Assembly: GCF_024171725.1 (NCBI RefSeq)
Contig: NZ_JAMTCG010000003.1
Location: 620,001-684,000, forward strand
Origin: Williamsia serinedens
GTDB taxonomy: Bacteria > Actinomycetota > Actinomycetes > Mycobacteriales > Mycobacteriaceae
Reading direction: 5' to 3'
Length of the DNA stretch: 64,000 nt
A program made the translations under genes and the position numbers. Below, piece after piece: positions 1-64,000 of the stretch (its first letter is position 1; every line of letters starts with the position of its first letter). Under the pieces are notes generated by a model that saw only the letters and a list, made by a program, of their open reading frames with translations, made no database searches and had not been told where the DNA came from.

Positions 1-807
1 TACCGCCCGACCCTGGTCGGACGCGTGGGACCGACCGCGCGCCTGCTGCTGTCGCTGCTGGGATCCCTCGTCCTCATCGTCGTCATCTGGATCCTGTTCC
101 TGCTGGCCTTCCCCGACGTCGGCCCGATCATCGGCCGCACGCCCATCGACGTGTTCCAGTACCTGTTCACCGCACCCGACGCCGCGTCGGACCGTGCCGA
201 CCTGCTCGACCGGCTGTGGATCACGCTCGGTGACACCGGGATCGGGTTCGTGACCGGGATGGTCGCGGCGATCGTCGTCGCCGCGGTGTTCACGCTGTCA
301 CGTCCCGCCGCGCAGACCTTCATGCCGATCGCGATGCTCATGCGGTCTGTGCCGCTGGTCGCGATCACACCGCTCATCACGATGATCGTCGGCCGCGGAC
401 CCGCCTGCGTCGCGGTGATGGGCGGGATCATCGTGTTCTTCCCGGCGCTGGTCATGATCATGACCGGACTCGCCGGGGCTCCCCGCCAGATCTCCGACGT
501 CATCAGTGCCTACGGCGGCTCCCGCACCACCACGCTGCGCATGGCGGCGCTGCCCGCGGCGGTCCCGTCGCTGTTCGCCGCCGCGAAGATCTCCGTGCCC
601 GGCGCCATGATCGGCGCGACCGTCAGCGAATGGCTCGGCACGAACAAGGGTCTCGGCGCGAGCCTGCAGCAGGCACTGCCCGCGGCGGCCTACGACGAGC
701 TGTGGGCGTCGGTCGTCGTCATCACCGTCAGCTCCATCGTGCTGTACGCGATCGTCGGGGTGCTCGAGGCCGTCGTGCTGTCCCGCATGGGCACCGCACC
801 CTCCTGA
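1..807 (+). CDS. ABC transporter permease, SsuC/TauC class (5' end probably cut by the window)
   Basis: Membrane permease of a binding-protein-dependent ABC importer. The frame is open to the left edge, so the first codons probably lie outside; the first in-frame start seen is GTG at 25. Counting from it, hydrophobic segments lie near residues 8-30, 70-92, 100-130, 135-158, 192-212 and 232-255. The loop with AYGGSRTTTLRMAALP has the EAA-type shape that contacts the ATPase subunit. A substrate-binding lipoprotein follows after 59 bp on the same strand, so they form one operon; the ATPase must lie upstream. The substrate cannot be read from the permease. Confidence 0.85.
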   Translation, partial: YRPTLVGRVGPTARLLLSLLGSLVLIVVIWILFLLAFPDVGPIIGRTPIDVFQYLFTAPDAASDRADLLDRLWITLGDTGIGFVTGMVAAIVVAAVFTLSRPAAQTFMPIAMLMRSVPLVAITPLITMIVGRGPACVAVMGGIIVFFPALVMIMTGLAGAPRQISDVISAYGGSRTTTLRMAALPAAVPSLFAAAKISVPGAMIGATVSEWLGTNKGLGASLQQALPAAAYDELWASVVVITVSSIVLYAIVGVLEAVVLSRMGTAPS

Positions 808-866
808 ACATTCCCGACCGTCATCCGACCATCACCACCGATCCACCCCTTCCGAACGGAGATCCC

Positions 867-1928
867 ATGTCCCTCAGCGTCGACCGTCGTTCCTTCCTCC
901 GGTACTCCATGCTCGCCGGCGGCGCGGCCGGCGCCCTCGGCGCGTCGGGTGTCCTCGCGGCCTGCAGCAGCGGCTCGTCGTCCTCGTCGTCGGGGGGCGC
1001 CAAGAAGGTCCAGCTGTCGTGGATCAAGAACATCGAGTTCGCGGGTGAGTACCACGCGCTGAGCAAGGGCTACTACAAAGCGGCCGGCTTCACCCCGGAT
1101 CCGGACCTCGTCACCGGCGGCGGTGCCGGCACGGGTGTGGAGACGGGGTTGACGTCGAACAAGGTGTGGATCGGGATGACCGCCCCGCAGCTCACCGCGC
1201 CGGTGATCCTGCAGGGCGCCAAGCTCAAGACCGTCGCCGCGACCTACCAGAAGAACCCCTTCTGCATCATGTCCTCCGCCAAGTCCCCCATCACCACCCC
1301 GGCGGAGATGAAGGGCAAGAAGATCGGCGTGCAGGCGTCGAACGAGAACGTCTTCAAAGCGCTGCTCACCGCGAACAACCTGTCCGAGAGCGACGTCGAC
1401 AAGATCACCGTCCAGTACGACCCCACCCCGCTCACCAAGGGCGAGGTCGACGGCTGGGTGGCCTACAGCACCAACGAGCCGATCACCCTGGCCGCGCAGG
1501 GCTTCCCGACGGCGACACTGCTGTTCGCCGACCACAACCTCCCGCTCGTCGCCGAGACGCTGGTGGTGCGCCAGGAGACCATCGACTCCGAACGCGACCT
1601 CCTCAAGAAGTTCCTGAAGGCGGAGATCCAGGGGTGGAACGACGCCGTCGCCGACCCCCGCGGGTCCGCGGAACTCGCGGTGAACGTCTACGGCAAGAAC
1701 CTGGGACTCAAGGTCGACGACCAGACGAAGGAGGCGACCGCACAGAACGATCTCGTCGTCTCCGCCGACACGAAGGCCAACGGCCTCCTGACGATGACCG
1801 ACGCATTGATCGCCGAGAACATCGAGGCGCTCGCGAAGGCCGGCTACACCATCAAGGCCGCCGACATCTTCGACATGTCGCTCATCAGCGAGGTCTACCA
1901 GGAGAACCCGGACCTGAAGAAGGCCTGA
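867..1928 (+). CDS. ABC transporter substrate-binding lipoprotein, NMT1/THI5-like
   Basis: Extracytoplasmic binding protein partnering the permease just upstream. The ATG at 867 follows an AACGGAGA ribosome site. The N-terminus has a twin-arginine motif (RRSFLRYS) and ends in the lipobox LAAC, so it is probably exported by Tat and lipid-anchored; a Ser-rich linker follows. The mature start (SWIKNIEFAGEYHA, then GYY) is typical of NMT1/THI5-like proteins binding pyrimidine precursors, riboflavin or similar small organics. 353 aa, full length. The ligand is undetermined; a nitrate/sulfonate-type ligand is less likely but possible. Confidence 0.86.
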   Translation: MSLSVDRRSFLRYSMLAGGAAGALGASGVLAACSSGSSSSSSGGAKKVQLSWIKNIEFAGEYHALSKGYYKAAGFTPDPDLVTGGGAGTGVETGLTSNKVWIGMTAPQLTAPVILQGAKLKTVAATYQKNPFCIMSSAKSPITTPAEMKGKKIGVQASNENVFKALLTANNLSESDVDKITVQYDPTPLTKGEVDGWVAYSTNEPITLAAQGFPTATLLFADHNLPLVAETLVVRQETIDSERDLLKKFLKAEIQGWNDAVADPRGSAELAVNVYGKNLGLKVDDQTKEATAQNDLVVSADTKANGLLTMTDALIAENIEALAKAGYTIKAADIFDMSLISEVYQENPDLKKA

Positions 1929-1943
1929 CCCCCGCCGGGGTCA
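1926..1943. terminator. Hairpin holding both convergent stop codons
   Basis: A perfect 7-bp inverted repeat (TGACCCC, 4-nt loop, GGGGTCA). Its ends are the TGA of the binding-protein gene and the complement of the mntH TGA. It probably acts as a compact bidirectional terminator, although neither side has a T-run. Confidence 0.5.
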
Positions 1944-3209
1944 GCCCTTGCCGGTGACGGTGAGCAGGATGAGCGCGACGTTGAGGGTGACGACCACGAC
2001 GGCGATCGCGATCGCGACGACGCGCAGGACCCCGGAGTCGGCGAACGCCCCCATCAGGGCACGGTCTCGGGTGTAGCGGCCGAGCGGGATGATCGCGAAC
2101 GGGATGCCGAAGCTGAGCACCACCTGGCTGATCACCAGCGCCCAGGTCGGGTCGACGCCGCTGCCCAGGACGACGAGTGCGGGCACGAGGGTGACGATGC
2201 GGCGGATCCACACCGGGACGCGAACCTGCAACAGTCCCTGCATGATCGACGCGCCGGCGTAGCAACCGACCGAGGTCGAGGCGAGACCCGATGCGAGCAG
2301 GCCGACGGCGAACACGACCGCCATCACCGGCCCCATCGCGTCGCCGACGGCCCGCTGCGCGCCCTCGATCGTGTCGGTGCCCTGGCGCCCCTGGAGGTTC
2401 TGCGCGGCCAGCAACAACAGGGCGATGTTCACCGCGCCGGCGATCACGAGCGCGACGGTCACGTCCCATCGCGTCGCGCGGACGAGTCGTCGGCGTCGGG
2501 TGTCGTCGGTGCTCGGTCCGTGCCGGTCGATGACGAGGCTGGAGTGCAGGTAGATGGCGTGCGGCATCACCGTCGCGCCGAGCATGCTCGCGGCGAGCAA
2601 CACCGTGTCGGTGCCCTGCAACCGCGGGACCAGGCCACCGAGGACGTCCCCGGGCGACGGCGGGCCGACGACGAGCCCGGCGAGGAACCCGACGACGATG
2701 ATCAGCAGCAGGGCACCGATCGCCGACTCGAACATGCGTTGGCGGCTCCGGGACTGAAAACCCAACAGCGCCATCGAGATCGCGCCGACGATCAGCCCGC
2801 CCACGACGAGCGGGAGGTCGAACAAGAGGTGCAGGGCGATCGCGCCGCCCACCACCTCGGCGATGTCGGTGGCCGCGGCCACCACCTCGGCCTGCGCCCA
2901 GAACCCGAGTCGACGACGCCGCGGCAGGCGCTCACCGAGCAGACCGGGCAGCGTCTTGCCGGTGACGATGCCGAGCTTGGCGGACTGGTACTGGATGACC
3001 ACGGCCATCGCGCACGCCATCACCAGCACCCACACCAACAGGAAGCCGTACCGGGCTCCGGCGGTCACGTTGGCCGCGACGTTGCCCGGGTCGACGTAGG
3101 CGATGGCCGCGACGAACGCGGGGCCCAGCAGGGCGAGGCCGGCGAACCGCCCCCGCCGAGAGCGCGGCGGGACGGGCTCGGTCACCTGCGGATCGGTCCC
3201 CAACGCCAT
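1941..3209 (-). CDS. mntH: NRAMP-family divalent metal ion transporter (MntH)
   Basis: Proton-coupled Mn2+/Fe2+ importer of the inner membrane. Near the N-terminus it has the NRAMP metal-site motif DPGNVAANV (Asp and Asn bind metal) and in the sixth helix [10 protein letters not shown], whose Met-Pro-His is the second metal-site signature. About 11 hydrophobic helices; 422 aa, normal for the family. I chose ATG at 3209; an in-frame GTG at 3227 would add six residues. It lies downstream of the photolyase on the same strand, but a terminator-like hairpin and a palindrome in the 78-bp gap suggest its own promoter. Confidence 0.9.
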
Positions 3210-3235
3210 CGGCCCAGCGTGACACACCCGCGAAG

Positions 3236-3248
3236 CGGTTTCAAACCG
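3236..3248. promoter_or_regulatory. Odd-centred palindrome upstream of mntH (candidate operator)
   Basis: CGGTTT-C-AAACCG is a perfect palindrome around one base, 27 bp before the mntH ATG and after the photolyase terminator. The position suits a metal-responsive repressor, but the sequence does not match a DtxR/MntR consensus I can recall. Regulator unknown. Confidence 0.35.
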
Positions 3249-3256
3249 GGTCGAAG

Positions 3257-3279
3257 AAAAAAGTTAGGACGTCCGAACT
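3257..3279 (-). terminator. Rho-independent terminator of the photolyase gene
   Basis: On the minus strand, AGTTCGG-ACGT-CCTAACT forms a 7-bp stem with one mismatch and a 4-nt loop, followed by six T. It starts 9 bp after the photolyase stop codon. Confidence 0.65.
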
Positions 3280-3287
3280 CGGCCGTG

Positions 3288-4685
3288 TCAGCCCTTGACC
3301 TTCTGGTATCGGGCCAGAGCCTCCTCACGTTCGGCCTTGTGGTCGACCATGGGCTCGGGATAGTCCTCGGGGCGGTCGTCGCCGGGCTGGTGGACGGCCT
3401 TGCCGGAGATGTCGGCGAGCTCGGGCACCCACCGGCGGACGAAATCGCCGTCGGGGTCGAACTTCTCGCCCTGCGTCGTCGGGTTGAACACCCGGAAGTA
3501 GGGCGATGCGTCGGTGCCGCAGCCCGCCGTCCACTGCCACCCGTGCTGGTTGTTCGACATGTCACCGTCGGTGAGCTGCTCGAGGAAGTACTTCGCGCCC
3601 CACTGCCACGGCAGGTGCAGGTCCTTCACGAGGAACGACGCGACGATCATCCGCAGCCGGTTGTGCATCCACCCGGACTCGTTGAGCTGTCGCATCGCCG
3701 CGTCGACGATCGGGAACCCGGTCTTCCCCGCCTTCCACTGCTCGAACGCCTTCTCCGCGTCGGCGTCGGTGTCGACCTCGATGTCGTCGAACTGCGAGTT
3801 CCAGTTCCACCAGGAGCTGCGCGGCCAGTGATGCATGATCGTCGCGTAGAAGTCGCGGAAACAGATCTCCCGGATGTAGCCGGTGGCACCGTCTTTCGTC
3901 GCCGCCTTCTTCTCCAGGTCGACGAGGTCGGCGAGCATCGTGCGCGGGTGGATGTTGCCGAACTTCAGGTGCGCCGACATCCGGCTCGTCGCGTCGAGAT
4001 CCGGCCGATTGCGCACGTCGTCGTAGTCGGCGACCGAGTGCTCCGCGAAGTCCTTGGTCCCGTCGACGAACTGCTTCCACCGTTTCAGAGCCGCGGTCTC
4101 CCCCGCCGGCTGTGGGAGGTCGACGCCCGGGTCCGGGATGTCGGCGGCCTTCGACTTCGAGGTGGTGACGTCCTTCGGGTCGACCCATGTCGCGGACTTC
4201 GGACCGGTGTCGGCCGGCGAGTGCCAGCCGTGATCGCGCCAGGCGCGCAGGAATGGTGTGTAGACCTTGTACGGCTCGCCGTCGTTCTTGGCCAGACGAC
4301 CCGGCGTGACCGCGTAGGGCGACCCCTGCGCGGCGAGCTCGACGTCCCCGAGCGCCTCGGCGACCCGTTTGTCCCGCGCGACGCCGTAGGGCGTGTGGTC
4401 GCTGGAGATGTGCACGCTCGTCGCGTCGACGGCCTTGACCAGTTCGGGGATGCGGTTCTCCGGCTTGCCCCGCACCACCAGCAGCCGTCCGTCGAGCTGC
4501 TCGGACAGGTCGCGCAGCGAGTCGCCCAGGAACTGCACGCGACGCTCGCCGGACGAGGAAAGCAAGGTCGTGTCGAGGACGAAGCACGCCAGCACCCGGT
4601 CCGCCGCCTCGACCGCGTCGAGCAGCGACGGCAGGTCCGACAGACGCAGGTCGCGGCGGAACCAGAGCAACGCGGTGGTCGTCAT
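3288..4685 (-). CDS. phr: Deoxyribodipyrimidine photolyase (class I CPD type)
   Basis: Light-driven repair of UV pyrimidine dimers with FAD. The protein opens with [12 protein letters not shown], the start of the antenna-binding alpha/beta domain (residues ~3-130). The C-terminal FAD domain shows [40 protein letters not shown] and SPYFRVFNP, the hallmark blocks of the photolyase/cryptochrome family. 465 aa, full length. The ATG at 4685 places the start directly at the family N-terminus; longer in-frame extensions run into divergent prrA. The gene is divergent from prrAB across 57 bp. Confidence 0.95.
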
Positions 4686-4742
4686 CACCCCATCCTGCCG
4701 GAGGCGTGGCGTCACAGGCCCCGACCAGGGGTCTTCGGCACA

Positions 4743-5486
4743 ATGGCCGCCATGACGCCCCCCGACGGTCCCGACGACACCGCGGCCGACGTCCTCGTCG
4801 TCGACGACGACCCCGACGTCCTGCACTCGCTCGAGCGGGGACTGCGGATGGCCGGGTTCCGTGTCCACACCGCGACCGGTGGCGCCCAGGCGCTACGCAG
4901 CATCACCGAGCAGCGCCCGTCACTGTTGGTCCTCGACATCAACATGCCCGACCTCGACGGTGTCGCGGTGGTGACCGCGCTGCGCGCGCTCGGTGACGAC
5001 ATCCCCGTCTGCGTGCTGTCGGCCCGGACCACCGTCGACGACCGGATCACCGGTCTCGAGGCCGGGGCCGACGACTACCTGACCAAGCCCTTCGACCTCG
5101 GCGAGCTCGTCGCCCGGCTGCGCGCACTGCTGCGACGACGACCGGCGACACCCGCCGCGGAGACGGCCTCGGCCGCACCTCACCGGACGCTCGTCGTCGA
5201 GCACGTCACCGTCGACGTCGACGCGCGGCAGGTCACCAGCGACGGCCATCCCGTCGACCTGACGCGCCGCGAGTTCGAGCTGCTGGTCGCCCTGGCCGAA
5301 CACCCCGGCATGGTGCTCAGCCGGACACAGTTGCTCAGCCAGGTGTGGGGCTACGACTTCGCCGCCGACACCAACGTCGTCGACGTGTTCATCGGCTACC
5401 TGCGGCGCAAGCTGGAGGCACAGGGTCAACCCCGGGTGGTCCAGACCGTGCGGGGCGTCGGGTTCGTCCTGCGGGCCCACCCGTGA
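4743..5486 (+). CDS. prrA: Two-component response regulator PrrA
   Basis: OmpR-family DNA-binding regulator. The receiver domain (residues ~17-130) has the acidic pocket VVDDD, phospho-acceptor Asp65 in LVLDINMP and the conserved Lys115 in LTKPF. The C-terminal winged helix (~150-245) ends with [15 protein letters not shown]. The near-identical match to mycobacterial PrrA (e.g. [26 protein letters not shown]) supports the name; in mycobacteria PrrA is essential and linked to redox, nitrogen and respiratory control. ATG at 4743; a second ATG at 4752 is equally plausible. The stop overlaps the prrB start (GTGA), indicating coupled translation. Confidence 0.93.
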
Positions 5487-6853
5487 CGCCGGCGCGTCGG
5501 CGTCGGTCGCCCTCCCTGCGGACCCGCGTCACCGCGGCCGCGGCACTGGTGACCGTCCTCATCGTGCTGGCGATCGGGACCGTCGCCTGGGTGCAGGTCC
5601 GCGACAGCGCCTTCCGCGAGCTCGACGCCCGCGTCGACACCCTGTCGGCGGCGTTCCAGCCGAGCCTGTCGACGTCGAACACCACGACCATCACCTCCGG
5701 CGTCTCCGACGGCGCGCTCGCGACCGCCCGTCTCGGTGGGATCGTCGTGCAGAGCACGAACAGGCAGATCCCGGCACGCGGCGTCGGCCAGGGCGACACC
5801 ACGATCGACGGCACCCCCTACCGGGTGCGGACGACGAGCGCGGCGAACTCGGGCCTGCTGAACGGACTGGTCACGTCGTCGGTGGCCGTACCGCTGCAAC
5901 CCACCTACGACCGAGTCGCGTCGCAGCGTCGGGCCCTGCTGTACATCGGCCTCTCGGCCGTCGCCGCGTCGGCGTTGCTGGCGTGGTTGCTCGGTGGCCT
6001 GGCGATCCGACCGCTGCGCCGACTCGCGCGGCAGACCGAGACCATCCCCGTCGACGCCGGGCCCGATGCGCCGGAACGCGCTGCGCTGGAACAGGTCCGG
6101 GGCGCCCGGGAGGCCGAGGAGCTCGCGATGGCCATGCAGTCGCTGCTGCGCCGCGTCGACACCGAACGCGCGCGCACCCAGGAGGCACTGGTGACCGCCC
6201 GCGACTTCGCGTCGGTCTCGGCCCACGAGCTGCGGACCCCACTGACCGCGATGCGGACCGACCTGGAGGTGCTGGAGTCGTTCGCGCCGGACGCCGCCGC
6301 ACGCGCCGAGATCGTCGCCGACCTCCGGCGCTCGCACGCCCGCGTGCAGGAGACGCTCGCCGCGTTGGAGAGCCTCGCCCAGGGCGATCTCGGCGGCCGT
6401 CACAGGACACCGGTCGACCTCGCCGACATCCTCGACCGCGTCGTCACCGAGGCCCGCGCACACCACCGGGGCGTCGAGATCGACCTCGCATCACCGCAAT
6501 CAGTGCCCGTGTACGCCGTCGAGACCGGCGTCCGGATGGCTGTCGGGAACGCGATCACCAACGCCGTCCGACACGGCGAGGCGAGACGGGTGCGGGTCGG
6601 TGTGGAGCCGCGGGGAGACGCCGTGGCGATCGTCGTCGACGACGACGGCCACGGGATCCCGCCCGCGGACCGGGAGCGCGTGTTCCGCCGGTTCGAGCGT
6701 GGGACGAGCCGGCAGTCGGGGTCCGGGCTGGGCCTGGCGCTCATCGCCCAGCAGGCCCGGCTGCACGGCGGGGGCGCCGAGCTCTCCGACAGTCCCTGGG
6801 GCGGAACGCGGCTCACCGTCGTCATCGGCGGCCCGCCCGCGCCGTCGGTCTGA
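5483..6853 (+). CDS. prrB: Two-component sensor histidine kinase PrrB
   Basis: Membrane sensor kinase phosphorylating PrrA. GTG at 5483 overlaps the prrA stop by 4 nt. Two membrane helices (~residues 16-38 and 150-172) flank a short extracytoplasmic region; HAMP follows (~172-230). The dimerisation domain carries His248 in [14 protein letters not shown], and the ATPase domain has the N box [10 protein letters not shown] and G box [12 protein letters not shown]. 456 aa, close to the mycobacterial protein in length and motif wording. A long reading frame on the opposite strand is only a high-GC shadow. Confidence 0.93.
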
Positions 6854-6955
6854 CGGACTCGGACACATCGGGTACGCCGGTACAGTTGTCGACGCACGCG
6901 CCGCTGCAGAATCCCGGCTCCGACGAGCGCGTCATCCGCCGCGAAGGGTTCCACC

Positions 6956-7336
6956 ATGACCACTCGACGTCCCCGCGCCCGCGTCACCCGGGCTCTCGCA
7001 CTGGCCGCCGCCGGACTCGGCACCGCCGCCGCACTGTCCCTCCCCGCCGCGACCGCGTCCGCCGCACCCCAGGACCGTGTCCCGGGCACCGACTGCACCA
7101 CCGCGCAGGTCGAACGCGCCGTGACCGCCACCTCGCCGGAGGTCGCGGGCTACTTGGACAACCCGCGCGTGCGCGGCGAGTTCGAGCGCATCGTCCTCCT
7201 GCCCGAGCCGCAGCGGACCGAGGAGGTCGACCGACTCCTCCAGCGCAACCCGCGCATCGCCGCGCTCGTGCAGCAGTACCGGCCGATCGTCGATCAGCGT
7301 GTGGCCCTGATCTACGCCACCTGCGACCGCTACTGA
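6956..7336 (+). CDS. Secreted hemophore-related protein (Rv0203-like)
   Basis: Small exported protein. Residues 1-~38 form a Sec signal peptide with an Arg-rich start, an Ala-rich core and an ASAAP-type cleavage site. The mature ~88 residues begin DCTTAQVERAV and end ATCDRY, giving the two cysteines seen in the small alpha-helical hemophore family of Mycobacteriales (TIGR04529-like). Such proteins bind haem outside the cell and pass it to MmpL-type transporters; that role is inferred by similarity. ATG at 6956 follows a GAAGG ribosome site. The gene stands alone. Confidence 0.72.
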   Translation: MTTRRPRARVTRALALAAAGLGTAAALSLPAATASAAPQDRVPGTDCTTAQVERAVTATSPEVAGYLDNPRVRGEFERIVLLPEPQRTEEVDRLLQRNPRIAALVQQYRPIVDQRVALIYATCDRY

Positions 7337-7352
7337 CGCGCGGACGCCGGGA

Positions 7353-8306
7353 TCAGTCGAGGCCGTCGCGGGCCAGCGACGCGGCACCGACGATCCCGGC
7401 GTCGTCGCCGAGCTCCGACACCACGAAGCGGCGGTCGGGGTCGGATTGCAACACCCACGGCGCGGTGGCCGTCGCGACGCGGTCGGCGAGATCCTGTCCT
7501 AGCTTCTCAGCGAGTCCGCCGCCGATGACGACCAGACCGACGTCGAGCACGTTCAGCGTCGAACCGAGTGCCACGCCCAGCGCGTCGAGCGCCGTCGCGA
7601 ACAGCTCGACCGCGACCGGATCGTTCTCGTCGAGCGCCTTCTTCCACACCTTCGACGTCACCGACGGCTTGCCGACCTCGTCGCGGATGGCGAAGAGGCG
7701 GGTCTCACGGCCGGCCGCCTGCAGCGCGGTCGCGGTGACCTCCATCTGCCGCCGCCCGGCGTAGGCCTCGACGCATCCCCGGCGCCCGCAGCCGCACAGC
7801 GCGCCGCGTTCCTGGACGACGACGTGCCCGATCTCGCCTGCGGCACCGCGAGTCCCGCCGTAGAGGTGTCCTCCGAGCACGAGGGCCCCGCCGATGCCCG
7901 TGCCCATCCACACCCCGAGGACGTCGTCGACGCCACGGGCCGCACCGGCGAGGTGCTCGCCGAGCAGTCCGACGTTCGCGTCGTTGCCGAGTGCGATGGG
8001 CAGATCCAGCCGGTCGCCGAGTTCGGCGCCGATCTCGACGGTGCTGGTCCAGTTGGCCAGGTTCGGGACGGTGAGCACGTCGCCGCGGTGCACGACGCCG
8101 GGGATCCCGACCCCGACCGCGACCGGCCGGTCGTCGAGCGAACCGACGAGGTCGGCGATCGTGTCGAGCACGGCGTCGGGTCCGTCGGTGGGGGTGTGCG
8201 CCTTCGCGCGGTCGACCACCGTGTGATCGGCGTCGACCAGTCCCACCTCGATGTTCGTCCCGCCGACGTCGACCCCCGCCACCAGGCGGGACGCGTGCTT
8301 GCTCAT
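7353..8306 (-). CDS. ROK-family sugar kinase (glucokinase-like)
   Basis: Cytoplasmic ATP-dependent hexose kinase of the ROK family. It has the N-terminal phosphate loop GVDVGGTNIEVG, the catalytic-base region ALGNDANVGLLGEH, the sugar-binding stretch GEIGHVVV and the ROK zinc motif CGCGRRGCVEAY. 317 aa and ATG at 8306 are normal. There is no regulatory HTH at the N-terminus, so it is an enzyme rather than a NagC-type repressor. Glucokinase is the likeliest activity; fructose or N-acetylmannosamine kinase cannot be excluded. Confidence 0.85.
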   Translation of the reverse strand: MSKHASRLVAGVDVGGTNIEVGLVDADHTVVDRAKAHTPTDGPDAVLDTIADLVGSLDDRPVAVGVGIPGVVHRGDVLTVPNLANWTSTVEIGAELGDRLDLPIALGNDANVGLLGEHLAGAARGVDDVLGVWMGTGIGGALVLGGHLYGGTRGAAGEIGHVVVQERGALCGCGRRGCVEAYAGRRQMEVTATALQAAGRETRLFAIRDEVGKPSVTSKVWKKALDENDPVAVELFATALDALGVALGSTLNVLDVGLVVIGGGLAEKLGQDLADRVATATAPWVLQSDPDRRFVVSELGDDAGIVGAASLARDGLD

Positions 8307-8388
8307 CCCCGCAGTCTGTCACGGGTGCTCCGTCCCACCCGGATCGCGCGATGTTTGAGACCGCGCCGTCGTGGCCATCCGCCACGTC

Positions 8389-8889
8389 ATGACCGTCGAA
8401 CCCGAACAACACCTGCCCGTCGACGAGGAGACCACCGAGCTGTGGGAGCGGCTCGCCGACTTGGCGCAACGCGGCGGACGCTCGATCGCGACCTGCGAGT
8501 CGCTGACGGCGGGCAACCTCGCGGCGCAACTCGGCCGGGCCCCGTCGTCGGGTGAGTGGTACGCGGGCGGGATCGTCGCCTACCGGTCGTCGGTGAAGCA
8601 CTCGCTGCTGCACGTCCCCGACGGTCCTGTCGTGAGCGAGGAGTCCGCCCGCACGATGGCGCACAGCACGGCGACGATGTTCGGCGCGGACCTCACCATC
8701 GCGCTGACCGGCGAGGCCGGCCCGGAGACCGACGAGGACGTGCCGCCGGGGACCGTGTGGGTCGGCGTCGTCGACCGCGGTCAGGCGAGCACCGAGCGCG
8801 TCGAGTTCGACGGCGATCCCGCCGACGTCCTCGCCGCGACCGTGCACTCCGCGGTCCGCATCCTGCTGGAGCACGCCGAGAAGTCCTGA
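8389..8889 (+). CDS. CinA-family nicotinamide-nucleotide amidohydrolase
   Basis: Single-domain CinA C-terminal (PncC-type) protein, expected to deamidate NMN to nicotinic acid mononucleotide in pyridine nucleotide recycling. Diagnostic stretches are SIATCESLTAGNLAAQLGRA and YAGGIVAYRSSVK near the N-terminus and ALTGEAGP followed by PPGTVWVGV later. I chose ATG at 8389 (166 aa); GTG at 8371 would add six residues and neither has a strong ribosome site. It starts 82 bp from the divergent ROK kinase. The gap downstream holds a 21-bp repeat array. Confidence 0.85.
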   Translation: MTVEPEQHLPVDEETTELWERLADLAQRGGRSIATCESLTAGNLAAQLGRAPSSGEWYAGGIVAYRSSVKHSLLHVPDGPVVSEESARTMAHSTATMFGADLTIALTGEAGPETDEDVPPGTVWVGVVDRGQASTERVEFDGDPADVLAATVHSAVRILLEHAEKS

Positions 8890-8910
8890 CCCGCTGACCA
8901 GCCGACCCCC

Positions 8911-9092
8911 GCCGCCGAGCGTGCCGACACCGCCCGCCCAGCGTGCACTCGATCGCCGCGACCGTGCAGTGGCTCCTGGCGATCGTGCACATGCGCGATC
9001 CTCGACGGGATCGTCTGCACGCTCGACGGGATCTGCCGCACGCTCGGCGGGATCTGCCGCACGCTCGACGGGATCTGCCGCACGCTCGGCGA
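8911..9092. repeat. Inverted 21-bp-period array (element A)
   Basis: GTGC cores end at 8924, 8946, 8967 and 8988; the complementary GCAC cores start at 9017, 9038, 9059 and 9080. Spacing is 21 bp (once 22) and all four pairs are symmetric about ~9002.5, so the element is an imperfect ~180-nt hairpin of two four-unit arms. Right-arm units are near-identical (GCACGCTCGACGGGATC plus a variable tail); left-arm units are more diverged. It fills most of the 257-bp gap between the CinA gene and the DUF6328 gene. A 64-codon frame across it (8943-9137) is repeat-encoded and not credible as a gene. Confidence 0.8.
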
Positions 9093-9146
9093 GGTGAACC
9101 GACGCTCTCGCGGCCGATCCGGTGTGCGTTGTGCTGAGATCGAGAC

Positions 9147-9629
9147 ATGAACGACGACGAGTGGAACGAGCGCGCGCGGGGCGAGACCCCCACCGAGCGC
9201 CTCGACCGCAACTGGGCGTCGTTGCTGCAGGAGCTCCGCGTCATGCAGACCGGGATCCAACTGCTCACCGGCTTCCTGCTGACGCTGCCGTTCCAGGCGC
9301 GGTTCGCGCAGATCTCCGACCGCGACGTCGCCATCTACCTGGTCACGACCACCGCGTCCGTCGCCGCGACGATGCTCGTGGTGGCGCCGGTCGCGATGCA
9401 CCGGATCCTGTTCCGCCGCCACGCCGTCGCCATCCTGGTCCGGTGGGCCAACCGGCTGGCGATCGCCGGGTTGGGACTGCTCGCCGTGGCCGTCATCGGT
9501 GTCATCACGCTCATCTTCGACGTCGTCGTCGACCGCGGGACCGGACTCGTCGTCGGCGCCGTGATCGCCGTCGTCGCGATCACCCTCTGGATCGCGCTGC
9601 CGCTCGTCCTCCGCCGTCGGACGACATGA
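9147..9629 (+). CDS. DUF6328 family membrane protein
   Basis: 160-aa membrane protein of unknown function. A charged N-terminus (residues 1-~30) precedes four hydrophobic segments near 37-53, 63-88, 102-128 and 132-152; loops are short. The wording ELRVMQTGIQLLTGFLLTLPF and the tandem helices match what I recall of DUF6328. The stop overlaps the next gene as ATGA, so it heads a translationally coupled operon with two GAF proteins. Confidence 0.75.
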   Translation: MNDDEWNERARGETPTERLDRNWASLLQELRVMQTGIQLLTGFLLTLPFQARFAQISDRDVAIYLVTTTASVAATMLVVAPVAMHRILFRRHAVAILVRWANRLAIAGLGLLAVAVIGVITLIFDVVVDRGTGLVVGAVIAVVAITLWIALPLVLRRRTT

Positions 9630-10456
9630 GCTCGCCCTCCCACGACCCGGACCGACGGTTTGACGCCCGCCGTCGGTGGGAATCGATCACGGGTGACCTC
9701 CGAGACGACCCCGCGCGCGTGGGGCGTCCCCGTCCGGTGAGCGCACCGGACCGTGGGGGCGCGCACCACGTGTTGTTCCGCGGCATCGACGACCTGTGCC
9801 GGACGGCGGTGCGCCTGACCGGCGTCGACGGCGCGGCGATCGCGGTGTTCGAATCGGCGGGCGACGCCCGAGATCTCGTCTTCGCCACCGACGCCACCGC
9901 CACCCACCTCGACGACCTGCAGTTCACACTGGGCGAGGGCCCGTGCATCGACGCCTTCGCCACACAGGAGCCCGTCATCATCGGCACGCTCGCCGACGAC
10001 TCCGCGACCGACCGATGGCCCGTCTTCCGCGCGGAGGTGCGGGCGATGGACATCGGGGCCGTGTTCGTGGTCCCGGTCAGCGCCGACGACTTCACCGTCG
10101 GGGTGTTGGAGCTCTACCGCCGTCGTGCCGGCGACCTCACCCACGACGAGCGGCAGGCCGCGCAGGTGTGTGCGCGCCTGGCCGCGGTCACCATCCGACA
10201 CAACGTCGACGAGGTCGCCGAGAGCGCCGACGCCGTCGAGGAGTTCATCGAGGACACCCACGAACACCTCGGCCGCGACGACGTCCACGTCGCGGCGGGC
10301 ATGATCGCGGTGCAGCTCGGCGTCAGCACCGGCGCGGCCTTGGAACTGTTGAAGGGGGCCGCGTTCCGGCTCGGCCGACCCATCAGCCTCCTCTCCGGGG
10401 AGATCGTGACGCGCAACCGGACCTTCCGCGAGATCGAGAGCGAGTACCGACCGTGA
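9626..10456 (+). CDS. GAF-domain protein with divergent ANTAR-like C-terminus (first of pair)
   Basis: Likely cytoplasmic sensor of 276 aa. Residues ~45-195 form a GAF domain (DDLQFTLGEGPCIDAF is the GAF core seen in GAF-ANTAR proteins). The tail (~215-270: VAAGMIAVQLGVSTGAALELLKGAAFRLGRP) has the length and helix pattern of the ANTAR RNA-binding bundle, but canonical ANTAR residues are degenerate. It overlaps both neighbours by 4 nt. If the ANTAR fold works it could act as an antiterminator; otherwise it is only a sensor. Ligand unknown. Confidence 0.72.
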   Translation: MSSPSHDPDRRFDARRRWESITGDLRDDPARVGRPRPVSAPDRGGAHHVLFRGIDDLCRTAVRLTGVDGAAIAVFESAGDARDLVFATDATATHLDDLQFTLGEGPCIDAFATQEPVIIGTLADDSATDRWPVFRAEVRAMDIGAVFVVPVSADDFTVGVLELYRRRAGDLTHDERQAAQVCARLAAVTIRHNVDEVAESADAVEEFIEDTHEHLGRDDVHVAAGMIAVQLGVSTGAALELLKGAAFRLGRPISLLSGEIVTRNRTFREIESEYRP

Positions 10457-11232
10457 GCGACCAGACCAGCGGCGTCACGACGGGGACCGTGCCCGGCCAC
10501 TCGGTGGTCGCCGTCGCCGACATCGTCCACAGCCTCACCCGACCGTTCGACGTCGCCGAGTTGATGGACGCCGTCGCCGACGCCGCCCGGCGTGGGTTCG
10601 CGGCACAGTCGTCGGCCGTGGTCGTCCTGGACCGCACCCGAGAGCCGGTCCGCGCCGAAGCCGTGGCCGCCGCGGGCGACGCGTCGGCCGTCGACGACCC
10701 GAGCCTGTCGACCTCGGGGCCGGGCCTGACCGCTGCCGGCGACGGGGCGCTGGCGGTGATCGGTGACCTGGACGAACAGAGCGACCGCTGGCCGCGGTAC
10801 CGGGAACACGCGCGCGACGCGGGTATCCGTGCGGTGCATGCGTTCCCGATCCGCTTCATGGACCGGCCGGTCGGATCGGTGGTGGTGCACACGGCGGATC
10901 CGTGGGGCCAGAACCGACCGGTGATGCTCGGTCAACTCCTGGCCGACCTGGCCGCGATCGCCCTGTCCGCGGGGATCACCGACGCGCAGCCCGCCACCGT
11001 CGAGGTCGTGGTCGACCGCCTGATCCGGGACAACCGGACCATCGCGACGGCGGTCGGGATCACCGCGGCGACAATGGATCTCGACCCGGTCGCCGCGCGA
11101 CGCGAACTGCGGCGCCTCGCGGCCGCGCACCAGGCACCGTTCGCAGCGCACGCGCGTGCGCTGGTGGACGCGCACGACCGACGGCCGGGCGACCACGGCG
11201 GACTGCTGAGCGACCCCTACACCCGCAGCTGA
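10453..11232 (+). CDS. GAF-domain protein with divergent ANTAR-like C-terminus (second of pair)
   Basis: 259-aa paralogue-like partner of the previous gene, starting at GTG 10453 within its stop codon (GTGA). The GAF-like region spans residues ~25-180, with a weaker core (SLSTSGPGLTAA in place of GEGPC). The C-terminal ~55 residues (VVVDRLIRDNRTIATAVGIT, then DPVAARRELRRLAAAH) resemble an ANTAR bundle in spacing. The two proteins may heterodimerise, an inference from coupling and shared architecture. RNA targets are unknown. Confidence 0.68.
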   Translation: MSDQTSGVTTGTVPGHSVVAVADIVHSLTRPFDVAELMDAVADAARRGFAAQSSAVVVLDRTREPVRAEAVAAAGDASAVDDPSLSTSGPGLTAAGDGALAVIGDLDEQSDRWPRYREHARDAGIRAVHAFPIRFMDRPVGSVVVHTADPWGQNRPVMLGQLLADLAAIALSAGITDAQPATVEVVVDRLIRDNRTIATAVGITAATMDLDPVAARRELRRLAAAHQAPFAAHARALVDAHDRRPGDHGGLLSDPYTRS

Positions 11233-11268
11233 CCCGCGCGGGGTGGGCGTCCGACCGGTCGGGTCAGC
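11228..11268. terminator. Hairpin holding both convergent stop codons
   Basis: GCTGACCCG (11228-11236) and CGGGTCAGC (11260-11268) form a perfect 9-bp stem; each arm contains one stop codon of the convergent GAF and FKBP genes. The loop contains a further GACCGGTC palindrome. There is no T-run, so efficiency is uncertain. Confidence 0.5.
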
Positions 11269-11632
11269 CGACGCCGAGGAGGTCGATGACGAAGACCAGC
11301 GTCTTGCCCGACAGCCGGTGGCCGGCTCCCGCCGGCCCGTAGGCCATCTCCGGGGGCACCGTGAGCCGGCGGCGGCCGCCGACGCGCATTCCCGGGATGC
11401 CCTCCTGCCAGCCCACGATGAGGCGGTCGAGCGGGAAGTTGGCCGACTGGCCACGGTCCCAGGACGAGTCGAACTCCTCGCCGGTCTCGTACTCCACCCC
11501 GACGTAGTGCACGTCGACGAGTCCGTGCGGTACTGCCTCGTCGCCGTCGCCGACGATGATGTCCTCGGCGACGAGCTGCGTCGGCGCGGGGCCCTCGGGG
11601 AATTCCACCTCGGGCTTCTCGTTCTGGGCCAT
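11264..11632 (-). CDS. FKBP-type peptidyl-prolyl cis-trans isomerase
   Basis: Cytoplasmic 122-aa single-domain FKBP prolyl isomerase and folding helper. Visible signatures are VDVHYVGVEYETGEEFDSSW, PLDRLIVGWQEGIPGMRVGG (active-site Trp) and RRLTVPPEMAYG. There is no signal peptide. The ATG overlaps the gltA stop by one base (TGATG), so it is translated with citrate synthase; the gltA-FKBP pair is conserved in corynebacteria and relatives. Confidence 0.92.
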   Translation of the reverse strand: MAQNEKPEVEFPEGPAPTQLVAEDIIVGDGDEAVPHGLVDVHYVGVEYETGEEFDSSWDRGQSANFPLDRLIVGWQEGIPGMRVGGRRRLTVPPEMAYGPAGAGHRLSGKTLVFVIDLLGVG

Positions 11633-12948
11633 CAGCGATCACCCATCCCGACGAAGTCACGCTCGGTGTAGCCGGTGTAGATCTGGCGCGGTCGGCCGAT
11701 CTTCGTGGTCGGGTCGGAGTTCATCTCCTGCCAGTGCGCGATCCACCCGGGCAGGCGACCGAGCGCGAACAGCACCGTGAACATGCGCGTCGGGAAGCCC
11801 ATCGCGCGGTAGATCAGGCCGGTGTAGAAGTCGACGTTGGGGTACAGCTTGCGCTCGATGAAGTAGTCGTCGGAGAGCGCGACCTCCTCGAGCCCCTTCG
11901 CGATGTCGAGCAGGTCGTCGGTGACGCCGAGCGTCTCGAGGATCTGGTCGGCCGTCTTCTTCACGATCGCCGCGCGCGGGTCGTAGTTCTTGTAGACGCG
12001 GTGCCCGAAGCCCATGAGCTTCACGCCCGGCTCCTTGTTCTTCACGCGCTTCATGAAGTCGGTGGTGTCACCACCGCCGGCCTTGATGTCGTCGAGCATC
12101 TCCAGGACGGCCTGGTTGGCGCCGCCGTGCAGCGGGCCCCACAGCGCGTTGATGCCACCGGAGATCGAGGTGAACAGGTTGGCCTGCGACGACCCGACCA
12201 GGCGGACGGTCGACGTCGAACAGTTCTGCTCGTGGTCGGCGTGGAGGATGAAGAGCATGTCGAGCGCCTTGGCGACCCGCGGGTCCACCTCGTAGGGCTC
12301 GGCGGGGAAGCCGAACGTCATCCGCAGGAAGTTCTCCACCAGCGACAGGGAGTTGTCGGGGTAGAGGAACGGCTGTCCGACCGACTTCTTGTACGCGTAG
12401 GCCGCGATGGTCGGCAGCTTCGCCAGCAGGCGGATGGTCGAGAGCTCGACCTGCTCGGGGTCCTTCGGGTCCAGGGAGTCCTGGTAGTACGCGCTCAGCG
12501 CGTTGACGGCGCTGGAGAGCACCGGCATCGGGTGCGCGTTGCGCGGGAACCCGTCGAAGAACCGCTTGAGGTCCTCGTGCAGCAGGGTGTGCCGCTGGAT
12601 ACGGGTGGTGAACTCCTCGAGCTGCGACGCACTCGGCAGCTCCCCGTAGATGAGGAGGTAGCTGACCTCGATGAACGTCGACTTCTCGGCGAGCTGGTCG
12701 ATCGGGTACCCGCGGTAGCGCAGGATCCCGGCCTCACCGTCGATGTAGGTGATGGCCGACTTCGTCGACGACGTGTTCACGAACCCGCCGTCGAAGGTGG
12801 TCATCCCCGTCTCGGACAGGAACTTGCCCAGCGCGACGCCGTCGGCACCCTCGGTGGCCTCGACGATGGGGAGGTCGACCGCTCCCCCCGGGTACTCGAA
12901 CTTCGCGGACCGGGTCTGCGACCCGTCAGACACTGCTTCGGCGGACAC
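11632..12948 (-). CDS. gltA: Citrate synthase (type II, main TCA enzyme)
   Basis: Condenses oxaloacetate and acetyl-CoA to citrate. 438 aa, the hexameric type II length. Catalytic blocks are HADHEQNCSTSTVRLVGSS, WGPLHGGANQAVLEML and [15 protein letters not shown], plus the Asp in NVDFYTGLIYRAMG. The GTG at 12948 is preceded by AAGGGG at good spacing. Of the two citrate synthases here, this one has the longer N-terminal domain (GGFVNTSSTKSAITYIDGE) of the housekeeping enzyme (GltA2-like). Confidence 0.96.
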   Translation of the reverse strand: MSAEAVSDGSQTRSAKFEYPGGAVDLPIVEATEGADGVALGKFLSETGMTTFDGGFVNTSSTKSAITYIDGEAGILRYRGYPIDQLAEKSTFIEVSYLLIYGELPSASQLEEFTTRIQRHTLLHEDLKRFFDGFPRNAHPMPVLSSAVNALSAYYQDSLDPKDPEQVELSTIRLLAKLPTIAAYAYKKSVGQPFLYPDNSLSLVENFLRMTFGFPAEPYEVDPRVAKALDMLFILHADHEQNCSTSTVRLVGSSQANLFTSISGGINALWGPLHGGANQAVLEMLDDIKAGGGDTTDFMKRVKNKEPGVKLMGFGHRVYKNYDPRAAIVKKTADQILETLGVTDDLLDIAKGLEEVALSDDYFIERKLYPNVDFYTGLIYRAMGFPTRMFTVLFALGRLPGWIAHWQEMNSDPTTKIGRPRQIYTGYTERDFVGMGDR

Positions 12949-13020
12949 TCGGGCCCCTTTTCGACTGGCTGGACCCGTCTCGTGAACGGTGATCCAGGTG
13001 TGCGTATCCCTGCCTTCACG

Positions 13021-13968
13021 CTAGTCGCTGGTCAGCTCACCCGCCCACGGAGGGTCGGCGCCGGCCCGCGACACCGTGATCGCGGCCGCACGGGCGGCGA
13101 ACGCGGCCGCCGCGCGCCAGTCGTCGTCGGTCAGACGACGGACGGCGTCGACGCCGAGCGCGTCGTGGCGGTCGAGCCAGTGCAGCAGCGCACCGACCGT
13201 CGTGTCGCCCGCGCCGATCGTGTCGACGGCGTCGACCGGGGGCGCCGGGACGGCGACCGTCCCGGACGCCGTCGACACCGCGATCCCGTCGGGTCCCCGT
13301 GTCGAGATCACCGCCGCCACACCGGCGTCGAGCCAGTCCTGCGGGTGCGAGCCGTGTGGACCCTGTGCGAGCCACTCGGCGTCGTCGTCGGAGACCTTCA
13401 CGACGTCGACGGTGCGCACCCACTCGGTGAACCGGCGTCGGTAGCCGTCCGCGTCGTCGATGACGGCGCTGCGGATGTTCGGGTCGAGCATGACCAGGCG
13501 CCCACGGTCGTGGTGTTCGGCCATCATCTGCGCGTACACCGACGCGCCGGGCTCGAGCACCAGCGACAACGTGCCGAAGGCCAGTGCCCCCACCGACTCC
13601 GGCAGCGATCCGGGATCGGTCACCCGACGGTCGGCGGTTCCCTCGACGTAGAAGCTGTAGGCGGCGGACCCGTCGGCACCGATGGTGGCCAGCGCGAGAG
13701 ACGTCGGCGCCGGGTCCCGCTGGACCAACGCGGTGTCGACACCGGCATCGCCCAGGGAGGCCATCAGCGCGTCGCCGAAGTGGTCGGTGGAGACGCGGGA
13801 GAAGAACGACACCGACGACCCCAGTCGGCCGAGGGCGATCGCGGCGTTGAACGGGCCGCCCCCGGGGGCCGGCTGCAGGGGCGCGAGCCCGCGCGCGTCG
13901 GAGTCACGGCCGCGCGCGTCGAGGACCAGGTCGACCAGGGACTCGCCGCAGACGACGATCCGGCTCAC
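13021..13968 (-). CDS. PfkB-family carbohydrate kinase (fructokinase-like)
   Basis: 315-aa sugar kinase. Signature 1 lies near residues 35-60 (PGGGPFNAAIALGRLG), and the C-terminal signature DTIGAGDTTVGALLHWL includes the catalytic base Asp and the anion hole GAGD. Fructokinase is the likeliest activity because of overall shape; ribokinase and other PfkB enzymes remain possible. GTG start at 13968. It follows the aldose epimerase by 18 bp on the same strand, suggesting a small sugar-use operon without its own transporter. Confidence 0.85.
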   Translation of the reverse strand: MSRIVVCGESLVDLVLDARGRDSDARGLAPLQPAPGGGPFNAAIALGRLGSSVSFFSRVSTDHFGDALMASLGDAGVDTALVQRDPAPTSLALATIGADGSAAYSFYVEGTADRRVTDPGSLPESVGALAFGTLSLVLEPGASVYAQMMAEHHDRGRLVMLDPNIRSAVIDDADGYRRRFTEWVRTVDVVKVSDDDAEWLAQGPHGSHPQDWLDAGVAAVISTRGPDGIAVSTASGTVAVPAPPVDAVDTIGAGDTTVGALLHWLDRHDALGVDAVRRLTDDDWRAAAAFAARAAAITVSRAGADPPWAGELTSD

Positions 13969-13987
13969 GCGGACGCACCCGTCCGGC

Positions 13988-14914
13988 TCATGCCGCCGAG
14001 TCCCGGTGTCGCAGACCCCACTCCCCCGACCAGGTCTGCCCGGGCTCGAGGACGATGAGGTCGTCGCCGGAGGCCAACGCGTTCGGCGGCGCGGTCATCG
14101 GTTCGACCGCGACCGCCCGACCCCGGCCCGGGAAGCCCTGGTCGTGGTCGGGATCGGCGGTGAACACCTGCGCCCACCGGAACCCCGTGTCGGTCCACAG
14201 TTCGGTCGCGCGGCCGTCGGGGTCGGTGAGGGTGGTGACGTGTCGACCGTCGGTGTCGGCGAAGTCGGTGAAGGGGGTGTCGAGCCATACGCCGGCGAGC
14301 GCCCGTCCAGAGCGGAAGTCACCATCGGTGTCGTCGACCGGGACCGGATCACCCTGCGGCAGCTGTCGTTCCGGGTCCAGCGGCAGTGTCTTCGCGGCGG
14401 ACAGCGTGAGCGTGCAGTCGTCGACCGGCGCGTCGCCGGCGCGGACGAACGTGTGGAACCCCAGGGCGAAGGGAGCGCGAACGTCGCCGCTGTTGGTCAC
14501 CGTGCTGGTGACCGTCAGCCCGGTGGCCGCGTCCACCGTGTAGTCGACCACCAGGGTGAGGTCGAAGGGCCAACCGGGATGCCGCCCGATGGGCACACCG
14601 AGGGTGACCGAACGCTCGGTGGCGTCGTACAGCGACCACTCGACGGTGCGGACGAACCCGTGGTTGGCGTTGTTGCGGTCCTTCTCGGTGATGTCCAGGT
14701 GGTGCTCGACACCGTCGAAGACGAATCGGCCGTCGGCGGTGCGGTTCGGCCACGGCGCGAGGACCAGACCTGCGGACAGCGGCGGCTTCTCGTCGGGACG
14801 CACGGGCGGCGACTCGGTGAGCAGTCGGCCCGCGTGGCGGACCTCGCGCAGACCGGCGCCCTGCGAGACCACCACGGCCGAGTAGTCACCGGCGGAGACA
14901 GCGAACTCACCCAC
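13988..14914 (-). CDS. Aldose 1-epimerase family protein (mutarotase)
   Basis: 308-aa galactose-mutarotase-like enzyme interconverting anomers of aldoses. The motif NNANHGFVRTVEWSL carries the catalytic His, LGFHTFVR a second conserved His, and VAVEPMTAPPNAL the catalytic Glu. GTG at 14914 gives the standard start (EFAVSAGDYSAVVV); longer extensions run into divergent pxpB. Co-transcribed with the PfkB kinase. Confidence 0.87.
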   Translation of the reverse strand: MGEFAVSAGDYSAVVVSQGAGLREVRHAGRLLTESPPVRPDEKPPLSAGLVLAPWPNRTADGRFVFDGVEHHLDITEKDRNNANHGFVRTVEWSLYDATERSVTLGVPIGRHPGWPFDLTLVVDYTVDAATGLTVTSTVTNSGDVRAPFALGFHTFVRAGDAPVDDCTLTLSAAKTLPLDPERQLPQGDPVPVDDTDGDFRSGRALAGVWLDTPFTDFADTDGRHVTTLTDPDGRATELWTDTGFRWAQVFTADPDHDQGFPGRGRAVAVEPMTAPPNALASGDDLIVLEPGQTWSGEWGLRHRDSAA

Positions 14915-14977
14915 GGTCCGAGTCTGGCACACCGGAACGGTCCGTCGGCCCGGACTCGGGGGTCGTACGGTGAGGCG

Positions 14978-15643
14978 GTGCGCGAGACACCGGCCGGCCA
15001 CGACGCACTGCTGCTCGACTTCGCCGACGACGAGATCCCCTGGCGTCGCGCCCTGCACGCCGGACGGACACTGCGGGCGGCGGTCGAGGACGGTCGACTG
15101 CCCCACGTCGTCGACGTGATCCCGACCGCGCAAGCCGTGCTCGTGCAGTCCCGGCCCGGCGGCGGCATCGACCGGCTCGGCGTCCATCGGGTGTTGCGCG
15201 CCGCGGGGGACCCGTCGACCGAGGTGGACGCGCTCGACCCCGAGCCCGTCGAGATCCGGGTCGTCTACGACGGTGACGACCTCGACGCCGTCGCCGACCG
15301 TCTCGGCACCGATGTGACCGGGGTCGTCGCCGCACACACCGGGATCCTCTGGCGCGTGCAGTTCATGGGCTTCGCACCGGGTTTCGGCTACCTCGTGCCC
15401 GACGAACCCCCGGACGACCCCGTCGTCGAGAGGCTGTGCTCGGTGCCCCGGCGCGCGGAGTCGCGGACGACGGTCCCGGTCGGCGCGGTCGCCGTGGCCG
15501 CGGGCCACTCGGCGGTGTATCCCCGGTCGTCACCCGGGGGATGGAACCTGCTGGGGCGCACCGACGCCGCGCTCTGGGACCTCGACCGCGACCCTCCCGC
15601 ACTGCTCGAGCCCGGTCGTCGGGTGCGGTTCACGGCGTCATGA
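14978..15643 (+). CDS. pxpB: 5-oxoprolinase subunit PxpB
   Basis: 221-aa subunit (allophanate hydrolase subunit 1 / KipI family) of the bacterial ATP-dependent 5-oxoprolinase, which opens pyroglutamate to glutamate. Diagnostic stretches are FMGFAPGFGYL and the C-terminal GWNLLGRTD. GTG at 14978 follows a GTGAGGC context. The stop overlaps the pxpC start (ATGA). The third subunit, PxpA (LamB/YcsF), is not in this window, so it must be elsewhere or absent. The older name would be KipI-like. Confidence 0.88.
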   Translation: MRETPAGHDALLLDFADDEIPWRRALHAGRTLRAAVEDGRLPHVVDVIPTAQAVLVQSRPGGGIDRLGVHRVLRAAGDPSTEVDALDPEPVEIRVVYDGDDLDAVADRLGTDVTGVVAAHTGILWRVQFMGFAPGFGYLVPDEPPDDPVVERLCSVPRRAESRTTVPVGAVAVAAGHSAVYPRSSPGGWNLLGRTDAALWDLDRDPPALLEPGRRVRFTAS

Positions 15644-16515
15644 GCGCCCTCGTCGTCGCCGACCCCGGCCCCTTCACCACCGTCCAGGACCTCGGCCGCC
15701 GTGGCTACGCACATCTCGGCGTGACCCAGTCGGGTGCGGCGGACCGCGGGTCCGCCGCGACCGCGAACCGGTTGGTGGGCAACCACTCCCGCGCCGCGGT
15801 GCTGGAGGTGACGGTCGGTGGCCTGCGAGCCGTCGCGGAGGGGACCCTCACCGTCGCGGTCACCGGAGCGCGGTGCCCCGTCACCGTTGCCGGCACGCCG
15901 GTCGGCCACGCGTCGACGGTCGTCGTCCCCGACGGGGCTCTGATCGAGGTGGGCACGGCCGTGTCCGGCCTGCGCGCCTACCTCGCGGTGCGTGGCGGCA
16001 TCGAGGTCCCGCCGGTGCTCGGTTCGCGCTCCACGGACACCTTGTCGGGGATCGGTCCCGACGTGGTGGCCGCGGGCGCGCGACTGCCGATCGGCACCGA
16101 CACCGTCGGGTGGCCGAGCGAGACCATGGCGTTCGGGGACATCGGATCCGACGACGACGAGGTCGTCGTGCTGCGCTCTGTTCGCGGGCCCCGCGACGAC
16201 GCCCTTCTCGATCCCGCGGCGCCGACGATCGGCGACTGGCTCGTCGATCACCGCAGCGATCGTGTCGGGGTGCGACTCGAGCGGGACCCGGACCGTCGCG
16301 ACCCGCCGCTCGAACTGCGGCCCGGCCGCGACGAGGTGCCGTCGGAGGGCGTGGCCCTCGGTTCTGTTCAGGTCCCGCCGAGCGGGCAACCGGTGCTGTT
16401 CCTCGCCGACCACCCCGTCACCGGCGGCTACCCGGTGGTCGCCGTGCTCACCGCCGACTCCACCGACCGCGCCGCCCAGCTCGTCCCCGGACAACGGGTG
16501 CGCCTGCGTACCTGA
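15640..16515 (+). CDS. pxpC: 5-oxoprolinase subunit PxpC (biotin-dependent carboxyltransferase family)
   Basis: 291-aa subunit (allophanate hydrolase subunit 2 / KipA family), paired with PxpB by a 4-nt overlap. The start VADPGPFTTVQDLGRRGYAH and LGVTQSGAADRGS are typical, as are YLAVRGGIEVPPVLGSRSTD and the C-terminal ADHPVTGGYPVVAVL. Known partners form PxpABC; here only B and C are present. Confidence 0.9.
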   Translation: MSALVVADPGPFTTVQDLGRRGYAHLGVTQSGAADRGSAATANRLVGNHSRAAVLEVTVGGLRAVAEGTLTVAVTGARCPVTVAGTPVGHASTVVVPDGALIEVGTAVSGLRAYLAVRGGIEVPPVLGSRSTDTLSGIGPDVVAAGARLPIGTDTVGWPSETMAFGDIGSDDDEVVVLRSVRGPRDDALLDPAAPTIGDWLVDHRSDRVGVRLERDPDRRDPPLELRPGRDEVPSEGVALGSVQVPPSGQPVLFLADHPVTGGYPVVAVLTADSTDRAAQLVPGQRVRLRT

Positions 16516-16533
16516 CCCGGGACAGCACCACCG

Positions 16534-16571
16534 TTGACCGAGGTTTGAGACGAGAATACGATTTCGTCTCA
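16534..16571 (+). promoter_or_regulatory. Leaderless promoter with inverted-repeat operator for the MpaB gene
   Basis: TTGACC (16534-16539), a 17-bp spacer and TACGAT (16557-16562) form a near-consensus promoter whose start falls at about the ATG at 16571, so the mRNA is probably leaderless. An inverted repeat TGAGACGA - 10 bp - TCGTCTCA (16546-16571) encloses the -10 box, as expected for a TetR-type repressor. The regulator is not adjacent. Confidence 0.6.
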
Positions 16572-17563
16572 TGACGTCGTCCCCACCGGCCACCGATGTC
16601 GCGTCCTTCGGTCCGCACTCCGCGAGCTGGCGGTTCTTCGGCGGCTGGCACGGCATGCTCATGGGTCTGTGGTCGGGGTCGATGCAGAACATGCACCCCA
16701 AGCTCGGCGAGGCGGTGTGGGTGCACTCCGACTTCTTCGGCGAGCGGTGGCAGCGCCTCATGCGATCGCTGTACCCGATCATCGGCGTCGTGTTCGACCC
16801 CGCCGGCGAGTCGGGCCGGGTGGAGACCGGACACGAGATCCGCGACTACCACCGCGACATCAAGGGCACGATGCCCGACGGATCGCGCTACCACGCCCTC
16901 GACCCGGACGTCTTCTATTGGGCGCACGCCACGTTCTGGTACGGCGCGGTGCGGTGCGCCGAGTACTTCGGCCCGCCGATCACCGAGGCCGACAAGCGGG
17001 CGATGTTCGCCGAGTCGAGTGCCTGGTACGCCCGGTACGGCGTCAGCATGCGGCCGTGCCCCGAGACCTACGAGGACTTCCTCGCCTACTGGGACCACAT
17101 GTGCCGGGAGGTGCTGAAGGATCACCCCGCCGTCCGCACGGTCCTCGACATCTCCGAACTGCCCCCGCCCCCGTTCCTGGCGTGGATGCCGGCCCCCGTG
17201 TGGCGACAGCTCGCGAAGCCGGTGGGTCGCGGATTCCTGTGGATCACCACCGGTCTCTACGACGAGCCGGTGCGCGCCATGCTCGGACTCGAGTGGTCGT
17301 CGCGGGACGAGAAACTCCTGCGGTTCCTGGGCCGCTGGTTCGACCGCGGCTTCCGTCTGCTCCCCCACCGCCTGCGTCTGCACCCGCGCGCCCGCGACGG
17401 ATGGGACAGGGCCACAGGACGTCTCGCGCCCGACGCCCCCGTGATCGAGACACCCGCACGCAACCTCCCGCCGCGCAGCGAGTGGGGATCGTCGATGCAC
17501 TACTGCCCCGTGACCGCCGCCCGTCGGGCCGATCTGCCGTGGGAGCGCGCCGTCGAAAAGTGA
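16571..17563 (+). CDS. MpaB/latex-clearing family oxygenase (DUF2236)
   Basis: 330-aa protein of the DUF2236 (MpaB, rubber oxygenase Lcp) family, whose members are haem b oxygenases. Landmarks are the N-terminal WRFFGGWHGMLMGL, the central IKGTMPDGSRYHAL, the DPDVFYWAHATFWYG stretch with a candidate haem His, and a C-terminal basic region. No signal peptide. The substrate is unknown; in Mycobacteriales such genes are often under TetR control, and a suitable operator covers the start codon. The TGA lies inside the first iron-box candidate for the next gene. Confidence 0.8.
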   Translation: MTSSPPATDVASFGPHSASWRFFGGWHGMLMGLWSGSMQNMHPKLGEAVWVHSDFFGERWQRLMRSLYPIIGVVFDPAGESGRVETGHEIRDYHRDIKGTMPDGSRYHALDPDVFYWAHATFWYGAVRCAEYFGPPITEADKRAMFAESSAWYARYGVSMRPCPETYEDFLAYWDHMCREVLKDHPAVRTVLDISELPPPPFLAWMPAPVWRQLAKPVGRGFLWITTGLYDEPVRAMLGLEWSSRDEKLLRFLGRWFDRGFRLLPHRLRLHPRARDGWDRATGRLAPDAPVIETPARNLPPRSEWGSSMHYCPVTAARRADLPWERAVEK

Positions 17564-17579
17564 GGTAAGGGTTGCCTTT
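17561..17579. promoter_or_regulatory. Candidate IdeR/DtxR iron box 1
   Basis: TGAGGTAAGGGTTGCCTTT agrees with the 19-bp consensus TWAGGTWAGSCTWACCTWA at 15 positions. It begins at the stop codon of the MpaB gene and lies 147 bp before the DUF1540 start. Confidence 0.45.
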
Positions 17580-17599
17580 TGGCGACGATGTCCGATTTC

Positions 17600-17618
17600 G
17601 AAGGGTTGCCTGACCTTG
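17600..17618. promoter_or_regulatory. Candidate IdeR/DtxR iron box 2
   Basis: GAAGGGTTGCCTGACCTTG agrees with the same consensus at 14 of 19 positions, 39 bp after box 1. A TATCGT -10 candidate is at 17643-17648. Two spaced boxes are more persuasive than one, but both are imperfect. Confidence 0.42.
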
Positions 17619-17725
17619 CTGGTGGAGTGTCCGGAACTTCCCTATCGTTCCGGTCAGACACGCGGTTCGACGATCCGCATCGCGTCGTCGACAGCCCGAT
17701 CGACAGCGAGATCACGGAGGTTCAC

Positions 17726-18025
17726 ATGGCCACTCTCGAGATGCCCCACGTCAGCGAGTGCAGTGTCAGCAGCTGCTCCTACAACCACGACGGCTGCCAC
17801 GCCTTCGCCATCAACGTCGGCGGCACCAACGGCACCGCCGACTGCGGAACCTTCATCCCCCTGTCCGTCAAGGGTGGCCTCGACGTCGTCTCGCCGCAGG
17901 TCGGCGCCTGCCAGCGGTCGGACTGCCAGTACAACTCGAACCTCGAGTGCACGGCTGCCGCGGTCCGCATCGGCGCCGGCGAGAGCTCCGACACCGCGAA
18001 CTGTCTCACCTACAGCAAGGCCTGA
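17726..18025 (+). CDS. DUF1540 protein with two Cys-rich repeats
   Basis: 99-aa small soluble protein. Two DUF1540 repeats are visible: CSVSSCSYNHDGCHAFAI to DCGTF (residues ~11-45) and CQRSDCQYNSNLECTAAAV to NCLTY (~60-97). Each has four cysteines, a likely metal site. ATG at 17726 is preceded by CGGAGG at good spacing, so the longer in-frame start at 17579 is rejected. Two iron-box-like sites upstream suggest iron control, and a strong hairpin follows. Function unknown; metal binding is inferred from the cysteines. Confidence 0.82.
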   Translation: MATLEMPHVSECSVSSCSYNHDGCHAFAINVGGTNGTADCGTFIPLSVKGGLDVVSPQVGACQRSDCQYNSNLECTAAAVRIGAGESSDTANCLTYSKA

Positions 18026-18049
18026 CGACACCTCGCACCCGATCGACGA

Positions 18050-18078
18050 GAACGCCCCGCCCCATCGGCGGGGCGTTC
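18050..18078 (+). terminator. Strong hairpin terminator after the DUF1540 gene
   Basis: GAACGCCCCGCC and GGCGGGGCGTTC form a 12-bp perfect stem with a 5-nt loop, followed by TGTCG. The T-run is poor, as is common in high-GC actinobacteria. Confidence 0.7.
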
Positions 18079-18188
18079 TGTCGTCGGCAGCAGGTCTGCA
18101 CCCGCCGGACGGCCGAGACCGATCGATCTCTGCACCCCGTCCTGCGGACTATGCTCGCGCACGTAGTCGACGGACAGGGAAGCGCGTG

Positions 18189-18764
18189 ATGGCACGACGG
18201 GGCGAGACACGAAGACGGATGGTGCACAGCGCCATCGGGCTGATGCAGCGGCGCGGTGCCGCCGCCGTCACCGTCGACGCAGTCCTCGCCGACAGCGGCG
18301 CCCCGCGCGGGTCGGTCTATCACCACTTCCCCGGCGGCCGTGACGAGATCGTGGCCGCGGCCCTGCAGGCGTCCGGCGATGTGATCGGCGCGATGCTGAC
18401 ATCCCCGGGCCACCGCGCCCCTGCCGAACTGCTCGACCTGTTCGTCGACTTCTGGACCCGCCAACTCCTCGACAGCGACTTCACCGCGGGGTGCCCGGTC
18501 GTCGGGGCCGCGGTCAGCGGGCCCGAGGTCGACCCGCACCTCGCCGAACTGGTCGCGGACATCTTCGCGACCTGGCACCGCACCCTCGCGGCGGCATTGA
18601 CCGAGAGCGGGGTCGACGAGACCCGCTCCCGGACGCTGGCCTCGACCGCCATCGCAGCGGTCGAGGGTGCGTTGCTGCTGTCGCGGTCGCAGCGATCGAT
18701 GGATCCCCTGCACGACGTGGCGGGCGAACTCCGCACCCTCCTCGAGGCGGCCATTCGCTCCTGA
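18189..18764 (+). CDS. TetR/AcrR-family transcriptional regulator
   Basis: 191-aa repressor. The N-terminal HTH (residues ~8-55) reads VHSAIGLMQRRGAAAVTVDA then GAPRGSVYHHFPGGRDEIV. The rest resembles the LmrA/YxaF-type ligand domain (FVDFWTRQLLDSDF, CPVVGAAVSG). ATG at 18189, with GTG one codon earlier possible. It converges on the MMPL gene; its best target is the divergent MMPL/DUF4442 promoter 3 kb away, which has an inverted repeat. The ligand is probably a hydrophobic compound, an inference. Confidence 0.85.
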   Translation: MARRGETRRRMVHSAIGLMQRRGAAAVTVDAVLADSGAPRGSVYHHFPGGRDEIVAAALQASGDVIGAMLTSPGHRAPAELLDLFVDFWTRQLLDSDFTAGCPVVGAAVSGPEVDPHLAELVADIFATWHRTLAAALTESGVDETRSRTLASTAIAAVEGALLLSRSQRSMDPLHDVAGELRTLLEAAIRS

Positions 18765-18798
18765 GCCCCGTCAGCCGGGCCGGTGTCGCGAGCTTCTC

Positions 18799-21700
18799 TC
18801 AGGCCCGGGCCGGCCACCAGATGCGGTTGCCGATTGCGGCCATCGCCGCCGGCACCAGGACGGTCCGCACGACGGCGACGTCGAGGATGAGGCCGACGCC
18901 GACCGTGAAGCCGATCTGCAGCAGGTTGATGACGGTCGCGCTCATCAGCGCGAACATGGTGACCGCGAATACGACGCCGGCGGTGGTGATCACGCCACCC
19001 GTCGTTCCGAACCCACGGATCACGCCGCCGATCATCCCGTGACGCGCGTGTTCGCGGATGCGGGATGCGAACAACATGCTGTAGTCGGCACCGACCGCGA
19101 CGAGCGCCATGAACGACACCGGGATCACCGACCAGTCGAGGTCGACACCGAGAAGGTGCTGCCAGAACAGGATGCTCACGCCGACGGTGGCCCCGAACGA
19201 CAGCAGCACTGCCGCGACGAGCAGAACCGGCGCGAGCAGACTGCGCAGCAACAGGATCAGGATCGCGAGGACAGCCAGCACCGCGACAGCGGCATACAGG
19301 GCGAAGTCGCGCTGCACCTGCCTGTTCATGTCCGCCGACAGTGATGTCAGGCCTGTCGACGACACCGCCGCGTGCTCGAGCACGGTGCCGCGTGCACCGG
19401 CGCGGGCGGCATCGACGATCGTGCCGACCTCCGACAGCGCGCGATGGCCGTAGGGGTTCGTCGATCGGATCACCAGCATCCGCGCCGACCGGCCGTCGGG
19501 GGACATGAGCAGTCGCGTCCCCGCGACGAAGCGAGGGTCCGACAACGCCTGCGGCGGCAGGTAGAACCCGGCACCTGCACCCGACCGTGTCGCGTCGGAC
19601 ATGGTGGTGAGATAGTCGCCGGCCCGGCGCAGTCCGGCGGTGAGCTCGGCCGTGAGCGTGACGGTCTGGTCGGTGCCGGCTTTGGCCTGGCGGAGTCCAT
19701 CGGCGAGGCTGTCGAGCCCTGTCGACAGCCGCGAGACACCATCGGTCAGGTCGCCCAGCTGCGCCCTCAGCTCCGCAGGCGACCGTCCGTCGAGACGGTC
19801 GAGCAGAGTCTGCAGCTGCGACAGTCCGGTCCGCAGTTCGGGGAGCAGGGCATGTGCCCGCGCGACCGCGGCCGACGGCGCCGACGCCGCCGAGGTCGCC
19901 CCGCGCAGAGCCTGTCCCGCTCGCCCGCCGGTCGCCCGGTCGACGGCCAGGAAGGCGGCGCGGGCCGCGGCGCAGGCAGGGTCGCGAGCGCAATCCGGGC
20001 CGTTCGCACCCGCCAGCATCGGACCGAACACCGATCGCAGTCCGTCGGCCGCAGCGGCGGAACGTCGCGCATCGTCGTCGATGTCGGTGAGCAGCGCCGA
20101 CACCGTGTCCGCGAGCGCGGCCAGCGTCCGCACGCTCGACGGGAGGGTCATGGTCCCATCGGAGGCGATCGCGATGATCCGTTCCGCGGTGCCCACCGCG
20201 GAGAGGACGCCGTCGGCGAGCGAGACGACCTCGTCGGTCCCCGCGACCAGCCGCGGCATCTGCCGGGCCGCCTCGTCGGCCCCGTCGCGCAGCGCGGTCA
20301 CGCCGGTCGCGAGCCGCTGCAGTTCGGGGGTGGCCGCCTCGACGCGACGATGCGCGTCGGTGAGCTGTCCGCCGACGGCCCCCGTCGAGAACCCCGTTGC
20401 CGACTCGGCCAGGGGGCGCCCGTCCGGCCGCGTGATGGACCGGACGTACGCGATCCCCGGCGCCTTCGACACCGACATCGCCATGAGCTCCAGGGCCGCG
20501 AGATCGGTCGTGTTCCGCATGTCGTGATCACCCCGCACCAGCAGGTACTCGGGGACCACCTCGTTGACACCCCAGCGCTCGCGGACCAGGTCGTAGCCAC
20601 GCGTCGAGTCACTGCCGTAGATCTGCACCGACGACTCGTCGTAGCTGACGCGGAAGGTGGGGATGACCGCGGCGAGCGCCAGCAGCACCACCATGGCGGC
20701 CACCGCCAGTGCGCCGGACCGACGCACGACGCCCGCCCCGACACGGCGCCACCGGCGCTCGGTCGACGCGCGCGGCTCCAGGTGTCCGCGCCGCGCGGCC
20801 ACGGACATCAGTGCCGGGGTCAGGGTGAGGCACACAGCCATCGTGACCAGGACTCCGAGCGCCGTCGGCGGGCCGGAGGTGCGGAACATCCCCACCTGGG
20901 TGAACGCCATGGCGCCGGCCGCGGCGGCGATGGTCGCGGCCGACGCCACGACGATGGCCGACGTCCGGCCCGTCGCCTCCGCCACCGAACCGTCCGGGGA
21001 TCGACCCCGTCGGCGGGCATCGTGGTGGCCGGCGATGAGGAAGATCGCGTAATCCGTTCCGGCACCGAGGATCAGGGCGGTCATGATCGCGATCGAGAAA
21101 TTCGAGACCCCGACCACGTCGTGGAGACCCAGGAGCGACACGATCGGGCGTGCCACCCCGAGCGCGACGCCGATCGTGATGAGCGGGACGAGCGCGGTGA
21201 TCACCGACCGGTAGGCGACCACCAGCAGCAGGGTGATGAGCAGGACCGACACCGCGGTGATGATCAGCAGCGACAGGTCGATCGAGCTGAACAGGTCGGC
21301 CAGGGTCGGCGACGGCCCGGTGTAGTGCACCCGGAGACCGTCTGGGCGCGGTATGTCGTCGACGAGGGCGCGGATCGCCACGGTGCTGTGATGCGCCCGT
21401 GTGCTGCCGACGTCGCCCTCGGCCGCGACCGTGAGGTGCACGGCCTTGCCGTCGGGACTGCGCGCCGCTGAGCGGGTCGCGGGGTTCCCGTCCATGTCGA
21501 GGACGTAGGCGACGTTCTCGTGGTCGGCGGTGAGCCGGTCCACGAGCGTGCGATACCACCGCTCGTCGGCCGCATCGAGACCGCCGTCGTCCGCAGCCAC
21601 GATGCTCCCGAGCGCGGTCGACGCGGGCGAACCGAAGTCGCGCGACATCGCCCGCAGGGCGTCCTGGGAGGGCATGTCCGACGGCAAGAACGGCGCCGAC

Positions 21701-21843
21701 CGCTGGGCAACCGTCGACTCCAGTTGCGGCACGGCGACATTCAACCCGGCGGCGAGGACGACCCAGAACGCGATGACCCACCACCGACGTCGCGCCATCT
21801 CCTCGCCGATCCGCGCGAACCGGGCACTCCGTCCGTGCGCCAT
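18799..21843 (-). CDS. MMPL-family RND transporter
   Basis: 1014-aa inner-membrane transporter of the MMPL branch of RND proteins. The first helix follows MARRRWWVIAFWVVLAAGL; two halves each have a large extracytoplasmic loop followed by five helices (GADYAIFLIAGHHDARRRG in half one, GADYSMLFASRIREH in half two, the signature blocks). The second loop has long helical Ala/Leu-rich repeats (~residues 490-700). ATG at 21843 has GGGAGGGG upstream. Substrate unknown: a lipid, haem or drug are all compatible. It is divergent from a DUF4442 thioesterase-like gene. Confidence 0.9.
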   Translation of the reverse strand: MAHGRSARFARIGEEMARRRWWVIAFWVVLAAGLNVAVPQLESTVAQRSAPFLPSDMPSQDALRAMSRDFGSPASTALGSIVAADDGGLDAADERWYRTLVDRLTADHENVAYVLDMDGNPATRSAARSPDGKAVHLTVAAEGDVGSTRAHHSTVAIRALVDDIPRPDGLRVHYTGPSPTLADLFSSIDLSLLIITAVSVLLITLLLVVAYRSVITALVPLITIGVALGVARPIVSLLGLHDVVGVSNFSIAIMTALILGAGTDYAIFLIAGHHDARRRGRSPDGSVAEATGRTSAIVVASAATIAAAAGAMAFTQVGMFRTSGPPTALGVLVTMAVCLTLTPALMSVAARRGHLEPRASTERRWRRVGAGVVRRSGALAVAAMVVLLALAAVIPTFRVSYDESSVQIYGSDSTRGYDLVRERWGVNEVVPEYLLVRGDHDMRNTTDLAALELMAMSVSKAPGIAYVRSITRPDGRPLAESATGFSTGAVGGQLTDAHRRVEAATPELQRLATGVTALRDGADEAARQMPRLVAGTDEVVSLADGVLSAVGTAERIIAIASDGTMTLPSSVRTLAALADTVSALLTDIDDDARRSAAAADGLRSVFGPMLAGANGPDCARDPACAAARAAFLAVDRATGGRAGQALRGATSAASAPSAAVARAHALLPELRTGLSQLQTLLDRLDGRSPAELRAQLGDLTDGVSRLSTGLDSLADGLRQAKAGTDQTVTLTAELTAGLRRAGDYLTTMSDATRSGAGAGFYLPPQALSDPRFVAGTRLLMSPDGRSARMLVIRSTNPYGHRALSEVGTIVDAARAGARGTVLEHAAVSSTGLTSLSADMNRQVQRDFALYAAVAVLAVLAILILLLRSLLAPVLLVAAVLLSFGATVGVSILFWQHLLGVDLDWSVIPVSFMALVAVGADYSMLFASRIREHARHGMIGGVIRGFGTTGGVITTAGVVFAVTMFALMSATVINLLQIGFTVGVGLILDVAVVRTVLVPAAMAAIGNRIWWPARA

Positions 21844-21872
21844 GCGTCCCCTCCCGATCAACCACCGCGTGT

Positions 21873-21896
21873 TTATTATGGTGTGACGCATAGTAA
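21873..21896. promoter_or_regulatory. Inverted-repeat operator between MMPL and DUF4442 genes
   Basis: TTATTATG - GTGTGACG - CATAGTAA is an 8-8-8 inverted repeat with one mismatch, in an AT-rich patch that stands out from the surroundings. It is 29 bp from the MMPL ATG and 24 bp from the DUF4442 ATG, so one repressor could control both. Confidence 0.6.
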
Positions 21897-21920
21897 CGTT
21901 TACATGACAGGAGTCCAGTG

Positions 21921-22448
21921 ATGGCGAACACACCCACGACGCTGCGCCGGGTGATGCGATGGTGGCCGCCCTACCTCGGGGCCGGCGTCCGTGTGGTCGA
22001 GGCCGACCCGGCGGGCCGGCATCTCACCGTCGAGCACCGCGTCACGCGGTGGACACGCAACGCGTTCGGCACCGCGTTCGGCGGGACGATGGCATCGATG
22101 ACCGACCCGTTCTTCTGCCTCCTGATCGCCCACCGACTGGGATCCGGCTACAGGGTGTGGGACACACAGGGACACATTGTGTTCCGCACTCCGGGACACG
22201 GTCGGTTGCGCGCGACGTTCGTCGTCACCGACGAGGACCTCGCGCAGATCCGCGAGGCCACCGATGAGGGACAGAAGCATCTGCGGTGGTTCCGCACCGC
22301 GATCGTCGACGAGTCGGGAACCGTGGTCGCGGATGTCTCCCGCGAGGTCTACGTCCGACGGGCGCGGGTCACCACGTCCGAGCAGGCACCTCACGAGGAG
22401 TCCCCGACGCGTGCGGACCGACCGACCGGCGGGACGGTCCGAGGGTGA
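21921..22448 (+). CDS. DUF4442 hotdog-fold protein (thioesterase-like)
   Basis: 175-aa protein of the DUF4442/PaaI-like hotdog family. The core runs from MRWWPPYLGAGVRV through NAFGTAFGGTMASMTDPFF, the helix of the hotdog fold, to a C-terminal beta strand region, then a polar tail. Members are thought to act on acyl-CoA or acyl-ACP thioesters. ATG at 21921 has AGGAG eight bases upstream. Divergence from an MMPL transporter suggests a lipid or acyl substrate. The last 80 bp overlap the convergent PAP2 gene. Confidence 0.78.
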   Translation: MANTPTTLRRVMRWWPPYLGAGVRVVEADPAGRHLTVEHRVTRWTRNAFGTAFGGTMASMTDPFFCLLIAHRLGSGYRVWDTQGHIVFRTPGHGRLRATFVVTDEDLAQIREATDEGQKHLRWFRTAIVDESGTVVADVSREVYVRRARVTTSEQAPHEESPTRADRPTGGTVRG

Positions 22449-23172
22449 GCAGCGCGAAGACGACCGCGGCGACCACGCCGACCACGGCGAGGATCGGGTG
22501 CCCGGTGTACGCGGCCCACAGCAGCGGTCCGACCAGTCCGACGACGGCGGTCCCGACCGCGGCGACCGGCCCCCACCCGCGCTCCCGCGAGGACGTCGGG
22601 ACCAGGATGAGCAGCGCGCCGACCATGAACAGGGACCCGATAACGTCGCTGGGCCGGTGCGCCCCGACCTCCATGAGCCCCTGGCCGACGACGGTGACCC
22701 ACATCGCGCCGACGACGGCCATGATCGGGGCGAGCGGTCGCGGCGCCGCGCGGATCGCCGCGGCCACACACCCCGCCGCCGCGGCGGTGTGCCCGCTGGG
22801 GAAGGTGTTGTAGGCGGCCCGGACGATGTCGATGAGTTCGGGCCGGGGCAGGATGACCGTCCGGAGAGCCCGGGCGACCACGACGCCGACGACAGGCAGC
22901 ACCAGCAGCGGGATGATGCTCGCGCGCCGGCGGGACAGCAGCCCCAGCCCGATCACCACGACACCCGCGACCACCCACAGCCGGGGGTCGGTGACGCGTT
23001 CGAAACCGATGCGGTGCAGCAGCTCTCGCCACGAGCTCGCGCCGAACATCTCCTCGTAGAGCCGCTGGTCGGCGGACTGCCCGCGTCGGGTCCAGACGGC
23101 GACCAGATAGACCGCGGCCATCCCGGCGAGCAACACGATGCTCCCGGTGACGCGCGCGGCCATCTCCTTCAT
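22369..23172 (-). CDS. PAP2-fold membrane protein with altered active site
   Basis: 267-aa membrane protein with about six hydrophobic helices and the PAP2 phosphatase fold. The central motif PSGHTAAAAG is intact. The first motif (K-x6-RP) reads LRTVILPRP, with no Lys in place, and the third (SR-x5-H-x3-D) reads GLMEVGAHRPSD, keeping His and Asp but lacking the catalytic Arg. It may therefore have weak or different activity. The C-terminal codons overlap the convergent DUF4442 gene by 80 bp. Confidence 0.78.
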   Translation of the reverse strand: MKEMAARVTGSIVLLAGMAAVYLVAVWTRRGQSADQRLYEEMFGASSWRELLHRIGFERVTDPRLWVVAGVVVIGLGLLSRRRASIIPLLVLPVVGVVVARALRTVILPRPELIDIVRAAYNTFPSGHTAAAAGCVAAAIRAAPRPLAPIMAVVGAMWVTVVGQGLMEVGAHRPSDVIGSLFMVGALLILVPTSSRERGWGPVAAVGTAVVGLVGPLLWAAYTGHPILAVVGVVAAVVFALLTLGPSRRSVGPHASGTPREVPARTW

Positions 23173-23194
23173 CGACGCAACGGTACCGGCGTGG

Positions 23195-24460
23195 TCAGTG
23201 GGTCACGCGGTAGCGCACGAAGGCGGGCACGGCCAGCGCGGCGACCATCGTGAACACCACGACGAGGATGCCGCCGCCCGCCGTGGTGACGGCCACACCC
23301 GCGACGGCGGCGACACCTCCGTGGGCGACGTCGGCGATCCGTGGCCCGCCCGCGACGACCACCGTGAACACACCCTGCAGACGCCCGCGGACGTCGTCGC
23401 TCGCGGCCGACTGCAGCATCGACTGTCGGAACGCCGCCGACGCCATGTCGGCCGCACCACCGACCATGAGCAGCGCGATGACGATCGGCAGGACGGGCAG
23501 AGCCGACCCGCCGGCGAACGCGACCGCGACGCCCGCCCCGGCGATCGCCAGACCCCACACGACGATGCACACGATCACCGCGAGTCCCTGCCGCTGCACG
23601 CGGGACACCCAGCCGGAGAACACACCTCCGACGACGGCACCCGCACCGATGGCCGCGAACAGCAGCGCGAACGCGAGGCCGCCGTCCTCGGGACCCCCGA
23701 AGTTCTCATGCGCCATCTGCGGGAACAGCGCACGCGGCATGCCGAAGACCATCGCGATGAGGTCGACGACGAACGACATGAGCAGCACCTTGTGACCGCG
23801 CAGGTAGACGAAACCGTCGATGACCGAGCGCAACCCGGCCACGCGCGGCGTCGACGCGTCCCGGTCGGGCCTGAGCGACGGCAACGCGATGACGGCCCAC
23901 AGCGTCGCGAACAGGAAGATGGTGTCGATGAGGTAGAGCGTCGAGTAGCCCAGTTGCGGGATGAGGGCACCGCCCACGACGGGCCCGACGATGGCGCCGG
24001 CCTGCATGACGGTCATGTTCAGCGAGTTGGCGGCGGGCAGGTCGACGATCGGCACGATCTTCGGCAGGATCGCCGACTTCGTCGGTTGGTTGACCGCGAA
24101 GAACGCCTGCTGCACGGCGAACAGCGACAGGATCACCCAGACGTTGTCCAGCCCGACGGCCGCCTGCAGCCAGAACAGCGCGCTGCAGCCGATCAGGCCC
24201 AGGGTGGTGATGATGAGCAGGATCCGGCGGTCGACGACGTCGGCGACGGCGCCGCCCCAGAGGCCGAACACCACCAGCGGGACGAGACCGAACAGCCCGG
24301 CGAGCCCGACATAGGCAGAACTGCCGGTGACGGAGTAGATCTGGGCGGGGACGGCGACGACGGTCAGCTGCGCGCCGATGACCGTGACGATGTTGGCCGA
24401 CCACAGTCGGCGGAACTGCGGACTGCGCAGCGGCGCGGTGTCGGCGAGGAGGCGCGCCAT
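23195..24460 (-). CDS. MFS transporter (drug/metabolite efflux, enterobactin-exporter-like)
   Basis: 421-aa, 12-helix major facilitator. It starts at the ATG that overlaps the pdxH stop by one base, so it is translated with pdxH. The loop 2-3 motif is WGGAVADVVDRRILL, and the helix 5 region is MQAGAIVGPVVGGAL; these place it with the efflux proteins of the EntS/DHA3 type. The substrate is unknown. The link with PdxH suggests export of a B6-related or siderophore-like compound, a weak inference from context only. Confidence 0.85.
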   Translation of the reverse strand: MARLLADTAPLRSPQFRRLWSANIVTVIGAQLTVVAVPAQIYSVTGSSAYVGLAGLFGLVPLVVFGLWGGAVADVVDRRILLIITTLGLIGCSALFWLQAAVGLDNVWVILSLFAVQQAFFAVNQPTKSAILPKIVPIVDLPAANSLNMTVMQAGAIVGPVVGGALIPQLGYSTLYLIDTIFLFATLWAVIALPSLRPDRDASTPRVAGLRSVIDGFVYLRGHKVLLMSFVVDLIAMVFGMPRALFPQMAHENFGGPEDGGLAFALLFAAIGAGAVVGGVFSGWVSRVQRQGLAVIVCIVVWGLAIAGAGVAVAFAGGSALPVLPIVIALLMVGGAADMASAAFRQSMLQSAASDDVRGRLQGVFTVVVAGGPRIADVAHGGVAAVAGVAVTTAGGGILVVVFTMVAALAVPAFVRYRVTH

Positions 24461-25137
24461 CAGGGCTGCAGGCGCGCGACGGTCCACCCGTCGTCGGTCC
24501 GCGTGGCCCGCACCCGGTTGTGCAGACGGTTGGCGCGACCCTGCCAGAACTCCACTGTCGTCGGCCTGATGCGGAACCCACCCCACCCGTCGGGCAGCGG
24601 GACCGGGCCGTCGTCGTCGGAGGCGCCGAACCGCCGCTCGACTTCGTCGGCGCGATCCCGCAGCGCCTCCCGTGAGGCGATGGGTCGGGACTGGTCGGAG
24701 GCGACGGCCCCCAGCCGCGAGCCACGCGGGCGGCTCTCCCAGTAGGCGAGCGTCTCGTCCCGGTCGACGCGGACGACCGGTCCTCGCACGTGGACCTGCC
24801 GCTCCATCGCGATCCACGGGAACGTCGCCGATGCGACGGGCCGCCGCTCGAGGTCGCGTCCCTTGTCGGACCCGAAGTTGGTGTAGAACACCACGCCCCG
24901 CGCGTCGACACCCTTGCAGAGAACCGTCCGCGTCGACGGCGCGCCGTCGGTGTCGACGGTCGCGACGACCATCGCGTTGGGCTCGGGCACGCGGGCCTCC
25001 ACGGCCTCGGCGAGCCACCGCTCGAACAAGTCGAGCCAGATGGGGTCGCCGGTCAGCCAGTCGGGTTCCAGATCGTCGTCACCGCCGGGTTTGTACCCGA
25101 CACGCATCGCCGAGACGTCCACCGAATCGCCATCCAC
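24460..25137 (-). CDS. pdxH: Pyridoxine/pyridoxamine 5'-phosphate oxidase
   Basis: 225-aa FMN oxidase making pyridoxal 5'-phosphate, the last step of B6 salvage. Family blocks are EPNAMVVATVDTDGAPSTRT (FMN site), VLCKGVDARGVVFYTN, GRDLERRPVASATFPW, RPRGSRLGAVASDQS and the C-terminal GGFRIRPTTVEFWQGRANRL. GTG at 25137 is the start used; the first ~15 residues are variable in the family. It sits at the head of a two-gene unit with the MFS pump. Confidence 0.94.
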   Translation of the reverse strand: MDGDSVDVSAMRVGYKPGGDDDLEPDWLTGDPIWLDLFERWLAEAVEARVPEPNAMVVATVDTDGAPSTRTVLCKGVDARGVVFYTNFGSDKGRDLERRPVASATFPWIAMERQVHVRGPVVRVDRDETLAYWESRPRGSRLGAVASDQSRPIASREALRDRADEVERRFGASDDDGPVPLPDGWGGFRIRPTTVEFWQGRANRLHNRVRATRTDDGWTVARLQP

Positions 25138-25224
25138 GTGCCCCGACGCTACTCCGGCGTGCCGTGGCGCTCGCCGCGAGAGGCGGTCTGTTAGGCGTGC
25201 GGCATCGGTGGGTATGCGTGATCC

Positions 25225-25623
25225 ATGACCACGATCACCGACACCCCCTCCGCCGACGCCGTCCGCACCGCGCTCCCCCGCGTGTTGGGGGCCGTCACCG
25301 CCGCCTACAGCGCAGCGTTGCTCGTCCGGCCCCGACTGCTCGCGAAGCCGTGTGGCTTCGCCGCCACCGACGAGGTGCCGCGGTCGGTCGCCGTGCTCGT
25401 CCGTGGGATCGCCGTCCGCGACCTCGCGAGCGGTGCCGCGATGGTCGCCGCGCCGCAGGGCGAGCCGCTGCGGGCCGGCATCGCGGTGCGCGCCGCCGCC
25501 GACTTCGGCGACGCCATCGTGTTCGGGACCGGCCTCACCCGACAGCGCGCCCCCAAGATCGCCGGTTTCGCGGCGGTGTGGGGGGCGCTGTGCGCGGCGA
25601 GCGGGGTCGTCGCCCGCACCTGA
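25225..25623 (+). CDS. Small hydrophobic protein of unknown function
   Basis: 132-aa protein with Ala/Val-rich hydrophobic stretches near residues 18-38, 58-75 and 108-128 and no charged core, so probably membrane-associated. The wording RGIAVRDLASGAAMVAAP and FGDAIVFGTGLTRQRAPK resembles small actinobacterial membrane proteins of the DUF4267 kind, but I am not sure of the family. It starts at ATG 25225, divergent from pdxH. No operon partner. Confidence 0.7.
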   Translation: MTTITDTPSADAVRTALPRVLGAVTAAYSAALLVRPRLLAKPCGFAATDEVPRSVAVLVRGIAVRDLASGAAMVAAPQGEPLRAGIAVRAAADFGDAIVFGTGLTRQRAPKIAGFAAVWGALCAASGVVART

Positions 25624-25666
25624 GGGTGATCGCCCGCTCCGTCACGGTCTCGCCACGCCGGCCCGA

Positions 25667-25694
25667 GTTCGCCCGCGACAGGCTGCGGGCGAAC
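25667..25694. terminator. Perfect hairpin between convergent genes
   Basis: GTTCGCCCGC (25667-25676) and GCGGGCGAAC (25685-25694) form a 10-bp perfect stem with an 8-nt loop, centred between the small membrane gene and catalase. It is placed to end both transcripts; no T-run. Confidence 0.55.
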
Positions 25695-25717
25695 CCGGGA
25701 TCCGGTGGCGAATTGAC

Positions 25718-27370
25718 TCAGCCCCCGACCACCACGTGCTCGTCGGGGACGCAGTGCGTCATCGTGAGACCGGTGACGTCACGGGGTCCGTTGGCGCCCA
25801 GGTTCGCCTGACGCTTCTCCTCTTCGTCGGAGAGTGTCTGCGACGGCAGCGGCTCGAGGTCGCGGACGGCGTCGGCGGAGATGCCCAGGCCCTCCCCGAC
25901 GCGGCCCCCGAGCTCGTCGTCGGCCATGAGGAAGTGCCACACCATCCGCTGCTGCACCTCGGGCACGGCCTCACCGATGTTGGCGACGAGGTTCGCGACG
26001 AGGTCGTCCTTCTCCCACTCCTCCATCAGCTGATAGCGCTCACCGGCCTGCTGGTAGTCGTTGGTGAGCGGGATTCGTGCGCGCGTCACCCGTCCGGTGA
26101 TCTGCGAGCCGATCTCGTCGGGTGACGCGGCCTGCGCCTCGCGCAGTCCGCCGGTGACCGACGGCTCGTAGTTGACGTGAGGATTGGCCCCGGCGTCGTC
26201 GACGCCGTACATCATCGGCCCGCCCTGCTGATTCGTGCGGACCGGCGCCTTGGGCTGGTTCACGGGCAGCTGCAGGTAGTTCGGTCCGACGCGGTAGCGC
26301 TGGGTGTCGGAGTAGGAGAACGTGCGGCCGACGAGCATCTTGTCGTCGGAGAACTCGAGCCCGTCGACGAGGACGCCGGTGCCGAACGCGATCTGCTCGT
26401 TCTCGGCGAAGTGGTGGGCGACGTTCGACGTCAACGTCATCCGACCGACCAGCTGCGGCGGGAAGTCGTTCTCCGGCCACACCTTGGTGTCGTCGAGGGG
26501 GTCGAAGTCGAGCTCGGGGTGTTCCTCGTCGGACATGATCTGCACCAGCAGATCCCACTCCGGGAACTCGCCGGCCTCGATGCGGTCGTAGAGGTCCTTG
26601 CTCGCGTGGCCCAGGTCGTTCGCCTGGATCGCGGCCGCGTCGGCCTCGGTGAGACTCGCGACGCCGACGGTCGGCATCCAGTGGTACTTGACGAGATGGG
26701 TCTCCCCGTCGGCGTTCACGCGATAGGTGTTCACCCCGAAGCCCTGCATGGTCCGGTAGTTCGCGGGGATCCCCCTGGGCGAGAACAGGTTGACGAGCAT
26801 GTGCGTCGCCTCGGGCGTCTGCGACATGAAGTCGAAGATGCGGGCCGGCTCCTGGCGGAACGTCACCGGGTCGGGCTTGAGGGCGTGGATGACGTCGGGG
26901 AACTTGATGGCGTCGCGAATGAAGAAGACGCCCAGGTTGTTCCCGACGAGATCCCAGTTCCCGTCCTCGGTGTAGAACTTCACCGCGAAACCGCGGGGGT
27001 CGCGCGCGGCCTCCGACGAGTCCCGGCCACCGATCACCGTCGAGAAGCGGATGGCCAGGTCGGTGCGCTTGCCGGCCTCGGAGAAGAGCTTCGCGCGGGT
27101 GTACCGCTCGATGGGCTCGTCGCCCAGCTTCCCGGTCGCCTCGAAGTGCCCGTAGGCGACCGCGCCCCGCGCGTGCACCACGCGTTCCGGGATGCGCTCG
27201 CGGTCGAAATGACTGATCTTCTCGAGGAAGTGGTAGTTCTCCAGCGTCGCGGGACCACGGGCGCCGACGGTGCGCTGGTTCTGGTTGTCGGCGACAGGAT
27301 GGCCCTGGCGCGTGGTGAGGACCTCACGGTCGTCGTCGGGGGCGGGTCCCTGGGCAGCGGTGTCGGTCAT
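25718..27370 (-). CDS. katA: Monofunctional haem catalase
   Basis: 550-aa catalase breaking down H2O2. The distal His motif is [16 protein letters not shown], followed by [20 protein letters not shown]; the proximal haem Tyr lies in [17 protein letters not shown]. The C-terminus extends past the small-subunit core but lacks the large flavodoxin-like domain. ATG at 27370 is preceded by GAGGAAGG. It is divergent from the second citrate synthase. Peroxide- or iron-linked control is likely in general, but I see no clear operator. Confidence 0.95.
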
Positions 27371-27496
27371 GGGCCTTCCTCGGGTCGAGTGCAGATGGCA
27401 CGCGGATGCCCATCGACCCGGGGACTCAACCGTGGTGCATCGCCGGAGCACTACAGTCCAGGTGACAGCGTGAGATCTCCCGGAGGAGTCACCACC

Positions 27497-28645
27497 ATGG
27501 CAGGTACCGCAGAGACGCCGACCAGGTCAGCGGGGGTCCCCGACGACTTCGTCCCCGGCCTCGAGGGCGTCACCGCCTTCACCACCGAGATCGCCGAACC
27601 GGACAAGGCGGGCGGCAACCTGCGCTACCGCGGTGTCGACATCGAGGACCTCGTCGAGAACCACGTGACGTTCTCGGACGTGTGGGCGCTGCTCGTCGAC
27701 GGCCGGTTCGGCGACGGCCTGCCACCGGCCGAGCCGTTCCCGCTACCGGTGCACACCGGCGACGTCCGCGTCGACGTGCAGGCCGCGCTGGCCATGCTCG
27801 CGCCGATCTGGGGGTACCGCCCGCTGCTCGACATCGACGACGCGACCGCCCGCGACAACCTCGCCCGCGCGTCGGTGATGGCGCTGTCCTACGTCGCGCA
27901 GTCCGCCCGCGGGATCCACCAGCCCGCGGTGCCGCAGGCCGAGATCGACGGCTGCGACACCGTCACCGCCCGCTTCATGACGCGGTGGAAGGGCGACCCG
28001 GACCCGAAGCACATCCGCGCGATCGACGCCTACTGGGTGAGCGCCGCCGAGCACGGCCTCAACGCGTCGACGTTCACCGCCCGCGTCATCGCATCGACCG
28101 GTGCCGACGTCGCGGCCTCGCTGTCGGGGGCGATCGGCGCGATGTCGGGACCGCTGCACGGTGGCGCCCCGGCGCGCGTGCTGCCGATGATCGAGGAGGT
28201 CGAGCGGACCGGCGACGCCCGCGGCCTGGTCAAGGGCATCCTCGACCGCAAGGAGAAGCTGATGGGCTTCGGGCACCGGGTGTACCGGGCCGAGGACCCG
28301 CGCGCCCGCGTCCTGCGCCGCACCGCCCAGGAGTTGGGTGTCCCCCGCTTCGAGGTCGCCTCCGCGTTGGAGCAGGCCGCCCTCACCGAGCTGCGCGAAC
28401 GTCGACCCGACCGCGCGATCGAGACCAACGTCGAGTTCTGGGCCGCGGTCATCCTCGACTTCGCCGAGGTGCCGCCGCACATGATGCCCGCGATGTTCAC
28501 CTGCGGCCGGACGGCCGGCTGGTGCGCGCACATCCTGGAGCAGAAGCGTCTGGCCAAGCTCGTGCGGCCCGCCGCGCTGTACGTCGGCCCCGGCCCGCGT
28601 CGCCCCGAGGACGTCGTCGGCTGGGAGTCGGTCACCACGCACTGA
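27497..28645 (+). CDS. citA: Second citrate synthase (CitA-like / 2-methylcitrate synthase-like)
   Basis: 382-aa short citrate synthase lacking the N-terminal extension of the type II enzyme. Catalytic blocks are [32 protein letters not shown] and [18 protein letters not shown]. It matches mycobacterial citrate synthase 2 (CitA) in length and order; activity with propionyl-CoA is possible but no prpB/prpD neighbours are seen. ATG at 27497 has GGAGGAG at good spacing. Alone, 52 bp before serC. Confidence 0.88.
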
Positions 28646-28667
28646 TCGCGCCGACCGGCCGGTCTGA

Positions 28668-29843
<1,176 letters not shown>

Positions 29844-29944
29844 GCAGTCGGCACACCCGTATCGGACCTGCGTGTCGGGGCCCTGCGGGGTGGTCGCTGC
29901 ACTAGAGTCGGATGAACCCCGAACTCTGGTGGTGAGGAGGGCAG

Positions 29945-30976
29945 ATGCGCGAACTGCGTGTCATCGGCGTCGACGCCGAGAGTGGTTCGGTGATCTGCCG
30001 CGACCCCGTCTCCGGTGAGGAGTTCACCGTTCCCGCCGACGATCGCCTCCGTGCGGCGCTCCGTGGCGACATCTCGCGGATCGGGCAGATCGAGATCGAG
30101 ATGGAGAGCGCGCTGCGTCCGCGCGAGATCCAGGCGCGCATCCGTGCCGGCGCCTCGGTCGCCCAGGTGGCCGCCGCCGCCGGCGTATCCGTCGACAAGA
30201 TCGACCGCTTCGCACACCCGGTGCTGCTGGAACGGTCGCGCGCTGCCGAACTCGCGGCGTCGTCGCACCCGATCCGTCTCGACGGTCCCGCTCTGTCCAC
30301 CCTCGGCGAGGTCGTCGCCGCGGCACTCGGTGCCCGCGGACACGACCCCGACAACACCGAGTGGGACGCCTGGAAAGGCGACGACGGCCGCTGGGTGGTC
30401 GCCGTGTCGTGGCGCGTCGGTCGGTCGGAGAACCGGGCGCACTGGCGCTACCTGCCCGGGTCGAGCGGGGGCACCACGGAGCCGCTCGACGAGACCGCCG
30501 ACGAACTGACCGACGCGGACCTCACGCGACCGCTGAGCGGATCCGGGTCGGTCGTCTCCCTGGCGACTCCGCCGACCGCACGTCCGTCCGGCCGGCCGAC
30601 ACCCGTCTCCGGCGAGGTCACCCTGCCCGCGGACGACGTCATCCACGCGCAGCGGTCCCGGTCGCGACACACCGACGACGAGACGGTGTTCGAGGACCCG
30701 TCACCCGAGATCGCCGCCGCTGCAACCGATCTCACGCCGGCGCGTCGGAACGACTCGATCGAGGACCTCGAGGCCGCCGACTTCGACCCCGACGACGTCC
30801 CCACCCGTCGTACCGCGGAGGCCGACGCGCCCACCGACACAACGGACGACGAGTCCGAGAGTGCGACCCCCGCCGCCCCGGCACCTGCCCGCAGGCCGCG
30901 GAAGGCCTCCCGGAAGCCGTCGGTCCCCGCGTGGGAAGATGTGCTCCTCGGGGTGCGCAGCAACGGCAGCCAGTAG
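29945..30976 (+). CDS. sepH: Cell division protein SepH (DUF3071)
   Basis: 343-aa cytoplasmic protein that in Streptomyces and mycobacteria binds FtsZ and promotes its assembly. The conserved N-terminal DUF3071 (residues 1-~175) opens MRELRVIGVDAESGSVICRD and contains an HTH-like stretch (IRAGASVAQVAAAAGVSVDK). The middle is acidic and disordered (~180-320), and the last residues PSVPAWEDVLLGVRSNG form the conserved C-terminal segment. GTGAGGAGGGC precedes the ATG. Likely co-expressed with the DUF6928 gene 21 bp downstream. Confidence 0.92.
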   Translation: MRELRVIGVDAESGSVICRDPVSGEEFTVPADDRLRAALRGDISRIGQIEIEMESALRPREIQARIRAGASVAQVAAAAGVSVDKIDRFAHPVLLERSRAAELAASSHPIRLDGPALSTLGEVVAAALGARGHDPDNTEWDAWKGDDGRWVVAVSWRVGRSENRAHWRYLPGSSGGTTEPLDETADELTDADLTRPLSGSGSVVSLATPPTARPSGRPTPVSGEVTLPADDVIHAQRSRSRHTDDETVFEDPSPEIAAAATDLTPARRNDSIEDLEAADFDPDDVPTRRTAEADAPTDTTDDESESATPAAPAPARRPRKASRKPSVPAWEDVLLGVRSNGSQ

Positions 30977-30997
30977 GACACGACCGGAAGGGTTGGT

Positions 30998-31780
30998 GTG
31001 GGAGCAAACGCGGGGATGCTCTGGTTCGTCGACAGCGACGACCCGATCGCCGATCTGCAGTTCGGTGTCCGCAACGATCCCGACGCCGCCGCACGCCTCG
31101 CGCAGACCGTCGTCGGCGACTCCGTCCTGATAGCCCGCGGTGAGACAACCCTGGATCGCGCGGCCACGACGGACGACGAGGTCTCCGTCGGTGTGTTCGG
31201 TCGGATCGCGGTGGTCGTCGGCGCCCCCGTCGCGACCGACTTCCCGTCGCAGCTGCCCGATTCCGTCATCGGGGCGCGACCGGCGAAGGTCGTGCACCTC
31301 GTCGTGACCGATCTCCAACGATCCTTCGGCGCGTTCGCGTCGTGGGAGAACGGCACTCTCCGACGGTCGTTCGCGTCGAACCCGGTCGACATCTCCGAGA
31401 ACATCGGACTGCCCTACGTCTTCGAGCGGGAGTTCTGGGCCGGCGAGCGACCCCTGCGCTACAGCGAGGGCGCCATGCCCGATCCGCAGGCGCTGCCGTT
31501 CCACCCCACCGAGTTCGCCGACCACGCGTCGACACTCTGGGTGGGCCTGCGTCTCACGCCGCCGTTCGGCCCCGACGTCATCTCCCCCGAGGCGATCCCG
31601 GTGTCGCGCTTCGCGATCCGTCCGCCGGGCCATCAGCCGACCGCCGACGATCTCCGTGAGCCCCGTCGTCCGGAGCCACAGACCGCCCCGCCGCAGGACA
31701 GCGAACCCGAGGCCGGCGGTGACGACGACGTCTCGGCGCCGACGAAGGTCGCGCGCTGGTTCGGTTTCGGACGTCGCTGA
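30998..31780 (+). CDS. DUF6928 family protein
   Basis: 260-aa protein of unknown function. It begins MGANAGMLWFVDSDDP, with conserved VHLVVTDLQRSFGAFASWENG in the middle and FEREFWAGERP further on; the last ~45 residues are Pro/acid-rich. No signal peptide or membrane segment. GTG at 30998 follows GGAAGGG. The match to DUF6928 is from memory. Its position just after sepH suggests co-transcription, with no proven link to division. Confidence 0.72.
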   Translation: MGANAGMLWFVDSDDPIADLQFGVRNDPDAAARLAQTVVGDSVLIARGETTLDRAATTDDEVSVGVFGRIAVVVGAPVATDFPSQLPDSVIGARPAKVVHLVVTDLQRSFGAFASWENGTLRRSFASNPVDISENIGLPYVFEREFWAGERPLRYSEGAMPDPQALPFHPTEFADHASTLWVGLRLTPPFGPDVISPEAIPVSRFAIRPPGHQPTADDLREPRRPEPQTAPPQDSEPEAGGDDDVSAPTKVARWFGFGRR

Positions 31781-31893
31781 CGGGCGGGACATCCCGGGCG
31801 GCGCCGGCGGCGTCCTGCGCGCGCCGGCACCGGCCGGAGATCGCCGAGTTCGCCACACCCCACGAGTTCTGCGGCGAGATCAGCAGTGGCTCG

Positions 31894-31924
31894 ATTATAC
31901 GTTCGGTGCGCTAACTATCGTCAA
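31894..31924 (-). promoter_or_regulatory. Near-consensus promoter in a convergent gap (antisense-directed)
   Basis: On the minus strand TTGACG (31924-31919), a 19-bp spacer and TATAAT (31899-31894) lie in the gap between two convergent genes. Transcription would begin near 31887 and run into the 3' end of the DUF6928 gene on its antisense strand. The spacer is 2 bp longer than ideal. There is no gene to drive in that direction nearby. Confidence 0.35.
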
Positions 31925-31936
31925 GCGTGGGTCTGC

Positions 31937-32212
31937 TCACCGCACCGCGGCCAGTGCGGTCGCGATCACCAGCCCGACCACCAGACCGATCAGCGCACCG
32001 GACCCGATCCAGCGCAGCACCGGCCGACGCCGCCACACCCAGGCCGACGGTCCCAGGCCCCCGCAGACCACGACGACGGCGAGGACACCGAGGATCCTGC
32101 CCGCCTCGGCCACCACGCTGTAGACGCCGGCGACCACCCCGGCGACCACGACCGCGCACACGGCGGCCAACGTGATGCCCGGTCCCCACGGGGTGGGCTC
32201 TGCGGCGGTCAT
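31937..32212 (-). CDS. DUF2537 small membrane protein
   Basis: 91-aa protein with three hydrophobic helices (residues ~12-32, 38-58 and 68-88). The stretch WVWRRRPVLRWIGSGALIGLVVG matches in position the mycobacterial membrane protein next to sepH and the SpoU methyltransferase (Rv0882-like). ATG at 32212; a longer in-frame start is antisense to the next gene. Function unknown. Confidence 0.78.
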   Translation of the reverse strand: MTAAEPTPWGPGITLAAVCAVVVAGVVAGVYSVVAEAGRILGVLAVVVVCGGLGPSAWVWRRRPVLRWIGSGALIGLVVGLVIATALAAVR

Positions 32213-32278
32213 CTGCCCATTCTCGCGCCGGACCGCCGTCCCGGGGACGCGACGTGCCGGTCGGCTACCGTCGAGTCC

Positions 32279-33694
32279 ATGACCACCGCCGTCGTCGTCG
32301 GTTCCGGCCCCAACGGCCTGGCCGCCGCCGTCCACCTCGCCCGGTCCGGGGTGTCGGTGACGGTGCTCGAAGCCGCGAACACCATCGGCGGCGGCACCCG
32401 GTCCGGTGAACTGACCCTGCCGGGCCTGATCCACGACCACTGTTCGGGGTTCCACCCGCTCGGCGTGGGCTCACCGTTCCTCGCCGGCCTCGATCTGGAG
32501 CGATACGGCCTGCACTGGGACCACGCCCCGATCGACTGCGCCCATCCCCTCGACGACGGGACGGCTGCGCTGCTCCACCGGTCGATCGACACGACGGCCG
32601 ACGGCCTGGGACGCGACGGCGCCCGGTGGCGCGCCCTCGTCGGACCCCTGGCCTCCCGCTTCGACGACCTCGCGTCCGAGGTGATGCGCCCGATCGCTCA
32701 TGTGCCGAGGCATCTTCTCGCGCTGGCGACGCTCGGCCCGCGTGCCCTCCCACCGGCGTCGGTGACGATGCGACTGTTCGGCACACCGCAGGGACGCGCC
32801 GCATTTGCCGGCTCCGCCGCCCACGCCTACACGCGCCTGGACCGACCGCTGACGTCGGCGGTCGGGCTGATGCTCGCCGCCTCCGGGCACCGGTTCGGGT
32901 GGCCGGTCGCGCGGGGTGGATCCGCCTCGATCACCAACGCGCTCGCCGCGATGCTCACCGATCTCGGCGGGACCGTCGAGACCGGATGTCACGTGCGGTC
33001 CGCGGCGGAGATCCCCCGCGCCGACGTCGTCCTCCTCGACACCTCACCGGGCGTCGCCGTCGACATCTACGGTGACGCCATCCCCCACCGCATCCGCAAG
33101 GCCTACACACGGTTTCGTCGCGCGCCCGGTGCGTTCAAGGTGGACTACGCCGTCGAGGGTCCCGTGCCGTGGGCGGCCGAGGGGGTGGCCTCGGCGGGGA
33201 CCGTCCACGTCTGCGGCGACGCCGACGAGGTGGTCGAGGCCGAACGCCAGGTGTCTGCGGGCGTCATGCCGTCGCGGCCGTTCCTCATCGTCGGGCAGCA
33301 GTACGTCGCCGACCCGACGCGCTCGGCCGACGGCCTGAACCCGCTGTACGCCTACGCCCATGTGCCGCACGGGTTCACCGGCGACGCGACCGAGACGATC
33401 ACGGCGCAGATCGAGCGGTTCGCACCGGGCTTCCGCGACCGGATCCGCGCGACCACCGTGACGACGACGACCGAGTTCGCGCAGTCGAATCCGAACCTCG
33501 CCGGGGGCGACGTGATCGGTGGCTCGAACGGCGGGCTGCAGGTACTGCTGCGGCCGCGTCCCGCGATCGACCCGTACGCCACCGGCGTCGACGGCGCGTA
33601 CCTGTGCTCGGCCTCGACGCCGCCCGGCGCCGGGGCACACGGGATGTGCGGCTACAACGCGGCCGAGTCCGCGCTCCGGCACCTCCGCCGCTGA
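32279..33694 (+). CDS. FAD-dependent oxidoreductase, phytoene desaturase-like
   Basis: 471-aa flavoprotein of the carotenoid/retinoid oxidoreductase superfamily. N-terminal dinucleotide fold: AVVVGSGPNGLAAAVHLAR, followed by an acidic strand end (VLEAANTIGGGTRS). The C-terminal FAD site is GAYLCSASTPPGAGAHGMCG. No carotenoid partners are adjacent, so a carotenoid role is not supported by context. ATG at 32279. It converges on the SpoU methyltransferase with 10 bp between. Confidence 0.84.
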   Translation: MTTAVVVGSGPNGLAAAVHLARSGVSVTVLEAANTIGGGTRSGELTLPGLIHDHCSGFHPLGVGSPFLAGLDLERYGLHWDHAPIDCAHPLDDGTAALLHRSIDTTADGLGRDGARWRALVGPLASRFDDLASEVMRPIAHVPRHLLALATLGPRALPPASVTMRLFGTPQGRAAFAGSAAHAYTRLDRPLTSAVGLMLAASGHRFGWPVARGGSASITNALAAMLTDLGGTVETGCHVRSAAEIPRADVVLLDTSPGVAVDIYGDAIPHRIRKAYTRFRRAPGAFKVDYAVEGPVPWAAEGVASAGTVHVCGDADEVVEAERQVSAGVMPSRPFLIVGQQYVADPTRSADGLNPLYAYAHVPHGFTGDATETITAQIERFAPGFRDRIRATTVTTTTEFAQSNPNLAGGDVIGGSNGGLQVLLRPRPAIDPYATGVDGAYLCSASTPPGAGAHGMCGYNAAESALRHLRR

Positions 33695-33704
33695 CCGGGA
33701 GACC

Positions 33705-34535
33705 TCACCGGGCGGCGCGGGCGTAGAACGCGATGGCCGCGGCGGTCGCGACGTTGAGGGAGTCGGTTCCGCGGGCCATCGGGATCCGGGCGCGGACGTC
33801 GCCCGCCCGCATGGCGGTCTCGGACAGTCCGGGGCCCTCGGCGCCCACCATGAACGCGACGCGGTCGGCGTCGACGGCGTCGGCGAGCGCGACCGCGTCG
33901 GGATCCGGGGTCAGCGACACGACCGTGAAACCGTTGTCCCGCAACGCATGCAGATCGCCGGGCCAGTCGTCGGCGGGCGCGAACGGCACGAGGAGAGCGT
34001 GTCCCATCGACACACGGACAGCGCGGCGATAGAGCGGGTCAGCACATCCGCGTCCGAAGACGACGGCGTCGACGCCGAGTCCGGCGGCGTTGCGGAAGAT
34101 GCTGCCGATGTTCTCGTGGTCGTTGACGCCCTCGAGGACCGCGATCGTGCGGGCGTCGGCGACGACGGCGTCGAGGGACAGACGCTCGGGGCGTCGTGCG
34201 ACGCCCAGCACGCCACGGTTCAGGTGGAACCCGACGATGTCGGCCATCACCTCCGCCGACGCCCGATAGAAGGGGACCCCGTCGACGGACGCGTCGGTGA
34301 GGTCGTCGGCGAGTTCGGCTCGACGCTTCTCGACGCCCAGGAAGGCGTGCGGCGCGAACCGCGACGCGATCATCCGCTGCACCACCAGCACACCCTCGGC
34401 GACGACGAGTCCGCGTCCCGGTCGGCCACCGGGGAGCACCGGCAGGTCGGGACGGCGGTCGACGGAGTTCAGGTCACGGAAATCGTCGACCCGCGGGTCG
34501 TCGGGATCGGCGATGTCGATGACGTCGACGGGCAT
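33705..34535 (-). CDS. TrmH/SpoU-family RNA 2'-O-methyltransferase
   Basis: 276-aa SPOUT methyltransferase that uses S-adenosylmethionine to methylate a ribose in rRNA or tRNA. The N-terminal substrate-binding domain is followed by motif 1 NDHENIGSIFRNAAGLGVDA, motif 2 MVGAEGPGLSETAM and motif 3 IPMARGTDSLNVATAAAI, the knot that binds SAM. It matches mycobacterial Rv0881-type proteins in place. The exact target nucleotide is unknown. ATG at 34535; the gap upstream holds repeat element B. Confidence 0.9.
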   Translation of the reverse strand: MPVDVIDIADPDDPRVDDFRDLNSVDRRPDLPVLPGGRPGRGLVVAEGVLVVQRMIASRFAPHAFLGVEKRRAELADDLTDASVDGVPFYRASAEVMADIVGFHLNRGVLGVARRPERLSLDAVVADARTIAVLEGVNDHENIGSIFRNAAGLGVDAVVFGRGCADPLYRRAVRVSMGHALLVPFAPADDWPGDLHALRDNGFTVVSLTPDPDAVALADAVDADRVAFMVGAEGPGLSETAMRAGDVRARIPMARGTDSLNVATAAAIAFYARAAR

Positions 34536-34564
34536 CACGCCAGTCTGCCGGATGTGCTCCGACC

Positions 34565-34702
34565 GCCCACCCGATGGTTCCGGCTGCCCAACGAACGGTC
34601 CCTGCTGCCCAACAAATGGCGTACCCCCGTTCGTCGGGCGGCTGGAACCGTCTGTTGGGCGGTTGGAACCGTCTGTTGGGCGGTAGGAGCACTTCAGTGG
34701 GC
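34565..34702. repeat. Inverted 21-bp-period array (element B)
   Basis: GCCCAMC cores begin at 34565, 34586 and 34607; complementary cores (TCGGGC, TTGGGC, TTGGGC) end at 34639, 34660 and 34681. All steps are 21 bp and pairs are symmetric about 34623. A fourth right-hand core (GTGGGC, 34697-34702) continues the 21-bp step into the last codons of the MFS gene. The arms (e.g. CCGCCCAACAGACGG read in complement) can fold into an imperfect hairpin of ~115 nt. Confidence 0.78.
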
Positions 34703-35941
34703 GGTCGCGTCGGCCTTCTGCGTGTCGTCGTCGATCCGGGTCTGCTCCCGCCACGCCAGCACCCCGGCCGTCAGAGCGAGCGCCGACACCACGCAGGCGA
34801 AGACGATGCCGGCCGTCTTCACCCCGACAGCCCGCGACAGCAGGCCCTCGGCGACGACGGGGATGCTGATCGCGATGTAGGTGATGACGAAGTAGGCCGA
34901 CGTCGTGGCGGCCTTGCGGTCGGCCGGTGCGCCGGTCGCGATCCCCGACAGCCCCCGGGCGAACGCGACGCCCTGACCGAACCCACCGACCAGACCGGCG
35001 GCCGCCAGCAGTTCCCAGTGCCCGGCGAGCAGCGTCGCGACCAGCAGCGCCATGCCGGCGATCATCATCGTGATCGCGACGATCTCGGACACGCGGTCGT
35101 CGAGCGCGCGACCCGCGATCTGACCTGCCAACGAGCCGCCCATCACCGCGGCGACGAGCAGCGCCTGGCCGATCACCGAGTCGACGCCGGCGAAGCGCGA
35201 CGCGATCGTCGGCGCGAGGGCGGTGAACAGGCCCATCACGGCGAAGCCCGCGAACCCCAGGATGGCCGCGCGCACGAAGAACGCCCGGATCTCCGCCGGG
35301 ACGGTCAGCGGCATCAACCCGAGCTTCTCGTCGCGGTGGCGACCGCGGGTCTCGGGGACCGCGACGATGATCAGCGCCGCCACGACCATGAGCCCCAGGT
35401 GCACCCAGTACGTGGTCCGCAACGGGCTCGGCGCCCAGGTGACCAGCAGCGACGCGAGGATCGGGCCGAGGCCCAAACCACCGATGGTCGCCAGACTCGC
35501 GAGCAACGGCGCCCGCGCGGACAGACGCCCCTGCGCCATCTCGATGATCGCGACCGACGCGGTGCCGACGAACACGCCGGCCGACAACCCGGACACGACG
35601 CGCGCGACCAGGAGCACCGCGGTGTCGTCGGCGAGGAGGAACACGACGTCGCTGGCCGCGGCGAAGAACACCCCCAGGGCAAGCACGGGCCGACGCCCGA
35701 GGACGTCGGACCACGTGCCGAACGCGATGAGCGCCGCGAGGACGCCGACCGCGTACATGGCGTACACCACGGTCACGGTGAGCAGGGAGAACCCGAACTC
35801 GCGCTCGTAGTCGGCGTAGAGCGGGGTCGGCATCGTCGTGCCGACCATCACGGTCGCCAGCACGATCATCAGGCCGACGGTCTGCGGCGCCCGGCTCCCG
35901 CTGCCCGTCGTCGGAGCGGCGGAGGTGGTGGCTGAGGACAT
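34694..35941 (-). CDS. MFS transporter, 12-helix efflux type
   Basis: 415-aa major facilitator. The loop 2-3 signature is FGTWSDVLGRRPVLALGV; helix 5 shows LGLGPILASLL. Probably a proton-driven exporter, and no substrate can be assigned. ATG at 35941 is used; an upstream GTG would add 11 residues. Its final codons are part of repeat element B, whose core GTGGGC overlaps the stop region. Confidence 0.86.
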   Translation of the reverse strand: MSSATTSAAPTTGSGSRAPQTVGLMIVLATVMVGTTMPTPLYADYEREFGFSLLTVTVVYAMYAVGVLAALIAFGTWSDVLGRRPVLALGVFFAAASDVVFLLADDTAVLLVARVVSGLSAGVFVGTASVAIIEMAQGRLSARAPLLASLATIGGLGLGPILASLLVTWAPSPLRTTYWVHLGLMVVAALIIVAVPETRGRHRDEKLGLMPLTVPAEIRAFFVRAAILGFAGFAVMGLFTALAPTIASRFAGVDSVIGQALLVAAVMGGSLAGQIAGRALDDRVSEIVAITMMIAGMALLVATLLAGHWELLAAAGLVGGFGQGVAFARGLSGIATGAPADRKAATTSAYFVITYIAISIPVVAEGLLSRAVGVKTAGIVFACVVSALALTAGVLAWREQTRIDDDTQKADATAH

Positions 35942-36019
35942 GGGATGTACAAGCCCATCGGGGCGTCCGACCATTCCGCGTGGTCAGCAGCGGTACCGGG
36001 ACGTCTTCGTCACACCCGA

Positions 36020-36025
36020 TAGGTT
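36020..36025 (+). promoter_or_regulatory. -10 box of a leaderless promoter for the Eis-like gene
   Basis: TAGGTT fits TANNNT and ends seven bases before the GTG at 36032, so transcript and translation starts probably coincide. No clear -35 box, as is common for this -10 class in actinobacteria. Confidence 0.45.
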
Positions 36026-36031
36026 GTGACG

Positions 36032-37255
36032 GTGACCGACTCCGAACTCGTCCTGCGGCGGGCCACCGACGACGACTGGCCGGCGATCATCGCGGCCGAC
36101 GCGCGCGCGTTCGCGTTCATCCACCCCCTCGACGCCGAGGCCGAGGCGGACATCCGCAGCAAGCTGCGCGACGGCGACGTGGTGGTGGTCTACGACGAGT
36201 CCGGTCCGGTGGGTCCCGTGCTCGCCGGTGTCGCGATGTTCTATCGCATGACGCTGACGCTGCCGGGCGGCGCGCGCGTCGACCTGCCGGGGCTGTCGTG
36301 GGTGTCGGTGGCGGCGACACACCGTCGCCGCGGCATCCTGCGGCGGATGATCACCGAGCTGTTCGACCAGTGGGAGCGGGAGAAGTCGGTCTTCTCCATC
36401 CTCACCGCCAGCGAGGCCACGATCTACGAGCGGTTCGGTTACGGGCCCGCGTGTTTCGAGCAGAAAGCCGAGATCGACCTGTCGAAGGCGGAGCTCCGGG
36501 AGCCGCCGCCGGCCTGGACGCCGGTGCGGTTCGCGACCGCCGAGCAGGTCCGTGAACTCGTCCCCGACCTGCACGACCGCTGGGCGTCGATGAACCCGGG
36601 CGCGATCGTGCGGTCACGGGTGTGGTGGAACATGATCTTCGCCGACCGGGAGATGTTGCGCGACGGGCAGAGTGCGCTGCACTATCTCGTGCACCCCGAC
36701 GGCTACGCCAGCTACCGGATCAGCCACGAGGGCGGGAAGGCCTCGGCGAACGTGTCCGAGTTCTTCGCCGTGACCGACGCCGCCCACACGGATCTGTGGC
36801 GGGTCCTGCTCGGGCTCGACCTCATCCCGACGATCCACGTCTCCATGCCCGTCGACGATCCGCTGCCGATGAAGCTGACCAACCTGCGGGCGCCGAAGAT
36901 GACGGCGCTGTCGGACTCGATGTGGTTGCGCATCATCGACATCCCCGCGGCCCTCGAGGCGCGCACGTACTCCGAGGACGTCGACGCCGTGCTCGAGATC
37001 ACCGACCGGTTCCGCGGCAACGGCGGGCGTTTCGCGTTCACGGTCCGCGACGGTGTCGCGACGGTCTCGGTCACCGACGACCCGGCGACGGTGCGGATGG
37101 ACGTGTCGGTGCTGTCGAGCATCTACCTCGGCGGCTACCGCGCAACGGAGTTCGCGGCCGCCAACCGGCTGTGGGCGTCGGACCACGCCACACTGTGCGA
37201 ATTGGACCAGGCCTTCCTCACGGATCGGAAGCCGTTCTCCGGCACGTTCTTCTAG
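36032..37255 (+). CDS. Eis-like GNAT N-acetyltransferase
   Basis: 407-aa protein of the Eis family: an N-terminal GNAT domain, a second GNAT-like domain and a C-terminal sterol-carrier-like domain. The acetyl-CoA loop is VSVAATHRRRGILRRMI and the donor-site Tyr lies in ERFGYGPACFEQ. The chain ends in Phe (GTFF), as in Eis, where the terminal carboxylate is catalytic. Eis proteins acetylate amines such as aminoglycosides; that substrate is not shown here. GTG at 36032 is favoured by a -10 box seven bases upstream; GTG at 36026 adds two codons. Confidence 0.87.
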   Translation: MTDSELVLRRATDDDWPAIIAADARAFAFIHPLDAEAEADIRSKLRDGDVVVVYDESGPVGPVLAGVAMFYRMTLTLPGGARVDLPGLSWVSVAATHRRRGILRRMITELFDQWEREKSVFSILTASEATIYERFGYGPACFEQKAEIDLSKAELREPPPAWTPVRFATAEQVRELVPDLHDRWASMNPGAIVRSRVWWNMIFADREMLRDGQSALHYLVHPDGYASYRISHEGGKASANVSEFFAVTDAAHTDLWRVLLGLDLIPTIHVSMPVDDPLPMKLTNLRAPKMTALSDSMWLRIIDIPAALEARTYSEDVDAVLEITDRFRGNGGRFAFTVRDGVATVSVTDDPATVRMDVSVLSSIYLGGYRATEFAAANRLWASDHATLCELDQAFLTDRKPFSGTFF

Positions 37256-37262
37256 GAGCGCG

Positions 37263-37895
37263 ATGGACGACGCACAGATCTTCGCCGCGATCGCCGACGA
37301 GCGCCGTGTGCTCGCCGATGTCCTCGACGGGCTCGACGACCGGCAGTGGGCGACGCAGTCGCTGTGCGGTGCGTGGGATGTCCGGGGCGTCGCGGCGCAT
37401 CTCCTCGGGCCCACCGTCACCGGCATCCCCGAGGTCCTCTGGCTCGTGCTCCGGGCGCGGGGGAACTTCGCGAGGTCGAACATGGCGCTGACCGACCGCG
37501 TCGTCGCCAAGTACGGCGCCCGGCTCCCACAGATGCTGCGCGCCAACGCCGATCACCGGTTCACGCCGCCCGGCGGCGGTCCGATCGCACCCCTCACCGA
37601 TCTGCTGATCCACGGTCAGGACATCCGTCGTCCGCTCGGACTCGCGCGGTCGTTCGACCCCGACCGGCAGCGCGCCGCGCTCGACTTCCTGACCTCCCCC
37701 GCCTCGCGCCGCGGGTTCGCTCCGCTGCGCCTGCCGATCCGGTGGGTCGCCGAGGACATCGGCTGGGAGTCGGGGACGGGAGCGACGGTGTCCGGCACCG
37801 CCGAGGCCGTGATGCTCGCCCTCACCCGACGTCCCGTCGTCCTCGACGAGCTGTCGGGTGACGGCGTCGGCGTCGTTCGCACCGCCCTCCACTGA
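37263..37895 (+). CDS. DinB-like maleylpyruvate isomerase-family protein (TIGR03083 type)
   Basis: 210-aa protein of the DinB-like four-helix family common in mycothiol-producing actinobacteria, where members act as thiol-dependent transferases or isomerases. Visible landmarks are CGAWDVRGVAAHLLGP (a metal-binding His) and TDLLIHGQDIRRPLG (second His). It starts eight bases after the Eis-like stop, with TAGGAG as ribosome site, so the two form an operon. Enzyme activity unknown. Confidence 0.8.
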   Translation: MDDAQIFAAIADERRVLADVLDGLDDRQWATQSLCGAWDVRGVAAHLLGPTVTGIPEVLWLVLRARGNFARSNMALTDRVVAKYGARLPQMLRANADHRFTPPGGGPIAPLTDLLIHGQDIRRPLGLARSFDPDRQRAALDFLTSPASRRGFAPLRLPIRWVAEDIGWESGTGATVSGTAEAVMLALTRRPVVLDELSGDGVGVVRTALH

Positions 37896-37925
37896 CCGGA
37901 TTCACCACGGCGCAGGCGATTTTTG

Positions 37926-38005
37926 GCACGGTCGGCGGGATCCACCGCACGGTCGGCGGGACCCACCGCACAGTCGGCGGGATCTGGTGCACGCTCGGCG
38001 GCGCG
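37926..38005. repeat. 21-bp-period array, single arm (element C)
   Basis: GCAC cores begin at 37926, 37947, 37968 and 37989, exactly 21 bp apart, each followed by a GGTCGGCGGGATC-like tail. The unit is close to that of element A (GCACGCTCGACGGGATC). No convincing inverted arm is seen, so it looks like a half element. It lies between two convergent genes. Confidence 0.75.
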
Positions 38006-38018
38006 GGAACGCAGCTGA

Positions 38019-39314
38019 TCAGCGCGTGACGCCGACCTCGGCGGTCGCGTCCGGCGTCGTCACCGCGTCGTCTGTCGCCCGGACCCTTCTCTGTGCAGCC
38101 GCACCGAAGACCGCGGCCGCCGCCACCGCCGAGACCGCGCTGATCGCTCCACCCACGACGAGCGGCGCGCGGGGGTCGGTGACCTGGGCCAGCCAGCCGA
38201 GCAGCGGGCTGCCCAGCGGCGTCCCGCCGAGGAACGCGAGCATGTACACGCCCATCACCCGTCCGCGCATCGACGAGTCCACCGACAGCTGGACGATGTT
38301 CATCGCCGCCGTACTGAAGGTGAGCTGCGCGGCGCCCACGGGGATCAGGACGACGGCGACGAGCGCGAACGTCGGCATCAGTCCCGCGACCACCTCGAGG
38401 ACACCGAACGCGATGGCCGCGATCATCAACTGCCGCACCCGTGCGGGGCGCTTGCGCCGCGCCGCCATGGTCGCCCCGGCGAGTGTCCCCACCGCCAGCA
38501 CCGTCGACAGCAGCCCGTACCCACCGGCGGATCCGGCGAAGGTGTTCTTCGTCAGCAGCGCCAGCGACAGCGGGAAGTTGAGCCCGAACGTCGACACGAA
38601 GAAGACGGTGGTGAACAGGGCGACGAGGTGCGGTCGGGCCCGGATGTAGCGCAGTCCCTCGACCACCGAGCTCCGGCCACGGGCCCTCTCGCTGCGGTGG
38701 AGTTCCCCGGTCCGCATCATCAGCAGACCGGTCAGCACCGCGACGAACGTCGCCGTGTTGACCAGGAACACCGGCCCGGTGCCGATCGCCGTGATGAGCA
38801 CCCCGGCGATCGCCGGCCCGATGATGCGGGCGGTGTTGAACGTCATCGAGTTGAGCGCGACCGCGTTCGGCAGGTGCTCGGGTCCGACCATCTCGACGGT
38901 GAAGGACTGGCGGATCGGGGCGTCGACCGCCGAGATGCAACCGAGCGCCAGGGACAGCGCGTAGACCTGACCGAGCGTCGCGACGCCGAGTGTGTCGGTG
39001 ACACCGAGGATCAGCGCGCACGCGGCCATGCCGATCTGGGTCAGCATCAGCAGCTTCCGCTTGTCGAAGCGGTCAGCGAGGGCGCCCGCGGGCATGGACA
39101 GCACGGCCGTCGGGCCGAATTGCAGGGCCATCACGATCCCGATGGCGACGCCACTGTTGCCGGACAAGTGCAGAACCAGCCAGTCCTGGGCGATCCGCTG
39201 CATCCACGTCCCGACCAGCGATACGACCTGCCCGCCGGCCCACAGACGGTAGTTCCGTACCCCGAGGGACGAGAACATGGTGGGCAGCGGCACTTGATCG
39301 ATGGTAACCGCCAC
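38019..39314 (-). CDS. MFS transporter (DUF894/Bcr-like, macrolide-efflux type)
   Basis: 431-aa major facilitator. It starts SSLGVRNYRLWAGGQVVSLVG, the signature of the DHA3/enterobactin-exporter-like branch, and has PAGALADRFDKRKLL in loop 2-3. GTG at 39314 is the start used. It lies 50 bp after a MarR gene on the same strand; the inverted repeat in the gap makes MarR control of the pump plausible. Substrate unknown. Confidence 0.86.
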   Translation of the reverse strand: MAVTIDQVPLPTMFSSLGVRNYRLWAGGQVVSLVGTWMQRIAQDWLVLHLSGNSGVAIGIVMALQFGPTAVLSMPAGALADRFDKRKLLMLTQIGMAACALILGVTDTLGVATLGQVYALSLALGCISAVDAPIRQSFTVEMVGPEHLPNAVALNSMTFNTARIIGPAIAGVLITAIGTGPVFLVNTATFVAVLTGLLMMRTGELHRSERARGRSSVVEGLRYIRARPHLVALFTTVFFVSTFGLNFPLSLALLTKNTFAGSAGGYGLLSTVLAVGTLAGATMAARRKRPARVRQLMIAAIAFGVLEVVAGLMPTFALVAVVLIPVGAAQLTFSTAAMNIVQLSVDSSMRGRVMGVYMLAFLGGTPLGSPLLGWLAQVTDPRAPLVVGGAISAVSAVAAAAVFGAAAQRRVRATDDAVTTPDATAEVGVTR

Positions 39315-39320
39315 TAATCA

Positions 39321-39338
39321 GAAGGGTCGCAACCCTTC
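39321..39338. promoter_or_regulatory. Inverted repeat between MarR and MFS genes
   Basis: GAAGGGT - 4 bp - ACCCTTC, just 6 bp before the MFS start codon. It could be the MarR operator on the pump promoter or a terminator for marR; no T-run, so the operator reading is slightly favoured. Confidence 0.4.
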
Positions 39339-39364
39339 CGCGCACATCCGCCGAAGCGGACGGA

Positions 39365-39796
39365 TCAGTCGTCGCCGGCGACGATCCCGGACATGATCTC
39401 GACGGCGCTGCGCAGGGTCGCCTGCTCCTCGTCGCCGAGCTTCGCGAGCTGACCGCGAAGCCACGCCTCGCGGGCGTGGGTCTCGTCGGCGATGACCTTC
39501 TGCCCCAGGTCCGACAGGGTGACGATGATCTGGCGGCCGTCGGTGGGGTGCGGGTCGCGCTTCACCATGCCGAGGTCGGCGAGGGAGGCGATGACGCGGG
39601 TCATCGACGGCGGCTGCACGCGCTCCTGCGCGGCCATGGCACCGGGCGTCATAGGTCCCTGTTGCGACAGCGTGTTCAGAGCGGAGAGCTGGGTCAGCGA
39701 CACGGTCGACGTCGCGCGGCGTCCGCGCAGGTGCCTGGCCAGGCGAACGACTGCCAACGACAGGTCACTGGCCAGATTGTCGTCTTTCCCACTCAC
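39365..39796 (-). CDS. MarR-family transcriptional regulator
   Basis: 143-aa winged-helix repressor. It begins NLASDLSLAVVRLARHLRGR and has SLTQLSALNTLSQQGPMTPG and PPSMTRVIASLADLGMVKRD (recognition helix and wing). This closely follows the mycobacterial MarR protein Rv0880 in wording and length. GTG at 39796 matches that start. The likely target is the adjacent MFS pump. Confidence 0.9.
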   Translation of the reverse strand: MSGKDDNLASDLSLAVVRLARHLRGRRATSTVSLTQLSALNTLSQQGPMTPGAMAAQERVQPPSMTRVIASLADLGMVKRDPHPTDGRQIIVTLSDLGQKVIADETHAREAWLRGQLAKLGDEEQATLRSAVEIMSGIVAGDD

Positions 39797-39901
39797 GGGC
39801 TCAACAATAGGACACCGCAACTGGAATGCACGACGAACTACCGATGCGAACACGCCGGTCGCGGCGGCGCGTCGCGGCGTGTCCCTCGCACGGATGACAG
39901 G

Positions 39902-41407
39902 TCAGGAGTCGATCAGCGACTCGATCGGGCCTTTCGCGAAATACAGGACGAACAGGACGGCGACCACCCACAGCAGCGGGTGGACCGAGCGGACCTTCCC
40001 GCGTGCCGTCGCGAGCACCACCCAGCTGATGAACCCGACGCCGATGCCGTTGGCGATCGAGTAGGTGAACGGCATGACGACGATGGTGAGGAAGCACGGC
40101 AGCGCTACCTCGAACCGGGTGAGGTCGATGTGCCGGATCTGGGCGATCATCAACGCGCCCACCACCACCAGCGCCGGCGCCGCCGCCTCCAGCGGGACGA
40201 TCGAGTACAGCGGCGTGAAGAACATCGCGACGAGGAACAGCACGCCGGTGACGATGTTCGCCAGACCGGTCCGCGCTCCCTCCGCGATGCCGGACGCGGA
40301 CTCGACGAAGACGGTGTTCGACGACGATGACGCGGCGCCGCCGACGATGGCGCCGGCGCCCTCGACCGCGAGTGCCCGGCCGATGTTCGGGAGGTTGCCG
40401 TCCTTGTCGGCCAGACCTGCCTCCCGGCCGAGACCGGTCATCGTGCCCATGGCGTCGAAGAAGTTCGACAGCACGAGGGTGAAGACGAACACCGACGCCG
40501 ACAGCACACCGATCCGCACGAACGCACCGAACAGGTCGACGTCGCCGACGAGCGAGAGGTCGGGCAGATCGCCCACGGCCTTCGGCCACTCCGGGATGTT
40601 CAGGCTCCAGCCCGACTTCCCGTTGCCGGACGCGGGCAGGTCGGCGAACGCCTGCACGATCACCGCGATGATCGTGGTGACGACGATGCCGATGAGCAGT
40701 CCGCCGCGGACCTTGCGGACCACGAGCACGCCCATGATGAGGACGCCGAGCACGAAGATCAGCGTCGGCAGGGTGGTGATCGAGTTGCCGTTGCCCAACC
40801 CCACCGGGACGGTCGTGCCCGCGGCGTCGGGGACGCGGGTGACGAAGCCGGCGTCGACGAGGCCGATGAACGCGATGAAGCAGCCGATGCCCGCCGCGAT
40901 CGACGCCTTCAGCTCGGTCGGGATGGCGGTGAACACCCGCGTCCGCAGACCGGTCACCGCGAGCAGCACGATGATGATGCCGTCGATGACGACGAGGCCC
41001 ATCGCCTCGGGCCAGGTGACCTGGGGGGCGATGCTCACGGCGAGGAGGCTGTTGATGCCGAGCCCGGTCGCGATGGCGAACGGGTAGTTGGCGATGGCCC
41101 CGAACAGGATCGACATGATGCCCGCGACGAGCGCGGTCACGGCCGCGACCGCGGCGATCGGCAGGACGTTGCCGAGGACGTCGGCGTTGCGCTCGCTGCC
41201 GGCGACTCCACCGATGATGATCGGGTTGAGCACCACGATATAGGCCATCGTGAAGAATGTGACGAGGCCGCCGCGGACCTCCTGCCCGAACGACGAACTG
41301 CGTTCGGTGATCTGGAAATAGCGGTCCACCCGGCCGCGGACACCGTGGGGTGTCTCGGTGGGGGTCTCGTCCGTGGTCGTCGCCAGCTTGTCGAGCTCCT
41401 CCGACAC
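39902..41407 (-). CDS. NCS2-family purine permease (AzgA type)
   Basis: 501-aa membrane importer of purine bases. AzgA-type marks are GGLVTFFTMAYIVVLNP in the first helix, NFFDAMGTMTGL, and SSNTVFVESASGIAEGARTG, a conserved substrate-site block; 12-14 helices overall. GTG at 41407 is preceded by GAGGAGG and the longer frame is rejected. A GCCTCC/GGAGGC hairpin lies just upstream of the ribosome site. It is divergent from DUF2530, a pairing I recall from other actinobacteria. Hypoxanthine/guanine is the likely substrate. Confidence 0.9.
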   Translation of the reverse strand: MSEELDKLATTTDETPTETPHGVRGRVDRYFQITERSSSFGQEVRGGLVTFFTMAYIVVLNPIIIGGVAGSERNADVLGNVLPIAAVAAVTALVAGIMSILFGAIANYPFAIATGLGINSLLAVSIAPQVTWPEAMGLVVIDGIIIVLLAVTGLRTRVFTAIPTELKASIAAGIGCFIAFIGLVDAGFVTRVPDAAGTTVPVGLGNGNSITTLPTLIFVLGVLIMGVLVVRKVRGGLLIGIVVTTIIAVIVQAFADLPASGNGKSGWSLNIPEWPKAVGDLPDLSLVGDVDLFGAFVRIGVLSASVFVFTLVLSNFFDAMGTMTGLGREAGLADKDGNLPNIGRALAVEGAGAIVGGAASSSSNTVFVESASGIAEGARTGLANIVTGVLFLVAMFFTPLYSIVPLEAAAPALVVVGALMIAQIRHIDLTRFEVALPCFLTIVVMPFTYSIANGIGVGFISWVVLATARGKVRSVHPLLWVVAVLFVLYFAKGPIESLIDS

Positions 41408-41489
41408 GCCTACCTCCTCGCCTCCGCGGAGGAGGCCACCCGGGGGCGGACGTTGTCCACCCGTCGCGGGGGACCTTACGCTGGCCGTC

Positions 41490-41771
41490 GTGAGCACGAA
41501 CGACGGTCCGCAGCCCTCCGGCCCACCCGGCCCGGACGACCTGCCCCGTCTGCCGCACTGGCTGGCCGAACCGGCGAACGTCGTCTACGTCGGGATGGCC
41601 TGCTGGCTGGTCGCTACCATCGTCGTGGCCGCGGCCGGGATCGGCTCCACCTCGACTCTCGTCAGCTGCCTCGTCGGGCTGGCGGTCGGCCTCTTCGGCA
41701 CGACGATCTTCACGCTGCAGCGTCGCTCGAGTCGGCGGGGCGACCGCGCCGCGCAGCGCGGCCTCGACTGA
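41490..41771 (+). CDS. DUF2530 small membrane protein
   Basis: 93-aa protein with a Pro-rich start, the conserved LPHWLAEPANVVYVGMACW block and two helices (~residues 35-55 and 60-80). GTG at 41490 is chosen because the longer frame is antisense to the permease start. It lies divergent from the purine permease. Its last 62 bp overlap the 3' end of the convergent PAP2 gene. Function unknown. Confidence 0.72.
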   Translation: MSTNDGPQPSGPPGPDDLPRLPHWLAEPANVVYVGMACWLVATIVVAAAGIGSTSTLVSCLVGLAVGLFGTTIFTLQRRSSRRGDRAAQRGLD

Positions 41772-42294
41772 CCGCTCCCCCCACCGCGAGCGCCATCACG
41801 ACCCACAGCGCGCCGATGACCCATCCCGCGACGACGTCGGTGGTCCAGTGGACGCCGAGATAGACACGGCTGGCACCGATCAGGGCCGACGCGACGGGTG
41901 CGACAGCGAGGACCGCCGCGTGGGCCCGCACCCACGTCGACGTCCGCCATGCCGCGACCGCCACGAGTCCCAGCACGATCGCCGACATCATCGCGTGGCC
42001 CGACGGGAACGAGTACGTGTCGATGGCGAGCACGCGGAACCGCTCCGGCGGTCGCGGGCGGGCGACCCCGTACTTCAGTGCCTGCATCAGCAGCCAGCCG
42101 GTCGCCGACCCCAGCAGGACGGTCAGGGCGAGCGCCCGGTGACGTCGCCACAGGACCACCGTCGCCACCACCGCGATCAGCGTCATCGCTGCCGTGTTGC
42201 CCACCGTCGTGATCACCCGGAAGACCGACGTCAGCCAGTCGACGCGGTGGTCGGCGACCCACTCGGTGACGTCGCGGTCGAGGCCTGGGGTCAT
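41710..42294 (-). CDS. PAP2-family phosphatase
   Basis: 194-aa membrane phosphatase with the full PAP2 triad: KYGVARPRPPERF (K-x6-RP), FPSGHAMMS and SRVYLGVHWTTD (SR-x5-H-x3-D). It should dephosphorylate a lipid phosphate or undecaprenyl pyrophosphate. ATG at 42294 overlaps the upstream ATPase stop by 4 nt, so it is the third gene of the DUF3027 operon. Its C-terminal codons overlap the convergent DUF2530 gene by 62 bp. Confidence 0.88.
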   Translation of the reverse strand: MTPGLDRDVTEWVADHRVDWLTSVFRVITTVGNTAAMTLIAVVATVVLWRRHRALALTVLLGSATGWLLMQALKYGVARPRPPERFRVLAIDTYSFPSGHAMMSAIVLGLVAVAAWRTSTWVRAHAAVLAVAPVASALIGASRVYLGVHWTTDVVAGWVIGALWVVMALAVGGAVSRGRAARRGRPADSSDAAA

Positions 42295-45056
42295 CGTCGG
42301 GTCCCGTCGTCGCGTGTGAGGTGGTGGATCCCGGCGTCGTCGACCCACCAGTCGACCTCGACGGTCCGGCGCACACCGTCGCGCTCGACGTCGAGGCGCA
42401 GCACGTCGTGCAGGCGCACCTCGCCGGACGGGAGCCCGATCCCGCGAGCCACCGCGAACGCCAGGGACGCGGGGTCGTCCGACCACGTGGACGGCACGCC
42501 GGGTTCGGTCGGGGTCACACGCAGGGCTTCCGACGCGGTCGGGAGGTCGAGCACCGTGGCGAGGTCCCGAGCGGCGTCGGCGGTGACGGGCGGGGTGAGG
42601 ACGACGGCGTCGGCCGCACCCACCGCGGGCAGCAGCCAGGGCAGGTCCACCACGACACCGTCGGTGGTGGCGCCGCCGGTGACCGCGCGCACACGGTCGG
42701 GCGGGTCGAGCCGGTCCAGGTCCAGATCACCTCGTCGGTGCGCGCGGACCAGCGCGGCGTGCGCGGCGGCGGCCACCCCCGGCGTGACGGGGCGGGCGGG
42801 GTCGCCGAGACGATCCACGACGAGCGCGGCGAGGTCGGTCGTCGTGATCTCCGTGCCCGCGAACGCGGTCGCGACGGCAGCGGCGTCGGGGTGGTCGGCG
42901 ACGTCCAGGAGACCGGTGAACGTGGTGTCGTCGGGTGCGCGCAGATGGCCGAGGGGCACCCCGTCGAGCCGGGCGAACCGTCTCAGCCACCAGGCGGTGT
43001 ACCCGTCGGGATCGGCCATGGCGTCCCGACAGTCGGACTGCGCGGCGAGCAGCGACAGCGCCTCCCGCCATCGGTCCGGGTCGACGAGGTCGAGATCGCG
43101 GACGGCGACGACCCGCTGCGGCTCGTCGGCACGCGTGTCCCACCAGAGGTCCTCGTCGGGCAGGTCGTGGTCGGGACCGACGGGCATCTCGTCGGTGACG
43201 ACGGTGAACCCCCAGCCGACGCCGATGCGCCGCAGCACATCCGGCCCCCACCGGTCGACGCAGGCGTCGGCGACGACGCCGAACGGCGAGTCGTCGACGA
43301 GCACACCCCGCAGCGGGCTGTCGGGGAGGAGGAGTTCGTCGGCGGGACGGTCCTCCCCGTCGCCGTCGGGCAGTGGCAGACCACCGAGCCACGGCGGGGT
43401 CGGTGCGTCGGTATCGGCGGCGACGAGAGTCAGGACCGCCTGGACGACAGCGTCGTCGGGGTCGCCGTCCTCCAGGACGGCCTGCAGCGCCGGGTCGTCG
43501 AGGACCTCGGCCACCGAGACCCGTCGGGCCCCGAGGCGGTCGAGCAGCGGGTGGTCGGCGTCGGGGTGCACGGTGGCGATCCAGGAGATCTCGACCTCGC
43601 CGAGCGCGGCGGCCACCTCGGGCGTCGGTGCGTCCACGACGACGAGCCCTCGCGCCCCGACCGCCATCCGCCCGTCGGCGCGCGGGACGGGGACGGTCGC
43701 GATCGCCTCGCGCACGCGGTCGTCGACGACGACCGGCGTCAGCGCCTCGTACAGGTCGCGCCACCACGTCGGCGGGCGATCGGTGCCGGTGAGCGTGTCG
43801 CACAGCGCATCCCACGACAACTCCGTCACGCCGACGGACCGCAGCAGCGACAGCGCGGCCTGATCGCCCAGGCTCGGGTGGCCGACACGGGCGTCGAGGA
43901 CACCGTCGACGATGTCGGCGAGCAGGTCGATGAGGGCGGCCGGGGCGCCGGGGACGACCACGGCACGCTCGGGTGCGACGACGTCACCGGACGCGGTGGG
44001 CAGCCACGGCCCGGAGGTCAGGTCGGCGACGACGGCGGCGCGCAGGCCCGCGTCGACCGGACCGGCCGGGATGGTCGGGGTCGGGACGGCCGCGAGTCGC
44101 ACCGCGGGGTCCAGCGCGAGAGCGAGCCGGTGGTATCCGAGTGCGACGGAACCGATCTCCGCCGACGGGTCGAGCGTGCGCCGGTCCGGCGTCAGGGCGA
44201 CATCGGCGACACACAGGGCGGGCACCGTCAGTTCCACGTCGGTGACCGTGGGTGCGTGCAGACGTTCCAGTTCCAGGGGTCGCGGCGTGGCTGTGGTCCC
44301 GGGCATGAGCCACCGTGAACCACGCGTCGTGATCTGGACCCACGACCGGTCGCCGACGGTGAGCTCGTCGTGGGCGGGGTCGTCGATGGTCTCGACCGTG
44401 CGCCGAACGGCTGTGCCCTGCACGGTGATCGACTCCAGAGCGAGGAGCTCGACCAGCAGCATCGGGGCCTGCTCGGCGGCGGCGGCCACGAGCGCGTCGG
44501 CGTCGGACCGCGGCGTCAGCACCACCTCGGTGTCGAATCCGTCCCTGGGCGGCGTCGGATCGGGCCAGGCCAGTCGCAGCAGCGGCGCCCGGACGACCGG
44601 GTCGGCGATGCCGTCGGCGGCCAGAGCGTCGGCGGTGCGCGCACGCGAGAACAGCACTCCCCCGTCGCGCGACCGGACGGCGACCTCGTCGGCGACCGCG
44701 GCGACGGCGCTGAACCCGACGCCGAACCGTCCGACGGTCGCGTCACCGGCCTTCGCCGAGACCCGCAGCGCGGCCAGCGATCGCACGCCGGCGGCGGTGA
44801 GCGGTTCACCGGTGTTGGCGACGCTCACCGTGCCGTCGTCGCGGAGGCGGATGTCCAGTCGCCCCGGCGATCCGGCGATGGTCGCGGCGTCGGCGGCGTT
44901 GGCGGCGAGTTCGGTGACGACACGGTCGCGGTAGCCGATGCGCGCGAGGTCGTCCTCGGCGGCGGCGTCCTCGGCCAGGCGGGTGGGCGAGGCGGCCCAC
45001 GCCGCGAGCACCGTCGCGCGGAGCGACGCGGTGTCGAACGGGTCGTCGGGCGTCAC
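42291..45056 (-). CDS. Sacsin-type GHKL ATPase-domain protein
   Basis: 921-aa soluble protein. The first ~200 residues are a GHKL/HATPase domain of the sacsin N-terminal type: N box ELAANAADAATIAG, then GDATVGRFGVGFSAVAAVAD as the G box. The remaining ~700 residues are Ala/Val/Asp-rich with no family I recognise. GTG at 45056 gives the start TPDDPFDTASLRATVLAAW; a TTG at 45065 adds three codons. It follows DUF3027 by 11 bp and overlaps PAP2. A chaperone-like or damage-response role is possible; no function is established. Confidence 0.8.
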   Translation of the reverse strand: MTPDDPFDTASLRATVLAAWAASPTRLAEDAAAEDDLARIGYRDRVVTELAANAADAATIAGSPGRLDIRLRDDGTVSVANTGEPLTAAGVRSLAALRVSAKAGDATVGRFGVGFSAVAAVADEVAVRSRDGGVLFSRARTADALAADGIADPVVRAPLLRLAWPDPTPPRDGFDTEVVLTPRSDADALVAAAAEQAPMLLVELLALESITVQGTAVRRTVETIDDPAHDELTVGDRSWVQITTRGSRWLMPGTTATPRPLELERLHAPTVTDVELTVPALCVADVALTPDRRTLDPSAEIGSVALGYHRLALALDPAVRLAAVPTPTIPAGPVDAGLRAAVVADLTSGPWLPTASGDVVAPERAVVVPGAPAALIDLLADIVDGVLDARVGHPSLGDQAALSLLRSVGVTELSWDALCDTLTGTDRPPTWWRDLYEALTPVVVDDRVREAIATVPVPRADGRMAVGARGLVVVDAPTPEVAAALGEVEISWIATVHPDADHPLLDRLGARRVSVAEVLDDPALQAVLEDGDPDDAVVQAVLTLVAADTDAPTPPWLGGLPLPDGDGEDRPADELLLPDSPLRGVLVDDSPFGVVADACVDRWGPDVLRRIGVGWGFTVVTDEMPVGPDHDLPDEDLWWDTRADEPQRVVAVRDLDLVDPDRWREALSLLAAQSDCRDAMADPDGYTAWWLRRFARLDGVPLGHLRAPDDTTFTGLLDVADHPDAAAVATAFAGTEITTTDLAALVVDRLGDPARPVTPGVAAAAHAALVRAHRRGDLDLDRLDPPDRVRAVTGGATTDGVVVDLPWLLPAVGAADAVVLTPPVTADAARDLATVLDLPTASEALRVTPTEPGVPSTWSDDPASLAFAVARGIGLPSGEVRLHDVLRLDVERDGVRRTVEVDWWVDDAGIHHLTRDDGTRR

Positions 45057-45067
45057 CGCCGACAAGA

Positions 45068-46009
45068 TCAGCTGCGGCTGTCGGTGGCGACGGCGTCGGG
45101 GGCGACGACCTCGATGGCGCCGTCGTCGTAGGCTTCGTAGGCGGGCGAGCCCTCACCCGACGGTGCGACGGCGTCGGAGTGTGCGCCGCAGCCGTACTCC
45201 GCGGACACGACGTGCCCGTCGGCGGCGTACTCGTTCGCGCAGACCCCGAACGCCACCCGCAACGAGCCGGCCAGCGGCAGGTAGAAACCGCATGTACCGC
45301 ACGAGAAACGGGTCGCGGCCGCCATCTCGCTGTCGGGTCCGTGATCGCCGGTGTACCAGCGGTCGGCGGCCTCGTCGCGTCCTTCGCGGCTCAGCACACG
45401 ACGGCGGCCCAGTCCGAGCGCGAGGTGGATGTCGGTGGCCTCGTCGAGCAGTCCGGTCGACTCGAGCTCGGCCGCGTCGACGTGGTTGGGGACCAGACGG
45501 GGGTCCTCGGGTGGCGCGGCGAGCGTGTCGCCGGGTCCGAGATCGCCGGGCGCGATCCGCTCCGACCACGGCACCCAGTCCGGTGCGGTGAGGGCATCGC
45601 CGCCGGGCAGCAGCGCGACCTCGCTGACCGTCACGACGGGCTCACCGTCGGCGTCGTCGGCCGGGCACGTCGCGAGCACCACACACCAGACCCACCCGCG
45701 GTAGCCCGGCAGATCGGCGGAGAAGTAGTGGGTGACGGTGCATTCGCCCTCGACGACCGCGTCGAGGTGCTCACCCACCGAGGTCTCACCGACGGCGACG
45801 GCGGCGTCGCGCGCGACGTCCACGGCGGCGGAGACGGTGGCCTCCAGGCGTGCGCGGACCTCGGGGTCGATCGCGGGCCGTTCGTCGGCGACGGGAGCGG
45901 CGTCCGCGACGTCGGCCGTCGTCTCCGGCGCGGATGTCGGAGAGGCGTCCGACGGCTCGTCGGCGGGCGGGGTCGTCTGCGAATCGGCGTCGGTCACGTC
46001 GGTGTCCAC
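45068..46009 (-). CDS. DUF3027 family protein
   Basis: 313-aa cytoplasmic protein conserved in actinobacteria, function unknown. The first ~45 residues are acidic and disordered. The core includes HYFSADLPGYRGWVW and VPNHVDAAELESTGL. A C-terminal Cys/His cluster (CGTCGFYL, VCANEY, YGCGAH) looks like a zinc site. GTG at 46009. First gene of the DUF3027, sacsin-type ATPase and PAP2 operon. It corresponds by position and content to mycobacterial Rv0877. Confidence 0.85.
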   Translation of the reverse strand: MDTDVTDADSQTTPPADEPSDASPTSAPETTADVADAAPVADERPAIDPEVRARLEATVSAAVDVARDAAVAVGETSVGEHLDAVVEGECTVTHYFSADLPGYRGWVWCVVLATCPADDADGEPVVTVSEVALLPGGDALTAPDWVPWSERIAPGDLGPGDTLAAPPEDPRLVPNHVDAAELESTGLLDEATDIHLALGLGRRRVLSREGRDEAADRWYTGDHGPDSEMAAATRFSCGTCGFYLPLAGSLRVAFGVCANEYAADGHVVSAEYGCGAHSDAVAPSGEGSPAYEAYDDGAIEVVAPDAVATDSRS

Positions 46010-46117
46010 GCCCTCCAGTCTGCCGTATCCGCACCTCGTGGCGCCGCTGCGGGTGCAGGCGCGGCCTGGTCGTCACGCCGCGTGGCACCGTGCGACGCCG
46101 TCGCGGCATAGGGAAGA

Positions 46118-47974
46118 ATGGACCCGATGAACCGGCCTGGCGACCGACGCGCGGACGCACCCCGGCGCTCGCGGTTGGATCCGCGTGAACGCCGCGGTGA
46201 CGCCACCCGCCGGATGCCCGGTGCGCCGCGCCGCCCCGAGGAACACCCCGGCGCCGTGAACTACCCCGTCGACGAGGGACGAGAGGCCCAACCGCGTCGT
46301 GGTGGTCGGCCGCAACCGCCCCCGGGCCCACCACGCCGCGGCCCGTCGAAGGCCGACGCGTACCGGCCGCCCCCGACCCGCAACCCCCACCTCGACCCGA
46401 TCGACGCTCCTCGTGTGGACGACGAGCGGGAGCACGAGGCCGCGCCGCCCGGTCCGTTCGGTCCCGACGGCCGCGCCATGCCCCGCAAGCTGACCGTGAC
46501 GCGCGTGGCCGCGTTCCGCGGTCGCCAGCTGACGTCGAAGGGTGTCGGGCGGGTGCGCGCCGCGGCGACCGCCGACGGCGCCGACCGGTCGGGACTCACC
46601 GCGCTGACCCTGCCCGTCGTCCTCAACTACGCGGTCGACGCGGCGATGACGGTCGCCCTGGCCAACACGCTGTTCTTCGCCGCCGCCAGCGCGGAGAGCA
46701 AGGGCAAGGTGGCGCTCTACCTGGCGTTGACCATCGCCCCGTTCGCGTTGATCGCGCCCCTGATCGGGCCCATGCTCGACAAGCTGCAGCGGGGACGTCG
46801 CATCGCGATGGCGACCACGTTCGGACTGCGCGCCCTGCTCGCCCTGCTGATCATGGCCAACTCCGGGTGGGACCCGGCCTCGAACCAGCTGACCTACGAC
46901 CCGTGGGTCCTCTACCCCAGCGCGCTGGGGCTGCTGGTCCTGTCGAAGTCGTTCGGCGTCCTCAAGTCGGCGGTCACCCCGCGCGTCCTGCCGCCGTCCA
47001 TCGATCTGGTCCGGGTCAACTCACGGCTGACGACGTGGGGGCTCGTGGCGGGCACCGTCATCGGCGGCGCGCTGGCTGCGCTGTTCGAGACGGCGCTGGG
47101 ACGCGTTCTGCCCCTGCACCTCCCGGGCGCGTTCGTGCTGCTGCTGATCCTCGCCGCGGTCGCGTCGTACGCGTGCATGCGCATCCCTTCCTGGGTGGAG
47201 TCGACCGCGGGCGAGATCCCGACGACGCTGACCTACCACGGCGAACCGCCCGCACCCGAGCCGCGCCGCAAGTCGTTCACCCCGGCGGCACTCGCCGCGA
47301 CCATGCGCCAACCGCTGGGACGCCATGTCCTGACCGGGCTCTGGGGCAACGGGACCATCCGTGTGCTCACCGGCTTCCTCACGCTGTACATCGCGTTCTA
47401 CGCGAAGTCGAACCAGGGCAACCACTCCGGCTGGGTCCAGCTCGCGCTGATCGGGTCGGTCGGTGCGGCCGCCGGCATCGGCAACTTCGTCGGCAACGCC
47501 GCCGGTACCCGCCTCGAACTGCGCAATCCGCAGCGGATCGTCGTCGCGTCGACGGCGGCGAGCCTCGCCGTGTGTGTGCTGGCCGCGGTGTTCGGGTCGA
47601 TCGTCCTCGCGGCGCTCGCCGCGCTCGTCGCGTCGGGCACCAGCGCGATCGGCAAGGTCTGCCTCGACTCGTCGATCCAGAACGACCTCCCCGACGAGTC
47701 GCGCGCCTCGGCGTTCGGGCGGTCGGAGTCGGTGCTGCAGCTGTGCTGGGTGCTCGGCGCCGCGCTCGGTGTGCTGCTGCCGCCGACCCTGTGGATCGGG
47801 TTCACCGTCGTCTCGGTCATCATGGCGATCGGAGCCGTGCAGACGATCGTCACCGACCGCGGGGCGACGCTGGTCCCCGGACTCGGCGGCCGTCGTCCCG
47901 ACCAGGCCATGCCGACCGGGGGCATCCCGATGGGCACGCACGGCGGACGGGAGGAGAGCACGTGGGCTCGCTGA
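46118..47974 (+). CDS. MFS transporter with long disordered N-terminus (Rv0876c-like)
   Basis: 618-aa membrane protein. Residues 1-~120 are Pro/Arg/Gly-rich and disordered; the MFS core follows (~150-590) with GPMLDKLQRGRRIAMATTFG as the loop motif. AGGGAAGA precedes the ATG at 46118; ATG at 46127 is possible. The last 13 bp overlap the DUF2771 gene, so both form an operon. It is divergent from DUF3027, the arrangement of mycobacterial Rv0876c/Rv0877. Substrate unknown. Confidence 0.85.
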   Translation: MDPMNRPGDRRADAPRRSRLDPRERRGDATRRMPGAPRRPEEHPGAVNYPVDEGREAQPRRGGRPQPPPGPPRRGPSKADAYRPPPTRNPHLDPIDAPRVDDEREHEAAPPGPFGPDGRAMPRKLTVTRVAAFRGRQLTSKGVGRVRAAATADGADRSGLTALTLPVVLNYAVDAAMTVALANTLFFAAASAESKGKVALYLALTIAPFALIAPLIGPMLDKLQRGRRIAMATTFGLRALLALLIMANSGWDPASNQLTYDPWVLYPSALGLLVLSKSFGVLKSAVTPRVLPPSIDLVRVNSRLTTWGLVAGTVIGGALAALFETALGRVLPLHLPGAFVLLLILAAVASYACMRIPSWVESTAGEIPTTLTYHGEPPAPEPRRKSFTPAALAATMRQPLGRHVLTGLWGNGTIRVLTGFLTLYIAFYAKSNQGNHSGWVQLALIGSVGAAAGIGNFVGNAAGTRLELRNPQRIVVASTAASLAVCVLAAVFGSIVLAALAALVASGTSAIGKVCLDSSIQNDLPDESRASAFGRSESVLQLCWVLGAALGVLLPPTLWIGFTVVSVIMAIGAVQTIVTDRGATLVPGLGGRRPDQAMPTGGIPMGTHGGREESTWAR

Positions 47975-48501
47975 CGCGAGGCGAGAAGAAGTTCGGGCTG
48001 ATCGCGGCGGCGGTGATCCTGGTCGCGGCGCTCGTCGTCGTCGGGTCGGTCTACCTGCTCACCCGCGACGGGTTCGACGAGAAGCCCTACGTGCAGGCCA
48101 CCACCGGCAAGCGCCTGGTCACCGTCGAGCCGACGATCTTCTGCGGCATCGACCTCTCCGACTGCGAGCAGGGCGAGCCGGGCACGTTCGCCAAGAAGCT
48201 GCCCGTCCCGGCCGGACAGAGCGTCCTGGTGTCGGTGAGCAAAGAGATCGCGTCGGCGCCCTGGGTGCTCACCCTCGAGTACCTGACCCCGCGCGGTTTC
48301 GAGCAGCGCCCCCCGCAGTTCTTCGCGCCGAACGAGAAGTTCTCCTTCACCGCGCGCTCCACGCCCGACGCAGTCCTCAGCACCGTCGAGGTGCGGCTGC
48401 CGTCGAGCCGCGTCGACACCTCCGGCGCGCCGATCACCCGCGCCTTCTGGTCGATCAGCACCCTGCCGCCGGGCACGAAGGTCCCCGCAGGCGCGTCCTA
48501 G
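47962..48501 (+). CDS. DUF2771 membrane-anchored protein
   Basis: 179-aa protein: a basic start, one helix (residues ~14-34) and an extracytoplasmic domain of ~145 residues with two cysteines (FCGIDLSDCEQ). The stretch LPVPAGQSVLVSVSKEIASA and the C-terminal FWSISTLPPGTKVP match DUF2771 as I recall it. GTG at 47962 follows GGAGGAGA, inside the end of the MFS gene. Function unknown. Confidence 0.82.
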   Translation: MGSLTRGEKKFGLIAAAVILVAALVVVGSVYLLTRDGFDEKPYVQATTGKRLVTVEPTIFCGIDLSDCEQGEPGTFAKKLPVPAGQSVLVSVSKEIASAPWVLTLEYLTPRGFEQRPPQFFAPNEKFSFTARSTPDAVLSTVEVRLPSSRVDTSGAPITRAFWSISTLPPGTKVPAGAS

Positions 48502-48523
48502 ACGGCCTGCGACGTCGCGCGAC

Positions 48524-48937
48524 TCAGTGGTCGAGTTCGCGCGCGACCGCGCGGACGACCTCCGAGATGCGCTGCGCGGTCTTGCGGTCGGGGTAGCGGC
48601 CCTTGCGCAGGTCGGGCTGGACCTTCGCCTCGAGGAGCGTGATGAGGTCGGCGACCATGCCGTGCAGCTCGTCGGGGGTGTGGCGCTTGGCGGCCTCGCG
48701 GGCCGCCTCACGGTGGTTCTTCGCGACACTCGGCGCGGGGTCGAGCACGGTCACCGACAGGGCCTGGGGTCCCCGTCGGCCGGCGGCCATGCCGAACTCG
48801 ACGCGCTGGCCGGGCTTGAGGGACTCCACACCACCGGGCAGCGCGCTGGACCGGACGTAGACGTCCTCACCCTCGTCCTGCGAGAGGAAGCCGAAGCCCT
48901 TCTCCGCGTCGTACCACTTCACCTTGCCGGTCGGCAC
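48524..48937 (-). CDS. Cold-shock protein with long C-terminal extension (CspB-like)
   Basis: 137-aa RNA-binding protein. Residues 1-~65 are a cold-shock domain: [20 protein letters not shown] (RNP1) and [13 protein letters not shown] (RNP2). The C-terminal half is charged ([20 protein letters not shown] and [20 protein letters not shown]) and matches mycobacterial Rv0871. GTG at 48937 follows GAAGGTG; the longer in-frame start is rejected because its residues do not match the family. It faces the DUF2771 gene and is divergent from the moaA operon. Confidence 0.9.
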
Positions 48938-49124
48938 CGTGTCACCTTCAACTCTTGTCGGATGTCGCTCCATGACGAATGCGCCCACCGGACGGGGTGG
49001 AAGCCCCTCGGAGGACGCATCGATGTCCCATTCTACCGCGCACCGTCGGAAAGTCCGCACTCGTCACGGCGTCGCGCGACCCCGCGGATGGCCGGTCCAC
49101 CGGCCGCCGGTCTACCGTTTGACC

Positions 49125-49367
49125 ATGCGAGAACAGCCGAGCGACCGGCTCCTGCACGTCGCCCTCGCCGTCTTCGCGATCGGCCTGGTCGCCACGATCA
49201 CGATGTTCGCGGTGCCCGCCCTCGACGACGGTGTCCGCGCCCCCGTGTGGGTGTACGCACTGACCCTCGGGCTGCCGATCGGGTTCGTGCTCGCGATCGT
49301 GTTCGCACTGCGGTCGGGGCGTCGCCGTCCCGGCCTGCACGACGACGACAGCCGGGGGACCCGATGA
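49125..49367 (+). CDS. Small two-helix membrane protein
   Basis: 80-aa protein with hydrophobic helices at residues ~12-32 and ~42-62 and a basic/acidic tail. The ATG at 49125 is chosen from the short hydrophilic start (REQPSDRLLHV). Its TGA overlaps the next gene's ATG by 4 nt, so it heads the operon with the flavin reductase and moaA-moaD. It is in the place of mycobacterial Rv0870c. Function unknown. Confidence 0.7.
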   Translation: MREQPSDRLLHVALAVFAIGLVATITMFAVPALDDGVRAPVWVYALTLGLPIGFVLAIVFALRSGRRRPGLHDDDSRGTR

Positions 49368-49897
49368 CCTTCCACGCCGTCGAGACGTTGCAACCGGCCA
49401 CCGACGGCAAGGCCCTCCGCCGCGCCTACAGCTGTTTCCCGTCCGGGGTCGTCGGTGTCTGCGCGAAGATCGACGGCGCCCCCGTCGGGATGGCGGCGAG
49501 CTCGTTCGCGACGGTCTCGCTGGAGCCGGCGCTGGTGTCGCTGTGCGTCCAGCACACGTCGTCGACGTGGCCGCGGCTGCGGTCGGCGCCCAGCCTGGGC
49601 CTGAGCGTCTTCGCCGCCGACCAGGAGGCGCTGTGCACACGTCTCGCCGGCCCGGCCGCGCACCGCTTCGACGGGTTCGACCCGCTCGTCGCCGACACCG
49701 GTTCGGTCTTCGTCCCCGGGGCGGCGGCCGTCCTCGACTGCACCGTCTACAACGAGGTGCCCGCGGGCGACCACGTGCTGGTCCTCCTGCGCATCGACAC
49801 GCTCGACGCGGACCCGTCGGTGGAGCCCCTCGTGTTCCACGCCAGCACCTTCCGCGCCCTCGAAGCCCGTTCGGAGACGTCTACGCTGGGGGGATGA
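49364..49897 (+). CDS. Flavin reductase family protein
   Basis: 177-aa FMN-binding split-barrel protein (HpaC/DIM6-type flavin reductase). It has RRAYSCFPSGVVGVCAKIDG, GMAASSFATVSLEPALVSLC (flavin site) and DHVLVLLRIDTLD near the end. It may supply reduced flavin, though no monooxygenase partner is adjacent. ATG at 49364; 4-nt overlaps with both neighbours indicate translational coupling with moaA. A link to molybdenum cofactor synthesis is only inferred from the operon. Confidence 0.85.
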   Translation: MTFHAVETLQPATDGKALRRAYSCFPSGVVGVCAKIDGAPVGMAASSFATVSLEPALVSLCVQHTSSTWPRLRSAPSLGLSVFAADQEALCTRLAGPAAHRFDGFDPLVADTGSVFVPGAAAVLDCTVYNEVPAGDHVLVLLRIDTLDADPSVEPLVFHASTFRALEARSETSTLGG

Positions 49898-50988
49898 CCA
49901 CCATCGGCCTGGGGATGCCCGTCGCGGGGCCGCCCCGACAGCCCGACATCACGGGCATGCCGACGGCCGGACCCATGGTCGACACCCACGGCCGCGTCAC
50001 CCGTGATCTCCGGGTGTCGGTGACCGACCGGTGCAATCTCCGCTGCACCTACTGCATGCCCGCCGACGGCCTCGACTGGCTGCCCGCCGACGACCTCCTC
50101 TCCGCGTCGGAGATGATCCGGCTGATCCGCATCGCCGTCGGCGAGTTCGGGGTCACGTCGGTGCGGTTCACCGGTGGCGAGCCGCTGCTGCGCCGCGACC
50201 TCGTCGACATCGTCGGCGCGGTCCGTGCCCTGCCGGACGCGCCCGAGGTGTCCATCACGACGAACGGGCTGTCGCTGCGACGGCACGCCCGCGCTCTCGC
50301 CGACGCCGGACTGTCCCGCGTCAACGTCTCCCTCGACACCGTCGACCGTGAGCGGTTCGCCGCGATCACCCGGCGCGACCGACTGCACGATGTGCTCGAC
50401 GGCCTGGCCGCCGCGCACGAGGCCGGTCTGCGCCCGGTGAAGGTCAACGCCGTCCTCGATCCCGACGGCGGTCTCGAGGACGCGCCTGCGCTCCTGCGCA
50501 TGTGCCTCGAGAACGGCTACTCGCTGCGGATCATCGAACAGATGCCGCTCGACGCCGACCACGCCTGGTCGCGCACCCGGATGATCACCGCGGCCCAGGT
50601 GCACGAACGCCTCGCCCGCGACGTCGAGCTGCTCCCCGACCCCCGTCCGCGAGGAGCCGCGCCGGCGCAGACGTGGCTCGTCGGCGGTCACACCGCCCTC
50701 GACCGTGAGGGCAGGGAGGTCCCGGCGCGCGTCGGCATCATCGCGTCGGTGACGCGTCCGTTCTGCGGCGACTGTGACCGCACCCGACTGACCGCCGACG
50801 GCCAGGTGCGGACGTGCCTGTTCTCGACCACGGAGACCGATCTGCGCGCGCTGCTGCGCGACGGCGCCGACGACGAGGCGGTCGCCCGCGCGTGGCGGGT
50901 CGCGTCGTGGGGGAAACTGCCGGGCCACGCCATCGACGACCCGTCGTTCCTGCAGCCCGACCGCCCCATGTCGGCGATCGGCGGATGA
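49894..50988 (+). CDS. moaA: GTP 3',8-cyclase MoaA
   Basis: 364-aa radical SAM enzyme for the first step of molybdenum cofactor synthesis. The N-terminal cluster motif is CNLRCTYC; the SAM site region has FTGGEPLLRRDL. The C-terminal cluster is CGDCDRTRLTADGQVRTC, and the chain ends in Gly-Gly, which is needed in MoaA. The first ~30 residues are variable. ATG at 49894 overlaps the previous gene, and its TGA overlaps moaD. Confidence 0.96.
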   Translation: MTTIGLGMPVAGPPRQPDITGMPTAGPMVDTHGRVTRDLRVSVTDRCNLRCTYCMPADGLDWLPADDLLSASEMIRLIRIAVGEFGVTSVRFTGGEPLLRRDLVDIVGAVRALPDAPEVSITTNGLSLRRHARALADAGLSRVNVSLDTVDRERFAAITRRDRLHDVLDGLAAAHEAGLRPVKVNAVLDPDGGLEDAPALLRMCLENGYSLRIIEQMPLDADHAWSRTRMITAAQVHERLARDVELLPDPRPRGAAPAQTWLVGGHTALDREGREVPARVGIIASVTRPFCGDCDRTRLTADGQVRTCLFSTTETDLRALLRDGADDEAVARAWRVASWGKLPGHAIDDPSFLQPDRPMSAIGG

Positions 50989-51251
50989 CCGGCTCGACGC
51001 GGCGCCGGGTGGAGGTGCGCTACTTCGCGGCGGCGGAGGCCGCGGCCGGGCTGCACTCCGAGGTCGTCGAGATCGAGCCGTCGACGACCCTGACCCAGTT
51101 GCGCGACCGGCTCGGCCACGCCCGCCCGGGGTTGGCCCGCGTCCTCGACCGCAGCTCGTTCCTGCGTGATTCCGTGGTCGTCCGGGACCACGAGGCCCCG
51201 CTGGCGGAGGCGTCCCTCATCGAGGTGCTGCCCCCGTTCGCGGGCGGCTGA
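50985..51251 (+). CDS. moaD: Molybdopterin synthase sulfur carrier subunit MoaD
   Basis: 88-aa ubiquitin-like carrier, ending PPFAGG, the Gly-Gly tail that is thiocarboxylated and inserts in MoaE. VRYFAAAEAAAGLHSE and LIEVLPPFAGG are typical. It overlaps moaA by 4 nt. The partner MoaE is encoded 1.5 kb away on the other strand. Confidence 0.93.
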   Translation: MTGSTRRRVEVRYFAAAEAAAGLHSEVVEIEPSTTLTQLRDRLGHARPGLARVLDRSSFLRDSVVVRDHEAPLAEASLIEVLPPFAGG

Positions 51252-51362
51252 GGCCGGCTCCGGGTCCGACTGGCCCGATCTGCGAATTCGTGTGCGGCAC
51301 AGCGTCACAGACGCTCGCCCGTGGAGCACCCGACTTTTCTTCCCGCAGCGTGTCGCGAGAAC

Positions 51363-51378
51363 TGTGAGGTTCTTCACA
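51363..51378 (+). promoter_or_regulatory. Perfect CRP/GlxR-type site upstream of rpfA
   Basis: TGTGA-GGTTCT-TCACA matches the consensus TGTGA-N6-TCACA exactly. It lies 427 bp before the rpfA start and ~235 bp before the riboswitch, where the promoter should be. M. tuberculosis CRP (Rv3676) is known to control rpfA. Confidence 0.7.
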
Positions 51379-51611
51379 TAACGGCGCGGTCACGGATCGG
51401 ACACGGGTCGGGTATCGGCCCGCTCACCAGCATCGACGCCGTCACCTCGCCGAAACACGGCCCCGACAGGCCCGATCGTTCGTCGTCCGAAGGTATGACT
51501 CGACGCGCTCGACCACGTAGCGTCCGAGGCGGCCACAGCAGTGGTCACCACCAAGCCAGGTCCTGTTCACCGCGCCGAACCTCGTTCCACGGACAGGACC
51601 ACGTCAGACCA

Positions 51612-51790
51612 GACTTCAGGAACGAGGACGGGGGACCCACCTCGTCGACGGACACCAGACGGTGAACGGGGTCGACGAGGATCGGGCCGGACAGACATCC
51701 GGATCCCTTGGGGTGAAGCTCCGCGACGCGGAGCCGGGCAACCTCTCAGCCCGAACCCGACAGCTCACCTCGCAGGCGCGTGGGGAGAGG
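51612..51790 (+). ncRNA. c-di-AMP riboswitch (ydaO-yuaA type) upstream of rpfA
   Basis: The leader contains the ydaO conserved blocks in order: CGGGGGACCCA (~51630), CTTGGGGTGAAGC (~51707), then CCCGAACCCGACAGCT followed by CACCTCGCAGGCG (to ~51778). The class senses c-di-AMP and is known to precede rpf-type cell wall genes in actinobacteria. The ends given are approximate. A purine-rich GGGGAGAGG follows at 51782-51790 and could pair with CCTCTC inside the aptamer, a possible switch; this is inference. Confidence 0.88.
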
Positions 51791-51804
51791 AAACACGAAC
51801 ACCT

Positions 51805-52431
51805 ATGTCCGGACGTCATCGCAAGCAGTCCTCCGCCACCCGCACCGCCGCCAAGGTCGTCCTCACCTCCGCCGTCATCGGCGGGGGCGCGAGCGCGTTC
51901 TTCGGTGTCGGCTCCGCCTCCGCTGCCACCGACGCGCAGTGGAACCAGGTCGCGCAGTGTGAGTCGGGCGGCAACTGGGCCATCAACACCGGCAACGGCT
52001 ACCAGGGCGGCCTGCAGTTCAGCCCGAGCACCTGGGCCGGCCACGGCGGCACGGAGTTCGCGCCGACCGCCAACCAGGCCACCAAGGAGCAGCAGATCAC
52101 CGTCGCCGAGCGCGTGCTCGCCGGCCAGGGCAAGGGCGCATGGCCCGTCTGCGGCACCGGCCTCGGCGCGCCGACCCCGCGCACCGCTCCGACTGATCTG
52201 CCGAAGGCGCCGCAGCTGCCCTCGGTCCAGGACGTGAAGGACCAGGCCGCCAAGACGACCGACGACGTGAAGAAGCAGGTCGACGAGATCGTCGAGAACG
52301 CCCAGGCCAAGGGCAAGATCGACCCCGCGATCGTCGGGCTGTGGGAGCAGGCCAAGAAGAGCGGCCTGAACCTCTCCGCCGACCAGATCGCCCTGTTCAA
52401 CCAGAACAAGGGACTGATCCCCTTCCAGTGA
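51805..52431 (+). CDS. rpfA: Resuscitation-promoting factor (RpfA-like)
   Basis: 208-aa secreted muralytic protein. Residues 1-~44 form a signal peptide ending SASAATDAQ. The Rpf transglycosylase-like domain (~45-120) has QVAQCESGGNW (catalytic Glu), GNGYQGGLQFSPSTWAGHGG and the closing Cys in WPVCG. The tail is Pro-rich then helical/charged (~130-190), without a LysM domain. These proteins cleave peptidoglycan and help revive dormant cells. It is under the c-di-AMP riboswitch and a CRP-type site; a terminator follows. Confidence 0.95.
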   Translation: MSGRHRKQSSATRTAAKVVLTSAVIGGGASAFFGVGSASAATDAQWNQVAQCESGGNWAINTGNGYQGGLQFSPSTWAGHGGTEFAPTANQATKEQQITVAERVLAGQGKGAWPVCGTGLGAPTPRTAPTDLPKAPQLPSVQDVKDQAAKTTDDVKKQVDEIVENAQAKGKIDPAIVGLWEQAKKSGLNLSADQIALFNQNKGLIPFQ

Positions 52432-52466
52432 TCATCACGGTGATCCGGTAGGGCCTCACAGACGAA

Positions 52467-52506
52467 GGGCCCCGCACGAGACCTCAGGTCCGTGCGGGGT
52501 CCTTTT
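52467..52506 (+). terminator. Rho-independent terminator of rpfA
   Basis: CCCCGCAC (52469-52476) and GTGCGGGG (52491-52498) form an 8-bp perfect stem with a 14-nt loop, followed by TCCTTTTCC. It begins 38 bp after the rpfA stop. Confidence 0.78.
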
Positions 52507-52540
52507 CCATTCCCGGGGCCTCTCAGGCCCGTTCTCGCCC

Positions 52541-52694
52541 GTCGAGTGGGCGTTTCCGGACGTCGAGTGGGCGGGTTAACACGTCGAGTGGGCGTTTCCA
52601 GACGTCGAGTGGGCGGAATCGGACGTCGAGTGTCGTCATCCGCCCAACCAACGTCCGGAATCGCCCAGTCGACGTCTGTAACCGCTCAGTCGAC
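52541..52694. repeat. Inverted 21-bp-period array (element D)
   Basis: GTCGAGTGGGCG-type cores begin at 52541, 52562, 52583, 52604 and 52625 (five units, 21 bp apart). Inverted cores (CGCCCAACCAAC, CGCCCAGTCGAC, CGCTCAGTCGAC) begin at 52641, 52662 and 52683. The last three left units and the three right units are symmetric about 52638.5. It fills the gap between rpfA and moaE (convergent genes). The unit shares CGTC and TGGGCG spacing with element B. Confidence 0.82.
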
Positions 52695-52704
52695 GGGTGA
52701 GGGG

Positions 52705-53136
52705 TCAGGCCGACCCGACCCATTCGTCGGTGCCGTCGGCGAAGTGTTGGTGCTTCCAGACGGGCAGCGCAGCCTTGACGTCGTCGACGACGCGGGAGCA
52801 CGTCTCGAACGCCGCGCTACGGTGGTCGGCCGCGACCGCCACGAGGAACGCCACGTCACCGATCGCCAGATCGCCGACGCGATGCGACACCGCGATCGCC
52901 CGTACACCCTCGACCTCCGCCGCGATCCCGCCGACGACGTCGGCCAGGACCTGCTCGGCGCTCGGGTGGGCCGTGTAGTGCAGTGCCCGCACCGACCGCG
53001 CGCTGTCGTGGTCGCGCACGGCGCCGGTGAAACAGACGACGGCGCCCGCGGCGTCGTCGGCGACGAGCCGTTGGTGTTCGTCGGGGTCGAGCACGGCCTC
53101 GGTGACGACGGTCCGCGCCACGCGGGCACCGCTCAC
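52705..53136 (-). CDS. moaE: Molybdopterin synthase catalytic subunit MoaE
   Basis: 143-aa large subunit of molybdopterin synthase. Family marks are AAGAVVCFTGAVRDHDSARSV, HRVGDLAIGDVAFLVAV and LPVWKHQHFADGTDEWVG, containing the catalytic Lys. GTG at 53136 overlaps the mog stop by 4 nt. Expected partner is MoaD, encoded by the divergent half of the cluster. Confidence 0.93.
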   Translation of the reverse strand: MSGARVARTVVTEAVLDPDEHQRLVADDAAGAVVCFTGAVRDHDSARSVRALHYTAHPSAEQVLADVVGGIAAEVEGVRAIAVSHRVGDLAIGDVAFLVAVAADHRSAAFETCSRVVDDVKAALPVWKHQHFADGTDEWVGSA

Positions 53137-53609
53137 CGGTGGTCCCCGCCGCGGATCTGGTCGAGCGCGTGGTCGAGGACGGGCTCGAGCACCGCCAGCC
53201 CGTCGCGGACGCCGCCCGTCGACCCCGGCAGGTTCACGACGAGGGTGGTCCCGGCGATCCCGGCGACCCCGCGCGAGAGCATCGCCGTCGGCACAGCGTC
53301 GGAGCCGGCCGCGCGAACGGCGTCGGCCAGTCCGGGGATCTCACGGTCCAGCACCGGTCGGGTCTGTTCGGGGGTCACGTCGGTGGGCGTCAGTCCGGTC
53401 CCCCCGGTGGTGAGTACGAGAGTCGCACCGGCCTCGAGGGCACGCCGCAGCGATCGTCCGACCTCGTCCCCGTCGGCCACGACGTCCACGCGGACGGAGA
53501 AACCACGCTCGGTCAGCCACGCCTCGATGAGCGGACCGGTCCGGTCGGGGTACGTACCGGATGCGGCGCGGGTCGATGCGACGACGACGTGTGCCGAACG
53601 CTCAGTCAC
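53133..53609 (-). CDS. mog: Molybdopterin adenylyltransferase (Mog/MoaB family)
   Basis: 158-aa protein adenylating molybdopterin before metal insertion. The MoCF-binding motif LVLTTGGTGLTPTDVTPEQT is complete and VVNLPGSTGGVRDGLAVLEP is the second block. GTG at 53609 overlaps the moaC stop by 8 nt. Order moaC-mog-moaE is that of the mycobacterial moaC2 cluster. Confidence 0.92.
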   Translation of the reverse strand: MTERSAHVVVASTRAASGTYPDRTGPLIEAWLTERGFSVRVDVVADGDEVGRSLRRALEAGATLVLTTGGTGLTPTDVTPEQTRPVLDREIPGLADAVRAAGSDAVPTAMLSRGVAGIAGTTLVVNLPGSTGGVRDGLAVLEPVLDHALDQIRGGDHR

Positions 53610-54084
53610 GCGTCCACCGCCCGTGCTTGCCCCCGGTCTTCTCGACGAGGCGGATGTCGGTCATGCTGGCGCGCGGGTCGAGGGCTTTCACCATGTCGTG
53701 CAACGTGAGTCCGGCGACCGCGACGGCGGTCAGCGCCTCCATCTCGACGCCGGTGCGGTCGGCGGTGGCCGCGGTCGCGACCACCTCGACGGAGGCGTCG
53801 CCGACGCGGAGATCGACGGTGACCGACGACAGCGCCACCTGGTGGCAGAGCGGGATCAGATCGGGCGTGTGCTTGGCGCCCATGATCGCTGCGATGCGGG
53901 CTGTCGCGAGGACGTCGCCCTTGGCGACGGACCCGTCGGCGATCGCCGCGACCACCTCGGGGGTGGTCTGGAACGTGCCGGCCGCGACGGCGACACGATC
54001 GGTGACGGGCTTGCCGCCGACGTCCACCATGCGGGCGGCGCCGTCGGCGTCGACGTGCGACAGCCGACGGGCCGGATCGGTCAC
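53602..54084 (-). CDS. moaC: Cyclic pyranopterin monophosphate synthase MoaC
   Basis: 160-aa enzyme of the second cofactor step. Marks include ARMVDVGGKPVTDRVAVA, KGDVLATARIAAIMGAKHT, DLIPLCHQVALSS (catalytic His) and MEALTAVAVAGLTLHDMVK with the active Asp/Lys following. GTG at 54084 starts four bases after the stop of the upstream small gene, so these genes run as an operon. Confidence 0.94.
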   Translation of the reverse strand: MTDPARRLSHVDADGAARMVDVGGKPVTDRVAVAAGTFQTTPEVVAAIADGSVAKGDVLATARIAAIMGAKHTPDLIPLCHQVALSSVTVDLRVGDASVEVVATAATADRTGVEMEALTAVAVAGLTLHDMVKALDPRASMTDIRLVEKTGGKHGRWTRD

Positions 54085-54088
54085 GAGG

Positions 54089-54283
54089 TCAGCGGTTGAC
54101 CGTGGTCTTGGCGTGCGTGTACGGCAGCTGGTCGACCGGGAGCGGGAACTCGGTGTCACCGAACGGCGAGAGCGCACCGGAGATCGAGGCGGCGAACTCC
54201 GACACCGCGTGCTCGTGATCGCCCTCGTCGCTCTGGGGCCACCCGTTGTCGACGTACCGCTTCTTGCTGCTCTTCTCGGCCAC
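54089..54283 (-). CDS. Small charged protein of unknown function (Rv0863-like)
   Basis: 64-aa protein with a Lys/Ser-rich start ([16 protein letters not shown]), then [20 protein letters not shown] and a hydrophilic end. It is supported by position (directly before moaC, 4 bp gap), a start codon (GTG 54283) and conservation in mycobacteria as I recall it. No domain is recognised and there is no membrane segment. Confidence 0.65.
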
Positions 54284-54325
54284 GGGCTCATTCTGCCATG
54301 CGGCCCCCTCCCTATCATCGATGAG

Positions 54326-56740
54326 ATGACCTCGTCCGAGCGTGCGCGGCGCACCGCCACGGCGTCCGCACCCGGCACCCTGGCCGAGGATCTCGCCGCC
54401 CGCCCCGACGACGCGCTCGTCGCCCTGCTCGCGGCCCGCCCCGATCTGGCGAGTCCGCCACCGGCGGGGACGGCCGTCCTCGCGCAGCGGGCGCTGGCCG
54501 CGCCGTCGATCAACCTCGTCGCCGACGACCTCGACCTCCTCGGTGTCGCCGTCCTCGAGCAGGTGATCCGGCTGTGTTCGGCGGCTGCGGGCCGTCGCGC
54601 CGACGAGGCACCCGGCGCCGGCACCACCAGCGCCGACGACGTCCGCGACGCCCTCGCAGGACGGGCCGACGACGCCGACATCACCGCCCGCATCGAGACC
54701 CTCCGCGACCGCGCGCTGATCTGGGGCCCCGACGACGCCATCCGGACCGCCGCCCACGCTCCCGCCGCGCTCCCGGGGCGGGGTCTGCACCTGACCGGCC
54801 CCCTGGCCGAGCTCGACACCGACGCGTTGCGCGCCCGCATCGACGGTCTCGGCGAACGGGAACGCGAACTCCTCGACACCCTCGCCCAGGGGTCGCCGCT
54901 CGGGCGGACCCGCGACGCCGCGCCCGGCGCCGACCCCTCCCGGCCCGTCCCCCGACTGCTCGCGCTCGACCTCATCACCCGCGTCGACGACCAGACCGTC
55001 GAGCTGGCGCCGGTGGTCGGGGCGCTCGTCCGGGGCGAGCGCACCCGCGGACCGCACGACCTCCGCGAACCCGTGCTGGAGGCTGCCGGTGGCCCGGCCG
55101 CCACGAGCGGCCGACGTTCCGGGATCAAGGACGTCGACGCGGCGGCAGGTGGCGAGGCGCTCGAGCTGCTGCGCCACCTCGCGGACACGCTCGACGTCCT
55201 CGGGACGACCCCGGCGGCGGTGCTGCGCTCGGGCGGGCTGGGTGTCCGGGAGCTGCGACGCGTCGCCAAGGCCACCGGGCTGGACACGACGCTGCTCGCC
55301 TTCGTCGTCGAGGTCGCCGTCGCGGCACGTCTGGTGGACAACGGGTTCCCCGATCCGCCCGTCGGCGTCGGCGAGGCGGTCTGGGCCCCGACCGTCGCGG
55401 TGGACACCTGGTCACACCAGCCGGCCGAGAAGCGATGGCAGACCGCGCTCGAGGCGTGGTGGACCATGCCGCGGCGCGCGTGGCTGATCGGCGAACCCGG
55501 TTCCGAGGGCTCCCCCACACCCGCGTTGGCGGGCGATCTCCACGACGTCGCCGCCCCGCTCGAACGGCGGATGATCGTGGCCGCGATGGCATCCGCCGAC
55601 CCGGGCACGTCGGTCGACATCGACTCCCTGATGGAACTGTTGGCGTGGCGACACCCGCGGTGGCAGCGCCGACTGCACCGGCGCTCGGTGGAGGCGACCC
55701 TCGACGAGGCGCGCATGGTCGGCGTCGTGTCCCGCGGTGCGCTGTCGTCGGTCGGACGGGCGCTGCTCGACATCACCGTCGACCGGGACCCGCGTCCGAC
55801 CGCGCCGGAGTCCGACGTCGACAAGACCCTGCGCCTCGCGATGGTGGCCGCGCTGCCCGAACCCATCGACTTCTTCCTCACCCAGGCCGACCTCACCATC
55901 ACCGTGCCGGGCCCGCTGACACCCGAGCTCGCGACCGAGCTGTCGGCGTTGGCCGACCTCGAATCCGGCGGCGCCGCATCGGTGTACCGCGTCACCGAGG
56001 ACTCCGTACGCCGCGCCCTCGACACCGGGCGGACGGGCACCGAGATCACCGGGTTCGTCGCCGCGCACTCCCGCACGCCGGTGCCGCAGTCGTTGGAGTA
56101 CCTCGTCGCCGACGTCGCCCGGCGGCACGGCCAGCTCCGGGTCGGGGTGGCGTCGTCGTTCGTGCGGTGCGAGGACGCGACGACGCTCGCCGCGGTGCTC
56201 GCAGCGCCCGTGTCGGAGTCGCTGGCGCTGCGGGCGCTGGCGCCCACGGTCGCGGTGTCGCAGGCACCCCTGCGCCAGGTGCTCGACGAGTTGCGTGAGG
56301 CCGGGTTCGCGCCGGCCGGTGAGGACTCCCGCGGCGCGCTCGTCGACATGCGTGACCACGGCATCCGCCTGCCCGGCGGTCGTGGACCCCGACGGGCACC
56401 GACCCGTCGTCCCGGTCAGATCGGGCCCGACCGTCTCGCGGCGGTGGTCGAGCGCATGCGGTCGCACGACGCCGCGGAGTCGGCCACACCCGCGCGGGGA
56501 AAGGCGGCGGTGAGCGCGGGCAGCGGGGAGTCGGCGACGGCGCTGCTGGCGCTCGCGGTGCGCACCGGACGCCGCGTGCGCATCGGCTACGTCGACGCCC
56601 ACGGCTCCGCGAGCAGACACGTCGTCGTGCCCTCCTCGGTCGGCGCCGGTCAGCTCGTCACCGGCCCCACCGACGGCGACGACCCCGGCGAGCGCTACTC
56701 GTTGCACCGCATCACCTCGGTGGAGCTGCTCGAGAACTAG
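54326..56740 (+). CDS. Helicase-associated protein, XPB/Ssl2-like (Rv0862c-like)
   Basis: 804-aa cytoplasmic protein resembling the accessory region of actinobacterial XPB helicases, without Walker motifs. It contains several Ala/Arg-rich helical modules (e.g. [15 protein letters not shown]-like and [16 protein letters not shown]) and the C-terminal block [20 protein letters not shown], an SH3-like WYL-type fold ending [12 protein letters not shown] at 54326. It lies 62 bp before the XPB gene on the same strand, as in mycobacteria. It may load or modulate XPB; this is inference. Confidence 0.82.
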
Positions 56741-56802
56741 TTCTGAGCTGCGACGATCCGCGCCGGACGGGGTGGCGTCGTCCTCGTGTGGACAATGGAT
56801 GG

Positions 56803-58473
56803 GTGACCGATGGCCCGTTGATCGTCCAGTCCGACAAGACCCTCCTGCTCGAGGTGGACCACCCGCAGGCCGCGGAGGCCCGCGCCGCGATCGCCCCGTT
56901 CGCCGAACTCGAGCGTGCACCCGAACACGTCCACACCTACCGCGTGACGCCGCTGGCACTGTGGAACGCCCGCGCCGCGGGCCACGACGCCGAGCAGGTG
57001 GTCGACGCCCTGGTGTCCCACTCGCGCTACGCCGTGCCCCAGCCGTTGTTGATGGACATCGTCGACACGATGGGCCGCTTCGGCCGCCTCCAGCTGGTGA
57101 AGAACCCGGCGCACGGACTCACGCTGGTCTCCCTCGACCGCGCGGTGCTCGAGGAGGTGATGCGCAACAAGAAGATCGCCCCCATGCTCGGCGCACGGAT
57201 CGACGACGACACGATCATCGTCCACCCGTCCGAGCGCGGGCACATCAAGCAGCTGCTGCTCAAGATCGGCTGGCCCGCCGAGGATCTCGCCGGCTACGTC
57301 GACGGTGAGGCGCACCCGATCGAGCTCGTCCAGGACGACTGGGAGCTGCGCGACTACCAGCAGCTCGCCGCGGACTCGTTCTGGGAGGGCGGATCCGGCG
57401 TCGTCGTGCTCCCCTGCGGTGCGGGCAAGACGATGGTCGGCGCGGCCGCGATGGCCAAGGCCGGTGCGACGACGCTCATCATGGTCACCAACACCGTCGC
57501 CGGACGACAGTGGAAGCGCGAGCTCATCGCCCGCACGTCGCTGACCGAGGAGGAGATCGGCGAGTACTCCGGCGAGCGCAAGGAGATCCGCCCCGTCACC
57601 ATCGCGACGTACCAGGTGATGACGCGGAAGTCGAAGGGCGAGTACCGCAACCTGGAACTGTTCGACTCCCGTGACTGGGGTCTGATCATCTACGACGAGG
57701 TGCACCTGCTGCCCGCGCCGGTGTTCCGGATGACCGCCGACCTGCAGTCGCGACGTCGGCTGGGGCTCACCGCGACGCTGGTCCGCGAGGACGGGCGCGA
57801 GGGCGACGTGTTCAGCCTGATCGGACCCAAGCGCTACGACGCGCCGTGGAAGGACATCGAGAACCAGGGCTGGATCGCCCCCGCCGACTGCATCGAGGTC
57901 CGGGTCACCCTCACCGACAACGAGCGCCTGCAGTACGCGGTGGCCGAGGCGGAGGAGAAGTACAAGCTCTGCTCCACCGCGCACACGAAGGTCAACGTCG
58001 TGAAGTCGATCCTGGCCCGCCACCAGGGCTCGCCGACGCTGATCATCGGCGCCTACATCGACCAGCTCGAGGAACTCGGTCAGGCGCTCGACGCCCCGGT
58101 GATCCAGGGGTCGACGAAGAACAAGGACCGCGAGGTCCTCTTCGACCGATTCCGCGCGGGCGAGATCTCGACCCTGGTCGTCAGCAAGGTCGCGAACTTC
58201 TCCATCGACCTGCCCGAGGCCTCGGTCGCGGTGCAGGTGTCGGGCACGTTCGGGTCCCGGCAGGAGGAGGCGCAGCGCCTCGGTCGGCTGCTCCGCCCGA
58301 AGAAGGACGGTGGGCAGGCGCACTTCTACTCGGTGGTCTCCCGCGACACCCTCGACGCCGACTACGCCGCCCACCGGCAACGCTTCCTCGCCGAGCAGGG
58401 CTACGCCTACCGCATCACCGACGCCGACGACCTCCTCGGGCCGGCGATCGGCGAGGGGTCCGGGTCAGCCTGA
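56803..58473 (+). CDS. ercc3: DNA repair helicase XPB
   Basis: 556-aa superfamily 2 helicase of the XPB/Ercc3 type, 3'-5' unwinding. The N-terminal damage-recognition region is followed by Walker A LPCGAGKTMVG, DEVH in IIYDEVHLLPAP, RLGLTATLVREDGREGD (motif III) and motif VI SGTFGSRQEEAQRLGRLLRP. The start GTG at 56803 (TDGPLIVQSDKTLLLEVDH) matches the mycobacterial protein; GTG at 56788 is five codons earlier. Its last nine bases overlap the convergent LppU-like gene. Confidence 0.94.
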   Translation: MTDGPLIVQSDKTLLLEVDHPQAAEARAAIAPFAELERAPEHVHTYRVTPLALWNARAAGHDAEQVVDALVSHSRYAVPQPLLMDIVDTMGRFGRLQLVKNPAHGLTLVSLDRAVLEEVMRNKKIAPMLGARIDDDTIIVHPSERGHIKQLLLKIGWPAEDLAGYVDGEAHPIELVQDDWELRDYQQLAADSFWEGGSGVVVLPCGAGKTMVGAAAMAKAGATTLIMVTNTVAGRQWKRELIARTSLTEEEIGEYSGERKEIRPVTIATYQVMTRKSKGEYRNLELFDSRDWGLIIYDEVHLLPAPVFRMTADLQSRRRLGLTATLVREDGREGDVFSLIGPKRYDAPWKDIENQGWIAPADCIEVRVTLTDNERLQYAVAEAEEKYKLCSTAHTKVNVVKSILARHQGSPTLIIGAYIDQLEELGQALDAPVIQGSTKNKDREVLFDRFRAGEISTLVVSKVANFSIDLPEASVAVQVSGTFGSRQEEAQRLGRLLRPKKDGGQAHFYSVVSRDTLDADYAAHRQRFLAEQGYAYRITDADDLLGPAIGEGSGSA

Positions 58474-59340
58474 CGTGAGGACGTCGGCGCAGTAGCTCAC
58501 CGGGTTCGGGCGGCGATAGGAGAGCTGCTCCCCCGTCGAGCACACGTCCGGTGCCGACGACTCGACGCGCTGCTGCACCTTGATGACGGTCTTCGAGATC
58601 GCGAGACCCGTTGCGGAGCAGTCGACCTCGGCGAAGTCGGTGACCGACCCGGACTCCCCCGGCAGCGAATAGCACTTGCCCTCGCGCAGGTTCGGGGTGA
58701 GGCAGAGCCGACCCTTGCCGCGCTGGGTGAGGTGCAGAGCGTAATCGTCGGCGCACTGCGCGTTCTCGCCGACCTTCTGGCCGACGTAGAAGCTGAAGTC
58801 GGTCGACGAACAGTTCGCCCGGTGCGGCGTCGCCGCGTCGCTCGTCCCGGAGACGGTGATGCACTCCCCGGTGGCGGTGTCGTCGATGTCGGAGATCTCG
58901 CGGGACTGCACGAACAGCCCGGCGACGACGACCGCGACGACGAGTACCAGCGACACGACCGACGCGACGACGACCCACTTCACCCACGGGCGCTTCCGCG
59001 GGGGCTGGTCGCCCCACGGTGGCGGCGGCCCTCCCGGGAACGACGGCGGCGCACCGGGATACGTTCCGGGCGGCGGACCTCCCTGACCGGGGTACGCGGG
59101 GTGGGGACCCTGCGGATACGGCTGGTGCGGATACCCGCCGTACTGGGGCGGCTGGCCGTACTGCGGCTGCTGACCGTACTGGGGCTGCTGTCCGTACTGG
59201 GGTGCCGTCCCGGGGTCGGCCTGCCCGTACTGCGGGTACGTCGGCTGCTGATCGCCCGATGCATCCGGGGCGCGGCCCCATCCCGGGGACTCGCCGTTCT
59301 CGGGGCCCTGCGCGCCGGGGCCGTCCTGGGGACCGCTCAT
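58465..59340 (-). CDS. LppU/SCO3897-like membrane protein with PQYGQ repeats
   Basis: 291-aa protein. Residues 1-~115 are Pro/Gln/Tyr/Gly-rich with tandem PQYGQ units; one helix lies at ~122-144; the rest is an extracytoplasmic domain with six or more cysteines (ATGECITVSG, HRANCSSTDFSFYVG, CLTPNLREGKCYSL, VSYCADVLTSG). Similar proteins are grouped as the LppU/SCO3897 family. ATG at 59340. A paralogue with the same domain precedes it. Function unknown; the disordered region may bind other membrane proteins. Confidence 0.78.
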   Translation of the reverse strand: MSGPQDGPGAQGPENGESPGWGRAPDASGDQQPTYPQYGQADPGTAPQYGQQPQYGQQPQYGQPPQYGGYPHQPYPQGPHPAYPGQGGPPPGTYPGAPPSFPGGPPPPWGDQPPRKRPWVKWVVVASVVSLVLVVAVVVAGLFVQSREISDIDDTATGECITVSGTSDAATPHRANCSSTDFSFYVGQKVGENAQCADDYALHLTQRGKGRLCLTPNLREGKCYSLPGESGSVTDFAEVDCSATGLAISKTVIKVQQRVESSAPDVCSTGEQLSYRRPNPVSYCADVLTSG

Positions 59341-59349
59341 CGCTTCACA

Positions 59350-59934
59350 CTAACCGGCGCGCGTCGGCGTCAGGCAGTACGCGATCGGCCGCGGTCGCCC
59401 GGTACCCCAGCCGATCTGCCCGGCGGGGCAGTCGACGCGCGTCGCCCCGTCGGCTCGGCGGGTCACCGCGTAGATCGGCGAATCGGCGGTGCCCGCCACC
59501 GTCGAACACCCTTTGCGCTCGTAGCGTGCGGCGCGTCGCGCCGCCGACGACCCGTCCCGCGCGGCGGGCAGCAGGTAACAGCGCCCCTGACGGAGATCCG
59601 GCACCAGGCAGATCGCGTCACCGCCGAGCTCGACGCGGAGGTCCGGCGCCAGCCGGGCGGGATCGGTCACGGCGGGACAGCCGGCGCGACCGGTCGGCCT
59701 GGCCGCGACGTAGAAGGTCATGCCGTCGCCGGTGCACCCGACGGCGTCGACGGCGACAGCGTCGTTGCCGCGGTCGTTCACGACGACACAGCCGCCGACG
59801 GCGACGTCGGCCGACGTGCGCACCGCACCCCGACCTCCGATCACCGCCACCACCACGACGGCGACGAGCAGCACCACGATCACCACGACCGCGACGAGCA
59901 GCGGCCACGTCGCTCGCCTGCGCACGTCGGTCAC
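59350..59934 (-). CDS. LppU/SCO3897-like membrane protein, shorter paralogue
   Basis: 194-aa protein with one helix at residues ~10-33 followed by a Cys-rich extracytoplasmic domain like the next gene's (VGGCVVVNDRG, CTGDGMTFYVAARP, ICLVPDLRQGRCYLLP, RPIAYCLTPTR). It lacks the Pro/Gln/Tyr repeats. GTG at 59934; the ORFs are 9 bp apart, so this is a duplication. The pair converges on XPB. Confidence 0.75.
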   Translation of the reverse strand: MTDVRRRATWPLLVAVVVIVVLLVAVVVVAVIGGRGAVRTSADVAVGGCVVVNDRGNDAVAVDAVGCTGDGMTFYVAARPTGRAGCPAVTDPARLAPDLRVELGGDAICLVPDLRQGRCYLLPAARDGSSAARRAARYERKGCSTVAGTADSPIYAVTRRADGATRVDCPAGQIGWGTGRPRPIAYCLTPTRAG

Positions 59935-59985
59935 CGGGTGACCCTACGACCGGGAGGGCGTCCGCCGCTGTGACAGCCTGGACCG

Positions 59986-61146
59986 ATGAGCACCGTCGCC
60001 CGCCTGGCCCCGTTCGCCACCACCGTGTTCGCGGAGATGTCGCAGCTCGCCGTGGCCCACGACGCCATCAACCTGGGTCAGGGTTTCCCCGACACCGACG
60101 GACCCCGCTCGCTGCTCGACGCCGCCTGCACCGCGATCACCTCGGGCGCCAACCAGTACCCGCCGGGTCCGGGCATCCCGGCGCTGCGTCGCGCGGTCGC
60201 CGACCAGCAGTCGCGCACCTACGGCCTCGACTACGACCCCGACACCGAGGTGCTCGTCACCGTGGGCGCCACCGAGGCGATCGCCGCGGCCGTCGTCGGA
60301 CTCGTCGAGCCCGGCAGCGAGGTGGTGCTGATCGAGCCGTTCTACGACGCCTACGCCGCCGCGGTGGCGATGGCCGGCGGGTTCCGACGGTCGGTACCGC
60401 TCGTCGCCGACGGGGACGGCTTCGTCCTCGATCGCGACGCGCTCGCCGCCACGGTGAGTGACAAGACCGCCGCGGTCGTCGTGAACAGCCCGCACAACCC
60501 GACGGGGTCGGTGCTGTCCGACGACGATCTCGCGGCGATCGCCGCCGCGTGCGTCGAGCACGACGTCGTCGTCATCAGCGACGAGGTGTACGAGTACCTG
60601 GTGTTCGACGACCGCGAGCACCGCTCCATCGCGTCGCTGCCGGGCATGCGGGAGCGCACCATCCGCATCTCCAGCGCCGCGAAGACGTTCAACGTCACCG
60701 GGTGGAAGGTCGGCTGGTTGAGCGGTCCGGCACGCCTGGTCGCGGCGGCACGGACCGCCAAGCAGTTCATGACGTTCGTCGGCAGCGGGCCGTTCCAGCC
60801 GGCCGTCGCCGGTGCCCTCGACACCGAGATCGACTGGGTGCACGCCAACCGCAAGGACCTGCAGCGCAAGCGCGACGTCATCTCGGAGGCGTTGGCCGAC
60901 ATCGGTTTCGGTGTCCACCGCACCGAGGGCACGTTCTTCGTCTGCGCCGACCCGCGTCCGCTCGGGATCACCGACGGCGAGGCCCTGTGCCGCGAACTGC
61001 CGGGCACCTACGGCGTGGCCGGGGTGCCGGTCAGCGCCTTCGTCGACCGGCGCGAGCCGTGGCAGCACCTGATCCGCTTCGCCTTCGCCAAGCGCGACGA
61101 CGTCCTGCACGAGGGCATCGAACGCCTCCGCCGTCTCGCCGGCTGA
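59986..61146 (+). CDS. dapC: N-succinyldiaminopimelate aminotransferase DapC-like
   Basis: 386-aa class I aminotransferase. It starts ARLAPFATTVFAEMSQLAV and has INLGQGFPDTDGP, VTVGATEAIAAAVVGLVEPG and SSAAKTFNVTGWKVGW with the PLP Lys. This closely follows mycobacterial DapC (Rv0858c), which acts in lysine and meso-diaminopimelate synthesis for the cell wall. A general aromatic or kynurenine aminotransferase is the alternative. ATG at 59986. Repeat element E follows. Confidence 0.9.
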   Translation: MSTVARLAPFATTVFAEMSQLAVAHDAINLGQGFPDTDGPRSLLDAACTAITSGANQYPPGPGIPALRRAVADQQSRTYGLDYDPDTEVLVTVGATEAIAAAVVGLVEPGSEVVLIEPFYDAYAAAVAMAGGFRRSVPLVADGDGFVLDRDALAATVSDKTAAVVVNSPHNPTGSVLSDDDLAAIAAACVEHDVVVISDEVYEYLVFDDREHRSIASLPGMRERTIRISSAAKTFNVTGWKVGWLSGPARLVAAARTAKQFMTFVGSGPFQPAVAGALDTEIDWVHANRKDLQRKRDVISEALADIGFGVHRTEGTFFVCADPRPLGITDGEALCRELPGTYGVAGVPVSAFVDRREPWQHLIRFAFAKRDDVLHEGIERLRRLAG

Positions 61147-61149
61147 TCT

Positions 61150-61236
61150 TCCCGCGACCGTGTCGACCCCTTTCGCGACCGTCTCCGCCTCCTGAGACCG
61201 TTGCGACGGTCGCGGCGAACAGATTCGGTCGCGGGA
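61150..61236. repeat. Inverted short array (element E)
   Basis: CGCGACCG cores at 61153-61160 and 61174-61181 (21 bp apart) are mirrored by CGGTCGCG at 61207-61214 and 61226-61233 (19 bp apart), centred near 61193.5. The outer arms TTCCCGCGACCG and CGGTCGCGGGAA pair perfectly. It lies between dapC and the AlkB gene. Smaller and less regular than elements A to D. Confidence 0.65.
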
Positions 61237-61278
61237 AACCGCTCGCACACACGTTCGATCGGGGCGTACGCTGGTCCC

Positions 61279-61911
61279 ATGACCTCCGCCGGGACCCAGG
61301 GGTCGCTGTTCGCCGCCGACGACACCGAACCCACCGTGATGCCGCTGGGCGCGGCCGTCCGTCGTCGGGTGCTCACCGAGGGCGCATGGGTCGACGTCCG
61401 CCCGGGGTTCATCGAGGGCGCCGACGCACTCTTCGACCACCTGCGCACCGAGGTGCCGTGGCGGGCAGAACGTCGGCAGATGTACGACCGCGTCGTCGAC
61501 GTCCCCCGACTGCTCAGCACCTACCACGAGGACGACCCACTCCCCCACCCCGTTCTCGACGAGGCGCGTGACGCTCTCACCGCGCACTACCGTCACGAGT
61601 TGCCCGAGGGGTTCGCGACGGCCGGGATGTGTTTCTACCGCGACGGTTCCGACAGCGTCACCTGGCACGGTGACACGATCGGGCGCGGTAGCACCGAGGA
61701 CACGATGGTCGCGATCGTCTCACTCGGGTCACCACGTCCGCTCATGCTTCGGCCGCGCGGCGGCGGCGCGTCGCTGCGGTTCGTCGTCTCCCACGGCGAC
61801 CTGCTGGTGATGGGCGGCAGCTGTCAACGCACCTGGGAACACGCGGTCCCGAAGGTGACCGGCGTCGGTCCCCGCATCAGCGTGCAGTTCCGACCTCTTG
61901 GGGTGTTCTGA
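61279..61911 (+). CDS. AlkB-like alpha-ketoglutarate-dependent dioxygenase
   Basis: 210-aa Fe(II)/2-oxoglutarate dioxygenase likely repairing alkylated DNA or RNA. Iron ligands are in VTWHGDTIGRGS (His, Asp) and CQRTWEHAVPKV (His); 2-oxoglutarate is bound by the Arg residues of GPRISVQFR. The short variable N-terminus ends at MYDRVVDVPRL. ATG at 61279. It may lie in its own unit, since element E separates it from dapC and the SDR gene is convergent. Confidence 0.88.
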   Translation: MTSAGTQGSLFAADDTEPTVMPLGAAVRRRVLTEGAWVDVRPGFIEGADALFDHLRTEVPWRAERRQMYDRVVDVPRLLSTYHEDDPLPHPVLDEARDALTAHYRHELPEGFATAGMCFYRDGSDSVTWHGDTIGRGSTEDTMVAIVSLGSPRPLMLRPRGGGASLRFVVSHGDLLVMGGSCQRTWEHAVPKVTGVGPRISVQFRPLGVF

Positions 61912-61918
61912 GCCAATC

Positions 61919-62791
61919 TCAGATGTCGTAGGTGACGCCGGTGAGCTTCTCCGACGCGATCCACAGCGCCTGAGCGACCGACTCGTCCCGCGCCTTCGAC
62001 AGCGGCTTGGTCAGCACCGGCTCGCCGCGCAGGCCACCGAGGTTCTTCGGTCCGTAGAACGCACCCGACGCGGCGTCGGGCGACGTCGCGGCGTACAGCT
62101 CCGGCAGCGCGCCGTTCGCGGCGGACTGACCGACGAGGAGGTTGGTCACCGACATCAGCCGGTCGTAGAGCGACTCGGTGTGCGACTGCAGGTTGGTGCT
62201 CGCGTACCCGGGATGCGCGGCCATCGACCCGAGGGTGGACCCCGACCGGCCGAGGCGACGGGCGAGCTCGAACGCGAAGTGCAGGTTCGCCAGCTTCGAC
62301 TGCCCGTAGGCCGTCCACCGCTCGTAGCGACGACGGTCATAGTTGAGATCGTCGAGCGCGATCTTGCCCGCCGCATGCGCGAACGACGACACGGTCACGA
62401 CGCGGTCGGTGATCTTCGGCAGCAACAGACCGGTCAGGGCGAAGTGGCCGAGGTGGTTGGTACCGAACTGCATCTCGAACCCGTCGGCGGTGCGGCCCTT
62501 GGGCACAGCCATCACCCCGGCGTTGTTGATCAGCACGTCGACCTTCTCGACGGAGGCGGCGAACTCCCGCACCGACGACAGGTCGGCGAGATCGAGGCGG
62601 GACACGGTCGCGTTCGCGCCGATCTCCCTCGCCACGGGCTCGGCCTTCTCGGTGGAACGGCAGGCGAGGACCACCGAGCCGCCCGCGGCACCGATCGCCT
62701 TCGCGGCCTCGGCCCCGAGCCCACTGTTGGCACCGGTGATCACGAACGTCCGGCCGGTCTGATCGGGTATGTCGCGCGTAGTCCAGCTCAC
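61919..62791 (-). CDS. SDR-family oxidoreductase (retinol/protochlorophyllide-type)
   Basis: 290-aa short-chain dehydrogenase/reductase. Cofactor motif GANSGLGAEAAKAIG, LDLADLSSVREFA, the NNAG stretch VDVLINNAGVMAVP, and the catalytic YGQSKLAN. GTG at 62791 gives the start WTTRDIPDQTGRTF; the longer version at 62815 is less likely. Substrate unknown. It converges on the AlkB gene (7 bp gap) and is divergent from the dehydratase. Confidence 0.88.
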   Translation of the reverse strand: MSWTTRDIPDQTGRTFVITGANSGLGAEAAKAIGAAGGSVVLACRSTEKAEPVAREIGANATVSRLDLADLSSVREFAASVEKVDVLINNAGVMAVPKGRTADGFEMQFGTNHLGHFALTGLLLPKITDRVVTVSSFAHAAGKIALDDLNYDRRRYERWTAYGQSKLANLHFAFELARRLGRSGSTLGSMAAHPGYASTNLQSHTESLYDRLMSVTNLLVGQSAANGALPELYAATSPDAASGAFYGPKNLGGLRGEPVLTKPLSKARDESVAQALWIASEKLTGVTYDI

Positions 62792-62876
62792 CGTCGCGAT
62801 CCTACGTGCGCCCACAGCCGTGGTCGTGGACTCGTGCAGCGGTCACAGCGCGTCGTGCGACTCCTATGCTGCGGGC

Positions 62877-63830
62877 ATGACCGCGCCGACCTACGACTCC
62901 GTCGCAGCGGCGGCTGCGACCCTCGCCGGCATCGCCCACCGCACACCCGTGGTGACGTCGCGACTGCTCGACGAGATCGTCGGCGCGCGACTGTTCTTCA
63001 AGTGCGAGAACCTGCAGCGCGCCGGGGCGTTCAAGTTCCGCGGCGCCTACACCGCCGTCTCCCGGCTGCCCGCCGACCGTCGTCGCGCCGGCGTGCTCGC
63101 CTACTCGTCCGGCAACCACGCGCAGGGCCTGAGCCTCGCCGCGTGTCTGCACGACGTCCCGGCGACGATCGTCATGCCGTACGACGCACCCGCCCCGAAG
63201 GTCGCGGCGACGCAGGCGTACGGTGCGACCATCGTCCGCTACGACCGCTACTCGCAGGATCGGGTCGCCGTCGCGGGCGAGATCGCCGATCGCACCGGGG
63301 CATCGATCATCCCGCCGTTCGACCACCCCGACGTCATCTCCGGGCAGGGCACCGCCGTCGCCGAACTGCTCACCGACGTCGCCGACCTCGACGTCCTGCT
63401 GGTCCCGCTGGGCGGCGGCGGACTGCTCAGCGGGTCGCTGCTGTCGGCGGCGGCGCTGTCCCCCACCACCGAGGTGTTCGGGGTCGAGCCCGCCGCGGGG
63501 GACGACGTGCTGCAGTCGTTGCGGGCCGGGTACATCGTCGAGATCCCCACGCCACGGACCATCGCCGACGGTGCGCAGACGACCCGCGTCGGCGATCGCA
63601 CGTTCCCGATCATCCGTGACCTCGTCACCGACGTCCTCACCGCCGACGACGACGCGCTCCGGCACGCGATGGGGCTGCTCGCGACGCGCGCGAAGCTCGT
63701 CGTCGAGCCGACGGGCGCCCTCGGTCTCGCCGCCGCGATCGGTCACCGCGAGCGGTTCGCCGGTGCCCGTGTGGGCATCGTCCTCTCCGGTGGGAACGTC
63801 GACACCGCCGTCTTCGCGACGGCCCACTGA
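62877..63830 (+). CDS. Threonine/serine dehydratase (PLP-dependent)
   Basis: 317-aa fold-type II PLP enzyme. The PLP Lys lies in RAGAFKFRGAYTAVSRL; YSSGNHAQGLSLAACL and the Gly-rich LVPLGGGGLLSGSLL follow. No C-terminal ACT domain, so it is the catabolic/short type (serine racemase-like or threonine dehydratase), not the feedback-controlled IlvA. ATG at 62877. Substrate between threonine and serine is unresolved. Confidence 0.9.
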   Translation: MTAPTYDSVAAAAATLAGIAHRTPVVTSRLLDEIVGARLFFKCENLQRAGAFKFRGAYTAVSRLPADRRRAGVLAYSSGNHAQGLSLAACLHDVPATIVMPYDAPAPKVAATQAYGATIVRYDRYSQDRVAVAGEIADRTGASIIPPFDHPDVISGQGTAVAELLTDVADLDVLLVPLGGGGLLSGSLLSAAALSPTTEVFGVEPAAGDDVLQSLRAGYIVEIPTPRTIADGAQTTRVGDRTFPIIRDLVTDVLTADDDALRHAMGLLATRAKLVVEPTGALGLAAAIGHRERFAGARVGIVLSGGNVDTAVFATAH

Positions 63831-63850
63831 GCTGCGACTGGAACAAAAAC

Positions 63851-63862
63851 GGACCGCGGTCC
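63851..63862 (+). promoter_or_regulatory. Perfect palindromic operator before the luciferase-like gene
   Basis: GGACCGCGGTCC is a perfect 12-bp palindrome. It is followed at once by CATTAT (63862-63867), a -10 candidate ending seven bases before the ATG at 63874, with TGGAAC (63839-63844) as a -35. An operator between -35 and -10 fits a TetR-type repressor. Confidence 0.55.
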
Positions 63863-63873
63863 ATTATAGGGAC

Positions 63874-64000
63874 ATGAAGAACATCGGTTTCCTGTCGTTC
63901 GGGCACTGGACGCCCTCTCCGCAGTCTCAGACGCGGTCCGCGGCCGATGTGCTCCTCCAGTCCATCGACCTGGCCGTCGCCGCCGAGGAGCTCGGCGCGG
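63874..64000 (+). CDS. LLM-class flavin-dependent oxidoreductase (5' end only)
   Basis: The first 42 codons of a gene cut by the window edge. The start KNIGFLSFGHWTPSP followed by DVLLQSIDLAVAAEELG is the first strand and helix of a luciferase-like (LLM) flavin or F420 monooxygenase. It is probably leaderless. Little more can be said; function and length lie outside the window. Confidence 0.8.
   Translation, partial: MKNIGFLSFGHWTPSPQSQTRSAADVLLQSIDLAVAAEELGA

Follow-up and report, generated by a model that had tools for sequence, protein, structure and literature searches.

The inverted array at 8911-9092 of the window, the 64,000-nt stretch of Williamsia serinedens DNA analysed here, is one copy of a dispersed, genome-wide family of arrays that occurs in Williamsia and in a small number of related genera. 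Each array consists of a 12-bp polar core that recurs at 21-22 bp intervals, arranged as a single arm or as two facing arms. We tentatively read the arrays, at somewhat less than an even chance, as rows of sequence-specific, probably DNA-binding sites that act as transcription boundaries or terminators at gene 3' ends. The sequence-only reading from which we started had described a single 'Element A' lying before a GAF/ANTAR operon. It is not a lone element, as ~100 similar arrays stand at unrelated genes, and the tie to the operon is unsupported, given that the array lies directly behind the stop codon of cinA.

Anatomy of the element and its family

The element occupies most of the 257-bp gap between a cinA-like gene (8371-8889, + strand; PF02464) and a codirectional DUF6328 gene downstream (9147-9629, +; PF19853), which stands ahead of a GAF-domain gene, also on the + strand. 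The named organisms nearest at this locus are Williamsia. GTGC starts at 8921, 8943, 8964 and 8985 and GCAC at 9017, 9038, 9059 and 9080, giving four mirror pairs with centres at 9002.0, 9002.5, 9002.5 and 9002.5; the four-by-four inverted array initially described is therefore real. Dinucleotide shuffles of 8911-9092 yielded at most two such pairs (0/2000 reached four), and lag-21 identity was 35/36 against 22/36 in the best of 2000 dinucleotide shuffles. The repeated word is longer than GTGC, being a 12-bp core read on one strand from 8913-8924 onward. The left arm comprises four rightward ('>') cores on the + strand, at 8913-8924 (CGCCGAGCGTGC, with the cinA stop 24 bp upstream), 8935-8946 (CGCCCAGCGTGC), 8956-8967 (..CGCGACCGTGC) and 8977-8988 (..GCGATCGTGC), the last two degenerate. 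The right arm carries four leftward ('<') cores on the - strand, alternating between GCACGCTCGACG (9017-9028 and 9059-9070) and GCACGCTCGGCG (9038-9049 and 9080-9091). Between them lies a centre of 28 bp (8989-9016), the sequence of which differs between elements and the length of which is typical of the family, the innermost facing cores (8977 and 9017) standing 40 bp apart start-to-start exactly as in other arrays. The right arm forms a 21-bp tandem of 4.2 copies matching at 92 %; divergence is greater in the left arm, in agreement with the initial description. No Rfam 15 model matched the element above its gathering score; the only such match in the window lay elsewhere, a c-di-AMP (ydaO/yuaA) riboswitch at 51597-51794 on the + strand (61.4 bits). 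The window also contains an 18-bp tandem repeat of 3.7 copies (GCCGTACTGGGGCTGCTG; 59137-59202) that no predicted gene covers; it probably marks the repetitive end of a coding region that gene prediction missed.

A search of the same genome returned 71 matches. Scanning sampled stretches for the core identified 67 arrays in this genome (the source of the own-genome counts given here), 19 in G119, which belongs to another genus of the same family as W. serinedens, and six in G038. A motif-free lag scan of 224 kb chosen regardless of the element found five strong 21/42-bp arrays, or ~22 per Mb, which puts the number at roughly 100 per genome. The units fell into two main classes, A (CGYCGASCGTGC) and C (CGTCGAGTGGGC), the latter with a variant B; both classes are polar and align in the same sense. 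Three further 21-bp arrays within the window represent all of these: a one-armed class A array ('<<<<', - strand; 37926-38000) in a convergent gap, which is one-armed in the sister species too; a two-armed class C array with CGTCGAGTGGGCGGTTCCAGA units (52540-52695), also in a convergent gap; and, as an exception, a two-armed class B array of outward polarity with CGTTGGGCGGTTGGAACCGTCT-type units (34560-34700) in a tandem (--) gap. The class A pair pattern exceeded background in 4 of the 31 genera sampled within the family and was no more frequent than chance in ~138 other Actinomycetes genomes, while class C/B was found mostly in the genus Williamsia itself. A search for plasmid carriage gave no match.

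Two other kinds of repeat were observed. At L126:18064-18245 in the same genome, 20-21 bp units (GTGGAGCGnGAACCCTGkA) stand in a convergent gap beside a near-perfect hairpin of ~60 nt, possibly a further unit class that does fold. Four relatives carry 17-bp-period tandem repeats of unrelated units (L177:16248, L195:548, L200:12674 and L203:2064), three of them right behind the upstream stop codon; these may represent gene-end arrays of a second period class.

The geometry of the arrays was regular. Cores on the same strand were 21 bp apart in 190 and 22 bp apart in 69 of 278 intervals in the own genome, with a few 23-bp or double steps, and 21 bp apart in 81 of 86 intervals in G119. This leaves spacers of 9-10 bp between cores, which are duplicated within arrays. 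Two-armed arrays nearly always had '>' cores on the left and '<' cores on the right, with innermost facing cores 39-40 bp apart start-to-start or at that distance plus a whole number of 21-bp steps (n=41; mean phase 18.7 of 21; Rayleigh p ~1e-12), the longer centres belonging to arrays in which a central core has decayed. The centres of 27-28 bp are non-palindromic and share no common sequence between elements. Their fixed length and free sequence across both unit classes and three genera point to a constraint that would act on the geometry of the DNA. Over four or five successive 22-bp steps the register slips away from a strict 10.5-bp helical phase, so a constraint can fall on neighbour spacing only and not on one face across the whole array; the 21-22 bp spacing is accordingly more compatible with contact between neighbouring proteins than with a strict single helical face. 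Identity between arrays averaged 0.83 in cores and 0.45 in spacers, and although core conservation is partly ascertained because most arrays were found via the core, lag scans and sister orthologues, which depend on it less, concur.

Gene-end position and turnover between species

Arrays were concentrated at gene 3' ends. Measured onward from the stop codon, the first inward core lay at a median of ~19 bp in the own genome; the corresponding distance in G119 was 10 bp. Convergent gaps held 40 of the 67 own-genome arrays, codirectional (tandem) gaps 19 and a divergent gap one. In stretches free of selection bias, lag-21 arrays occupied 6 of ~43 convergent gaps versus 0 of 88 divergent gaps (hypergeometric p ~0.001, by hand), a count that leaves out one 20-bp and one 30-bp array (eight when these are included). 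Polarity followed transcription. Of the 16 one-armed arrays in tandem gaps, 13 are oriented so that the transcript of the upstream gene carries CGYCGASCGTGC (13:3; p 0.011), and simple two-armed arrays in the ++, +- and -- gaps of the own genome were '><' in 32 cases versus '<>' in three. Sites at gene ends that are polar toward incoming transcription are what a roadblock terminator would present.

Comparison with sister species separated the conserved from the labile features. Class was kept in all 19 arrays orthologous between W. serinedens and G044, the flanks of which are 86 % identical, and identity was 0.88 in cores and 0.51 in spacers, versus 0.81 and 0.39 for non-orthologous arrays. 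Sister-species loci thus retain class, core and geometry, including one-armed arrays that remain one-armed, whilst spacers and copy number turn over. At dispersed loci the class C spacers follow a species-wide dialect, mostly TTCCGGA in W. serinedens (G000) and mostly nYGGAGn in G044. Such fast spacer turnover beside a retained core and geometry leaves a clean natural record of how many loci evolve in concert.

In the cinA-DUF6328 gap of sister Williamsia L009 and G044, the left arm and centre are well conserved and about one right-arm core is present, bearing out the suggestion that the left arm is the older. The near-identical right-arm units are thus a recent tandem expansion, which accounts for the asymmetry of the arms and makes gene conversion between the units superfluous. 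The expectation that related strains would share a periodic sequence in this gap holds for L009 and G044 but not for G094, where the same gene pair is separated by no array and the gap folds as a strong hairpin (z -4.5).

Arm pairing, hairpins and proposed role

Two-armed arrays folded far beyond shuffled sequences, with a mean z of -6.9 on one strand and -7.1 on the other. The window element was no exception at -107.3 kcal/mol (z -5.2), yet across the family the arms are not refined for pairing and fold strength of this order follows from the fact that any inverted array must fold. Native arms paired no better than swapped arms (-44.7 versus -44.7 kcal/mol; native better in 16 of 32; p 0.96), and the G/C-variable S position matched between arms at 0.43 against a chance value of 0.44, displaying no covariation. 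About half of the scored arrays were one-armed and unfolded (z -0.7). Given unrefined pairing, chance matching at S and the retention of one-armed arrays, the features under selection are the core word and the spacing of cores, not a stem, and these three tests weaken the RNA hairpin as the selected feature. A local hairpin within the unit (CCGC...GCGG), suggested by the class A sequence, was dropped since units of other species lack it. A Rho-type C-rich unstructured tract was likewise set aside, the composition of the unit, as read from its letters, having no C-over-G skew.

Conventional hairpins were scarce where arrays were present. A strong hairpin was found in 8 of 9 array-less convergent gaps of at least 50 bp, versus 6 of 41 array-bearing convergent gaps when hairpins outside the array were counted (p 4e-5); a stricter cut gave 5 of 9 versus 4 of 41 (p 0.005). 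These comparisons, between groups that differ in available length, are suggestive of arrays replacing hairpins at convergent gaps. Strong terminator-like hairpins also co-occur with arrays in 4 of 41 array-bearing convergent gaps.

In the protein-boundary reading that we favour, polar recognition sites of 12 bp, spaced by two DNA turns (21-22 bp), would start right behind the stop codon, and where transcription arrives from both sides there would usually be two facing arms around the 27-28 bp centre. A putative sequence-specific DNA-binding protein would occupy the sites side by side, and the protein-filled block would terminate or insulate transcription at the gene end as a roadblock terminator, in place of a hairpin terminator. 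The analysis shows the anatomy and geometry of the arrays, their 3'-end and convergent bias, the conservation of the core, the unrefined pairing of the arms and the scarcity of other hairpins, whereas a DNA-binding protein as the factor, and its halting of RNA polymerase, are inferred. Roadblocked polymerases can be terminated, for example by Mfd (PMC10310618). Points against this reading are the helical drift of runs of 22-bp steps, the strong RNA hairpins of two-armed arrays, the four array-bearing convergent gaps that also hold a terminator-like hairpin, the three arrays of outward polarity and the one array in a divergent gap. A broader version, which we consider rather unlikely as a whole, would make the family a lineage-restricted transcription-boundary system of Williamsia and some relatives, with a dedicated putative array-binding protein, two word classes, species dialects and bidirectional protein-dependent terminators at ~100 gene ends per chromosome.

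The alternatives differ chiefly in what they make of the same observations. The arms, once transcribed, could form a long stem built from 12-bp helices and able, with no U-tract, to halt RNA polymerase arriving from either side, as reported for U-tract-free hairpin clusters (PMC8355165). The excess folding of two-armed arrays, the replacement of other hairpins in array-bearing convergent gaps and the plain hairpin in the same gap of G094 would all suit such a terminator. Against it stand the many one-armed, unfolded arrays that remain so in sister species, the indifference of pairing to swapped arms and of the S position to its partner, and a fixed centre and spacing that a hairpin would not need, and we regard it as unlikely. 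The strong convergent bias would suit arrays that bound a nucleoid or topoisomerase-type factor managing supercoils between convergent genes, by analogy with BIME-2 and gyrase in E. coli; gyrase and IHF both bind REP sequences located between genes that converge (PMC1525189). However, 19 of 67 arrays lie in tandem gaps close past stop codons, polarity follows the upstream gene and hairpin terminators are rare where arrays occur, so that a topological role appears improbable. Slightly more improbable still is a selfish or neutral origin, whereby a dispersed REP-like or minisatellite family survives between gene ends as the least harmful places. Rapid copy-number change, spacers homogeneous within arrays and presence that differs between species would accord with this, whereas the absence of a RAYT-type transposase from every array-bearing genome tested, the maintenance of centre length and spacing despite sequence drift, and the orthologous loci that keep class and core far better than spacer argue against it.

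High-GC actinobacteria have few U-tract terminators, and the way in which they end transcription is not firmly established; the array family makes the question testable.

Comparison with known systems

By place and abundance, the nearest known kind of element is the REP/BIME family of Enterobacteria and Pseudomonas, the short units of which lie between genes in hundreds of copies, are frequently paired in inverse orientation, prefer convergent ends and have a species-specific sequence (PMC1525189). The arrays are likewise intergenic, often inverted and species-specific, and share the extragenic, convergent 3'-end bias of REP/RAYT elements. They differ in having no unit hairpin, a strict 21-22 bp phasing, a fixed non-palindromic 27-28 bp centre and no RAYT. 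None of the 10 genomes searched, all array-bearing or of the same genus, contained a RAYT transposase (Y1_Tnp, PF01797); the sole match was in the array-less G022. A REP/RAYT origin was thus rejected, both for want of the gene and because the unit is a polar 12-bp core and not a palindromic hairpin (one-armed z ~-0.7). Searches of largely open-access literature turned up no account of arrays of this kind in Williamsia, Gordonia or Rhodococcus. Taken with the failed RAYT and hairpin-unit tests and the lack of an Rfam match, this makes the family a new sort of 'interspersed gene-end repeat', previously undescribed in the literature searched.

Plasmid replication iterons are polar sites every 21-22 bp in species-specific direct arrays. 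The arrays share this period, polarity, directness within arms and species specificity, but are chromosome-wide, located at gene 3' ends, often in two facing arms and without a link to replication genes. DNA uptake sequences are species-specific words of 10-12 bp, often found as inverted pairs in gene-end terminators. In contrast, isolated array cores are near background (class A: 6 in 224 kb of the own genome versus 2 expected, and 4 in 400 kb of G119 versus 1.7 expected) and nearly all excess cores lie within arrays; an uptake-type word was therefore rejected. A CRISPR-type array, in which repeats of at least 20 bp alternate with long unique spacers and cas genes are present, was rejected in view of the 12-bp core, the 9-10 bp spacers duplicated within arrays and the lack of any cas gene among classified neighbours.

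Among terminators, arrays of Reb1/TTF-I-type sites act as roadblocks in eukaryotes. Like intrinsic bidirectional terminators and hairpin clusters (PMC8355165), the arrays lie directly past stop codons, are common to convergent genes and need no U-tract, but their arms are unrefined for pairing and the one-armed arrays are structureless. Protein roadblock terminators (reviewed in PMC10310618) provide the working analogy, that of a polar row of sites at the gene end facing incoming polymerase, with the difference that the arrays stand at ~100 chromosomal loci of a bacterium and their binding protein is putative.
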